Source: a virus
Length of the DNA: 41,642 bases
Virus record (IMG/VR): IMGVR_UViG_3300040770_000030
Location: 1 to 41,642 of that record
Direction: 5' to 3' (one strand)
The position numbers and the translations under genes are program-made. The notes under the pieces are model-generated. The model had not been told where the DNA came from. It made no database searches and worked only from the letters and a program-made list of their open reading frames with translations. This document shows positions 1-41,642 of the stretch, one piece after another. The first letter of the stretch is position 1, and the number at the start of each line of letters is the position of its first letter.

Positions 1-515
1 CATACCTCACCCCCAGCCAGCAGGGCGCGGAGTTCGGTACGCCACCAGAATTTGCCAAGCGGTGGCCTTGCATCTCCGAACGCAACGCCGTGCAATTCTG
101 ACTCACCTAGCAGGAACCGCAGCAACTCACGCGGCACGCTCACATCGCTATGGGCTGGCTCAACCGTTGGGGCTGGGGCGGCGGATAGCAGGGCGCGCAC
201 CCATTCCATGTACTGACGCGCAGTAAGGCCGCACTCGCCATTGTTTAGCTGGTCGGCTGACTTTTGAGTTATGCGCTCATGGCTATACCAGGCATTACCA
301 AACTGCACGCCCTCGGTAGTAACCCTGCACCCTTCCGACACGCGCGAGGCGTTGCGGCGGGTAACTTCTGCAAGGGCGTTGTTGTGGCCTATTGCCTCCC
401 CCTTGTCGAATAGGGGTTGGTAATCGTGGTATGGCTTACGCTCAGGCAGCACCACTACGTCGAATCCAAAGGCCGCGCCGGGGAACAGCCGGTTGTCCTG
501 TGTTGGCTTGCTCAT
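1..515 (-). CDS. Hypothetical early protein, cut by the left window edge
   Basis: An ATG-started frame (MSKPTQDNRLF...) runs 171 codons to position 1 without a stop, so the 3' end is outside the window. I recognise no function. The C-terminal part (RELLRFLLGES..., then TELRALLAGGEV) resembles the short helical tail LLRALLAGCEA of the gene fragment at the right edge, and its MSKPT start matches the gene at 41303-41581. This suggests a small paralogous family of phage accessory proteins. It follows the primase with a 57-nt gap that contains the 25-bp hairpin element at 531-555. A run reading AAATT lies before the ATG with a GGAGTT ribosome-binding site about 8 nt upstream. If the window is a closed circle the frame would run 19 more codons past the junction to a TGA. 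Confidence 0.75.
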   Translation of the reverse strand, partial: MSKPTQDNRLFPGAAFGFDVVVLPERKPYHDYQPLFDKGEAIGHNNALAEVTRRNASRVSEGCRVTTEGVQFGNAWYSHERITQKSADQLNNGECGLTARQYMEWVRALLSAAPAPTVEPAHSDVSVPRELLRFLLGESELHGVAFGDARPPLGKFWWRTELRALLAGGEV

Positions 516-530
516 AATTTAACTCCAGTT

Positions 531-555
531 TAGCGTGCGAGTGCACCCTGCACGC
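531..555 (-). promoter_or_regulatory. 25-bp hairpin-forming repeat element, copy B
   Basis: On the minus strand this reads GCGTGCAGGGTGCACTCGCA followed by CGCTA. It is almost identical over about 27 bp to the element before the capsid gene (26071-26095) and differs at three positions from the one at 4205-4229. It sits in the 57-nt gap between the primase stop and the next start. It can fold as GCGTGC...GCACGC with an 11-nt loop. It may be a promoter for the phage RNA polymerase or an RNA processing or control hairpin; sequence alone does not decide. Confidence 0.55.
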
Positions 556-572
556 TCGGGGATTGGCCCGGC

Positions 573-1388
573 TCAGTAGTTTAAGCATAGCCTCCGCAAC
601 TCGCGGAGCTGCATATCCTTTGGGTCTAGGCCAGGGGGTGGGTGCGTCGAGCGCACGGAGTTTAGGAATGGCTTGAGCAGGCGCACGCCCCGAGTAGCGC
701 CCCTGTACCCAGCCGTGTCCCCATCCAAAAGGAACATCACCGTGTTGGTGCCCGCCGATAAAAGGCGATTCAGTAGGGATGGCCGAACTTCCGTACCAAG
801 CAAGCACGCGGCGCTCCACACTGGTGGGGTTGAGACTGTGTGTGAAGTCGTCAATAATGAGGACAGTGCGTGATCCACTTTTATCCACGAGAAAGCGTCC
901 TCTACGAGCACCACATTTGGTGCCATGTTATTGCACAAGTAATCGCAGCCCCGGCTATACGTCAGCCACTTCTGGTGGCTATTGCCTGTGAGGTCGCGCC
1001 CTATCCACCCTTGCTTTGTGTGTAGCAGCAGACGCTTACGCTCTGCACTGTACCAAAGCTCGGGCATGTACAGCATGTCCATGCACTTCTTGGCTAGGAA
1101 GTGCGCGATGCTCTCCTGTGTGAACAGGTCGCACTTGCTCACCATAATCAAATCCCGAGGCAACGACAAATCCGTGCTAGTCGCCGGGGCTTTGGTCCCA
1201 GTAACTAGCACATGATCCTTAGTCTGCTTACCGCCTTCCTTACATGCTTGGCAGTACGCCCAGTAGTGCGAGTGCTCATGCCCAACTATGAGGTTGGGCC
1301 TAGTCTCCCTACCGTGGAACGTGCGGCTTGTGCTGCCTACGGGTAGTCGTTGCGCTAAGTGCAGCCACTCTTCCATGGGCAGAGCCAT
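573..1388 (-). CDS. DNA primase (TOPRIM, without fused helicase)
   Basis: This is a short phage primase that would make RNA primers for lagging-strand synthesis beside the separate helicase encoded at 39674-40936. From the ATG at 1388 it has 271 residues. Near residues 37-49 there is a His-rich stretch followed by a CxxC pair (C46, C49), a degenerate form of the N-terminal zinc-binding module. The TOPRIM core shows the catalytic acidic residue in VVLVEDAF (E163) and the metal-binding DGD of FLLDGDTAG (residues 212-214). No helicase domain follows, unlike T7 gp4; split primase and helicase genes are the rule in phiKMV-like phages. An upstream GTG (1412) is open, but it overlaps the preceding gene by 23 nt, and the ATG right after that gene's stop is preferred. 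Confidence 0.88.
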   Translation of the reverse strand: MALPMEEWLHLAQRLPVGSTSRTFHGRETRPNLIVGHEHSHYWAYCQACKEGGKQTKDHVLVTGTKAPATSTDLSLPRDLIMVSKCDLFTQESIAHFLAKKCMDMLYMPELWYSAERKRLLLHTKQGWIGRDLTGNSHQKWLTYSRGCDYLCNNMAPNVVLVEDAFSWIKVDHALSSLLTTSHTVSTPPVWSAACLLGTEVRPSLLNRLLSAGTNTVMFLLDGDTAGYRGATRGVRLLKPFLNSVRSTHPPPGLDPKDMQLRELRRLCLNY

Positions 1389-1389
1389 A

Positions 1390-1770
1390 TTACACCAACC
1401 AGACGTACACACCAGCAGCCGCTACAGCTACCGCCTGCACTGCGAAGGCGATAGCCCAGTACAAAGTCTGCTTCTGCTGCAAGCGTGTATGCTCACGCTG
1501 CTTAATGAAGGCAGCGCGGATAGCGTGCAGCCGACTAGCGTCGTGCAGTGCGTCAACCTTTAGTTGCTCGTTCTCGCTGCCGACAGTGCGCAGGTCTACA
1601 CTGAGTCGGTGGTTCGCGTCGATAAGCTCAGCAAGGATAGGATCATCCGATGCCAGCTTAGTGTACTTGGACTCCAGCACTTGATACGCCGAAGTCAATG
1701 TTGCCAGCTTGGTACGCATGCTGCGGAATGTGGCACGTAAGCCGTAATAGCTTTGCTTGAAGTTCATCAT
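1390..1770 (-). CDS. Coiled-coil protein with C-terminal membrane anchor
   Basis: This 126-residue protein (MMNFKQSYYGLR...) is of unknown function. Residues about 15-95 are rich in charged and Leu/Ala residues and look like a coiled coil. The last roughly 24 residues (LYWAIAFAVQAVAVAAAGVY...) form one hydrophobic span that runs almost to the C terminus, so it looks like a tail-anchored inner-membrane protein. The start at 1770 follows a purine-rich AGAGAGAG ribosome-binding site; a longer frame opens with GTG at 1800 but has no good site. The gene lies directly upstream of the primase in the early operon, after a strong hairpin at 1803-1830. Confidence 0.75.
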   Translation of the reverse strand: MMNFKQSYYGLRATFRSMRTKLATLTSAYQVLESKYTKLASDDPILAELIDANHRLSVDLRTVGSENEQLKVDALHDASRLHAIRAAFIKQREHTRLQQKQTLYWAIAFAVQAVAVAAAGVYVWLV

Positions 1771-1802
1771 GCTCTCTCTTCTCTGGTTGGGTGTGTTCAC
1801 TG

Positions 1803-1830
1803 AGAGGGCCGACTATAGCGCCGGCCCTCT
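1803..1830 (-). other. Perfect 9-bp intergenic hairpin
   Basis: AGAGGGCCG and CGGCCCTCT are perfect complements separated by 10 nt, in the 79-nt gap between the 132-residue gene and the coiled-coil gene. There is no U-run after it on the minus strand, so it is more likely an mRNA processing or stabilising structure, or a weak terminator, than a classic intrinsic terminator. Confidence 0.6.
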
Positions 1831-1849
1831 GGATCAACACACTGCGATG

Positions 1850-2248
1850 TTACTCAGCGGCGGTTTCTTCTACTACCAGGGATACCTGGGACTCAGGCAC
1901 TACAGCGTACTCGTTGTCGAACTCGTCGCCGGTGCGGGTGAACTCGACCTTGAAGGTGCGGTCGCCCACTACTTCGTACGCTTCGACTTCTTCGGTAGCT
2001 TCGACCACGGCGACTTCGCCGGCCTTGATGGCACGGATAGTACCAACCACTTCTTGACGGGTATCACCACGGCCTACCTTGATCTTGATGCTGTCGCCAA
2101 CAACCAGCGCCTCGATGGCGTCAAGGTTATCGACTTGGCTCTGCAAAGTGCTCGACTTCTCAGAGGCGGCGGCAAACTTAACTTCGAGGGCGGCAACAGC
2201 GGCAATGGCGAGGGTCAGGGCGTTGGTCAACTGGATTTTACGGGACAT
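1850..2248 (-). CDS. Hypothetical early protein, 132 aa
   Basis: No function is recognised. The N-terminal 30 residues (MSRKIQLTNALTLAIAAVAALEV...) are amphipathic or mildly hydrophobic and lead into a short coiled-coil segment (residues 28-45). The rest is beta-rich and strongly acidic, with a KIKVGRGDTRQEVVGTI stretch resembling a small KOW/SH3-like barrel, and ends in EETAAE. The start is well supported by AGGAG 8 nt upstream. It is preceded by a 113-nt gap, long for this genome, which may hold a regulatory signal, though I see no clear promoter in it. Confidence 0.8.
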   Translation of the reverse strand: MSRKIQLTNALTLAIAAVAALEVKFAAASEKSSTLQSQVDNLDAIEALVVGDSIKIKVGRGDTRQEVVGTIRAIKAGEVAVVEATEEVEAYEVVGDRTFKVEFTRTGDEFDNEYAVVPESQVSLVVEETAAE

Positions 2249-2361
2249 GGTGTAACTCCTAAACGGGTGCCCACCAGACAGAATGCCTGTAATGGGTTGA
2301 AGCGGTGCAGCGGTACAGTGTAGCTCAGTCTCTAGGGTATGTAGGGCATCCCCTTTGCCTG

Positions 2362-2715
2362 TCAGTTCATGCTGGCCTCCTGCTCTGGCTCAGGTCGCAT
2401 TGCAATTCGCTCAAGCGTTCGCACTGGTGCTACTGTCCCACCTAGGGCCGAGCTTTCCAGCATGCTGACTGCGTGCCCTCGTAGGCCGTGGCGTAGGCCG
2501 TTGCCAATAAGCTCCAGCAGGAACTCGTCACCGGCTACGTCGATGGCTACAGCGTCGCCACGTGCTGCCTCTACGGCTACGTGGTACTTCGCCAGCAGTT
2601 GCGATTGAAACGGCGTGCGGTCTGGATCGCCCGCTGCATCAATCTGCCCAACTAGGAAAGACTCAGGCACGACTGCTCGTACCTCAAGTTGGAAGTCAAA
2701 CTTAAATGTGCGCAT
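2362..2715 (-). CDS. Hypothetical early protein, 117 aa
   Basis: No family is recognised. The sequence begins MRTFKFDFQLEVRAVVPESF, looks like a soluble alpha/beta protein with no membrane segment, and ends in a Glu-rich tail (RPEPEQEASMN). The ATG overlaps the stop of the upstream 138-residue gene as TGATG, so translation is probably coupled. Composition and codon use match its neighbours. Confidence 0.78.
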   Translation of the reverse strand: MRTFKFDFQLEVRAVVPESFLVGQIDAAGDPDRTPFQSQLLAKYHVAVEAARGDAVAIDVAGDEFLLELIGNGLRHGLRGHAVSMLESSALGGTVAPVRTLERIAMRPEPEQEASMN

Positions 2716-3131
2716 CAGTGTATACTCTCGTTGGTTTCAGTGGAATTGCGTTCGGTCAGTTCAGCTAGTTCGGTTAGCCATTCCTCGGGGATTGGTTTCA
2801 TAGCCGCCGCATACCGCAGTATGGCCTCCCCAATCTCTTTGCACCGTGACTTGTCGTACTCCAGCACAGCTAGGAAGTCGGGGCGCAGGCCCAGTGGTGG
2901 GGCCAGGCCGGTTTCTATTGCTCGCGGGTCTACTGCTCGCGGGTCTACTACAGAATCCCGTAAGACTAGTGTGCTTGACTCATTTGTGTAAACCCACTCG
3001 TTCCGAATAGGTGAGTACACTGCTAGGTTCTTCCAGCACGTCCCGCCGTCTGGGGCATTCCACACACTACCATCTCTCTCTAACCAGCACCGCGCACCGC
3101 TTGGTACTAACCACACAGCTTTACGTTTCAT
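2715..3131 (-). CDS. Hypothetical early protein, 138 aa
   Basis: No function is recognised. The protein starts MKRKAVWLVPSGARCW and contains a duplicated VDPRA unit near residues 60-72, encoded by the 15-bp tandem repeat at 2919-2948. The C-terminal third looks helical (SRCKEIGEAILRYAAAMKPI...). The ATG at 3131 with an AGGTG ribosome-binding site is preferred to a GTG nine bases upstream. It is coupled to the following gene by TGATG. Confidence 0.78.
   Translation of the reverse strand: MKRKAVWLVPSGARCWLERDGSVWNAPDGGTCWKNLAVYSPIRNEWVYTNESSTLVLRDSVVDPRAVDPRAIETGLAPPLGLRPDFLAVLEYDKSRCKEIGEAILRYAAAMKPIPEEWLTELAELTERNSTETNESIH
2919..2948. repeat. 15-bp in-frame tandem duplication
   Basis: The plus-strand unit TGCTCGCGGGTCTAC occurs twice in direct succession inside the 138-residue gene. 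It keeps the frame and adds a second VDPRA pentapeptide. It is probably a recent slippage event, and copy number may vary between relatives. Confidence 0.85.
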
Positions 3132-3187
3132 TTGTAGCACCTAAATTTATCGGGTTTGGATTGGCTGGCGAGTGCAAGGCGCACCGC

Positions 3188-3373
3188 CTACAGTTGTATC
3201 CAAGTGAGCGGGCCTGGCTTTTCATGCTCAGGCTTACGCCGCCGTGGTAGGCTCTTTGTGTACAGCTTAGCGGCAGCCTCCATACGCAGGATGTTGTCGC
3301 GTTCTTGCTTGGTCGTACTTGCATGGCAAAGCTCGTTGCCAACAGCAGCACGACCGCCGTTGGCAGTTCGCAT
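3188..3373 (-). CDS. Hypothetical basic protein, 61 aa
   Basis: This small, strongly basic protein (MRTANGGRAAVGNELCHAST...) has a KSLPRRRKPEHEKPG cluster near its C terminus and no membrane segment. Function is unknown. Its ATG overlaps the GNAT-like gene's stop as TGATG, which is the main support that it is real. A 56-nt gap follows that contains a weak relative of the 25-bp hairpin element. Confidence 0.65.
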   Translation of the reverse strand: MRTANGGRAAVGNELCHASTTKQERDNILRMEAAAKLYTKSLPRRRKPEHEKPGPLTWIQL

Positions 3374-3864
3374 CAGCTTAGTTCCATGTGTATTACAGGC
3401 AGCCCGCCAGCATCCCAGTTAGGCTCTGTGCGGATTACTGTGAAGCCGCGCCCCTCGTACAGTGCACGGAGTTGCGGGATGTCGAAGCAATCCAGGCGTG
3501 TAGCGCCCAGTGCAATCGCATGGTCTAGCAGCCAAGTGCCACGCCCACTAGAGCTACTATGCAGCGCTAACAGTTGGTCGCCTAGCACGCAGAACCCGCC
3601 GACAACCTGATTGTCGTCCTTGGCCACTCGTACATGGCAGTGCTTATCGAAGAACTCACGATCACGCAGCTTAGCCTCAAAGCGTGTCTCTACGCGGTCT
3701 GGGTAAACCTTGCGGTAGTAATCCGCAACCAGTAGCGGCAGCTCAGCCCAGTCGGTGCAGCATTCGCGGATTTGTTCACGTCGCTTTAGGCTAGCGTAGC
3801 GCTCACCAACTTGCAGACTGCCCATAAGTACGGCAAGGTCTGTTTTCAATAGTACAGCAGGCAT
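3373..3864 (-). CDS. GNAT-family N-acetyltransferase-like protein
   Basis: This 163-residue protein resembles small phage acetyltransferases. The C-terminal half has the GNAT layout: a beta strand (VVGGFCVLGDQLLALHSS), a short acceptor loop (SSSGRGTWLLDHAIALGATR) and the terminal LYEGRGFTVIRTE motif seen where the last GNAT helix and strands lie. The usual Q/RxxGxG/A acetyl-CoA loop is only partly kept (SSGRGTW). It would transfer an acetyl group to a host or phage target, not identifiable here. The ATG at 3864 has a GGGG-type site about 9 nt upstream. It follows the 372-nt non-coding gap. Confidence 0.7.
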   Translation of the reverse strand: MPAVLLKTDLAVLMGSLQVGERYASLKRREQIRECCTDWAELPLLVADYYRKVYPDRVETRFEAKLRDREFFDKHCHVRVAKDDNQVVGGFCVLGDQLLALHSSSSGRGTWLLDHAIALGATRLDCFDIPQLRALYEGRGFTVIRTEPNWDAGGLPVIHMELS

Positions 3865-4236
3865 AATAGTTTACCCCGTGGTTGTGCATCGTTTGAGTGC
3901 ATACAGTAAAGCGCAGGGCTTCTGAATCTTCGCCACATTTGGCTACTGGTCATTAGTCTGCGCTTTCTTTATGTACTCCGAGTCTAGCTTGTAGCTGTAC
4001 TAGTATCCCAAGATTTATATGCTCGCAAGACTTGGTAGTACACTAGGGCTAGGTTGTTCGGTACGCCAGCACACAGCCGGCTACAGGTTAGGCACTATGC
4101 GACGCAATGCGCGGCCTTTAGTTGGCAATGGCCCCTAGTTTACGCTAGTGGCTTGTTAGCTTTAACCCTTATACATGACGCACCTCATAATTTCTGATCT
4201 ATGATTACGCTGCGAGTGCAGCCTGCACCGGCAGTA
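3865..4236 (-). other. 372-nt intergenic region with hairpins
   Basis: I find no convincing gene; frames on the minus strand are short and lack ribosome-binding sites. It contains the 25-bp element at 4205-4229 and a 9-bp inverted repeat (AAAGCGCAG at 3908-3916, CTGCGCTTT at 3958-3966) around a 41-nt loop that itself holds a small GCCA/TGGC stem. Just downstream is a direct repeat GTGCAT-N7-GTGCAT (about 3885-3904). It is probably a leader or regulatory RNA ahead of the GNAT-like gene. Confidence 0.5.
4205..4229 (-). promoter_or_regulatory. 25-bp hairpin-forming repeat element, copy C
   Basis: The minus strand reads GGTGCAGGCTGCACTCGCAG followed by CGTAA. Relative to the capsid-proximal copy two changes are compensatory in the inner stem (G-C becomes C-G around the GAGT loop), which points to selection for a folded RNA or DNA hairpin. 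It lies just after the stop of the 80-residue membrane protein and before the 3.9-4.2 kb gap. Confidence 0.5.
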
Positions 4237-4479
4237 CTAATCCGCGTCCTCCATATTGTAATAGCGCGCCGTGCTCGCTGTAACACTCATGCCACTCGTG
4301 TCCTCGGCGTTTAGGATATGGTTGCGGTGTATCGCCCAATCGTACTGCGTGTGCTCATGCAGAGAGCGCACTTCCGCCACTGCTAAGCACGTCTTGGCAG
4401 CGAAGAACGCAGCGATGCAAACTGTCATTAGTACAAGTGCAGCGTACAGCGCCAGCTCAGCCAGCTCGTAGTTATCCAT
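4237..4479 (-). CDS. Single-span membrane protein, 80 aa
   Basis: MDNYELAELALYAALVLMTV... has one clear transmembrane segment at about residues 8-32, followed by a roughly 48-residue polar domain (SLHEHTQYDWAIHRNH...). Function is unknown; its place in the early region suggests action at the host inner membrane. GAGGTG lies 6 nt before the ATG. It is followed directly by the 25-bp element. Confidence 0.78.
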   Translation of the reverse strand: MDNYELAELALYAALVLMTVCIAAFFAAKTCLAVAEVRSLHEHTQYDWAIHRNHILNAEDTSGMSVTASTARYYNMEDAD

Positions 4480-4564
4480 GGGACACCTCGTTGTGCTTGG
4501 TTGTAACCTTCGGTGCCCGGTACTGCCGGGCGCTCAGTTGCAGGAAGAACAGCAGCGCTACCAT
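4472..4564 (-). CDS. Possible 30-aa peptide
   Basis: A small frame, MVALLFFLQLSARQYRAPKV..., fills the 78-nt space between the 111-residue gene and the 80-residue membrane protein and overlaps both by a few bases. It has a short hydrophobic N terminus and a basic remainder. Its ribosome-binding site (GGGATAAG) is poor. It could be a real microprotein or chance. Confidence 0.3.
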   Translation of the reverse strand: MVALLFFLQLSARQYRAPKVTTKHNEVSHG

Positions 4565-4893
4565 GGGCGCTTATCCCAGTTGTAGTAGAAGCTGCGGCCC
4601 AGGATAGTGGCCCATACCCCAGCGCCTATATTGGATTTTCCTGGTATTAGCCCAGCGTTGCTGAGTGCCCAATACATGATAGTAGACTTACGCCCGCAGT
4701 AATTACCGCCTAGCACTTCCATGTAATGCTCGATTGCTGCCGTTGCGTCAATTTGCTCCGACTCGGTTATTACGTCGTCCAGAACAGCTTGGCGTAGGGC
4801 GCGGCACATAAACTCCGATGCGTATACGTGGCTGGCGTACCAACCGGCAGCAACCACGGCCCGAAATACATCTTGCACACTTCGCGTTTTCAT
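4558..4893 (-). CDS. Hypothetical early protein, 111 aa
   Basis: Starting MKTRSVQDVFRAVVAAGWYASH, this looks like an all-helical soluble protein with a C-terminal GAGVWATILGRSFYYNWDKRPW tail. No known domain is visible. The ATG at 4893 overlaps the preceding stop as TGATG; a GTG one codon upstream is also open but less likely. The ribosome-binding site GAAGGTGAAG supports this start. Confidence 0.78.
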   Translation of the reverse strand: MKTRSVQDVFRAVVAAGWYASHVYASEFMCRALRQAVLDDVITESEQIDATAAIEHYMEVLGGNYCGRKSTIMYWALSNAGLIPGKSNIGAGVWATILGRSFYYNWDKRPW

Positions 4894-5129
4894 CACTTCA
4901 CCTTCACAATTAGGTCGTCAAACAATGTGACTTCTGCAAAGAACTCACGCTTATGCCCGGTAATATGCGGGCGGTTGCAGCCTGTAAGAGTGGCGCTAGG
5001 CTGGTACTCTACTCCGAACATGGACGTTTCACGATAGCGCAGTCTCTGCCCCACCGCCTCACGCATAGCTTTCTTACTCGGGTAATCAAACACTAGCATT
5101 GTTTCACCTGCTTTCAGTTGCTCCAGCAT
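4893..5129 (-). CDS. Hypothetical early protein, 78 aa
   Basis: MLEQLKAGETMLVFDYPSKKAMREAVGQRL... appears to be a small alpha/beta protein of unknown role. Two starts compete: the ATG at 5129, which keeps the plausible LEQLKAGETM helix but lacks a clear ribosome-binding site, and the in-frame internal ATG at 5099, which has a good AGGTGA site. The stop overlaps the next gene's ATG. Confidence 0.72.
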   Translation of the reverse strand: MLEQLKAGETMLVFDYPSKKAMREAVGQRLRYRETSMFGVEYQPSATLTGCNRPHITGHKREFFAEVTLFDDLIVKVK

Positions 5130-5160
5130 AAGCACCGAGCTAGCAGTGCTTATACTTGAA

Positions 5161-5253
5161 CTACTGCCACAAATACCAAGGTGTAATTTCCAGCACCACT
5201 AGGGTTACAGTCAGACTAGCAGCTAAGCTATAGCACTCATACCCGCCTACCAT
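5161..5253 (-). CDS. Tiny membrane peptide, 30 aa
   Basis: MVGGYECYSLAASLTVTLVV ends ...WYLWQ. One hydrophobic span covers most of its length. It sits 2 nt after the 32-residue membrane peptide and fills a gap otherwise without a gene. The ribosome-binding site is weak, so expression may depend on coupling to the upstream peptide. Function is unknown. Confidence 0.5.
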   Translation of the reverse strand: MVGGYECYSLAASLTVTLVVLEITPWYLWQ

Positions 5254-5255
5254 GA

Positions 5256-5354
5256 TTATTCATTTTCAGACCCAGAACCAAAAGCCGCACCGAAGCACCA
5301 GACACAAAACAGGACTAGACACCATTCAAACACTGACCAGTCCGGTATGTACAT
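5256..5354 (-). CDS. Tiny membrane peptide, 32 aa
   Basis: MYIPDWSVFEWCLVLFCVWC leads into GAAFGSGSENE. A single hydrophobic, Trp/Cys-rich span of about 17 residues is followed by a short polar tail. Its ATG overlaps the stop of the 79-residue gene as TGATG, and AGGTGG lies about 7 nt upstream, which together make it a likely real microprotein. Such peptides in T7-like early regions often target the host envelope, but no specific role can be assigned. Confidence 0.65.
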   Translation of the reverse strand: MYIPDWSVFEWCLVLFCVWCFGAAFGSGSENE

Positions 5355-5593
5355 CACGCTACCACCTGGTAAAGCGTGTTCAGGGTTTCGACCTGCCCCG
5401 TAACAAAGTCATGCTTGACCACTAGACTTGTGCGGATACGGTTATCGGAGCCATCACTCGGCGTGCCTAGTACCGGATGCTCCGACACTAGCTCAGCCAG
5501 AAGCACCAGCGCCTCTGGTTCCACTCTACCCGGCCAATACAGGCTGGCCGGTACTAGCTTGGCATTCCGGCACATCACAATACGCTTGCTCAT
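5354..5593 (-). CDS. Hypothetical early protein, 79 aa
   Basis: MSKRIVMCRNAKLVPASLYW... is a small soluble protein of unknown function with no membrane span. It overlaps the previous gene by 4 bp (ATGA) and the next by TGATG, so it lies in a tightly coupled run. Confidence 0.8.
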   Translation of the reverse strand: MSKRIVMCRNAKLVPASLYWPGRVEPEALVLLAELVSEHPVLGTPSDGSDNRIRTSLVVKHDFVTGQVETLNTLYQVVA

Positions 5594-6114
5594 ACCGGCA
5601 AGGCCATTGGAGCTGGTGCACGTTGTACCTTCAAGCCCAGGATGGCGTGCAGTTGCTCGGTGCCTATCACTGGCTTGCCTGCCTCTTCTGCTTTCTGAGC
5701 ACGTAGAATCAAGCTGGTCAGCATGCTAGCAAAGTCGAACTCTTCCTCGATAGCCTTCTCGGGCTTGCACTCAAACCAAGGCTTTTCCATAGCCTTAACG
5801 ATGTCGGTCGTCTTGTCCTTAGCGTACAGGAAGGGCTTGTCCTTCTTGGTCTCGTCAAGGTTGACGGATAGCTTGCCGCATTGAGTAGCCCACTCAACCA
5901 AGGCGTTGCGGCGTGAGCCTTTCGGCATTGCCTCAAACAAGCGGACAAACAGGGTGATGTCGCCACACTTTTCGATGTGTGCCAGCACCGACAAGCCACA
6001 CGTTTGGATGTCGTCGTCAAGACGCTTGCCACGGGTGTGGATGCTGCCGATTGCTTTCTCGATAGCCGCTGCGTTAGCGAACTTAGGTACGAATGCTGCG
6101 ATTGCCTTGGTCAT
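5590..6114 (-). CDS. Conserved early phage protein, 174 aa
   Basis: The protein begins MTKAIAAFVPKFANAAAIEK and is mostly helical, with no enzyme motif visible. I recall similar proteins (FVPKFA...SIHTRGK.LD.DIQ, then MPKGSRRNAL.EWA) in many T7-like and other phages of Gram-negative hosts, so it is probably a conserved family of unknown role; that recognition is from memory. It has an AGAGG site upstream and overlaps the next gene by 4 bp. Confidence 0.85.
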   Translation of the reverse strand: MTKAIAAFVPKFANAAAIEKAIGSIHTRGKRLDDDIQTCGLSVLAHIEKCGDITLFVRLFEAMPKGSRRNALVEWATQCGKLSVNLDETKKDKPFLYAKDKTTDIVKAMEKPWFECKPEKAIEEEFDFASMLTSLILRAQKAEEAGKPVIGTEQLHAILGLKVQRAPAPMALPV

Positions 6115-6128
6115 GGTGTGGCCTCTGA

Positions 6129-6305
6129 TTATTTAACTGGGCATTTGCCCGTTGGGTTATAAAAGTCGCCGGCTTTCACTGGCTTGTCCGTCGGATACCA
6201 AACATCACGCATTCGCTTTAGCTCAGCGCGTCCTGCTGCACCCTTCTTTTGTAGCACCGCTACCTTTCGGAAGTGTGCCGTTGCCTTCTTGGCTACTCGG
6301 CTCAT
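6129..6305 (-). CDS. Small basic early protein, 58 aa
   Basis: The frame reads MSRVAKKATAHFRKVAVLQ, continues KKGAAGRAELKRMRDVWYP, and ends in GKCPVK. About 14 Lys/Arg residues make it strongly basic, so nucleic-acid binding is possible but unproven. AGGAT lies 5 nt before the ATG. It is the first gene after the large stem-loop at 6319-6402 and begins the compact early operon. Confidence 0.7.
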   Translation of the reverse strand: MSRVAKKATAHFRKVAVLQKKGAAGRAELKRMRDVWYPTDKPVKAGDFYNPTGKCPVK

Positions 6306-6318
6306 TCTATCATCCTAT

Positions 6319-6402
6319 TGGGATTCCTGAGTGTGCACTAGAGGCCGTAACGATCCGCTTTAGGGTCTGATCTATTGGCCTAGTGCACACTCAGCAATCC
6401 CA
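6319..6402 (-). other. Long stem-loop, 23-bp arms with one mismatch
   Basis: The arms at 6319-6341 and 6380-6402 are complementary at 22 of 23 positions and enclose a 38-nt loop. The structure lies in the leader 14 nt before the start of the 58-residue gene and is far stronger than a typical terminator, but no U-run follows on the minus strand. It may be an RNase III processing site like those separating T7 early messages, or a leader controlling the early operon. Confidence 0.7.
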
Positions 6403-6708
6403 TCTAGATTGCTTGCCACCTCTGTGGACTTATCAGGGGCTTGCGCCGACTGATGTCTTGTCTACCCGCTCTCGCGCTTCGACTCTGGCCTAGACTGGCC
6501 CCGGTACACTTCTTCCGCCTACTGGGCGACGGTGCTGTATTGTAGGAACTTCCCCGCCTAACAGTTTGGGCGGCTCGGGCTTGCGCCGTTGCTAGGTAGT
6601 TGTCGCTTCTTGGTCTACCGGGCACAAGTGCCAAGCTTTGCAGTCCACATTCGGCCTATCTAGCCGCACCCGGTAGCAGGGTGATCCTGTTCGTGTTGCT
6701 TGGTGGCC
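6403..6708 (-). other. Untranslated early leader, about 300 nt
   Basis: This lies between the last early promoter (6709-6737) and the long stem-loop. A 76-codon minus frame exists but uses a TTG start without a ribosome-binding site and is very Arg/Ser-rich, so I do not call it. Short GC-rich inverted repeats occur (for example CCGCC...GGCGG near 6555-6575), so it may be a structured leader or a small RNA. I could not match it to a known RNA family. Confidence 0.4.
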
Positions 6709-6737
6709 ATTCTAGCGCCACCTATTCAGCTTGTCAA
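6709..6737 (-). promoter_or_regulatory. Early sigma70 promoter (TTGACA-N17-TAGAAT)
   Basis: The -35 box is TTGACA at 6737-6732 and the -10 box TAGAAT at 6714-6709, 17 nt apart. It reads into the 300-nt leader and the early gene run. Its -35 lies in the arm of the inverted repeat 6731-6741/6786-6796. Confidence 0.75.
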
Positions 6738-6796
6738 GTGGCCCCGAACTCTTCGCGGCATGTGCTGGATAATTCAACCAGCGTACCACTTGACAA
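6731..6796. repeat. 11-bp inverted repeat between two early promoters
   Basis: TTGTCAAGTGG (6731-6741) and CCACTTGACAA (6786-6796) are perfect complements. The inner part holds a further GCTGG/CCAGC hairpin with a 9-nt loop. One arm lies just downstream of the -10 of the promoter at 6802-6829, the other contains the -35 of the promoter at 6709-6737, the same layout as in the two gene-bearing modules upstream. Confidence 0.7.
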
Positions 6797-6801
6797 CTCA
6801 T

Positions 6802-6829
6802 AGTCTACAGCGTTCTTGCTACTTGTCAA
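6802..6829 (-). promoter_or_regulatory. Early sigma70 promoter (TTGACA-N16-TAGACT)
   Basis: The -35 TTGACA is at 6829-6824 and the -10 TAGACT at 6807-6802. The spacer ends AGCAAGAACGCTG, identical to that of the promoter at 7517-7544, so the two probably arose by duplication. The initial transcribed region carries TTGTCAAG, complementary to its own -35 region. Confidence 0.65.
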
Positions 6830-6904
6830 GCGCTATCGGCTTCCTACCCGATCCGCCTCGCCCGGTACTAGCTCCGTGGCCCTGTTCCCGACTTGACAAC
6901 TCAC

Positions 6905-6932
6905 ATTCTACAGCGTTTATACAGCTTGTCAA
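6905..6932 (-). promoter_or_regulatory. Early sigma70 promoter (TTGACA-N16-TAGAAT)
   Basis: The -35 TTGACA is at 6932-6927 and the -10 TAGAAT at 6910-6905. The spacer ends AAACGCTG as in its sister promoters. Two bases of the -35 overlap the end of the 17-bp inverted repeat that encloses the 65-residue gene. Confidence 0.75.
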
Positions 6933-7176
6933 CCCCTTTGGTAACTAGCCTTGTCGGCCTAGTTCCACACTTTACCGTTTTCTGGTCCGGCGGCATTTAG
7001 TGCCGCTAGCCTGAAAGCATACGGCTTTGGCAGTTGCATGATACGCTTTGCCTTTTCCGTCCGGTTAGTGTAGTTCAATTCGTCTTGTTCTGTCAACCAC
7101 TTAGCTAATGCTAGGTTTGCAGCGCTTTCAGACTTATACATGGTAATTTCTCGCATGAGTAGTTACCAAAGGGGTT
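6931..7176. repeat. 17-bp perfect inverted repeat flanking the 65-aa gene
   Basis: AACCCCTTTGGTAACTA (6931-6947) and TAGTTACCAAAGGGGTT (7160-7176) are exact complements. The 5' arm occupies the leader immediately before the start codon; the 3' arm follows the stop by 11 nt and runs into the next -35 box. Pairing would hide the translation start and loop out the whole gene. Confidence 0.85.
6959..7156 (-). CDS. Early module protein, 65 aa
   Basis: MREITMYKSESAANLALAKW... is a small helical protein with a basic middle (NRTEKAKRIMQLPKPY) and an AALNAAGPENGKVWN tail. No family is recognised. Neither the ATG at 7156 nor the one at 7141 has a strong ribosome-binding site; the inverted-repeat arm takes the usual position. 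It has its own promoter (7217-7245), a boxA-like leader and flanking inverted repeats. Being among the first genes transcribed, it is a candidate host-takeover protein. Confidence 0.65.
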   Translation of the reverse strand: MREITMYKSESAANLALAKWLTEQDELNYTNRTEKAKRIMQLPKPYAFRLAALNAAGPENGKVWN

Positions 7177-7182
7177 CACAAA

Positions 7183-7194
7183 CTGTTAAAGAGC
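7183..7194 (-). promoter_or_regulatory. boxA-like antitermination motif
   Basis: The minus strand reads GCTCTTTAACAG about 20-30 nt into the transcript from the promoter at 7217-7245. Eleven of these 12 bases match the boxA core of bacterial rRNA leaders (GCTCTTTAACA), which recruits NusB and NusE. It may protect early phage transcription from Rho. Confidence 0.6.
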
Positions 7195-7216
7195 GATGAT
7201 TCTTTACAACGTGGCC

Positions 7217-7245
7217 AGTGTATCGGCCTGCTCTTAACTTGTCAA
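7217..7245 (-). promoter_or_regulatory. Early sigma70 promoter (TTGACA-N17-TACACT)
   Basis: The -35 TTGACA is at 7245-7240 and the -10 TACACT at 7222-7217. It drives the 65-residue gene module. The -35 directly abuts the 3' arm (7246-7259) of the inverted repeat enclosing the previous gene. Confidence 0.7.
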
Positions 7246-7474
7246 GCCGTCTAAGTGTAGCGCCTATTCCAAGGCGCCGCATTCGCTAGCTGCGATGATA
7301 TTCGCAGTGTCTAGCGCGTCCTGCTTGTCATCCGTATGGTAACTGGCGTTCGGTTTACCGTTGACCCGCACAACGAATTCGCTGTACTCGGTGCAGCGGT
7401 ACACTTTAACATCGTCGTTTACCTTGTGAATTAATCGCATTGTAGTGCCTCCTTTAGGGATACACTTAGACGGC
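7246..7474. repeat. 14-bp perfect inverted repeat flanking the 58-aa gene
   Basis: GCCGTCTAAGTGTA (7246-7259) and TACACTTAGACGGC (7461-7474) are exact complements. One arm lies in the leader between the boxA-like motif and the ribosome-binding site; the other begins 4 nt after the stop codon and abuts the next -35. The layout is the same as for the 17-bp pair but with an unrelated sequence. Confidence 0.85.
7264..7440 (-). CDS. Early module protein, 58 aa
   Basis: MRLIHKVNDDVKVYRCTEYS begins a small protein that continues EFVVRVNGKPNASYHTDDKQ and ends in a helix DALDTANIIAASECGALE. It looks like a compact beta-beta-beta-alpha fold; no family is recognised. The start is certain: AAAGGAGG lies 8 nt upstream. 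An upstream in-frame extension to 7518 would cross the promoter's -10 region and is rejected. This is the first gene of the early array. Confidence 0.82.
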   Translation of the reverse strand: MRLIHKVNDDVKVYRCTEYSEFVVRVNGKPNASYHTDDKQDALDTANIIAASECGALE

Positions 7475-7478
7475 CTGA

Positions 7479-7490
7479 TTGTTAAAGAGT
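7479..7490 (-). promoter_or_regulatory. boxA-like antitermination motif
   Basis: The minus strand reads ACTCTTTAACAA in the leader of the 58-residue gene, about 25 nt after the promoter at 7517-7544. Both leaders place the motif at a similar distance from the start point, preceded by ATCAYC, so it is unlikely to be chance. Confidence 0.6.
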
Positions 7491-7516
7491 GGTGATAGTT
7501 GCCTATCGTGTTGCGC

Positions 7517-7544
7517 ATTCTACAGCGTTCTTGCTATCTGTCAA
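7517..7544 (-). promoter_or_regulatory. Early sigma70 promoter (TTGACA-N16-TAGAAT)
   Basis: The -35 TTGACA is at 7544-7539 and the -10 TAGAAT at 7522-7517. The spacer ends AGCAAGAACGCTG. It drives the 58-residue gene via a leader with a boxA-like motif. Together with TAGAATGCGC it closely resembles what I remember of Pseudomonas rRNA promoters. Confidence 0.78.
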
Positions 7545-7701
7545 CCCGTGTTCTCGCATCCGTTTGGTTGGCTTGCTTGCCTATTACCTGACCCTGTAGC
7601 GCTGGGCTGGTATCAGTACACTAGGCGAAGGGCTGACCGGCTGCTGTACTAGCTGGTTAACTAGGTCGCTTGCGCCGTAGTGCTCGCTTCCCATGCCGGC
7701 C

Positions 7702-7729
7702 ATTCTACAGCGATGCAGCACCCTGTCAA
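7702..7729 (-). promoter_or_regulatory. Early sigma70 promoter (TTGACA-N16-TAGAAT)
   Basis: The -35 TTGACA is at 7729-7724 and the -10 TAGAAT at 7707-7702, with CGCTG before the -10. It is the most upstream clear minus-strand promoter of the array. No inverted-repeat module or solid gene lies between it and the next promoter. Confidence 0.72.
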
Positions 7730-7776
7730 TACCCTTTATCACCCTTTCTTCAAGCGTTGCACCAGCGGCGCTATAG

Positions 7777-8579
7777 AGCAGCACAGCACCTATATAGAGC
7801 AGCATAGAGCAGCACCAGCAAAGGCAGGCAAAGGGGCTGCTGCGCTCCCTGGCAATCGTTGCATTTGTCAACTATTAGCATGCTATCGAGCTGTAGCCTT
7901 AGTGCCACTAGGTGTGATCACTATTTAACCAGCAATATCCTTTAGAGCCTCATAAGGTGACAGAGGAACGGCAGAAGAATGATGCAGCTACGAGGGAACC
8001 GTGGGCCCAGCGGCCTAAGATATGAGCGACCAGAGCAACAATGGTTAGAGCTAGCACTAGAGCAGGCACCAGCAGCACTAGCTATAGCTAACAGACTACA
8101 GAAGGCAAAGAGCAGCACAGAGCAGCACCTATATAGTCAGCAGTAGCAAAGAGCAGCACCTACAGCACAGAGCAGCGGCAGTAGCCAGGCAGGCAAAAAG
8201 GTAGCAGGGATAGCAGCAGGGATAGCAGAGCATTAGGCAAAAGAGATAGTGCAACCACTCCCAGCAAAAGAGATAGCCCCACCATGCACCCGCAAGCACA
8301 CTGACAGCACCCAATAGCACACTGATAGCACCTACAAGCGCCAGAGAAGGCACTACAGCACTACAGCAGCAGCACTACAGCAGCACACTAGAGCAATGCG
8401 AAGCATAGCCATGGTGACTACAGCAGACACACAGCAGCACCCCAGCATATAGCTAACAGATAGCGGTTGACAGCACACGCCACCCATGTAGAATGGCCGG
8501 ACCGAACAGTGATGCAGCACCTAAGAGGCACAGCATGCACCGACCAGCACCAGCCAAGGGCTGAGACATCCAGCAGCAC
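7777..8579. repeat. Dispersed AGCAGCAC repeat field
   Basis: The octamer AGCAGCAC occurs ten times on the plus strand (starting at 7777, 7808, 8071, 8111, 8121, 8152, 8368, 8379, 8433 and 8572) with many partial copies (AGCAGC, CAGCAC). Two copies extend into a shared CAGCACCTATATAG block (about 7785-7796 and 8124-8135). Spacing is irregular, so it is not a simple tandem array. T7 has short repeats beside its terminal redundancy, so a role in concatemer processing or replication near the genome ends is possible. Confidence 0.75.
8467..8494 (+). promoter_or_regulatory. Sigma70-like promoter on the opposite strand
   Basis: TTGACA at 8467-8472 and TAGAAT at 8489-8494 with a 16-nt spacer match the early promoter class exactly but face the other way, toward the late genes. 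No plus-strand gene follows, so it would make an antisense or non-coding RNA, or read toward a physical genome end. Confidence 0.55.
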
Positions 8580-8803
8580 CAGAGCCTAGGCAATCAATGC
8601 CACCCCCCTAGGCAACGGAGGCAGCAGCTGGCCAGGGAGGCACGGGGGAAGCACAGCTGCGTACGGGTCGGAGACCACCTCGCATGAATATAATAAAAAT
8701 TCAATGCAGGTATAGCACGCGCACCGGGGGACTCTGGTAGCCCGGATAGACTACCGTTGCCTATAGCTACCGCGTACTGATACCGGAGCTACTCCCTGTA
8801 CAA
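8580..8803. other. Non-coding spacer, likely near the physical genome ends
   Basis: Between the repeat field and the stop of the last late gene I find no gene. It contains two CCTAGGCAA copies (8585-8593, 8607-8615), an unusually A/T-rich island around 8686-8707 (TATAATAAAAATT) in otherwise GC-rich DNA, and weak hairpins at 8735-8800. Gene order puts the boundary between late and early regions here, so terminal repeats or the replication origin may be in or near it. No terminus can be read directly. Confidence 0.4.
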
Positions 8804-9001
8804 CTAGACCGCAGTGTAGCCAGCAGCCTTAACAGCATTCGCCAGCTCTTGCATAGTTGCATCAGCCTGTGCATCACTAACGTCGTTGCGGATACCGCGT
8901 AGGTTTGCACCGTTGCGGGTAGGGCGGGTGGCAATCTCAGCGAGCTGTACAGCTTTGGCTACGCGAGTACGGTTTGCTTGGGTAGTGGTTAAGAACGGCA
9001 T
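8804..9001 (-). CDS. Hypothetical late protein, 65 aa
   Basis: MPFLTTTQANRTRVAKAVQL... is small and helical, ending in ANAVKAAGYTAV; no family is recognised. AAGGAAA lies before the ATG. It is the last gene of the late operon, just after the 184-residue gene, and may encode a minor structural protein. Confidence 0.72.
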   Translation of the reverse strand: MPFLTTTQANRTRVAKAVQLAEIATRPTRNGANLRGIRNDVSDAQADATMQELANAVKAAGYTAV

Positions 9002-9013
9002 TGTGGTGTTTCC

Positions 9014-9568
9014 TTATGGGTAGATTAGTTCTTCTGCTTCAAAGCTGTACACGCCAGTGCATGTACCTATTGATGCGGTTAAGGCAAAGTAGTACGTTCC
9101 TGCTGGTAGTGCCCGCCACCCGAATAAGCCAATGCCCATCGGGGTGCCGGTGTTGCCTGGGCCTGTGCCGGCACTTGCACGCAAGACTTCACGTTCCGCC
9201 CCACCTGCGCCAGTACCACTAACCAACTCGTCCGCTGTGCTTACGTGCAGGCTAGGGCCGTCGATCAAGTGCTTACCGTACACGCGGTCAAGTGGTGCCC
9301 ACACTGCGTCAGTAAAGACAACCCCCGTGTAGACGACTACCCGTAGGGCGTTGGTCTCAACGTACAAGGATTGAGATTGCAGAATGAACGGGCGGGGTGC
9401 CGTAAGGCGTACCCACTTAGTTGTACTGTCAGGCACACTGAACTCGTAGTACGCCCTGAACTGGCGTTTCATCCAGAACCCGTCCGTGAGTAACGCTACC
9501 TGCATAGCGCCGGAGAAGCCTCGGATGCTCTTCCACAGGCCAGTGATGCTGTCACGTAGTAGGGACAT
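9014..9568 (-). CDS. Hypothetical late protein, 184 aa
   Basis: From the ATG at 9568, preceded by GGAGGTG, the protein begins MSLLRDSITGLWKSIRGFSG and appears beta-rich (KRQFRAYYEFSVPDSTT..., SLYVETNALRVVVYTG). It is Gly/Thr-rich in the middle and ends GVYSFEAEELIYP. That style fits a virion surface or tail-associated protein, but I know no homologue. A longer frame to 9643 overlaps Rz1 and lacks a ribosome-binding site. It is located after the spanin genes in the late operon. Confidence 0.75.
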   Translation of the reverse strand: MSLLRDSITGLWKSIRGFSGAMQVALLTDGFWMKRQFRAYYEFSVPDSTTKWVRLTAPRPFILQSQSLYVETNALRVVVYTGVVFTDAVWAPLDRVYGKHLIDGPSLHVSTADELVSGTGAGGAEREVLRASAGTGPGNTGTPMGIGLFGWRALPAGTYYFALTASIGTCTGVYSFEAEELIYP

Positions 9569-9773
9569 ACCCACCTCCATTAAGGGTGTTACAGGTATCG
9601 ACTGCATCCGCATAGTCGAGCAAGCCCAAGGCAAGCCCACCATGCGTCGCTACGTCAACTACCGGGTGTTCGCACGGGATGAACCGATGCGCAACGGATA
9701 CGCGAGCACAGCCCGTCTGCAACAGCATCAGGGACAGCAGCATCACGCCAATCAGGGTTCTGCTGTAGTGCAT
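9552..9773 (-). CDS. Rz1-like outer-membrane spanin lipoprotein
   Basis: This 73-residue frame overlaps the 3' end of Rz in another frame and the start of the next gene by 17 nt. It has a lipoprotein signal: MHYSRTLIGVMLLSLMLLQ followed by the lipobox-type TGC (Cys22). The mature part has the usual LDYADAVDTCN ending seen in o-spanins. It would sit in the outer membrane and join the Rz coiled coil to fuse inner and outer membranes in lysis. Confidence 0.78.
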   Translation of the reverse strand: MHYSRTLIGVMLLSLMLLQTGCARVSVAHRFIPCEHPVVDVATHGGLALGLLDYADAVDTCNTLNGGGYVPTT

Positions 9774-9993
9774 GCTCAGCTCCTTTGCGCTGTGTGCGCT
9801 GACGTTGTAACTCAGCCGGCACGGCCCGTAGGCGCTCGTCCAGCACGTTCACTTCGGTGGTCAAGGCAGACACCACCCCTTGCAAGCGCGTCGCTGTAGC
9901 GGCCTCAGAGAGACCCCAGCGCACGGCCAACCCCAGGCTCAATAGCAAGCTAATGATTAGGGTGGCAAGGATTATCGTAAGTCTTGACGGCAC
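9655..9993 (-). CDS. Rz-like inner-membrane spanin
   Basis: This 112-residue protein has an N-terminal membrane anchor (LTIILATLIISLLLSLGLAV), a periplasmic coiled-coil segment (residues about 35-75) and the ending QQNPDWRDAAVPDAVADGLC typical of i-spanins. It uses a GTG start and overlaps the endolysin gene end by 22 nt. It partners with the Rz1-like lipoprotein encoded at 9552-9773. Confidence 0.82.
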   Translation of the reverse strand: MPSRLTIILATLIISLLLSLGLAVRWGLSEAATATRLQGVVSALTTEVNVLDERLRAVPAELQRQRTQRKGAEHALQQNPDWRDAAVPDAVADGLCSRIRCASVHPVRTPGS

Positions 9994-10514
9994 ATAGCCC
10001 CCTCAGCCTTGCGGCGGTTCTCAAGGCCCCGGATAGGCTTACCCTTGACCGTTGCTTTGAACCCTAGGGCAATGCCGTGCTTGCCATGCCAGGGCGCTGT
10101 GATCGAGGCGCAAGCCCCTTCCCAGTCCTGCCGGGCGAGTGCCTGCACCATGCGGGAGCTACCTGTACCAGAGCTATACCGCTCGGTGAGGAACCCACGC
10201 ACGCCCACGTTGTAAGCCACGCTCAGCATCGCTGCCTTGACGCTAGGTGGGGCGTTCGCCGGTACGGCATGCTCTATACCAGCCCAGTGCTTCTGCATGC
10301 TCTGTACGAGCACAGCGTTGCACTCAGCCTCCGTGTAGCGGGCCTTTGGAGCGCCGGCAGTCTCACCGTAGCACCAAGTCTTTACCCCGCCGATGTCGCT
10401 GTACGGAGTAAGCTGGGGACCACGCGGGCCTGACTCGATGGGGCCTAGGAAGCTCCCGGCAATAGCCAGGAACCCCGCTGCACCAAGCGCCAATAGCTTA
10501 GTCTTTAAGTTCAC
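9972..10514 (-). CDS. SAR endolysin (lysozyme-like muramidase)
   Basis: This 180-residue lysozyme-type protein has an N-terminal weakly hydrophobic, Ala/Gly-rich segment (LLALGAAGFLAIAGSFLG) typical of a signal-anchor-release domain, meaning Sec export and release by the holin. The core has PYSDIGGVKTWCYGETAG, which matches the D-x5-T and CYG region of phage GH24 lysozymes, and NVGVRGF near residue 97. The catalytic Glu is less clear: E27 lies 13 residues before D40, against 9 in canonical enzymes. GTG start overlaps the holin stop. It cleaves peptidoglycan at lysis. Confidence 0.83.
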   Translation of the reverse strand: MNLKTKLLALGAAGFLAIAGSFLGPIESGPRGPQLTPYSDIGGVKTWCYGETAGAPKARYTEAECNAVLVQSMQKHWAGIEHAVPANAPPSVKAAMLSVAYNVGVRGFLTERYSSGTGSSRMVQALARQDWEGACASITAPWHGKHGIALGFKATVKGKPIRGLENRRKAEGAMCRQDLR

Positions 10515-10720
10515 TCAGCAGTCTCCTTGTCCAGTGCAAGGCGTACCCACTTGTGCAGTAGGTAGCCAATCTGTAGCACCAGCAGAATAGCTGTGCCAAT
10601 CAATATAACGTCGGACAGTGGATACCCCGCAATTGTAATAACGGCTACGCCTGTGGATGGTGCTGCCATAACGGCTTGAATTGCGGTGTCTTCCTTTAAG
10701 GACATTTTCGTTACCTTCAT
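10511..10720 (-). CDS. Holin
   Basis: This 69-residue protein has one long or two short transmembrane segments (about residues 20-52, GVAVITIAGYPLSDVILIGT then AILLVLQIGYLLHKW) and a charged C-terminal tail (RLALDKETAE). It lies directly upstream of the endolysin with a 4-bp overlap, the standard lysis layout. Two possible starts five codons apart (MKVTKMSLK) each have a ribosome-binding site, which allows a holin/antiholin pair. Confidence 0.83.
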   Translation of the reverse strand: MKVTKMSLKEDTAIQAVMAAPSTGVAVITIAGYPLSDVILIGTAILLVLQIGYLLHKWVRLALDKETAE

Positions 10721-10741
10721 GCTCACCACCCTCTGGATGGA

Positions 10742-12562
10742 TTAACCGCGCCGGCTTCTACGACTGTGCACACGCTTACGTGTACCTTTAGCGGTAGGGC
10801 CGGACGGTTCGTCGTAGCCCATAGGGTTATTCATAAACTCAGTGCTGGCAGCTAGTGCCCGTGCCTGAGCGGCTTTGTTTTCATCTAGTAGTAGAACATC
10901 CTTCCAATGCCGAATAGACCCAGCAAACGCCTCAAGTCTGTCGTCCTGCACCAGTGAGTTACGATCCGTGGTGATGCTGGCTAGCTGGTGGAACAGGCTG
11001 TACAGGTTGCGCTTGTCAGCGCTGTGCTGACGGCCACAGCGTTCGTCAGACTCGAACACCCTACGGTGCACAATAATACGGTGCCGCTGCATTGCAGAGA
11101 CAAGGGAGTCGATGATTCGCCGTTCCTTCTGCCCCGTACTGTACTCGCTCACAACACCCACAGCCTTAAAGAATGGCTCGGGTAAGTGCACGCGTCCTGA
11201 TACCGGGTCAGCGTAGCCGTTAGCCCGCTTAGCCAACTCAGCCTGTAGGGCTTTCTCGAACAGGCCATGCCCCATGTTAGTCTCGACTCGGACAAGGTTT
11301 ACACGCATGTCTAGAATCAAGTCACAGAGGATAGTGCAGTTCGCGTCAGTCAAGCCGCCTTTAAGGCCGCCCACGTCTAGCGCATGTATGTACGGGCCAA
11401 CTGCTGTACTAACCCCGTAGCCTATTTCATCCTTGCCACCACCAGCCGGGTCGATAAACATCATTCGCTCTCCGGGCTTGACATACTGCGCCTTGTCAGG
11501 CACAATAGGGTGGTACATGCAGGACATAGGTACGGGGAACATTAGCGGTAGGATGGCCTTGTTCTTCTCGCCCGTCTGGTACGCCAGTATCTCTGGAACT
11601 AGGTCTGGGTCAAAGTTAGCAACCAACAGGTCGCTTAGCTTGAGCTGCTGCCGCTCTGCATCCGCTAGGGACGTATCGAGCATGTGCTGTAGGCTAAAGT
11701 CTTCGGGGCCTTTGTCTAGCTCTTTCTCTACTAGGTCGTCTTCGGTGTAACGGTCGGGGTCCGCCGGTTTGCCCCGCGTTCCATCAATACCACCACCGGT
11801 TTGTAGCGACGGGTCTTGCTGAATGCACTGTGCAATAGCTGGGGCCAGTTTGCTGCCATACTTCTCTACTTCCTCGATAGTCGGGTAACGCCCCGGCCAG
11901 ATGCGGACTAAGAAGCCACGCCCTGGAAGGGTGTTGTAAACCGAGTCTTTCGTCTGCGGTGTACCAAGGTATAAAATATCCCCGTGCGTACAGATCGAAG
12001 AGAACTCTTTACTGATGTGCATTAGCATGGCGCGGTTAGTTGCGGTCATGCCATTCTTGGTTGTCTCAATGTCGTCCGCTACCAGTAGGTCGGCTCGCTT
12101 ACCCGGTAGGTTAGCGGTGATGCCTACGCACGCGACAGAGGGCGACTTATCCAGTCCCTTGAGCGCGTAGTGCACATCGAATGCTTCAACTGACGCCCGG
12201 TCACCCGCTGTTTTATCGGGGTGTAGGTACGCCAGAATCTCCCACTGCATGATGATACGGATGATTAGGATAGCAACCTCGGAGGCTTGCTTCTCGCCAC
12301 CCGATACAACCAGCACCCGTGTACTGTGCCGGTGTATGATGCGCCACACAGCGTACAGCGCAGCTAGGGTAGACTTAGCCTCACCCCGCTGGGCCATGAC
12401 CATACGGAGCCTAGGCCCCTGCTCCATGTACTCGGCAATGTCTGCCTGCATCCACGTGCACGGGAATCCCAGAAACGCCATGCCGTCGCGTGCAAAGTCT
12501 ACGAACTTCTCGTAGTGTGCCGCCACCATTTCGGCCTCGGCAAAGCGTCTGTGTAAGTCCAT
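10742..12562 (-). CDS. Terminase large subunit
   Basis: This 606-residue packaging motor is of the T7 gp19/phiKMV type. The N-terminal ATPase shows Walker A QRGEAKST (residues 58-65) and a Walker B-type LLVADDIE. The C-terminal RNase H-like nuclease begins with MFIDPAGGGKDEIGYG near residue 366. It translocates concatemeric DNA into the prohead through the portal and cuts it at the terminal repeats. TAATG overlap with the small terminase gene supports coupled synthesis. Confidence 0.95.
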   Translation of the reverse strand: MDLHRRFAEAEMVAAHYEKFVDFARDGMAFLGFPCTWMQADIAEYMEQGPRLRMVMAQRGEAKSTLAALYAVWRIIHRHSTRVLVVSGGEKQASEVAILIIRIIMQWEILAYLHPDKTAGDRASVEAFDVHYALKGLDKSPSVACVGITANLPGKRADLLVADDIETTKNGMTATNRAMLMHISKEFSSICTHGDILYLGTPQTKDSVYNTLPGRGFLVRIWPGRYPTIEEVEKYGSKLAPAIAQCIQQDPSLQTGGGIDGTRGKPADPDRYTEDDLVEKELDKGPEDFSLQHMLDTSLADAERQQLKLSDLLVANFDPDLVPEILAYQTGEKNKAILPLMFPVPMSCMYHPIVPDKAQYVKPGERMMFIDPAGGGKDEIGYGVSTAVGPYIHALDVGGLKGGLTDANCTILCDLILDMRVNLVRVETNMGHGLFEKALQAELAKRANGYADPVSGRVHLPEPFFKAVGVVSEYSTGQKERRIIDSLVSAMQRHRIIVHRRVFESDERCGRQHSADKRNLYSLFHQLASITTDRNSLVQDDRLEAFAGSIRHWKDVLLLDENKAAQARALAASTEFMNNPMGYDEPSGPTAKGTRKRVHSRRSRRG

Positions 12563-12837
12563 TACGGCTCCATGTCATCGCCAGATGCTAGGCGCAGAAT
12601 AGCTGCACCCGCATTGCGTCGCTCTTTAGCAGCGTCCGCTAGTTTGTTCCGTAGTGCCGATAGGTCGTCGTCTGACTTAACCTCGGCAGAGATTTCGTTG
12701 TCCTTCAAGAACTTTGCTGCTGCTGCTAGCATGGCTGGGTTGAATATCTTTTCTTCGATGTCAACCTCAATGGCGCTGGTGTAAGCCTCCGCCACCAGTT
12801 CGTGCAGACGGCCAAGTTTAGACTTGTGCGCTGCCAT
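12562..12837 (-). CDS. Terminase small subunit
   Basis: This 91-residue, mostly helical protein (MAAHKSKLGRLHELVAEAYT...) matches T7 gp18-like small terminases in size, helical character and the acidic end (LASGDDMEP), and lies directly before the large terminase gene. It would recognise concatemeric phage DNA and load the motor. Confidence 0.85.
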   Translation of the reverse strand: MAAHKSKLGRLHELVAEAYTSAIEVDIEEKIFNPAMLAAAAKFLKDNEISAEVKSDDDLSALRNKLADAAKERRNAGAAILRLASGDDMEP

Positions 12838-12846
12838 AAGTATCCC

Positions 12847-13074
12847 TTACTTTGTAGGGTAGAAGCGCCAACCAAAGAGGCGGACGCCGAGGAACATCAA
12901 GCCCCCGACGCCTAGGCCAACTACGGCCAGTACTGGGTTACTTGATGCGTTGATAACACAAGAGGCTAAGTCGGCATCTGCTACAGCGCGTACAACCTCG
13001 GTATCGTACGCGAGGTCATGCGCTGCACAGCAGTGGGACCACCACCCCTCAAACCACAGGGTACAGTAGTCCAT
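12847..13074 (-). CDS. Phospholipase A2-like small membrane protein
   Basis: This 75-residue protein has the PLA2 active-site signature CCxxHD (SHCCAAHDLAYDTE; C15, C16, H19, D20) and a later Cys (C39), followed by one transmembrane segment (NPVLAVVGLGVGGLMFLGVR). I recall similar small phage proteins with W-x-x-CC-x-x-HD motifs near lysis or tail genes. It could attack membrane phospholipids during lysis or entry; catalysis is inferred from the motif only. Its ATG overlaps the tail-fibre-associated gene stop as TAATG. Confidence 0.65.
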   Translation of the reverse strand: MDYCTLWFEGWWSHCCAAHDLAYDTEVVRAVADADLASCVINASSNPVLAVVGLGVGGLMFLGVRLFGWRFYPTK

Positions 13075-13478
13075 TAGCCCGCCGTGAAGAAGCTAGAGCG
13101 GAACGCACCCCATACACGTAGGAACCCCAGATAGTTAGCGGGAGTTAGCACAAGTACGTTGCCGTTGTCGAACTGGAACGGGGTGCTGTTGCCAGCTTGA
13201 ACCCACGGGGCAACTGCGGACAAGCCCCACATATCCTCTTTCGTAGCAGAGCACATGACACCCGCGAACTCTACGCCGGCCAGTTTGGCCGCTGTGACTA
13301 CTTGCGCTGCGGCTGCGGCCTGCTCGGACTCCACCTGCTCGGCAGTCTTGGGCGGGTTGATATGGGCTGCCACTTCCTCGCCGGACATTGCTGTCATTGG
13401 AGTTAGTGGGTAGCCCTGTTCAAGTTGTTCATCGTCGAAGGCGAATACGGCGTTGGTTACATCTTTAAAGTAGTGCAT
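13074..13478 (-). CDS. Tail-fibre-associated protein, possible assembly chaperone
   Basis: This 134-residue protein starts MHYFKDVTNAVFAFDDEQLE and resembles N termini of phage tail-fibre assembly proteins (H-Y/F-K-D...VFAFDDEQ). An Ala-rich helix follows (EQVESEQAAAAAQVV), then a C-terminal region EDMWGLSAVAPWVQAG... suggestive of a fibre-associated domain. It is directly downstream of the tail fibre gene with a TGATG overlap. It may be a chaperone or a short second fibre component. Confidence 0.65.
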   Translation of the reverse strand: MHYFKDVTNAVFAFDDEQLEQGYPLTPMTAMSGEEVAAHINPPKTAEQVESEQAAAAAQVVTAAKLAGVEFAGVMCSATKEDMWGLSAVAPWVQAGNSTPFQFDNGNVLVLTPANYLGFLRVWGAFRSSFFTAG

Positions 13479-15016
13479 CAGCGAAGCTCCTGCGCATTAA
13501 CCGCTAGCACTGTTCCACCACCAGCGTTAGCCCAAGAATAGGTAGCCCCTGTAGGGATCAAGATTGAACCCCCGGCGTACGTACCGTTGTTACCTACACC
13601 CCCGCTAGGGTACAGCCCGCCAGCCCCTCCAACGGTAAACACAGGTCTTTGACCTGCCACCGAGCCGACGTAAGTCACCTGAAACACGATAGGCTTGCCG
13701 GTGCTGTTCGTGTACGTTGTTCCCTCATTACGGGCAACATACTGCCAGGTTTGACCCTGACCTACGCCGAGCGGTAAGTTAGTCAGCACCGCTTGCGCAT
13801 TCGCACCCACTAAGAGCAACCGCCCTGCCGTCGCATCGGCGGCGCTGGTTTGCTTAGTTCCTGTTACCACTTCAACCCAAACCGTCCATGTGGCATCGTG
13901 CTTGGTGCGTGTCCACGTTCGTACGCCAGGCACAGTGTTGAAACACTCTGTGGCCACCTGAGACATTCGTGAGTTGCTACCGTTCCCGAAAACGCCCTCT
14001 GTCCTTACGGTGAAGGAGACTGGCGTAGTCCCAACCAAGCCCGTGCTTGGCCAGTTGAACCCAGCCGCTTGCGACTCAGTACCCTCTTGCGGGAGGAACC
14101 CGATAGTTGACACTGTATTAAGGTCGACAGGCGCGCCAGTGCTGCCAACTCCCAACCCAAACGCACCAACAGTCAGCAAAGCACCAGCAGTTGTATCTGT
14201 AGCGCTGGTCTGAACGGTAGGGCCGTACTCTAACCCGGTGGCCCCCGCATTTTGGCGTAGGACGCGGTTGGCATTCCCGGCAGCACTGGGTAAGTTTACG
14301 CTAGCGGCCCATGCCTCGGCATTAGTCTCTGCCAACTCGGCGGCTGTCTCACTAAGCGCTGCCGCAGCAGCACTAGCAGCAGCAGCCGTAGCCTGTAATG
14401 TGGCTGTCGAAGCACTGTTAGTAGCAGAGGTCGCACTAGAAGTAGCAGAGGCCGCACTAGACGTACTAATCCCCGCTTGGGTTGTAGCGGTACTTGCCGA
14501 AGTGGTGGCGCTATTGCTGGCAGCCAGTGCTGTAGTGGCGCTCGCGATAGCGGCATTGCGGGCTGCTAATGTCCCCAGCGCATCGTCGAGGTACTGCTCG
14601 TAGTTGATACCATCACCAGGCTCAGTACCGGCACCAAGGTTTTGCAGGCGGTAGCCGTGCATATCCAGATCGGTAAACACATCCTCTAGAGTAGAACCCT
14701 CGCGGGCCTCTTGGGCAATGTAGAGCATCTGACGGAAGTTCTCGTCCATAGTTGGATTGTCGAACGTAGCGCCAAGGGTAAAGATGTTTAGCACGTCGTT
14801 TAATTGCGTGCTGCGCTGGAGCAGGACTTCTAGAGTATCGGGTACTGGGACGGTAAAGCGAAGTAGCGAGTTGCTAATCCAGCTATAACCCACGTCGAGA
14901 ACTTGTAAGACATCCGCAATGTATACGTTAATGTCTTCCTTATCTACGTACTCAATCTCTATAAGTAAGTCCTGCAACGTACCGTCACTGACGGCACGCT
15001 GAGTACTAAAGGGCAT
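13478..15016 (-). CDS. Tail fibre protein
   Basis: This 512-residue protein forms trimeric host-binding fibres. Residues about 1-150 match the T7 gp17 N-terminal virion-attachment domain (PFSTQRAVSDGTLQDLLIEI...). Residues about 155-235 are a low-complexity Ala/Ser/Thr stalk (ATTALAASNSATTSAS...), likely a triple coiled coil. The C-terminal half is beta-rich, with WTRTKHDATWTVWVEV and a terminal Gly-rich GGVGNNGTYAGGSI region that probably holds the receptor tip. No pectate-lyase or sialidase motif is visible, so capsule depolymerisation is not indicated. Confidence 0.88.
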   Translation of the reverse strand: MPFSTQRAVSDGTLQDLLIEIEYVDKEDINVYIADVLQVLDVGYSWISNSLLRFTVPVPDTLEVLLQRSTQLNDVLNIFTLGATFDNPTMDENFRQMLYIAQEAREGSTLEDVFTDLDMHGYRLQNLGAGTEPGDGINYEQYLDDALGTLAARNAAIASATTALAASNSATTSASTATTQAGISTSSAASATSSATSATNSASTATLQATAAAASAAAAALSETAAELAETNAEAWAASVNLPSAAGNANRVLRQNAGATGLEYGPTVQTSATDTTAGALLTVGAFGLGVGSTGAPVDLNTVSTIGFLPQEGTESQAAGFNWPSTGLVGTTPVSFTVRTEGVFGNGSNSRMSQVATECFNTVPGVRTWTRTKHDATWTVWVEVVTGTKQTSAADATAGRLLLVGANAQAVLTNLPLGVGQGQTWQYVARNEGTTYTNSTGKPIVFQVTYVGSVAGQRPVFTVGGAGGLYPSGGVGNNGTYAGGSILIPTGATYSWANAGGGTVLAVNAQELR

Positions 15017-15020
15017 AGTG

Positions 15021-18000
15021 TTACTCCTTGAGGGCAGCGCCTATAGCGCGGACTCCGGGTATGATGGATAGGATGGGTGTGGCTTGTAGTGCACCAGAGG
15101 CGGCTTGTCCGCCATCCATAGATGCTACATCACCTGCAAGTTTGTACAGACGATCTACTGCGATAAGGCCGGGGGCACCGAACTGCTGCTTCTCCCCAGT
15201 AACCACGCCGAACACTTCCGAGAACAGGCCAAGGCTACCCATTTGACCGAACGCCTTAGCTATAAGCTCGTCCATGTCCTTAATAGGCTTACCCTGTATT
15301 ACACTGTTAGCCTCGGTAGCTAGGAGTACCAGTGGGAACTGGTAGAGCATCAGTAGGGAGATACCGCTGAGACCGTCCCGGCTAATTGTACCGGCCAGTA
15401 CTTTGTTGTGCGCGCCTAGTACAAAGCTACGGAACGTGAAGATGAACTTACCGACACTACTGAACTGTGCAAACGCTGGGATTTCCCCAGTGCGGTTACG
15501 TAGAACAGAATCATCCATCATCTTCTGTAGCGGGCCACGTACATCAGCCCACGTCGCGTCGGACCACTTACTCGTATCCATCCCCGCAGCCCGTAATTCT
15601 GGCTGGATTCTGGTCATTATATGTGGCTCTAACCCGTAGCTCTCAAGGGCTTTGATCGCTTTTTGATCGCCTGCACCAGCGTTGCGGAACGTGTCTACGA
15701 CTAAGTTTGCCACTGTGCGGGCTTGGTGCGTCTGCACGTACTTCTGTGCATTTAAGTACGGCACAAGTTGCTGTGCCTGCAATAACGCGGCCTGTACAAT
15801 GTCACTAGCCGGCACTTCAAAGTTGTCCTCCATGCGGTTAATGAACGGGCGAATGCGAATATCCGCTGAGCTATTGCGGCTTAGCACATCAGATAGTTGC
15901 GAACTAGTTGCCCGATCTGCGCGGCGTAGTTCTTTGAAAGTCACCTCCTTCATAGCAGCCCGCAGCGTCTTAAACGCCCCGAAGCGTGCCATCGCAGTAG
16001 CGTACTCGGTTACTTGCCATAAGCCCGAAGAGGCTAGACCAACCATGCGAGTTACCGCCTGTAGCTTACGCATTGCGTCTGGTAAGTCCTCACCAGTGGG
16101 GCGGCCTAGAATGGAATTCATTGTGTCATCAAACAGCTTCACGGCGTCTGCACGCTCTGCTACCGTTGGGATACTCTCAACTAAAGCAGTTCGCATCTTA
16201 TCCACATCCGAGACATCCGGCATACCCTTACGGGCTAAGGCAATGCGGCCAGACACTTGGTCAAGGTAGCCCTCAGTTGCCCGTGTCATGTCCGAGCTTA
16301 TCAAGTCTGCAACTGTAAGAACACTACCATCGGGCAAGGCAAGCCCCGCCTTCATGTCAATGTCAATGCGGTGCTTTAGGGTAGACATTTTACCTGCCTC
16401 GTCTACCACACCAGTTAGCACGTCCAGGGCACGCTGTAGCCGGTCGCCGCCTAGGCCAGCGCCTACTAAGATGTCCCGCACCTCCGCTGCCGCTGCGTTA
16501 CCAGCATGGCTACGGAAGGCGGAGTCCTCGAAGTAGCCTTTACGATGCGCCCGGTCTAGGATAGCCTTGGCGATGTCGCGGCTAAGCGTAGCGTCCCACC
16601 CGTTAGCTCGGCGTATGCCCTGCTGTACAATCTGCAAGACAATCTTATCCGCTTCCTCGGTGGTACGCCCAGCCTGCATGAGCCTGGACTTGGCCTCGTC
16701 GATGTTGCTGATGTCCCACTTACGGCTAAAGTAGCCGGAGCTTTCCGCTATGACATCGGAACCCTTAACACCGGCTGCCTGCATTTCTTTAAGGGCGGCA
16801 GCATAGATTTTGTCTAGGGAGTCGGCCATTGCCTGTACAGACGCAGAAGACCTGCTAGGCGTTACAGAGCCTAGGCGCTTGTTCCGCTCGCGCAGCAGCA
16901 TCTCAACCTGTAGCTCCTTTTCCAGCTTACGCTGGGTCTCCAAGGCTTCGCGGGGCTTTAGGATGCGGTTCTTGATGCCGGCCCCACGCGCCGCTAGTTC
17001 TGCTGTAAGTAAGTCCTCGTACCGGAACTGTAGGTCTGCCAGCCCAGCCCGCACAATGCGCGCCTGACTAACCACAGAGTCCCCGGCCATGTCTAGCGGA
17101 TCATCTACTAGAGTGTTCGCAATCTCGCGGGCCTTGGCACTGAACGACGCTAATGTCTTGTGCAGGGACCAACTAATGCTCTTGCCTACATGCTCTTTAT
17201 CCGCCAGCTTAGATATGCGGCCACGTAGTCTAACTGTGTCTATATCTGCACTTACGTTCTTCAAGGTGCCTCTGGTGTACAGGTTAGGTGCATCCGATAC
17301 GGTCTTGGTCAGCTCACGCATGCGGTCATCAAGGGACTTAAACGTGGCGTTCTTCGGATCACGGGCGTATACCTGGGCGTCTGCCAGGACTCGTAAGGCT
17401 TTAGCACTTGGGCCTTCCAGACCCAGCACCTTAGCCACAAAGTCCATAACCTTGTCCCACACGGTTGCTTTAGGTGGGGCAAACGCAGGGGCGTCTGGAC
17501 GCTGTAGGTCAAAGTTGGATGTGATGCCGCTGCGGCCACTGGCCCCAATCTCGTTGGCCTTAGCCCACTCGCGGAACTTGGGGGAGGTCATGGCATACGT
17601 CACGAACTCTTCTGGCTTCTTGAACACAGCGTCCCAGAACAGCGTATCGTTAGTCCCCTTGGTGCGGAGTACCGCCTGTACCTGGTCCCGCATATCCTTT
17701 AGCTCGCGGCGCATTGCTGGGTTACGGGTCATCTGCCTCTCTACGGTGGCGTGTACCAGTTCGTGCAGCGCTGTATCATTCCCCACGTTCTCACGTAGGA
17801 ACAGCAGCCCGTTGTCTTCATCCCAGAAGCCCTTGGCGTTTGGGGATGTAGCTTGGAATGTGCTGTCCGTGCTTACCCGCACCTTTGCCAAGTTTGGGTT
17901 TGTGCTCAGGGCTTCCACCAAGTCGGCGTACTCTGTACCACGGAATGCTGTGCGTAGGTGGTCCACTAGCTCTGCACCTGTACGCATGCTCCCGGCTCCT

Positions 18001-18827
18001 GCTAAAAAACCATGCGGGGCCTTTGGTACTAGGCTGTCTGGGTTGTGCACTCGCATACGCTCTGCGATGTCATTGAGTACCTCAGAGGGGAACTCCGGGT
18101 CCGCCTTCGTAATCCCACGCCCTACGTTGTACAGGGTAGCTGTAGCCGCGCCGTTCAGCAGTGCGCCGCCTACAACTTCTAGGTCAGACATTGGGCGCTG
18201 TTCCTGCTCAATACGGCCCAGTGCGTACGTGCCTGCACCGGCGGCAGCACCCGAGGCTAGCCGCTCTGTACGCACGCTGGTGCTTAGTGCTCGGGCGGTG
18301 CGGGCAACTGCCACAGCCCGCCCAACACCGAGGCTAGCAACATCAATTGCCAAGTAGCCTGGATCAATTACCGCAGCAATAAACGCCACGAACGGGTTAT
18401 CAGCAGCAGCCCGCTGCGAGTCACGCTGGCGCTCGATAACTTCGATCTTATATTGGTACTCAGCATGGCTCGTAGACTTCACCAGGAACTCTCGCTCCGT
18501 ATCGTCCAGCGTCATCTGTACAGTGGGCAGTAGGCTACCAACCTTAAACTCTGGTTCTGGTTCAAAAGTAGGGCCGGCGAAGTAGTCGTACGCTTGGCGG
18601 GGCGACCACTCAGACACAACGGCACCAACGGATGCAAGGGTACTGGCACGCTCTCGGTTAGCCTCTACATTAGAAGCCTCCGCAATTGCTTGGCCTTGGG
18701 TGCCCGCCAGCACGGTGCTCTGTGGCACTTGTACTGGGGCCTTGTACGGGGCAGCGAGTGCAGACCCGGTATCTGATACTACCGGGTTAAACGTAGGTGC
18801 ATCATAAATACTCGGGTCAACAATCAT
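15021..18827 (-). CDS. Internal virion protein D (gp16-like), with HExxH motif
   Basis: The largest gene encodes a 1268-residue ejection protein equivalent in position to T7 gp16 and phiKMV gp37. It would leave the capsid at infection and build the DNA channel across the envelope. I see no lytic transglycosylase motif of the T7 gp16 type. Instead there is a zinc-peptidase-like HELVHATVERQ sequence near residue 355, within a region containing LFLRENVGNDTALHELVHAT. The rest is long, helical and Ala-rich. Its ATG overlaps the preceding stop (ATGA). A 20-bp stretch at 15613-15632 is identical to an arm of the hairpin after the RNA polymerase gene. Confidence 0.88.
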   Translation of the reverse strand: MIVDPSIYDAPTFNPVVSDTGSALAAPYKAPVQVPQSTVLAGTQGQAIAEASNVEANRERASTLASVGAVVSEWSPRQAYDYFAGPTFEPEPEFKVGSLLPTVQMTLDDTEREFLVKSTSHAEYQYKIEVIERQRDSQRAAADNPFVAFIAAVIDPGYLAIDVASLGVGRAVAVARTARALSTSVRTERLASGAAAGAGTYALGRIEQEQRPMSDLEVVGGALLNGAATATLYNVGRGITKADPEFPSEVLNDIAERMRVHNPDSLVPKAPHGFLAGAGSMRTGAELVDHLRTAFRGTEYADLVEALSTNPNLAKVRVSTDSTFQATSPNAKGFWDEDNGLLFLRENVGNDTALHELVHATVERQMTRNPAMRRELKDMRDQVQAVLRTKGTNDTLFWDAVFKKPEEFVTYAMTSPKFREWAKANEIGASGRSGITSNFDLQRPDAPAFAPPKATVWDKVMDFVAKVLGLEGPSAKALRVLADAQVYARDPKNATFKSLDDRMRELTKTVSDAPNLYTRGTLKNVSADIDTVRLRGRISKLADKEHVGKSISWSLHKTLASFSAKAREIANTLVDDPLDMAGDSVVSQARIVRAGLADLQFRYEDLLTAELAARGAGIKNRILKPREALETQRKLEKELQVEMLLRERNKRLGSVTPSRSSASVQAMADSLDKIYAAALKEMQAAGVKGSDVIAESSGYFSRKWDISNIDEAKSRLMQAGRTTEEADKIVLQIVQQGIRRANGWDATLSRDIAKAILDRAHRKGYFEDSAFRSHAGNAAAAEVRDILVGAGLGGDRLQRALDVLTGVVDEAGKMSTLKHRIDIDMKAGLALPDGSVLTVADLISSDMTRATEGYLDQVSGRIALARKGMPDVSDVDKMRTALVESIPTVAERADAVKLFDDTMNSILGRPTGEDLPDAMRKLQAVTRMVGLASSGLWQVTEYATAMARFGAFKTLRAAMKEVTFKELRRADRATSSQLSDVLSRNSSADIRIRPFINRMEDNFEVPASDIVQAALLQAQQLVPYLNAQKYVQTHQARTVANLVVDTFRNAGAGDQKAIKALESYGLEPHIMTRIQPELRAAGMDTSKWSDATWADVRGPLQKMMDDSVLRNRTGEIPAFAQFSSVGKFIFTFRSFVLGAHNKVLAGTISRDGLSGISLLMLYQFPLVLLATEANSVIQGKPIKDMDELIAKAFGQMGSLGLFSEVFGVVTGEKQQFGAPGLIAVDRLYKLAGDVASMDGGQAASGALQATPILSIIPGVRAIGAALKE

Positions 18828-21496
18828 TTCTTCATAGCCTTCTTTAGTTTGTTAATGTAAACCTGTTGACGGTTATCGCCAAAGGCTTCAAAGCCGCCTT
18901 TACCGGACGGTGGCTTGTACGCCTGCAAAGCGGCCACTGCGTTGTCAACGTCACCCAACTGGATGTACGCCAGCATGTCGGGGTTACGTGCGGCGGCGGG
19001 TGACTGATACGCCAACTCACCGAAGAAGCGCAACCAGTCTGTTCCCTGCAAGCCTGTGCCCTCCATAACGCGGCTGGCGGTCTCGGCTGCACCATTTGAC
19101 GCCTTCATAAACGAGTCGTCAATCTGCTTCTGACTGTACGCACCGAAGGCACCCTCTGGCTTCTCAAAGAAGCCGCCACTCTGGCTAATGCCTACTCCGA
19201 ACGCCTTGTTGCCTTTTACGACCTTACCGTCACCGTACGCAGTTCCGCTAATGCCTTCACTGGCTACGATGTCGTCCCGTAGTGCTAGCATAGGCCCCGC
19301 TGCAAACCCCGCAGTGTTCTGGCCGTTGAACTGCACAGAGGCACCGTTACGGCTTACAATCTTACCCGGCCCAGTCTCGGAGGAGCTAGTGGCAGCGTCC
19401 GTGTCTAGCTTATCCTGTACACGCGCCCCAATAGACTTAGGGTCTAGCATACCAGAGCTTACAGATGCGCCCTCAGAGTTTGTTATGCGGTAGGCTAGGG
19501 GTGCACCGGGCAACTTGGTACGGCTCCACTCGATGCGCTGCCCCTTCTCAAGTGGGATTACATCGTCTATAGCTTTGCTGATGTAGCCGGCATTGGCTAT
19601 CTTGGGTGCCCCGAAGTAGTGGTGGATGTTTTCACCCTCCGGCATAAAGATAGGCCCGCTGGATGTGCTAATTGCACGTGCAGCAGCCGCAGCCATTGCT
19701 TTGTCTTGGATAGAGCTATCAGATAGGAAAGGACTGAGGCGGCTAATGCGGTCGAACTCTTCTGCGAGTACTACCTTGGACGTACCTGTAATAGCTGCTA
19801 CCCGGTCCTCGTCATCGCTCCACAAGCCCTGCTCGGGTCGCAGTACACTAGAGACACCAAAGTTACGGTCAATGACCTCGTAGAACGAAGTAGACTCGAA
19901 CTCTTCTATCATCTTAGTCTTGGCCTTAGCAAGCCTAGGCTCCTGCCCAGTCTTCTCAGTAGAGCGCTGGCGTGCCCAGCTTGCGGCTGCAAGTGGGTCC
20001 GATATACCAACCTCCCGCTGCGCCTCCCGCATCAACAACACCATATCCTGACTCTCAGAAGACAAGCCCCCAAGCATGTTCGTGTAAGCACCGGGGTTAT
20101 TAACCTGTGCTTGGTCAATAGCCTGTACAAACTGGTGTACCATACCAGCCGACTCTACGTCCATGTTTTCGCTAAAGCCTAGGTTTCCAATAGAGGGCTG
20201 TAGTAGTTCCCCGGCTTTAGTGCACGCTGACCCCATGCCGGCATTACAGATACCAAGCAAACCCTGTATTGTACCTTGGAATGGCTGCCCCTCTTGTAGT
20301 TTCAGCCATGCTGCAAGGCCGTCTGCCTGTCCGCCACCCAACTTAACTATCGTGGGGAAGTCGGCGGAGCCGTACGCTAACCCCATTGCAGTGTTTGGTT
20401 GGTTCACGGCCTTAGCAGTGTGGTAGCTTTTAAGGATACTACCGTACCGGCCAGAGTCAATAAGCCCCTCGTTAAGCGCAATGTCTAGCTGTTGCTTCAA
20501 CTGCGGGTACTCAATCGTTGGGCCGGGGCCGTCTTTGTCAGCCCATTCAGCCTGCTGGAGCGACATGGTATCTTCGAAGGATGCAGCGCGGACGCTCTTA
20601 GTGCGCCCGGCAGCTTTACGCTGTGCCGTGTCTACGTCGATTTGGTCGTCGAACGTGAGCTGCTGCATGATGGTGCCGGACTTACCACCTGGAAAGTCAA
20701 ACTGCTGGTTCTTTAACAGCTCGTACACTTGAGTGTTATCGGAACTAGCCGCGTACACCAAGGCTTCTTTTGTAAGGGCTATCTTGTTGGCAGTCGGCAA
20801 TTTATCGTTTAGCCACACCTGGGTGTACAGGCCAGAGGCAAATGAGTTGCTGGCCGCTTCGTACGCCTTGAAGTCATCCTTAGTACGGTCGAGCTGGCCC
20901 CGGAGCGCCCCGAAGGTTCCACGTAGTGAACCCTCTTCCTTCTGTATCACATCGTTTGCGTACGCGGCAGTAAACTCCCGCTGGGCCGTGTACAGGTCCG
21001 TGGCGTTCTGTGCGAACATCGCCGCACGTTGCTTACGGCTAGTCCCGGAGTACGACTGCACTAGCTTGCTCTGCTCTGCTGCCATGTAGCTGGCAAAGGC
21101 CGCTTTGGGGTCGGGCTTGGTCAGGGCATCCTGCATCGCCGCTGGTAAGTTATCCGTGAAGGCCGCTTGAGCAATACGGCTCTGTGTGTCGCGGAACCCC
21201 GCCTTAGCCCAGTCAGATGTGAAGGGGCTAGCCGCTAGGTCAGCCTCCGACTCTATGACCGATGCTTGGCGTACGCCGTCTAGATACGCCTCTTCCTTCT
21301 GCACCTCCCACGCCTGTCCTGCTAGCTGTGTACCAACCTTGACTACTGAGTTAATCAGGAGGTCGGCGGTACTAGGCGCGTCTGTGAACTTGCGTACGTT
21401 CGGGGCTTTGACTGCCCCACCGCTACTCTGCCGAATGTCTGGGGCTGTGGCCTTAGCCACTGCTCCGACCGGCTGTGAATCACGTAGTACCGCCAT
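18824..21496 (-). CDS. Internal virion protein C with C-terminal lysozyme-like domain
   Basis: This 890-residue protein is in the position of T7 gp15/phiKMV gp36. The first roughly 720 residues are helical and Ala/Gln-rich. The last roughly 160 contain a lysozyme-like block: ALRDDIVASEGISGTAYGDG and then KAFGVGISQSGG, a Glu followed by Tyr-Gly-Asp as in phage muramidases. phiKMV gp36 is known to carry a C-terminal muramidase used at infection, which fits. It would locally open peptidoglycan during DNA ejection. Confidence 0.87.
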   Translation of the reverse strand: MAVLRDSQPVGAVAKATAPDIRQSSGGAVKAPNVRKFTDAPSTADLLINSVVKVGTQLAGQAWEVQKEEAYLDGVRQASVIESEADLAASPFTSDWAKAGFRDTQSRIAQAAFTDNLPAAMQDALTKPDPKAAFASYMAAEQSKLVQSYSGTSRKQRAAMFAQNATDLYTAQREFTAAYANDVIQKEEGSLRGTFGALRGQLDRTKDDFKAYEAASNSFASGLYTQVWLNDKLPTANKIALTKEALVYAASSDNTQVYELLKNQQFDFPGGKSGTIMQQLTFDDQIDVDTAQRKAAGRTKSVRAASFEDTMSLQQAEWADKDGPGPTIEYPQLKQQLDIALNEGLIDSGRYGSILKSYHTAKAVNQPNTAMGLAYGSADFPTIVKLGGGQADGLAAWLKLQEGQPFQGTIQGLLGICNAGMGSACTKAGELLQPSIGNLGFSENMDVESAGMVHQFVQAIDQAQVNNPGAYTNMLGGLSSESQDMVLLMREAQREVGISDPLAAASWARQRSTEKTGQEPRLAKAKTKMIEEFESTSFYEVIDRNFGVSSVLRPEQGLWSDDEDRVAAITGTSKVVLAEEFDRISRLSPFLSDSSIQDKAMAAAAARAISTSSGPIFMPEGENIHHYFGAPKIANAGYISKAIDDVIPLEKGQRIEWSRTKLPGAPLAYRITNSEGASVSSGMLDPKSIGARVQDKLDTDAATSSSETGPGKIVSRNGASVQFNGQNTAGFAAGPMLALRDDIVASEGISGTAYGDGKVVKGNKAFGVGISQSGGFFEKPEGAFGAYSQKQIDDSFMKASNGAAETASRVMEGTGLQGTDWLRFFGELAYQSPAAARNPDMLAYIQLGDVDNAVAALQAYKPPSGKGGFEAFGDNRQQVYINKLKKAMKK

Positions 21497-21501
21497 GTGT
21501 A

Positions 21502-22074
21502 TTATCTCCTAAAGGATGCTGTTGGTTGTGCTTGGGCTGTTGGTGCATTACCTAAGCCTAGGCTCATTCTAGAACTGGCGTACGTACCAGCTACGCTAAT
21601 GAGCGCATTCCCCAGGATAGCCCCGTCGCTTGGGCCAGTTGCTTTGACGTAATCTACTAACTTGTCTTGGCCGCCTTGTATGAGGTCGTGCAGGGCTGTG
21701 TTGTAGTTAAAGGCTTCAATCTCATTGTCGAGCTGTAGATCACCACGCGCACGCTCAAACTGTAGCTGGGCGTCACTGCGCACAGCGTCAACGCTAGCGC
21801 CCACGTTACCGGAGGCTGCTGCGTTGTTGCTGGATGTGGAGAGGGTCTGCAACTCCGCTTGGCCAATGTCGGCCCCGCGCTGGGTTAGTTGTCGAATCTT
21901 CTGCCCACGCTGGATGTTAAGTAACCCTACCTGAAATCCGGTACGATTCGTGTTGTCCGTGTTAGCCTCGCGGATGGCTTTGTTCTGCGCAGACTGGGCT
22001 TTATACTGGGCGTTGCGTTCCTGCATCTGCCCCAGCATTGACAGCCCACCCATAGCTAAGAGTGGCCAAACCAT
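21502..22074 (-). CDS. Internal virion protein B (gp14-like)
   Basis: This 190-residue protein has a hydrophobic N terminus (MVWPLLAMGGLSMLG), a long Gln/Ala/Asn-rich helical centre (ERNAQYKAQSAQNKAIREAN...) and a C-terminal weakly hydrophobic stretch (GAILGNALISVAGTYASSRM), all typical of T7 gp14-like ejection proteins that form the outer-membrane part of the DNA channel. It lies between tail tubular protein B and the other two internal virion proteins, in the expected order. Confidence 0.85.
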   Translation of the reverse strand: MVWPLLAMGGLSMLGQMQERNAQYKAQSAQNKAIREANTDNTNRTGFQVGLLNIQRGQKIRQLTQRGADIGQAELQTLSTSSNNAAASGNVGASVDAVRSDAQLQFERARGDLQLDNEIEAFNYNTALHDLIQGGQDKLVDYVKATGPSDGAILGNALISVAGTYASSRMSLGLGNAPTAQAQPTASFRR

Positions 22075-22077
22075 AAT

Positions 22078-24429
22078 CTATCTCCGTGTAATCCTCTGGT
22101 TGTACCGACACACGTAGTCAATAGCCACGACGTTTAGTTCTCCTAAACCCTCCGTGAATATTTGAAGTGATGTGCTGTCAGCGTTAGTACGTGCTGGGAT
22201 GATGGCCCTAGAATAGTCTGCATACCGGGCGTGCCCTAGGTCTAGTTCCGCACTGCTCCAGCGTAGGGTGCCTTGCGTTTGCAGGCTCTCGTACTGGGCT
22301 GTGTCCGTAACAGCTATCTGGAACTCCGAGCTATTCTGTGTGTTCACCCCGTAGCGTAGTACGGTTAGTTTATTGCTGTCCATCTTTTGACCGTTGCGGT
22401 CCTGCATCTGCGGTGGGGTTGGGCTTAGCAAGGAGCGGTAGGGTAGTCCAACAGCTACTACACCGTTGCGGTATGAGCGAACTGTGCGCCCTACACCCGT
22501 ACCTGCATCAATGCTTTCGATCCCAACCAACTCCCCGGCTAGGTCTCCGGTGGTTTGGCTGAGCTTGACCTTATCCCCGATTGAGGGGTCAAACAGTAGC
22601 ATCCAGGCCGGGAGTGTGAACACGTTGTCAACCACGGTGACGTTCGTGTAGATGTCGAGGTATGGCCGCCGGCCACTTGCAAACGATAGTACACCTAGTT
22701 TCGGGTCTACCTTAGTACCGATAAGACGCCCATTGCGGACAAACAGGAAGTTCACAGACTCACCTGAGAAGTACGTGGTGGCTACGTCATACGCAAAGTC
22801 CCACCGATGCCAAGCCTGTTGTACCTTCTCGTCACCGGACCATAGGTACTGGTACACGATGATACCCCGCTTGTCGCGGCTCTGCCCGAACGTCACCATA
22901 CTAGCTACAGAAGACGATGCGCTGAATCGGCAGCTACCCGCCATGTACTTCGGCAAGTGCGCAGTGGCCTGGTTCGACACGTACTGGCTGTCCGTGTACT
23001 GGGAGCTTATCATTTCCAGCACGCCAAAGAAGTCTGCGGACAGCGGCGTCGGGTACAGCATAGTGCGGCCAATGGGCAGCGGCTCAGAACTCATGTCAGC
23101 GCTGAATGTGCTGGTGACAAGTACCGTGGCGTTGCGCGGGGTAATCGCCTGATTACTACCGGGAATAAGCGCCTGATACTTCGCGCTGAATAGTAGCAAG
23201 TCTTTCTGGAACGGCACGGCATACTCATACGTCGCGGAGCTATTAGCACCCGAGCCGATAGCGATAGCATCCTCGTCTAGTAGGCTGGTCACTGTGCTGC
23301 GCATGAACCGACGAGACTCGCGGCTACTGCTGAGTACTACTTGGGCACCAACTAGCAGAATGAACCTGCCCTGGTACGTCCCAATCCCCGTAATACCGTT
23401 CAGCACAAACTTTGGAATGGGGTTAGTGTCGTCGTCCCCAGCTAAGCGGCCCTCGAAGGGTATATCTAACAGAACCCAACTGGTAGTGCTCTGGTCGTAC
23501 CGCAAGGATACGGGCATACTCGTGATGCCCGAGGGTGAGTTGTATGCGCCAGTCTCCAACCAACTAATAGTAGCAGCCTCATACCGATAGTATGTTAGTA
23601 CCTTCTGCTGCCCAACGGCTACAATGTACCCGTCAGCCACAGTTGGTAGGCTTGCCGGTAGGTTGGACTCCGACCGCACCTTGCTTGCCCCCGATGCGGA
23701 TACGTACAGCGCACCAGAGTTAGTGTTCGTGACAAGGCGGGTTACATTAGTAGCACCCGCGAAGTACAGGTATGGCCCCTCTCTAGTTACCGTTACCCCA
23801 ATGGTTGCTATCCCGGCACCGGCCAGGTTGGTGGCTATGCTGGCTGCTATGTTCTCTGGCAGCGCTGCTGTCGCGGCACCCGCCTCTGATACTGCCGGGG
23901 TAGTGTACCTGCCGGTAATCGTGCCCAGGTTAGTCACAACAACCACATCAAAGGTCTTGCTGAAAGTTCCGGTGCTGATGTAAGCAAAGCCCCGCCGGTT
24001 GGGGGTTATTACTCCGGCCAGTGGTGGGGTCAACTCCGGCATAATGCTGGTGTTTGCAAAGAAAAGCTCGTCACTAACAGTGGCCGCTTTGATCTGGCTG
24101 GTGTTGGTGGCGATCAGGTAGTCATTCTGTAGTGTCGCCAGCAGGTCGTAGTTGTCGTTTAGAATCAGTATAGTCCCGCCGTTGGTGCACATAATGACGT
24201 TCACTTTGAACCCACTGATGTCCACGTCCCACGCCTTGATGCTGTCGGTAGTGGCCAGGGGTAGCGGGTAGCTGTACTGAAACTCAGCGCCCGGTCTACG
24301 TCTTGCGTTAGTCACCGGATCAGACAGCATGTTTACCTGGGCCGCTACCTGACCGGGTAGGCGCATGCGCGGAATCTGCTGGGACACGCCTTGTAGAATA
24401 CTGTCGTACGAGCCTTCAAAAGAGGACAT
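22078..24429 (-). CDS. Tail tubular protein B (nozzle)
   Basis: This 783-residue beta-rich protein has the T7 gp12-type N terminus (SYDSILQGVSQQIPRMRLPG...), which is highly characteristic (GVSQQ-P, ...QVNM..DPV.NARRRPG). It forms the distal tail nozzle and the docking surface for fibres. It directly follows tail tubular protein A. Confidence 0.93.
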   Translation of the reverse strand: MSSFEGSYDSILQGVSQQIPRMRLPGQVAAQVNMLSDPVTNARRRPGAEFQYSYPLPLATTDSIKAWDVDISGFKVNVIMCTNGGTILILNDNYDLLATLQNDYLIATNTSQIKAATVSDELFFANTSIMPELTPPLAGVITPNRRGFAYISTGTFSKTFDVVVVTNLGTITGRYTTPAVSEAGAATAALPENIAASIATNLAGAGIATIGVTVTREGPYLYFAGATNVTRLVTNTNSGALYVSASGASKVRSESNLPASLPTVADGYIVAVGQQKVLTYYRYEAATISWLETGAYNSPSGITSMPVSLRYDQSTTSWVLLDIPFEGRLAGDDDTNPIPKFVLNGITGIGTYQGRFILLVGAQVVLSSSRESRRFMRSTVTSLLDEDAIAIGSGANSSATYEYAVPFQKDLLLFSAKYQALIPGSNQAITPRNATVLVTSTFSADMSSEPLPIGRTMLYPTPLSADFFGVLEMISSQYTDSQYVSNQATAHLPKYMAGSCRFSASSSVASMVTFGQSRDKRGIIVYQYLWSGDEKVQQAWHRWDFAYDVATTYFSGESVNFLFVRNGRLIGTKVDPKLGVLSFASGRRPYLDIYTNVTVVDNVFTLPAWMLLFDPSIGDKVKLSQTTGDLAGELVGIESIDAGTGVGRTVRSYRNGVVAVGLPYRSLLSPTPPQMQDRNGQKMDSNKLTVLRYGVNTQNSSEFQIAVTDTAQYESLQTQGTLRWSSAELDLGHARYADYSRAIIPARTNADSTSLQIFTEGLGELNVVAIDYVCRYNQRITRR

Positions 24430-24431
24430 GA

Positions 24432-24983
24432 TTAACCTCGCATTGCGTTGCGGATACGTTGGTATCTCCGCGACTTGCGGGTTCCGTACCGCTTGTTTCG
24501 TAAGTGCTCAGCACCGGCTTGCGCCTCTGCTACGCTCATTTTATATTGCCACTCGCGGACTACTGCCTCTAGTCCGATGTCGGTCAGGTAAACCTCAACC
24601 ATCGCCGTGTACAGCACTAGGTACGCTACAGACTCCGGCAACTCTTCAAAGGCAACTCGCACGCGGATGCGCCCTACGATTGGCTCGTCAAACTTGAAGG
24701 AGTTAGTCAGGGTATTGTAGAAGCGTCTGCCACGCACAACCGGGCCGCTCTCGTCTGGTAGAAACTCCAGAGTATCTGCCGGTACGCCAGCAAACTGCTC
24801 GCTGTCTGGGTACACGGTGTACTGGTACTCGTTGAACCACCACCCACGCATTAAGATGCTGTCGGCTGTTGACTCCATAACTGGCAGAATAATCCCCAGT
24901 GTTGGGTGCTTTAGGTTCAGGTTCGTAACCGGGTGCTCACCTAACTTTGGCAGTATAGCGTTCACTGCTTTTAGTAAGTCCAT
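24432..24983 (-). CDS. Tail tubular protein A (adaptor)
   Basis: This 183-residue protein is of the T7 gp11 type, with MDLLKAVNAILPKLGEHPVT at the N terminus, RGWWFNEYQYTVYPD and an RGRRFYNTLTNSFKF block. It forms the ring connecting portal and nozzle. The ATG at 24983 with GAGGTAGTG upstream is preferred over a GTG one codon earlier. Confidence 0.93.
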   Translation of the reverse strand: MDLLKAVNAILPKLGEHPVTNLNLKHPTLGIILPVMESTADSILMRGWWFNEYQYTVYPDSEQFAGVPADTLEFLPDESGPVVRGRRFYNTLTNSFKFDEPIVGRIRVRVAFEELPESVAYLVLYTAMVEVYLTDIGLEAVVREWQYKMSVAEAQAGAEHLRNKRYGTRKSRRYQRIRNAMRG

Positions 24984-24992
24984 CACTACCTC

Positions 24993-25030
24993 AAAAAAAA
25001 AAAGGGAGCCACCAATTAAGGCGACTCCCT
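24993..25030 (-). terminator. Strong intrinsic terminator after the capsid gene
   Basis: The minus strand has GGGAGTCGCC, loop TTAATT, GGTGGCTCCC (10 pairs including two G-U) followed by 11 consecutive T. It lies 17 nt after the capsid stop and ends just before the tail tubular A ribosome-binding site, the same place as the T7 T-phi terminator after gene 10. It would reduce tail gene expression relative to capsid. Confidence 0.95.
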
Positions 25031-25046
25031 GATTACTAATTACCGA

Positions 25047-26039
25047 TTAGTCGCGGAATGCAACACCCACACAATCTGGGCGGTACTGACCAACGGTGTA
25101 CATGTGGTACGAGTCGAGTACCGACTGGAACTCTTTAGGATCATCCCACTGACGTACGGTCATGGACTTAGCCTCGACAGTAACCAGAGCCTTGCTCGGG
25201 ATGAACAGGATCATGCACGCCTTGGCCTCAGCCGCAGACACGTTGAAGCTGGCACCGAGCACGTGCGCGGTAATGGCTGCCTGTGGGAAGCGCGGGGTCT
25301 CCATGACGCGGACACCGTTCAGCACACCAACACGACGCTTGGAGAAGTCGTTAGCGCCGTCGCCACCTTGGAACTCTACGTTCATCAACTTCTTATGGTC
25401 GGTGAGGACGGAGAACTCGTCGGGCTGTAACAGGGTTACGAAGTCGGCGTCGCCCATGTCGCGCTTGATGAATGCGGTCAGCATCTTCTTGTGCTTCTGC
25501 ACCAGAATCTCGGCTTTGGCCTCCGGGTCCACTTCGGCAGTGTAGCCGGTGAGGGTCTCGACGATGCCGTCGTTGAATGCCGGCTTCAAGTGGTCGGGTG
25601 CAACGAATGCGCCGGACTTGATAAGCTGGATGATGTGAGCCTGGTCGAACACCTTAGCGTGTGCGGTGCCGTGCTCGCGGCTGTACTCCGCTTGGAAGTC
25701 AGGCGAGGTCCAGTCGTCTTGGTAGTCGAACGGGGTGCGGATGTAGCTGGTAGTGTCAACCGACACCAGCAACTTGTCGTTCGGAATGCGAGCACCGTCC
25801 AGGGTCTCACCGGAGCGGCGGCCCTTAACAGTAGCCGCACCGATGCGGTCGCCGCGCCATGTGTTCGACTGGTTCATTACGGACTTGAACTTGGTCAGGC
25901 CACCAGTGCGGAACATGGAAACGACGGTGAAGGAGCCTTCAATGTCGCCCTCGTACGCTTCGAGGTGGATGTCAATATCAGCATCAGCGCCGGCCCAATG
26001 GTCGCGGGACAGAGCTGCTTGGTTGTATACTGCGGTCAT
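25047..26039 (-). CDS. Major capsid protein
   Basis: This 330-residue T7/phiKMV-type major capsid protein has the HK97 fold. Typical blocks are MTAVYNQAALSRDHWAGADAD, EGSFTVVSMFRTGGLTKFKSV and the DTTSYIRTPFDYQDDWTSPD region. AAGGAAG lies 6 nt before the ATG. The leader holds copy A of the 25-bp element and a terminator follows, so this gene appears to have its own high-level expression unit. Confidence 0.95.
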   Translation of the reverse strand: MTAVYNQAALSRDHWAGADADIDIHLEAYEGDIEGSFTVVSMFRTGGLTKFKSVMNQSNTWRGDRIGAATVKGRRSGETLDGARIPNDKLLVSVDTTSYIRTPFDYQDDWTSPDFQAEYSREHGTAHAKVFDQAHIIQLIKSGAFVAPDHLKPAFNDGIVETLTGYTAEVDPEAKAEILVQKHKKMLTAFIKRDMGDADFVTLLQPDEFSVLTDHKKLMNVEFQGGDGANDFSKRRVGVLNGVRVMETPRFPQAAITAHVLGASFNVSAAEAKACMILFIPSKALVTVEAKSMTVRQWDDPKEFQSVLDSYHMYTVGQYRPDCVGVAFRD

Positions 26040-26070
26040 GGTGCTTCCTTAAATTTAATTGTGTGTTGTT

Positions 26071-26095
26071 TAGGGTGCGAGTGCACCCTGCACCT
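26071..26095 (-). promoter_or_regulatory. 25-bp hairpin-forming repeat element, copy A (capsid leader)
   Basis: The minus strand reads GGTGCAGGGTGCACTCGCAC then CCTA, starting at the scaffold stop codon and ending 31 nt before the capsid ATG. Two folds are possible: AGGGTGC-GAGT-GCACCCT (7 bp, 4-nt loop) or GGTGC...GCACC. The position equals that of the T7 phi10 promoter, so it is the best candidate for a phage-polymerase promoter in this genome, but a processing hairpin is equally possible. Confidence 0.6.
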
Positions 26096-26949
26096 TACAT
26101 ACCCTGTTGCTTACCCTGATGACGGCGAATGAATAGCTCTTTACGGGCGTCTTCAAAACCACGGTCATTCGGATTGAGCTTGGAAATAGCCTGCTTAAAG
26201 CCGTCTTTGTCCAGCGGTGCTACGCCTACAGCGCCACTCTGCCCATTCAGCAAACCTGCTGGGTCGAGGTGTGCACCGGCTTGGCGTACGTGATCCATTA
26301 CCATATTGCTCGCCTGTTCAATCAGAGCTGGGTTGCGGGTCTTTAGCATGCCCACCATATAATCTACGGTAGACTTAGGGACACTCTTAGCGAAGAAGCT
26401 AACAGCAGCATCCCAGTTAGACTCGCTACCAAACTTTGTGTAAACGGTCTGCTCAAGGCGGGTATCAATTTCGTCTTGGCGTGCTACTACGGCTTCCGCT
26501 GCACTTCGGAGGTTGGCGGCGTTAGCACCACCGGCCTCTGCAATGTATGCGAAGTCGATCAGCGTTGCGTCACCCTCTGCGATTGCTCGCCCTAGTGCTC
26601 GGTCGTAGTCCAAACCATTGCCAGTGATTACAGACTTGAACGCATGGATTACCGGGTCTTGGCCTGCTTCTAGTGCCGCTGGGGGCGTTGCTGGAACAGG
26701 GGCCGCTGTGGGCTGAGCCGGTGCTTGTGCACCTTTAAGTGCAGCCAGGAGGCTAGCCAATTCGCTAGTACTCTGGGCTGGACTCTGGGGTTCTGCTGGC
26801 GCTGGTGCTTGCTCAAACGTAGGCACTGGCGCTGGGTTAAACGGTGCTGGTGCGGGGGCGGGTGGGGCTGCGCCTCGCTGGTGTACTAAAGAACCCGCCG
26901 GTGGTTGGGGAATGCCACCGGGGCCTACTGGAATTGATTGTGCGGTCAT
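26095..26949 (-). CDS. Scaffolding (capsid assembly) protein
   Basis: This 284-residue protein sits between the portal and capsid genes. The N-terminal third is Pro/Ala-rich and disordered (PAPAPAPFNPAPVPTFEQ...), the middle is helical, and the basic C terminus (KELFIRRHQGKQQGM) would bind the capsid protein, as in T7 gp9. It guides prohead assembly and leaves before packaging. Confidence 0.88.
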   Translation of the reverse strand: MTAQSIPVGPGGIPQPPAGSLVHQRGAAPPAPAPAPFNPAPVPTFEQAPAPAEPQSPAQSTSELASLLAALKGAQAPAQPTAAPVPATPPAALEAGQDPVIHAFKSVITGNGLDYDRALGRAIAEGDATLIDFAYIAEAGGANAANLRSAAEAVVARQDEIDTRLEQTVYTKFGSESNWDAAVSFFAKSVPKSTVDYMVGMLKTRNPALIEQASNMVMDHVRQAGAHLDPAGLLNGQSGAVGVAPLDKDGFKQAISKLNPNDRGFEDARKELFIRRHQGKQQGM

Positions 26950-26957
26950 GCTAATCC

Positions 26958-28529
26958 TTACGAGGGTTGGTCAAGTTCCGAGATAGCTTGTGCTGTTTCT
27001 GCACCAGCCTGTGCATTGACTAATTGATTACGGCCTTCTGTCTCGGCTGCTGTAGCGTCGTCTTCTGCCTTTAGTTGCGCATTAGTCTTCAAGAAGTCGT
27101 CGGTGGGTACATTGGAGAACGCCATGACAATCTGGAAGAGCTTATCCGGGTCTACCTTACGAGACAACTGAGTGAATGCTGGGATGATTACAGACGCATC
27201 TTGCGCCGCTGCTAGCATGTTCTGTAGGTCGATACTACGCCCTAGGGCTGGTACGCCTGCAATGATGTCTAGCTTAATGCTGTCGTCAAGAATACCAGCT
27301 AGGGTAGCCGGGTTCTCTTCGTGCATCAGGATGTGCGCAAACGGCACTTGCCATGTATCTGACAAGGACGAGTAAGCCCCACCTAATACGTTGTCAGCTT
27401 CTTGCGCATCGAGCCGTAGCTCAAACGCTGTAACCCGCTCGGCATTACGAGTGTTCGCTTTCCACATGAACGCACGTGCAAGGTTCCCGAAGGTCTCTTG
27501 CAGCTCTGCTCGCATGGCTATCAACTTCTGAGCATCACCGGCTTCGTGGGCTTGCACAGCACCTATCGCACCTTGTACGTACTCGCCAGATTCGCTCTGT
27601 GCTAGTTCGTCAATGTCGGCACCAGTACCGGGAGCTACGAGGTGAACCACCTTCATAATCTCAATCCCGTACAGGGTTGCCGCCTCCGACCCATCGGACA
27701 GCTTAGCGAATCCGCCAGCGTAGTCCTCAACTAAGCCACGACCGTAGTTCTCACCAGCGATAAGATTCCAAGTCACCACTTGCCAAGGGCATAGGTGTTC
27801 GGGGTACGTACCGGGGGTGCCTACGGGTAGTTCGTCTGCTTGTTGAGTCACCTCGAAGTACACGCGGCCAGTCTTACCGATCTTCCGCTCGATGCGGGTG
27901 AACAGCTCAACTGGGGGCGCATCATCGGGGCGTCGATATTTATTTGGGCTAGCGATGCGCAAGGCTCTTTGCACATCCGGGGGTAACGCTTCGATGTAGG
28001 ACTGTTCGCGCAGGACCGTATCTAACAGTATACCTCGCCCATCACGACGGACGGAGAAAGACTGTAGACCATAGGTGGTGCAGCGTTGATCCTTTGAGTC
28101 TCTGTGCACTAGCACGTTGCCGGTAACAATCAGTTGCCGGGTTGCCTGTACAAGCTGTGCGTACGATGCGTTCCTGAACAAACGCTTGCACGACTTTAGT
28201 ACTAACTTAGCAAACTCAGATACCAGGGTGGTCTCGTCCACACCTCGGGCCGTAGCCCGCTCCCGCACTGCATCGCTAAGCTCGGCCTCGTAGAACGGGC
28301 GGCTAGCGGGGAACAGCAGGGAAGTCAGCTTAGCTGCGAGGTTGTTCACCAGCAGCGGGCCAACTTCTTGGTAGTCACGCTCTAGCACAACACCACGCCC
28401 GTTACTCATTAGAGTCATGTCGGCCATGAGCTGCGGCAGTGTCCACTTGGCGTACTGCGTGCTTTTCATAATGACCGACTCGTCCCGGTACTTTAAGAAC
28501 CGGGATTTATGGGACAGTGGTTTGCTCAT
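26958..28529 (-). CDS. Portal (head-tail connector) protein
   Basis: This 523-residue protein is of the T7 gp8 type. Diagnostic regions are QYAKWTLPQLMADMTLMSNG, GPLLVNNLAAKLTSLLFPAS and FSVRRDGRGILLDTVLREQ. It forms the dodecameric ring through which the terminase packs DNA. Its ATG overlaps the previous stop (TAATG). Confidence 0.94.
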   Translation of the reverse strand: MSKPLSHKSRFLKYRDESVIMKSTQYAKWTLPQLMADMTLMSNGRGVVLERDYQEVGPLLVNNLAAKLTSLLFPASRPFYEAELSDAVRERATARGVDETTLVSEFAKLVLKSCKRLFRNASYAQLVQATRQLIVTGNVLVHRDSKDQRCTTYGLQSFSVRRDGRGILLDTVLREQSYIEALPPDVQRALRIASPNKYRRPDDAPPVELFTRIERKIGKTGRVYFEVTQQADELPVGTPGTYPEHLCPWQVVTWNLIAGENYGRGLVEDYAGGFAKLSDGSEAATLYGIEIMKVVHLVAPGTGADIDELAQSESGEYVQGAIGAVQAHEAGDAQKLIAMRAELQETFGNLARAFMWKANTRNAERVTAFELRLDAQEADNVLGGAYSSLSDTWQVPFAHILMHEENPATLAGILDDSIKLDIIAGVPALGRSIDLQNMLAAAQDASVIIPAFTQLSRKVDPDKLFQIVMAFSNVPTDDFLKTNAQLKAEDDATAAETEGRNQLVNAQAGAETAQAISELDQPS

Positions 28530-28828
28530 TACAGACCTCCGAGGGCCGCCGTTAGACCACCGACACGCCGCTTCTTTGTCGGGTCAGTAGACACGCTGAA
28601 CTGGTCAGCACTACCGCCAGCCACGACGTTTGCAAGGTTCTCACCGCGCAGGTCAGCGGCCATGTTGTCTTGGGTAGTTTGCAGTTGCATACGCTGCTGC
28701 TCTTGCTGTTGCCGTGTCAACTCCGCCTGCTGCTTTGCGTCTTTCTCAGCGTCATCGCTCAAGTCACCGAACAGGCCGGCCTTGCCACCGATTGTTTTAC
28801 TGACCAACTTCTTAATCTTCTTGCCCAT
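28529..28828 (-). CDS. Small virion or tail-assembly protein (gp7.3-like)
   Basis: This 99-residue protein has the same length as T7 gp7.3 and a similar build: a basic Lys-rich N terminus (MGKKIKKLVSKTIGGKAGLF), a Gln-rich helical centre (AELTRQQQEQQRMQLQ) and a basic Gly-rich C terminus (KKRRVGGLTAALGGL). It precedes the portal gene as in T7. By that analogy it is a minor virion protein needed for tail attachment or adsorption. Confidence 0.7.
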   Translation of the reverse strand: MGKKIKKLVSKTIGGKAGLFGDLSDDAEKDAKQQAELTRQQQEQQRMQLQTTQDNMAADLRGENLANVVAGGSADQFSVSTDPTKKRRVGGLTAALGGL

Positions 28829-29258
28829 CGGGATACCTCACTTTGGTGTAGCGCAGACTGTACGTGCCTAGGCCAGTACGCTGTGTGTACGCCACGATGT
28901 TATAGTTTAGGGACCGCGCCAACTCTTTGATGGCGCGCTGTAGCTTCGTGCCTACAGCGTATCGGTATTCTTCCAGTACAAACCGCCACTGCACGGATAG
29001 GCATGCGCCCACGTGGTCGTCATCATCCGGTACTACTACTGCCATACCTATGAGGCGGTCACCAGTCAGCAACCAGATTTCGTACCTATCGTTACACTCA
29101 ATAGAGTGCACGATGGCCTGCACGGCTTCCGACTCGGTACGCTGCCACACTAGCTCTGGCGCAGCCTTTACGAATTCGCCTGCTAGGCCACCGAGGATGC
29201 ACCGAACACCCGCCCGGTGCAGTACCGTTCTAGTGCGTATCTCGCTGCACTCGGTCAC
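28812..29258 (-). CDS. Hypothetical protein, possible GNAT-like fold
   Basis: This 148-residue protein lies between the RNA polymerase and head genes. Its centre (YEIWLLTGDRLIGMAVVVPD) and C-terminal helix plus strand (LQRAIKELARSLNYNIVAYT...) have the secondary structure of an acetyltransferase, but the acetyl-CoA motif is not evident. Proteins of this kind occupy the same position in phiKMV-like phages and may be virion-associated. It uses a GTG start with a GGGGG-type site and overlaps the upstream small gene by 29 nt. Confidence 0.65.
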   Translation of the reverse strand: MTECSEIRTRTVLHRAGVRCILGGLAGEFVKAAPELVWQRTESEAVQAIVHSIECNDRYEIWLLTGDRLIGMAVVVPDDDDHVGACLSVQWRFVLEEYRYAVGTKLQRAIKELARSLNYNIVAYTQRTGLGTYSLRYTKVRYPDGQED

Positions 29259-29409
29259 GGATAACCCCCATTACTGATTGCTGCCCAAAGTACGTACGCA
29301 TTTCCGCTTCTGTAGCAGAGGCAGGTAGCACTAGGGTAGGGAATAGCTTTTCAAGTTCCTGCACCTGTTTCAAGGTGAAGTTTACAGCTTGGAATTTATG
29401 TGTTGTCAT
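29230..29409 (-). CDS. Small protein at the start of the structural operon, 59 aa
   Basis: MTTHKFQAVNFTLKQVQELE continues KLFPTLVLPASATEAEMRTY and ends VIRDRVQRDTH; it looks like a compact helical protein with no known domain. Its ATG is buried in the 3' arm of the 20-bp stem at 29404-29461, and the ribosome-binding site is weak, so its translation is probably regulated by that structure. It overlaps the next gene in another frame by 29 nt. Confidence 0.68.
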   Translation of the reverse strand: MTTHKFQAVNFTLKQVQELEKLFPTLVLPASATEAEMRTYFGQQSVMGVIRDRVQRDTH

Positions 29410-29461
29410 TATATGTGGCTCTAAAATTGAGGGTGTTTGGATAGAGCCACATAAAGTGACA
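29404..29461 (-). promoter_or_regulatory. 20-bp stem-loop after the RNA polymerase gene
   Basis: The arms 29404-29423 and 29442-29461 pair at 18 of 20 positions around an 18-nt loop. The inner 11 bp (TAGAGCCACAT) are perfect. The structure is in the 76-nt gap after the RNA polymerase gene and contains the start codon of the 59-residue gene. Part of it (TTAGAGCCACATATAATGAC) has a loose resemblance to single-subunit polymerase promoters and recurs exactly at 15613-15632. Candidate roles are promoter, RNase III site or translational switch. Confidence 0.7.
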
Positions 29462-29485
29462 TAGAGTCACAGTGGCTCGCAGTAG

Positions 29486-31942
29486 CTAGCAGAAGAAGAA
29501 CTCAGAGGTCCTAACACCAGATAGGTCCAGGGAGCCCATGATAGGAGCCTCTCCCGGTACACCAACGTCGAACAGAAAGCTAGACATGATATGCCTATCC
29601 GAGTAAAGAGCAATGAACTTCTCCCGGAGACTCTTGTGTAGTTCATCAACGTCACAGGGGTGTGTACCGAAGCTATCATGGATACCTACCATGGACAGGC
29701 CCTTGGACTCCATATCAAGCGCTGTGAAGGTAAGGTGAGCTGCGTCGAGGGAGTGCACGAAGTTAGGTGCAATAGCATTCTGCATCTGTAGTGGTCTGAT
29801 ACCGTCGGTGGGTTCGTGCACTAGCATGGTACGTACACCGCATGAGCGAAGCTCTACACGAACTTCGTCAAAGGCTTGGTAATCATGCTGTACTAGGAAC
29901 CCTGTTGGTGTCTTCCACTCCATGCGCCGGCCCTTGGGTACACGCTTAGCTACATTGCGTAGCCAGTGCATACCGTACTCAGCCGCCGGTACAGTACTGC
30001 CAATCCCCTGGAACAACTTACGCGCTAGGTAGATGCAGCATGTGAAGGCAGTAACTCCCACGGGGAATGTGCCGCCATCGTCCTCTACAGTCTTTAGCAC
30101 GAACTGGGCCGTACCTCGGAGCGTAGCACCATACACATAGGTCATAACGGGCTTTTTCGCCATGTTACGACTGACCCCGTACTCTAACCAGAAGGTAGCC
30201 ATTAGCTGTACCTCTAGGTCTGTACTCTTCAAGTCGCAGCGTATAGCCTTTAGTGCGTTGTTGCCCACCTCCCCATAGATGTCGTTCTTAGGCCCTACGA
30301 ATGAATCATCGTACAGGTTGACGAACTTCCCGCCAACTGGGTCACGCAGCATCGCTGAGAAGTGCTGGATTCCAGAGCACGTAGCGTCCATGTGCACGGG
30401 TACGCCTGTCTCGTACTCCCACGGGTTCGGGCTACGCAGGGCCTCCCTAAGCTCCCACGCGGCAGTGAACATACACCAGGGTGAGTCGTCCCCGAACACG
30501 TCAGGGTGGTCCTCTGGGGCGTCCAGCGCGCTCTCAATACGGGGCCACTGTGCCTCTGTCCACGCGGCTCGGTCAGCAAAGCGTGCCTTGTCGTACCCGA
30601 AGTTGGACGCAACGGCAACCTTCAACCAGAACAGACCACGCTGGCCAAGTGGCTTCTTCGTGTGCATGTGCAGCACGGCTTTGGCTAGGTCAGTGCCCTG
30701 GGGGTTCGGGCTGCCTCGGTAGTAGTAGCGGTTGCGGGTGTCCATGAACACTGGGAACCAAGTAGGCTCACCCGGCGCACAGACCGCGCTATGCCGGACG
30801 AACCCGCTTATCTCCTGGGTGCGGCTGCGCCACTCGCGGATGTCGTCGTAAGCCTCAGCGGCCTTACGCTTCCACACGGTCAGTAGCTCCTGCTGCTCTG
30901 GGGTAGCCTCGGATACCTTGAACTCTTCGCCTAGGGGGAACACGGGGATTGCTGGTGGGTTCTTGTTCGGGACTCCGAGTACGCCGCCACCCGCCATCCA
31001 TACCTTGCGGATAGCATCGAATGTTGGCTGGTGCACGGTATGCGCAATGCTTTGCAGAAAGTTAGCACACCCGAATACGTGCGGCATGTTCTCTGCTGTA
31101 AAGGCACTGCGAAGGCGCTCTCTCTCCGCCTTGCGGATACGGCGTAGGCTCATAAGTGGCATGTTGAACTTACGCCGTGGGCTGTAGTACCCACCGTCAT
31201 TTAGGTTAGTCCACGGCTCGGGTGGGCACTGCATACCACGGGTGCCGGGGTCTACGAAGTGGCGCACATCGTTCAGCCCGTAACCCGACAAGAACTCCCA
31301 CACTTCATCCACTAGCTCGTATATAAGGAGGCGTCCCTTGCTACCCCACGTCCGGGTTTGCTTGACCATACCAGCCTGTATGCAGGCGTCGATCCCGAAC
31401 TTACCGACCTGCATAATCTCGGACTCGCTCAGGCGGGACTCTACACCCTCCTTCATAACCTGCTTGTACGCATTCATGTACACACCGCGAAGGTGGTCCA
31501 TGTCTGTAGTCTTACGATCCTTGATCTGCTCATGTATCCGCTGCATGTACATTGGGTTGACCTTCTCAGCCTCCCGAATGCGGACCTCTAGTTCGATAGC
31601 ACGGCCTAGCTGACCGGCCAACGACTGCAATGTGACGGGCTTGTTTGCGTAGCGCATGCTAAGGGCACGGACGCACACCCGTATGCTAAGTGCTGTAACT
31701 ACCTCCAGGGGTATTGCTTTGATCCAAGAGCGGACACGACCACCAACGCCGCGTGCTTTGCTTTCCTGCACAGCGGCTAAGGATAGGCTCACCTCGGAGT
31801 ACGCGCTAGCCATAAAGCGCTGAGCACGCGGGAGTGTGATGTCACCTTCAAGAGCATCCTTCCGTAGTTGCTCCAACTTGGCGGCTGCTGCGGCTGTGTC
31901 CGACTCTACTTCGTATTGGTACTGCTCTTGAGGTGACAGCAT
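29486..31942 (-). CDS. Single-subunit DNA-dependent RNA polymerase
   Basis: This 818-residue phage RNA polymerase of the T7 family transcribes the phage middle and late genes. Motif A is HMDATCSGIQHFSAMLRD (about residue 517, T7 D537), motif B is SRNMAKKPVMTYVYG (about 590-604, T7 K631/Y639) and motif C is GIHDSFGTH (about 750, T7 D812). It ends EFFFC where T7 has FAFA. It lies right before the structural genes, as in phiKMV. It starts 3 nt after the preceding stop. Confidence 0.97.
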   Translation of the reverse strand: MLSPQEQYQYEVESDTAAAAAKLEQLRKDALEGDITLPRAQRFMASAYSEVSLSLAAVQESKARGVGGRVRSWIKAIPLEVVTALSIRVCVRALSMRYANKPVTLQSLAGQLGRAIELEVRIREAEKVNPMYMQRIHEQIKDRKTTDMDHLRGVYMNAYKQVMKEGVESRLSESEIMQVGKFGIDACIQAGMVKQTRTWGSKGRLLIYELVDEVWEFLSGYGLNDVRHFVDPGTRGMQCPPEPWTNLNDGGYYSPRRKFNMPLMSLRRIRKAERERLRSAFTAENMPHVFGCANFLQSIAHTVHQPTFDAIRKVWMAGGGVLGVPNKNPPAIPVFPLGEEFKVSEATPEQQELLTVWKRKAAEAYDDIREWRSRTQEISGFVRHSAVCAPGEPTWFPVFMDTRNRYYYRGSPNPQGTDLAKAVLHMHTKKPLGQRGLFWLKVAVASNFGYDKARFADRAAWTEAQWPRIESALDAPEDHPDVFGDDSPWCMFTAAWELREALRSPNPWEYETGVPVHMDATCSGIQHFSAMLRDPVGGKFVNLYDDSFVGPKNDIYGEVGNNALKAIRCDLKSTDLEVQLMATFWLEYGVSRNMAKKPVMTYVYGATLRGTAQFVLKTVEDDGGTFPVGVTAFTCCIYLARKLFQGIGSTVPAAEYGMHWLRNVAKRVPKGRRMEWKTPTGFLVQHDYQAFDEVRVELRSCGVRTMLVHEPTDGIRPLQMQNAIAPNFVHSLDAAHLTFTALDMESKGLSMVGIHDSFGTHPCDVDELHKSLREKFIALYSDRHIMSSFLFDVGVPGEAPIMGSLDLSGVRTSEFFFC

Positions 31943-31945
31943 AAC

Positions 31946-32149
31946 TTAGAGTACTACCCCGTATGTGGCTACGATGTCTGCAATAAGGTCTTCCGATAGG
32001 TCGACCAGAGTGTGACTTTCCTTTGCTGCGGACTTGTACTCTGCTAGCACAGTACGAGCACGGTCAATGTTGCCGGTCTCCATACAAGCCAACAACTCAC
32101 GGCGTACGTGCGTATGCACAGACTGGCTAGGTGTTAGTTGACGATTCAT
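31946..32149 (-). CDS. Hypothetical protein, 67 aa
   Basis: MNRQLTPSQSVHTHVRRELL... is a small helical protein with a TPR-like look in GNIDRARTVLAEYKSAA. No function is known. It is coupled to the upstream gene by a 4-bp overlap and precedes the RNA polymerase gene, which could make it a co-expressed regulator, but nothing shows this directly. Confidence 0.75.
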   Translation of the reverse strand: MNRQLTPSQSVHTHVRRELLACMETGNIDRARTVLAEYKSAAKESHTLVDLSEDLIADIVATYGVVL

Positions 32150-32610
32150 TTGGTATCCTTATCTAGTTCGAGTAGGAACAGGGAGTTGGTGGCTACATGG
32201 GCCAAGTGGGGTAGGCCCGACTCTGGGTCCAGTAATTCACCAGCCTCGTATGCTGCGAGGTGTCGGTACATAGCATCGCGGTAGCGCTCTTGCCCGGACT
32301 CTACCTGCCGCCAAGAGTCCGCCTCGTATTTCCGCGCCCCGAATGTAAGGACGGCCACTACCGTACTCAGGGCGTACGCCATGCCGTGCATCATTAGAGT
32401 CCAGCGGGGCTTGTCACCGTCAAACTTCAAGCCGCCCCCACGACTGGCGGGGGTTGCTGGGGGTGTTACTGGGGCACTACTCGGGGGTTTCTTCATACCG
32501 TTACCTAGGTTTGGCGGTTCGATAAACCGCTCCATGCCAATGTGGAACTTACACGTGCTTGCCATTGGCGCACAGCTCTCACCGCAGCCGGGTAGGCCAC
32601 AGACACTCAT
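32146..32610 (-). CDS. dATP/dGTP diphosphohydrolase-like protein with N-terminal Cys knuckle
   Basis: This 154-residue protein has two parts. The N terminus is Cys-rich (C4, C9, C13, C20, H23), probably a zinc knuckle, followed by a Pro/Ser linker. Residues about 60-150 match a phage family (GGLKFDGDKPRWTLM...FGARKYEADSWR...YRDAMYRHLAAYEAGE) annotated as dATP/dGTP diphosphohydrolase-like or DUF5664, with MazG-like helical features (E, D and H residues on helices). It may trim the nucleotide pool. The ATG overlaps the phosphoesterase stop. Confidence 0.75.
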   Translation of the reverse strand: MSVCGLPGCGESCAPMASTCKFHIGMERFIEPPNLGNGMKKPPSSAPVTPPATPASRGGGLKFDGDKPRWTLMMHGMAYALSTVVAVLTFGARKYEADSWRQVESGQERYRDAMYRHLAAYEAGELLDPESGLPHLAHVATNSLFLLELDKDTK

Positions 32611-33599
32611 AGCTCACCAATCCAGCGGCCTTCGGTATCCAGCACCATAGGGATAAGCATAGGCCGACCCCGCAGGATAATGCTGCAACCGAGTACCGGC
32701 TTACGTAGGGTATGCTTGCCATAGGCAAAGGCTAGGCTGTCCTTGTCAATCAGGCACCCACCGTATGCGCCCCAGTATAGGCAAGCGCTGCTGGCGCTGT
32801 ACTCTACGCTGTAGTTACCGTGGTTGTGCCCGACCATCAGGTTGCACTGGTTGTGCGCTGCATCGACCAGCACTGACCCCGAGGCTTGGTGCTTGAACAG
32901 CACATCACCCATCGGGGTACGCACACGCCAGCTCTCTGCCCAGACCCAGCCTTCACCGTCGCCGTTTGGAAACAGGATGTCGCGGTAGGTCTTGAGGTAC
33001 TGCACAGGGATACCGTGCGCCTTGGCCTTGCGGTAGTGCATGCTGCCGTGGTTTGAGTCGCACAACAACTGGTTCGGGAACACAGCAGCCAGTGCCGACA
33101 GGAACAGCTTGGCTTTCTCAAGCTCAGCACCCGCGCTGTCTAGGTTGGGGTCGCTGTCGTGGAAGCTCATAGCGTGCTTGTCTGTCTCGTCGCCGGCGTT
33201 GATAATCAGGTCCGGCTTGAACGCCTCGGCCACGGCCTTAACGAAGGCGATTGTATCTTTGTGGTGGTACGGGGCGTGCTGGTCCGGGATGTGCAGGATG
33301 CACTCGTACACGCGGTTGGGATCGAAGCTGCCGTGGTAGGTTGGCAGACCTTGGGGCACTGGGTCGGGAGCACGGAGTACGCGGGCCTGCTTTAGCTGGC
33401 GGTCGGTCTTGGCCATGTTGCCGCCGTTGTCGGCGAATAGCTTACGCCAGTACTTCACGTTCTGGCGGGATACGAACACCTTAGTGTGCTCTGGCAGTAT
33501 CCAGTTGTACCCAGCAGCAGCGGCTACGTTGCATTCTTCTGCTGCGAGTACTTCGCGGTGCTGTTCAAGGGTGAACAGCCGCATCAAAGAACCTCTCAT
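32607..33599 (-). CDS. Calcineurin-like metallophosphoesterase
   Basis: This 330-residue protein shows all the metal-binding motifs of the family in order: HIPDQHAPYHH (D and H, about residue 104), INAGDETD (about 137), CDSNHGSMHY (about 180) and VGHNHGN (about 257). The first 90 residues (LFTLEQHREVLAAEECNVAA..., SRQNVKYWRKLFADNG) look like a helix-turn-helix or DNA-binding module. The same gene is found between endonuclease VII and RNA polymerase in phiKMV-like phages. Its substrate is unknown. AGGAAGGAC precedes the ATG. Confidence 0.88.
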   Translation of the reverse strand: MRGSLMRLFTLEQHREVLAAEECNVAAAAGYNWILPEHTKVFVSRQNVKYWRKLFADNGGNMAKTDRQLKQARVLRAPDPVPQGLPTYHGSFDPNRVYECILHIPDQHAPYHHKDTIAFVKAVAEAFKPDLIINAGDETDKHAMSFHDSDPNLDSAGAELEKAKLFLSALAAVFPNQLLCDSNHGSMHYRKAKAHGIPVQYLKTYRDILFPNGDGEGWVWAESWRVRTPMGDVLFKHQASGSVLVDAAHNQCNLMVGHNHGNYSVEYSASSACLYWGAYGGCLIDKDSLAFAYGKHTLRKPVLGCSIILRGRPMLIPMVLDTEGRWIGEL

Positions 33600-33775
33600 T
33601 GTCCTTCCTCTTTGTACTTAATGATGGCGTCTACAGTGGCTTGGTCCAGCACTACCATGTCAGGATCACCATTCGGCTGGTTGCTGTCCTGCACTACGAT
33701 GATGTCACCGTCAGTGTCAACACAGATATGCGTTTTGTACTCACCAACCATACCTTCAAACAGATCAACTCGCAT
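33596..33775 (-). CDS. Hypothetical acidic protein, 59 aa
   Basis: MRVDLFEGMVGEYKTHICVD continues TDGDIIVVQDSNQPNGDPDM and ends AIIKYKEEGQ. It looks like a small acidic beta-hairpin plus helix; no family is recognised. It overlaps endonuclease VII by 11 bp and the phosphoesterase by 4 bp, so it is clearly embedded in the replication operon. Confidence 0.72.
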   Translation of the reverse strand: MRVDLFEGMVGEYKTHICVDTDGDIIVVQDSNQPNGDPDMVVLDQATVDAIIKYKEEGQ

Positions 33776-34175
33776 TCTTAACCCTCACTCTGGCTCGGCT
33801 CTCGGCTGCTCGCTTACGCGCCTTTAATTTATCGGCTTGTGCTTTCTCTTCGGGGGACTTGTGGCTGTGGTAGACCATGCCTGTACCCGAAGTCTTCCAG
33901 TAGTGCAGGAGGCGCTCAGTGTACGCAATGATAGCGTCGTACGTGTTCACCTTAGTACCCCAACGGCCAATGGCATTCGCTGCCTTGCCTTCTGCCGCGT
34001 TACAGCTACGGTGCAGGATGCCGCGAATCTCCCCGGTGTCGTGGTTGTGGTCCACCACACCCTCACCCTTGAGCGTCAAGTCTACCGGCAGTACGCACAG
34101 TGGGCACAGCCCGCCTTGCTCCGCCAGTAGCTTCTTACGATACACCGGCATGCTTGTTCTAGCTAGCTTACGCAT
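33765..34175 (-). CDS. Recombination endonuclease VII
   Basis: This 136-residue protein has the endonuclease VII (His-Me finger) motif: CPLC (C24, C27), then VVDHNHDTGEIRGILHRSCN with the catalytic His-Asn-His core (residues 42-46) and a further Cys (C58), and AEGKAANAIG. It resolves branched DNA such as Holliday junctions before packaging. The start overlaps the exonuclease gene; ATG at 34175 is chosen, although a GTG at 34190 is open. Confidence 0.9.
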   Translation of the reverse strand: MRKLARTSMPVYRKKLLAEQGGLCPLCVLPVDLTLKGEGVVDHNHDTGEIRGILHRSCNAAEGKAANAIGRWGTKVNTYDAIIAYTERLLHYWKTSGTGMVYHSHKSPEEKAQADKLKARKRAAESRARVRVKNAS

Positions 34176-35080
34176 CCTGTGCCCATCCACTCACGCAAAC
34201 TACAGTCTTCGACGAAGGCAGCGTTTGCTTGGCTAAGGTTGAACGACTTGATGTAGTCATACACGTGATCCCTCGGGTGTTGTAGTAGGTGCAGCAGGAA
34301 GCCCTCTGCTAACACGTTCTGGTCTATCTCGCGGTACGCATCCACAACTAGGTTAGCGGCAACGTCCCGGCAGCGCACTGTAGCTAGGGCCTCTAGTCCA
34401 CCACGATCACCACACAGCTTACCGTGTAGCCTGAGCACTCCCTTGATATTGTCGGCACCATCCCCGGCTAGCATCTGCCACCAGAAGAAGATAGGCCCAC
34501 GGCCAATCACCTTTAGGATTCCCGATGGGGTGAAGGTCTCCTGCAACCAGCCGTGCGGCTCAGCCCCTTGTATCTGTCCGAGCTTCTGCTCGTAATACAA
34601 GTACGGGGTGCATCGCAAGTCCTTATCATCAGACCACACTACGCCGCCGTCTTTGAGTTGGTGCGCCTGAATAATCATGGCGTCGTCCGCCTCGATCTTG
34701 TAGTGCATCTCGACCTCGAACTCCGGTAGCCAGTTCGTGCGGTCGGTCATAGCGTCACGCAGTAGCTCCAGCAGGGGCGGTTTGCTCTTATCCTTGCGCT
34801 GGCCTTGGTACGGCTTGGCAGCAAGCACATGCCCCCTGCCGTTCTTGTGTGAGGTTCGGTGCGTTAAGTGTACAGTAGCAGAGCTACAGCCGGTCATCAT
34901 CAACTCGGTTAGCACTGCTGACTGGTAGCGGCGCACCGCCGTATCCAACCGTTTCGAGGTAGCCGCAGCGCGGTACGCTGGACCATCCCCGTCTAGGATC
35001 AGAACACGCCCCGCCTTAATGCGGGACATATCCTGTTGGGCGGCCTTGACCTTGGACAGATCAAGACCCCGGATCGTCAT
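34163..35080 (-). CDS. 5'-3' exonuclease (FEN-like)
   Basis: This 305-residue protein of the T7 gp6/phiKMV exonuclease type has the acidic metal-binding motifs of the FEN family in order: VLILDGDGPAYRAA, KPYQGQRKDK, YKIEADDAMI, VVWSDDKDLR and MLAGDGADNIKGV. It removes RNA primers and degrades host DNA to supply nucleotides. The ATG at 35080 is chosen; a GTG at 35086 overlaps the upstream stop and is also possible. Confidence 0.92.
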   Translation of the reverse strand: MTIRGLDLSKVKAAQQDMSRIKAGRVLILDGDGPAYRAAATSKRLDTAVRRYQSAVLTELMMTGCSSATVHLTHRTSHKNGRGHVLAAKPYQGQRKDKSKPPLLELLRDAMTDRTNWLPEFEVEMHYKIEADDAMIIQAHQLKDGGVVWSDDKDLRCTPYLYYEQKLGQIQGAEPHGWLQETFTPSGILKVIGRGPIFFWWQMLAGDGADNIKGVLRLHGKLCGDRGGLEALATVRCRDVAANLVVDAYREIDQNVLAEGFLLHLLQHPRDHVYDYIKSFNLSQANAAFVEDCSLREWMGTGCVS

Positions 35081-35082
35081 TG

Positions 35083-35307
35083 TCACTTAGCGTACAGGCC
35101 GACACGGGCGATGCTGGTGTGCGGGTACAGGTACATCGTACCATCATCCAGATGCACCTTGAGGTAGGCCATATCTGTACTCACCACTCCCCGTGCGTTA
35201 GTGAACTCAGGGCCTTCAAAGTCAGCCGGTGTCTCAACGCCGCGTTTTAGGCGCATTGTCACAGCTTGCTCACGGTTGTACGGGTTGAGTGTAATCTTAA
35301 CTCGCAT
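35083..35307 (-). CDS. Hypothetical protein, 74 aa
   Basis: MRVKITLNPYNREQAVTMRL... is a small beta-rich protein (VSTDMAYLKVHLDDGTMYLY) of unknown function. It sits between the putative ssDNA-binding protein and the exonuclease genes with 3-nt or shorter gaps, so it is probably a replication-associated accessory protein. Confidence 0.78.
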   Translation of the reverse strand: MRVKITLNPYNREQAVTMRLKRGVETPADFEGPEFTNARGVVSTDMAYLKVHLDDGTMYLYPHTSIARVGLYAK

Positions 35308-35310
35308 GGC

Positions 35311-36117
35311 TTAGTCCTCGTCTGGGTTTGGCATGGACATAGCAGATGGTGTGCCGCCGTCGAACGGCACGTCATCCGCCGGGGCTGCGGCCATATCAGG
35401 TTGGGCATTGTCTTCTGGCGCGGGGGCCTGCTCTTCCTTGGCTTTCTTGTCGTACGTGGTGGGCAGGCCCTCTTCCAGCAGCATGGACTCCAAGTCGGAG
35501 CCGACGAAGTTCAGCGCGTCTAAGCAGCGGTTCTTATGGAAGTCACGCAGTACAGTCCAGTTCTCCTTGGTGGGGTAATCCCACAGCAAACATACCAGCA
35601 GCTCTTCATCTAGTACCGGGCACTCGTACGGCTTCTTGGTGCGCAGGTCGATGGGCGGTAGGAAGCCAGCCTTCTTGATACCAGACTTGGTTTCCTTCTT
35701 ACCCACACCGCCCTTGAACTGCTCAATCTCTACCATGATTGGCCGACCAAGCAAGTCGATCCAGGCAGTGCTCTGGTTGTCCCAGTTGAGGGACTTAAAC
35801 ACCTTCACGGCGTTCGCCTTCTCGTTGGTGCTCTCCGAGAACGGGTACAGCTCTACTACGTACGGGGTGCCATCCTCGTTGCAGTAGCCTTCGTCGTACA
35901 GGGCGAACATCAGGGACAGCTCGGGGGCTGGGTTCTTAGGCTGGCCATCGTAGGACTGCGGCTGGTTACCGTACTGAACTAAGCCGACGATGTGCGCCAG
36001 GGTATGACCTGCCGGCAGTAGCCGTGCCTTACCACCACCCTTGGTGGTCTCGGTCATGTTTGTTTGGGTTGCTTTAGCCTGCTCGCGCAGTGCTGCCAGT
36101 TGTGCTAACGTAATCAT
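35311..36117 (-). CDS. Putative ssDNA-binding protein
   Basis: This 268-residue protein lies directly after the DNA polymerase gene. The N-terminal two thirds contain an OB-fold-like beta-rich region (LPAGHTLAHIVGLVQYGNQP, PELSLMFALYDEGYC, PIMVEIEQFKG). The C-terminal 50 residues are disordered and acidic, ending DVPFDGG...NPDED, the kind of tail used by phage SSBs such as T7 gp2.5 to recruit polymerase and helicase. Position and tail are the main evidence. It overlaps the polymerase gene by 4 bp. Confidence 0.75.
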   Translation of the reverse strand: MITLAQLAALREQAKATQTNMTETTKGGGKARLLPAGHTLAHIVGLVQYGNQPQSYDGQPKNPAPELSLMFALYDEGYCNEDGTPYVVELYPFSESTNEKANAVKVFKSLNWDNQSTAWIDLLGRPIMVEIEQFKGGVGKKETKSGIKKAGFLPPIDLRTKKPYECPVLDEELLVCLLWDYPTKENWTVLRDFHKNRCLDALNFVGSDLESMLLEEGLPTTYDKKAKEEQAPAPEDNAQPDMAAAPADDVPFDGGTPSAMSMPNPDED

Positions 36118-38591
36118 TGTGCTTTCTCCGCTAATTCAATTAGGTGTTTCTGTAGCTTGGTTGTAGCCGACTCCCGAATAGAGCCGTCTTCGTTCGTTGT
36201 ATCTACGCCGTCTAGTACTCCCGGATGCCAGTGAATTTTCTGAAACATGCTAGCACCAAACTCAACTGCGGCTGGGAATGGTACGTCCAATGGGTAGCCG
36301 TACTTCTCGCTAAAGTACTCGGGTAGCGACTCCATGACCCGCTTTACAATAGCAGCCACTTCGTCCAGTACTGAGCGATGTACGTCCAAGTATATAGCAT
36401 CGTGCACAGTGTTGATGATGTACACCAACTGCACACCGTCGCGACGGAAGAAGTCCCGGTCTAACAATGCCCGGAATACCTTACCGCAGATACCCTGCAC
36501 GAAGAACCCAGACTCACCCTGGATTGGGTAGTTCCGAATCTGCGTAGGCTTGAACTCCATGATGCTGGTCTTCTTGCCCTCATGCCAGATGTTCTTAGGC
36601 CACTGCCGGAACTCGTACGTTGTACCGCCCCAACTCTGCCAGGTCCCTGTACCGTAGCTGCGGAATACCCCGTCGATTTCCTCGCGGTGCCGCTTCACGT
36701 TCTTGTTCACCTCTGGTGTGATGCTCTCGTCGTAGAACGACTCCACCTCGGGGAACAGCGCCTTCTCCGTATCGATGAATGCCTGAGCCTCCGCCACTGT
36801 ACAGCCGGTAGCGAACGCAATACCGTGCGCCGTTGCCCCGTACTGGTACGCAAACGCCTTGGGCTTTATGTCAGTCCGCATGCGGTTGTAAGCTGGGTGC
36901 TCCGGGTGGTTCTCGTCCTTGCACTTCTTGAGCACAGACTCGTAAGACTCTCCAAGCTGCTGCGATAGGCGCATGCAGTGCATGTCGATGTTGTCTAGCA
37001 GGGCCTTAATCAAGTTCGTGTCACGGCTGAACGCAGCCAGTGTCACTACCTCTAGTGCTGAGTAGTCCGCTTCCAGTATTACGCCATCTGCACCGAACCG
37101 GCTGGTAAACATCTTCTTAACTTCTGACGTGTCGCCACGTGGGATGTTCTGAAAGTTCGGCTTGTTCGAAGATAGGCGTGTTGTCACCGTGCTGGTCATG
37201 TTCAACGTGTGGTGCACATAGTCCAGCTCATTCAAGTACTGTAGCATACCCGACTGCTTAACTACGTTGCCGTCCTCGTCGTACTTCTCACGTAGGTAGT
37301 ACGTGCCCATGTCCTTGTCGAGCTTAGCGAACATAGCCAGAGCAAGCACAACTGCACGGGCATCCTCGCTAATCTCCCGGCGTAGCTTGAGCACATCAAG
37401 GGCATCCTTGGATGTACTGTAAACTGGGGTCTCGTCGCTAAGGAAGCGCTTACCCGTAAACTCCTTCTCGAACTGCTCGCGGATGTCGGCGTCCAGGGAT
37501 GCCAGTGGTACTAGCCCCTCGCACTGGTGGTACAGGTCGAACCACTTTAGCTTGACCTCTGTAGTATCCTCGCGGTACACCTTTACGGTGCCCTTGTTCT
37601 TGCCGCTGGTGTAGCAACTCAGCGCGCCGTGCTCAAACTCCAGGTCGCACCGCTGCTCTGCTGTCAGGTCGTCGTACGCAGCAACAGAAACACGGGTGCC
37701 GGGTGTGGTCTTAGTCTTACCGTGGTAGTAGAAGTCCTGCTTCACGTACTGCTCTGGGGACTCGCCGTCGAAGCTGTACGGACGCTGCGCTCGGTACTTG
37801 AGTGGTCCACCGTACAACCAAGCGCTCATGTGGAACGCAGAGGACTCCTTGAACTCGGCGTCAGCCGGGAATGAAGTGCGGTGCTTGCCGAACTGCTCAC
37901 GCAGGCTTGCGATCTGTTCCTCGCCGGCCCGCAGTTGCGCCATGGCCAGGTCGCGGTATACGTACAGCCCAGAGTCCATCGCAGAGGCACAGAACAGCAT
38001 GCCTTCCATGCGGTCCATCGCCATCTTCCACATACCACGGTCTAGCAGTTGCTTGAACTCCCCGTAGAATACGCGGCGGGTGTTCTCGATGTCACCACGT
38101 GGGCCGATCAGGTACTCAGCCAGCAGCTCCGAGTCGATCTGACTTGTGCGGTAGCCCTGTTCCCACAGAACCTTGATGCCGTCGATCTTACGTGTGCCGC
38201 CGTACAGTGGGGCAATCTCGTCAAGCGCTGGGTAAGTGTCCTGCTGGTTGCTCAGGAGGTAATGCCCGTACGCTGTGCAGTAGAACTTACCGCCACGCTT
38301 TAGGAACTTCTCTACCTCGTCGCGGCACTGCACCAGCATCCAGTCCAGCTCGAACGGGGCGTTGTGCGCCACTACTAACCAGACATCATCCGGGATGTGC
38401 AGCCAGCCGACAGCCTCTTCCTTACTCTGGTAGTGCGTGAGCACTCTCTCACCGGACATTGGGGTCTCGTCAACCGCCACGCCCAGCATAACTACGTAGT
38501 TATCGGGGTGGCGAGGCGAGGCGATAGCACCGTAGTACGGGTGGTTCTCTACCTCCAAGTCGATGTGCATAATCTTGTTAGGCTTCGTCAT
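36114..38591 (-). CDS. DNA polymerase (family A) with 3'-5' exonuclease
   Basis: This 825-residue replicative polymerase has the exonuclease motifs HIDLEVE (D11, E13) and AHNAPFELDW (about 75). Polymerase motif A is LEADYSALEVVTLA (about 505), motif B RTDIKPKAFAYQYGAT (about 569-585) and motif C NTVHDAIYLDVH (about 726), where the residue after the catalytic Asp is Ala rather than the Glu of T7. No thioredoxin-binding loop is obvious. The ATG overlaps the ligase stop. Confidence 0.96.
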   Translation of the reverse strand: MTKPNKIMHIDLEVENHPYYGAIASPRHPDNYVVMLGVAVDETPMSGERVLTHYQSKEEAVGWLHIPDDVWLVVAHNAPFELDWMLVQCRDEVEKFLKRGGKFYCTAYGHYLLSNQQDTYPALDEIAPLYGGTRKIDGIKVLWEQGYRTSQIDSELLAEYLIGPRGDIENTRRVFYGEFKQLLDRGMWKMAMDRMEGMLFCASAMDSGLYVYRDLAMAQLRAGEEQIASLREQFGKHRTSFPADAEFKESSAFHMSAWLYGGPLKYRAQRPYSFDGESPEQYVKQDFYYHGKTKTTPGTRVSVAAYDDLTAEQRCDLEFEHGALSCYTSGKNKGTVKVYREDTTEVKLKWFDLYHQCEGLVPLASLDADIREQFEKEFTGKRFLSDETPVYSTSKDALDVLKLRREISEDARAVVLALAMFAKLDKDMGTYYLREKYDEDGNVVKQSGMLQYLNELDYVHHTLNMTSTVTTRLSSNKPNFQNIPRGDTSEVKKMFTSRFGADGVILEADYSALEVVTLAAFSRDTNLIKALLDNIDMHCMRLSQQLGESYESVLKKCKDENHPEHPAYNRMRTDIKPKAFAYQYGATAHGIAFATGCTVAEAQAFIDTEKALFPEVESFYDESITPEVNKNVKRHREEIDGVFRSYGTGTWQSWGGTTYEFRQWPKNIWHEGKKTSIMEFKPTQIRNYPIQGESGFFVQGICGKVFRALLDRDFFRRDGVQLVYIINTVHDAIYLDVHRSVLDEVAAIVKRVMESLPEYFSEKYGYPLDVPFPAAVEFGASMFQKIHWHPGVLDGVDTTNEDGSIRESATTKLQKHLIELAEKAQ

Positions 38592-39490
38592 GCCTTTGCC
38601 TCTCGTACTCGTTTGAATATAGGGTGTCTGTAGCCTCCCTGCCGGTCACGCTCCATGCAGGTGAACTCGACCCATTGCTTACCTACGAACGCTTCCGGGT
38701 TGTAGTGCATTTGCCTCCCGAGGGCGTGCGGGATACCGTGTGGACTCGCTGTGCTACCATCTTCCAGTAGTACGGATACGGAGCCGGTACGGCCCAGCTT
38801 GTCGCCAACAGCAAGCCCAAGCAAAGGCTGAGCAGTTGTGCACGTAGCTTCGTGCACAGCAGTAATAATACCATCATGTGTTTCCTCTGGCTTGCGTTTG
38901 TACCAGGACCAACTGCGGCTGCGGCTGTAGATGTGGTCCACAGTCTTAACCATCACACCCTCTACACCCAGGCTGCGGCAGTGCGCATACAGTTGGTCGA
39001 TCTGTGCTTCGTTCTCTGCTACCCAGTGCAGCGGGCGTTGGAAGTCTACACGCTTGGCGGTGCGGATTATATCCCGCATGTACTCAAGGCGCATGCCGTA
39101 CTCTAGTTTCGACTCTGGTACGTCGAACAGCAGCACCACAACGTAGCAGCCCACCAGGTCTTTCGGGATGCCACGCTTAGTACGCACGTACCTGTAAGTG
39201 TCATCGAAGTTTGCATTCACCTCGATACCACAGTCTAGCTCAGTCAGCCCGTGCCGTAGGAGCACGCTGTACACCCAAGCACACTGCGACTCAAGGTTGT
39301 ACAGAGGATTCCCGGCGAAGCTCACAACTTCACAGCCCACCGGACTACCACTGTGCACGCAATGAACTAGCTTGAAGTGCGCTCGGATTTCGTCGCGCTT
39401 CTCTTCAACGACCACTGGGAAACTAAAGCGTAGGACACCCTTGAGGTATCGGTCCCGCCACTTCTGGCCTTTCATTAGGGAATCAGTCAT
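38588..39490 (-). CDS. ATP-dependent DNA ligase
   Basis: This 300-residue phage ligase seals Okazaki nicks. Motif III (VVVLLFDVPES), motif IV (GVEGVMVKTVD) and motif V (WYKRKPEETHD) are clear. The C-terminal OB domain follows (GLAVGDKLGRTGSVSVLLED, ... FVGKQWVEFTCMERD). Motif I reads VEEKRDEIRAH with the expected nucleotide-accepting Lys at K31, but the usual Gly of KxDG is Glu (E34). It overlaps both neighbours by 4-8 bp. Confidence 0.88.
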   Translation of the reverse strand: MTDSLMKGQKWRDRYLKGVLRFSFPVVVEEKRDEIRAHFKLVHCVHSGSPVGCEVVSFAGNPLYNLESQCAWVYSVLLRHGLTELDCGIEVNANFDDTYRYVRTKRGIPKDLVGCYVVVLLFDVPESKLEYGMRLEYMRDIIRTAKRVDFQRPLHWVAENEAQIDQLYAHCRSLGVEGVMVKTVDHIYSRSRSWSWYKRKPEETHDGIITAVHEATCTTAQPLLGLAVGDKLGRTGSVSVLLEDGSTASPHGIPHALGRQMHYNPEAFVGKQWVEFTCMERDRQGGYRHPIFKRVREAKA

Positions 39491-39683
39491 GCGTAAACTC
39501 CGCTTGGATGTCTAAGTTGTGCGTTGCCTCTAGTACCGTCCAAGGGACAGGGTGGTGCGTTGACCACACATTGCACGTGAAATCACTACCCAACCAAGGC
39601 CACAGGATAACGTACACTGTACCGTCGCCGCTGGTGATCCGGCTAGAGCGGGTATAGAACTGGTACTTGATTGTCAACTCCAT
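39483..39683 (-). CDS. Hypothetical protein, 66 aa
   Basis: MELTIKYQFYTRSSRITSGD... is small, beta-rich and Trp-rich (VYVILWPWLGSDFTCNVWST). Function is unknown. It overlaps the helicase gene by 10 bp and the ligase gene by 8 bp, which supports it as a translated member of the replication operon. Confidence 0.75.
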   Translation of the reverse strand: MELTIKYQFYTRSSRITSGDGTVYVILWPWLGSDFTCNVWSTHHPVPWTVLEATHNLDIQAEFTHD

Positions 39684-40936
39684 AGATTAGTCTCCGGCTC
39701 AAAGATAACTTGGAACTGCTGCATACTGGTTGCACCAGAGCGGGCTAGCTTATTCTTAGGTGTGCTGATACCACGCAGGCTAGCCATCTCCGGGCTGATT
39801 AGCGCACCCATCATAATGCACAGGTCCAGCGTAGTCTGGATGCCAGTCTTGCTATTTTGCATGGCGCTAATGGGTGGGAACAGCATATTGAATCCCTCGG
39901 CGGATACCTGCACAGTGCCTAGGTGCCAGAACTCGTAGATAGCAGCAAGCTCACGCATGCCATCCCATACCTCTTCGAGCTGGCCGATGTCATTCATACC
40001 GCCACCCTTGTTCGACATAGCACGGACGCGGCCAGTCATGTCAGTGATGACGGCGTAAGGGCTGTGCTGCTCTACGATGCGAGCTACCTGTGCAATGTTC
40101 TTGCCGTGCACCGACACCACACGAATGGCGTCACGTGAGCCTACAGCGGCACAGTACAGGCGCTCTAGCTCGCCGGGGTTAGCCGCCTCAAGCTCTAGCA
40201 TAGCCTTGCGGCTTAGCCCTGTCACTGTCTGGTACAAGCGGTTCACGATCTTCTTAGCCGTCCCCTCGTTCACAAGGTACAGGAATGGCTTACCGGGGTA
40301 CAGTAGCTTACCCTGTCGGGCAGACTCTACAGCAATGCGGCAGAGCATGCTAGTCTTGCCCTTGTCGGTTGGGGCAACCACAGCCACGTTGTCACCCGGC
40401 TGTAGACCTTTGATGCTATCTGCAAGCTCCTTCAAGAAGTTAAGGCGGATGCCGCCCTCGTCTGAGTCTTCGTTCAGGTAGTCTAGGATGCTGCCGTCCG
40501 CCCACTGCGGCTTGTCACCGTCGGTGATGCTGCGGCGTACCTCCTTGGCTAGCATGAGCACGTCGAAGGTCAGGTCAATCTCCTGCCCATCGTTATACTG
40601 CATCAGCATAGCACCCAGACGACCTGAGAAGTCTAGCTCATGCAAAGTGCTGCTAATACTGTGTATAGCATCGGCTGGCATGGGGCGCTTTAACTTCTCA
40701 GCCAGGGCCACAGTTAGCGCAACCTGCTCCGTGTCAGTGCCCTTAGTTCGGAGGCGTATAAGCGATACAAGCTCGTCCGGGTCTAGCTGCTCACGCTCGG
40801 GGAACGCTGACCAGTACACCTTGAACCACTGCATCATGCCCGTGGTCATCGGGGATACCATCTGCGTCGGTACAGCATGTGCTAGGTTCTTGAATCGCCG
40901 GCGATCCATCATCGCCGCTAAGATATTTAAGTCCAC
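39674..40936 (-). CDS. Replicative DNA helicase (DnaB/gp4-like RecA fold)
   Basis: This 420-residue protein has an N-terminal helical domain (1-130) and a C-terminal RecA-type motor. Walker A is APTDKGKTS (188-196), a catalytic Glu lies in LVNEGT (E224), Walker B is YAVITDM (D299) and a late LDLCIMMGAL strand follows. It forms the hexameric fork helicase and works with the split primase. No ATG fits; a GTG at 40936 with GAGG 8 nt upstream is used. Confidence 0.9.
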   Translation of the reverse strand: MDLNILAAMMDRRRFKNLAHAVPTQMVSPMTTGMMQWFKVYWSAFPEREQLDPDELVSLIRLRTKGTDTEQVALTVALAEKLKRPMPADAIHSISSTLHELDFSGRLGAMLMQYNDGQEIDLTFDVLMLAKEVRRSITDGDKPQWADGSILDYLNEDSDEGGIRLNFLKELADSIKGLQPGDNVAVVAPTDKGKTSMLCRIAVESARQGKLLYPGKPFLYLVNEGTAKKIVNRLYQTVTGLSRKAMLELEAANPGELERLYCAAVGSRDAIRVVSVHGKNIAQVARIVEQHSPYAVITDMTGRVRAMSNKGGGMNDIGQLEEVWDGMRELAAIYEFWHLGTVQVSAEGFNMLFPPISAMQNSKTGIQTTLDLCIMMGALISPEMASLRGISTPKNKLARSGATSMQQFQVIFEPETNLWS

Positions 40937-41029
40937 TGCATTTACCTCGTTTGTTCATCTCGCGGAAGTGGAATCGCAGGTGCCTACGAAGTGATTTGTT
41001 ACCTACCATAAGAATTTCCCGCTAGGAAA

Positions 41030-41302
41030 TCACGGGATAGTGCAGGTTGCACTACCCAGCCGGGGCTCGTACTGCGGCAGTTGGCGCGGCTCCTTGTTGG
41101 CTTTGCGCTTCTCTGCACGAATGACCTTACCCCAGTCAGGCAGCTCAGTAACCTTGTGGGTTTTTGCGCATGAAGGGCAGACAGGGTTGTTGGTGAACTC
41201 ATGCCAATACCGGGTCTTAACTTGGCAGAAGTGACAGACCTCCATGATGCCGAACCACTCTCTCAGAACTTCGTCACCTTCATGGGCGATTGGAATAGCC
41301 AT
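41030..41302 (-). CDS. Zinc-ribbon protein, 90 aa
   Basis: This small protein has two Cys pairs, VCHFC (C23, C26) and VCPSC (C42, C45), spaced as a zinc ribbon, then a basic segment (KVIRAEKRKANKEPRQLPQY). Its role is unknown; zinc ribbons of this size often bind nucleic acid. The preceding stop TAA is directly followed by its ATG, and GAGGTG is upstream. It lies just ahead of the helicase. Confidence 0.78.
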   Translation of the reverse strand: MAIPIAHEGDEVLREWFGIMEVCHFCQVKTRYWHEFTNNPVCPSCAKTHKVTELPDWGKVIRAEKRKANKEPRQLPQYEPRLGSATCTIP

Positions 41303-41581
41303 TTAAGTCACCTCGCCATTGGCAGTTGTGAGGGCTGCGCGGGCAACGTCCCTGTAAAAATCCCTCACACCAATTAAGCCAAAGTCAACGGCAAACGGGA
41401 GTGAGTGGGATTGCCATCCGGCTATTTGCTCCAGCGCCTCCCGCAGACGCTGGTTGTCTGTGCGGAATGTGTCGCGCTCTGCTTCAAGTAGATTCGCGTC
41501 GGCTTCCCAGTCTTCGAGCTTTGCTTGCAGGTTTGAAATCGTCTTATAGGCAAATAACAGTTTCCCGGTTGGCTTGCTCAT
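41303..41581 (-). CDS. Coiled-coil accessory protein, 92 aa
   Basis: MSKPTGKLLFAYKTISNLQA leads into a Leu/Glu-rich coiled coil (LEAERDTFRTDNQRLREALE) and a C-terminal ARAALTTANGEVT. This resembles short phage accessory proteins with an RLREALEQI block, which are common but uncharacterised. The MSKPT start and the ATGA junction with the upstream gene mirror the gene at the left edge. Confidence 0.75.
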   Translation of the reverse strand: MSKPTGKLLFAYKTISNLQAKLEDWEADANLLEAERDTFRTDNQRLREALEQIAGWQSHSLPFAVDFGLIGVRDFYRDVARAALTTANGEVT

Positions 41582-41642
41582 GCCTCACACCCAGCCAGCA
41601 GGGCGCGTAGTAGCTTGGCGGCGCGCTCTGCATACTCGACAA
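41578..41642 (-). CDS. 3' end of a gene cut by the right window edge
   Basis: The frame reads VEYAERAAKLLRALLAGCEA and stops with a TGA that overlaps the next ATG. It is the C-terminal tail of a protein whose remainder is outside the window or across the circular junction. It matches the end of the left-edge gene (LRALLAGGEV). Confidence 0.6.
   Translation of the reverse strand, partial: VEYAERAAKLLRALLAGCEA

Follow-up and report, generated by a model that had tools for sequence, protein, structure and literature searches.

The locus studied here raises the question of why small early genes of a phage should be enclosed by inverted repeats that run into the promoter of the following gene. 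The window, meaning the whole stretch of DNA that was analysed (a virus record of 41.6 kb), encodes a phage-type RNA polymerase, a DNA polymerase, a terminase and tail proteins; a tRNA-His gene also lies at 39281-39355 on the minus strand. The early genes are carried by the minus strand, in a region similar to that of the phiKMV-like Pseudomonas phages LUZ19, PollyC and KBC54 (66-70% match). A promoter scan returned 13 promoter-like sites against 4.5 expected, recovering all five of the minus-strand promoters that a sequence-only reading had placed in series, together with another one upstream (Table 1). Gene 2 and the 174-aa early gene gave no relatives as viral-contig queries, and the large gene (1268 aa) had no match when compared with phages by megablast. 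An Rfam search of the whole window identified no known RNA, and in the early region it gave nothing but noise.

Table 1 Features of the promoter array and of the modules within it.
Feature	Position	Strand	Sequence or remark	Basis
Sixth promoter	7702-7729	minus	upstream of the five	promoter scan
Promoter, module 1	7517-7544	minus	sigma70-type, TTGACA-16-TAGAAT	promoter scan
boxA, module 1	7480-7489	minus	CTCTTTAACA, identical to E. coli rrnB boxA	exact-match scan
5' arm, module 1	7461-7474 (extended helix 7461-7479)	minus	GCCGTCTAAGTGTA	inverted-repeat search
Gene, module 1	7264-7440	minus	58 aa, phrog_7884 (unknown function)	ORF and family match
3' arm, module 1	7246-7259 (extended helix 7241-7259)	minus	abuts next -35; extended helix enters TTGAC	
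Promoter, module 2	7217-7245	minus	sigma70-type, TTGACA-17-TACACT	promoter scan
boxA, module 2	7184-7193	minus	CTCTTTAACA	exact-match scan
5' arm, module 2	7160-7176 (extended 7160-7186)	minus	AACCCCTTTGGTAACTA	inverted-repeat search
Gene, module 2	6959-7141	minus	60 aa (65 aa if the start is 7156), phrog_17580, LKA1 ORF1 homolog	
3' arm, module 2	6931-6947 (extended 6921-6947)	minus	overlaps next -35	
Third promoter	6905-6932	minus	TTGACA-16-TAGAAT	promoter scan
8-bp arm, gene-free interval	6892-6899 (partner 6823-6830)	minus	TTGTCAAG; partner on next -35; weak, without boxA	
Fourth promoter	6802-6829	minus	TTGACA-16-TAGACT, diverged copy of third	promoter scan, repeat comparison
11-bp arm, second gene-free interval	6786-6796 (partner 6731-6741)	minus	partner on next -35; possible, without boxA	
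Fifth promoter	6709-6737	minus	TTGACA-17-TAGAAT	promoter scan

The two gene-bearing modules share one order of elements, namely a sigma70-type promoter, a boxA, the 5' arm, an SD followed by the gene and its stop, and the 3' arm situated on or in the next promoter. The arms of module 1 form a perfect repeat of 14 bp, which lengthens to a 19-bp helix if a G-U and an A-C pair are allowed, and those of module 2 are perfect over 17 bp and extend to 27 nt at 93%. The whole window has only four perfect inverted repeats that measure 12 bp or more and have loops of 30-320 nt, and two of the four are the module arms. Among 3000 dinucleotide shuffles of positions 6700-7560, the best inverted repeat reached 14 bp once and 17 bp once; since shuffles almost never attain these lengths, two such repeats in one region are not a product of chance. 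The repeat search and the shuffles thus confirm the earlier description of small genes enclosed by perfect 14- and 17-bp repeats, and the 3' arms of modules 1 and 2 abut or overlap the following -35 box as described.

That description overlooked the boxA before each 5' arm, which is a pointer to the likely mechanism. The two sites are the only exact copies of CTCTTTAACA in the 41.6 kb, each located approximately 25-30 nt past the -10 box. The E. coli rrnB operon is built in the same order with nearly equal spacing: the boxA CTCTTTAACA is followed after about 3 nt by a leader-trailer helix of 18 perfect base pairs that encloses the 16S rRNA, and a second boxA variant, CTCTTTAAAA, lies ahead of the 23S rRNA as the next unit. 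In rRNA, the leader-trailer helix is reported to be essential, to require more than 17 bp and to contain the RNase III site, and a proposed role of boxA is to keep the leader at the polymerase while the trailer has yet to appear (PMC10250234). The phage modules share with rrn units a boxA soon after a host promoter and a complementary leader and trailer that form a long helix. Unlike rrn, they enclose a short mRNA with its own SD, their arms carry no conserved boxC sequence, and a separate promoter precedes every unit, with the 3' arm overlapping that of the next. An E. coli-type boxC (TGTGTGGGCACT, a consensus of our choice) gave chance-level matches only and none in the arms, and the enclosed sequences are ORFs of 58 and 60 aa with no Rfam match instead of a structural rRNA. 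The module would work like an rrn leader-trailer unit but is not an rrn operon. By this analogy, we consider it likely that the gene modules are laid out after the rRNA transcription units of bacteria, with the 16S rRNA replaced by a small gene for an early protein, and would act as an rRNA-operon mimic with boxA/Nus tethering and an RNase III cut.

Four tests, one of them the frequency of arms behind boxA given below, agree that the pairing of the arms is selected, and the pairing is thereby demonstrated by sequence comparison. In six phiKMV-like modules, 100% of the pair cells are standard and 8 of 18 pairs show two-sided compensatory changes; for Uliginvirus, with four modules, the values are 96% and 11 of 31 pairs. 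In both sets, hand trimming and anchoring of the arms around the helix bias the percentages upward and leave the two-sided changes as the stronger evidence. All or nearly all shuffles scored lower in these compensatory-pair counts, and slid controls were near zero. Exchange of arms within a family left 14-31 bp for own pairs and mostly 5-17 bp for foreign pairs, the exceptions being phages with nearly identical arms. The non-Watson-Crick pairs embedded in the helices comprise 16 G-U, 5 A-C and 3 others (p = 0.013, the pairs being not fully independent and partly due to common ancestry), and this surplus of G-U over A-C fits an RNA helix of the sense strand. In addition to these tests, folding with ViennaRNA, one of the checks proposed by the sequence-only reading, produced the leader-trailer helix in 13 of 13 predicted transcripts with a mean pair probability of 0.85-1.0. 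Another check, covariation of the arms among relatives, also came out in favor of the proposed module-wide RNA stem, because complementarity is kept while the sequence changes in several unrelated phage groups; the stem is consistent with RNase III release as well.

The module recurs across phage genera. In the Pseudomonas aeruginosa phage LKA1, a boxA (937-946) precedes 17-bp arms (952-968/1160-1176) around the gene 2 homolog; the second of these arms shares bases with the TTGACA at an annotated promoter. Contig L001 carries a gene 1 homolog that is 88% identical, with a boxA and 17-bp arms of another sequence. The layout is also found in HHBS14_1, HHBS51_1, L172, L073 and L116, and the 5' half of the module is present in PLS27, whose sequence was read up to a gap. 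Outside the phiKMV-like group, modules were identified in Uliginvirus (Nerthus, with two in series, Alpheus, Achelous, Ulina01, Ulitu01 and Njord), in Cronosvirus (GAP227, Kc318, GY3 and Dev-CD-23823), and in the T5-like Novosibvirus phages PM135, Stubb, RP7 and Proteus phage 1 and Priunavirus phages PR1 and PSTCR5, these T5-like carriers being phages of Proteus and Providencia. The module is also present in L295 and in the T7-like contigs L071 and L130, which carry a gene that is, as we judge from its sequence, presumably ocr-like. A 122-kb phage has two modules in series. Among the phiKMV-like phages of Pseudomonas, the 3' arm reaches the next -35 or stops shortly ahead of it, and in Uliginvirus and the T5-like phages it spans the spacer and -10 of the following promoter. 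In these unrelated phages the distance from boxA to the helix is narrow, with the perfect core mostly 1-7 nt and at most 10 nt away.

Several loci fall outside this pattern. The arrays of LKA1 and LUZ19 both resemble the window in their tandem host-type promoters ahead of early genes, but LKA1 has the full module whereas LUZ19 has promoters with neither boxA nor arms; KBC54 also lacks both boxA and arms. PollyC and SeaP1 possess a boxA with weak arms, for which duplex energies with large loops allowed are not interpretable. The long arms of L069 and L063 were rejected as modules; they are palindromic, lie 24-28 nt from boxA and appear operator-like. In a one-genome-per-species collection, none of 48 chromosomal sites with the boxA-to-TTGACAAG pattern had arms, so chromosomes do not generally carry the boxA module with this spacing. 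Two further arrangements were noticed. On L107 (8125-8480), a 35-bp helix (33 Watson-Crick and 2 G-U pairs) includes boxA, and the opposite strand also reads boxA plus arm. On L283 (160-670) and about ten similar contigs, a separate family shows boxA, a 12-bp arm, a gene, the second arm, 8 nt and another boxA, followed by an apparently non-coding stretch.

Of 194 distinct boxA sites, 21 are followed at a distance of 0-10 nt by an arm that measures 12 bp or more; for random positions drawn from these loci, the figure is 39 of 8000. The 194 sites come from viral loci among the matches listed, so that frequencies are rough, and the near relatives included make the rate of 21 in 194 overstate independence. 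The remaining 173 of these sampled sites, among the matches listed, have no long arm, and a boxA-SD-ATG scan likewise yielded, among the matches listed, mostly loci without arms. The early region of T7 resembles the modules in its host promoters (boxA lies downstream of A1-A3), its boxA and its small early genes, but has no long-range arm after the boxA at 814-823, which we take to be followed by the known R0.3 leader. T7 early RNA is cut by RNase III, at local hairpins between the early genes. A genetic role of the T7 boxA in early transcription by the host polymerase has been described (PMC3709561). T7 and the armless majority of phage boxA sites among the matches listed indicate that boxA and helix are separable, and they favor a reading in which the arms form only a long-range stem for RNase III processing or for protection, with boxA next to it by itself as an antitermination element, as in T7. 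The narrow offset of the helix behind boxA in unrelated phages, as in rrn, and the helices that take in boxA itself (L107) argue against such independence, and we regard this reading as unlikely. The lambda nut sites are likewise comparable in using boxA/Nus antitermination in phage early transcripts, but depend on boxB and the N protein, and the nut site includes no enclosing helix.

The arms might instead act at the DNA level, as terminal inverted repeats or homology borders for the exchange of early genes. Near-identical arms do surround different ORFs in L001, L073, HHBS14_1 and L172, and the 5' half of PLS27 agrees with them. On the other hand, one gene family is flanked by different yet self-complementary arms (the window compared with L001 and LKA1), and neither the G-U excess on the sense strand nor the narrow boxA offset is expected of DNA cassettes. 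The arms also lie within promoters of differing sequence, no direct repeats were seen by eye outside them, and no recombinase gene was noted in the modules, whose ORFs match families of unknown function or nothing. We therefore judge a primary role in DNA exchange very unlikely. The closely similar arms around different ORFs in L001, L073, HHBS14_1 and L172 imply that arms also act as constant borders, which fits alongside the RNA reading without taking its place; the cassette exchange suggested earlier survives as a by-product only.

Another possibility is that the trailer competes for boxA, unloading the Nus complex at the end of the module and resetting the polymerase. In L107, the whole of boxA lies within the helix. 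Partial pairing of boxA with the spacer that follows the next -35 occurs in L073 and in Nerthus module 1, and a spacer-boxA pairing with one bulge can be drawn by eye in module 1 of the window. Such a switch is not general, however, as the helices of LKA1, L001 and Uliginvirus start past boxA, and we rate it the least probable of the readings considered.

For the rRNA-operon mimic, the following course may be envisaged. The host RNA polymerase would initiate at the sigma70-type promoter of the module, and the boxA of the nascent leader would load NusB/S10 and other Nus factors, with antitermination and tethering of the leader to the polymerase expected by analogy with rrn. The 5' arm right behind boxA would then stay at the polymerase while the gene is transcribed, until the polymerase enters the next promoter and the newly exposed 3' arm pairs with it, so that a leader-trailer helix of approximately 17-35 bp closes around the gene. 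RNase III probably cuts this helix, releasing a one-module mRNA with defined, protected ends, possibly stabilized, and leaving a fresh 5' end near the next module. The presumed benefit would be uniform one-module mRNAs, regardless of whether transcription began at the own or an upstream promoter. The translation block by read-through transcripts that had also been suggested is unlikely as a role, since the SD of module 1 lies in the loop just past the 5' arm and not within it, and transcripts that start at the module's own promoter contain it. The position of the 3' arm on the next promoter may follow from compact packing, as there is little other non-coding space between the stop and the next start site.

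The sequence-only reading had extended the layout to two gene-free intervals further downstream, and here its outcome is divided. Arms of 8 and 11 bp are indeed present, and a local test at their positions gave p = 0.006 and p < 0.001. They are weak and lack boxA, and a best repeat of 8 bp is the outcome of most shuffles of 6700-7560. Moreover, the promoters that precede the two intervals are diverged copies of each other (81% identity over 47 nt), so the two arm pairs are not independent. By-eye reading of the LKA1 and L001 promoter arrays revealed no equivalent. Gene-free modules are possible but not established.

Collectively, the modules suggest that these phages borrow the rRNA-making machinery of the cell to produce and trim their first messages. 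The broader proposal, that lytic phages of several unrelated lineages apply boxA-tethered closure of leader and trailer to early mRNAs that encode proteins and that a row of promoters thereby becomes a set of self-delimiting, exchangeable transcripts, stands at about even chances in our judgment. If true, no boxA/leader-trailer system acting on mRNA would have been known before this one, and phages would exploit the whole rRNA route of transcription, folding and processing for takeover genes, beyond Nus antitermination; a search of open-access papers found no description of arms combined with boxA in phages. The modules could also serve as small models for testing whether boxA tethering drives the pairing of leader and trailer, a question still open in the field of ribosome biogenesis and difficult to address on rRNA. 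The signature of promoter, boxA, arm, ORF and arm may further help to find unannotated early genes, for example in the PM135 records. In PM135 (L060:6280-6900), two small ORFs lie inside a boxA module with no annotated feature, and relatives annotate two hypothetical proteins there.

Downstream of the array, a non-coding leader of approximately 400 nt occupies positions 6303-6702 (minus strand), where it separates the last host promoter from the early gene that comes first downstream. The same leader is found in LKA1 (L131:1205-1570), L001 (8397-8759) and L264 (2262-2622), with about 90% mean column identity among LKA1, L001, HHBS14_1 and HHBS51_1. It is strongly structured (MFE -153 kcal/mol, z -4.6), with two-sided changes at 11 of 96 predicted pairs in an alignment of only four sequences. 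No Rfam family was found for this leader, and it may represent a non-coding RNA of phages that is new. A 23-nt inverted repeat (96%) with a 38-nt loop (6319-6341/6380-6402, minus strand) directly precedes the first ORF downstream and looks like a local processing stem of the RNase III type.
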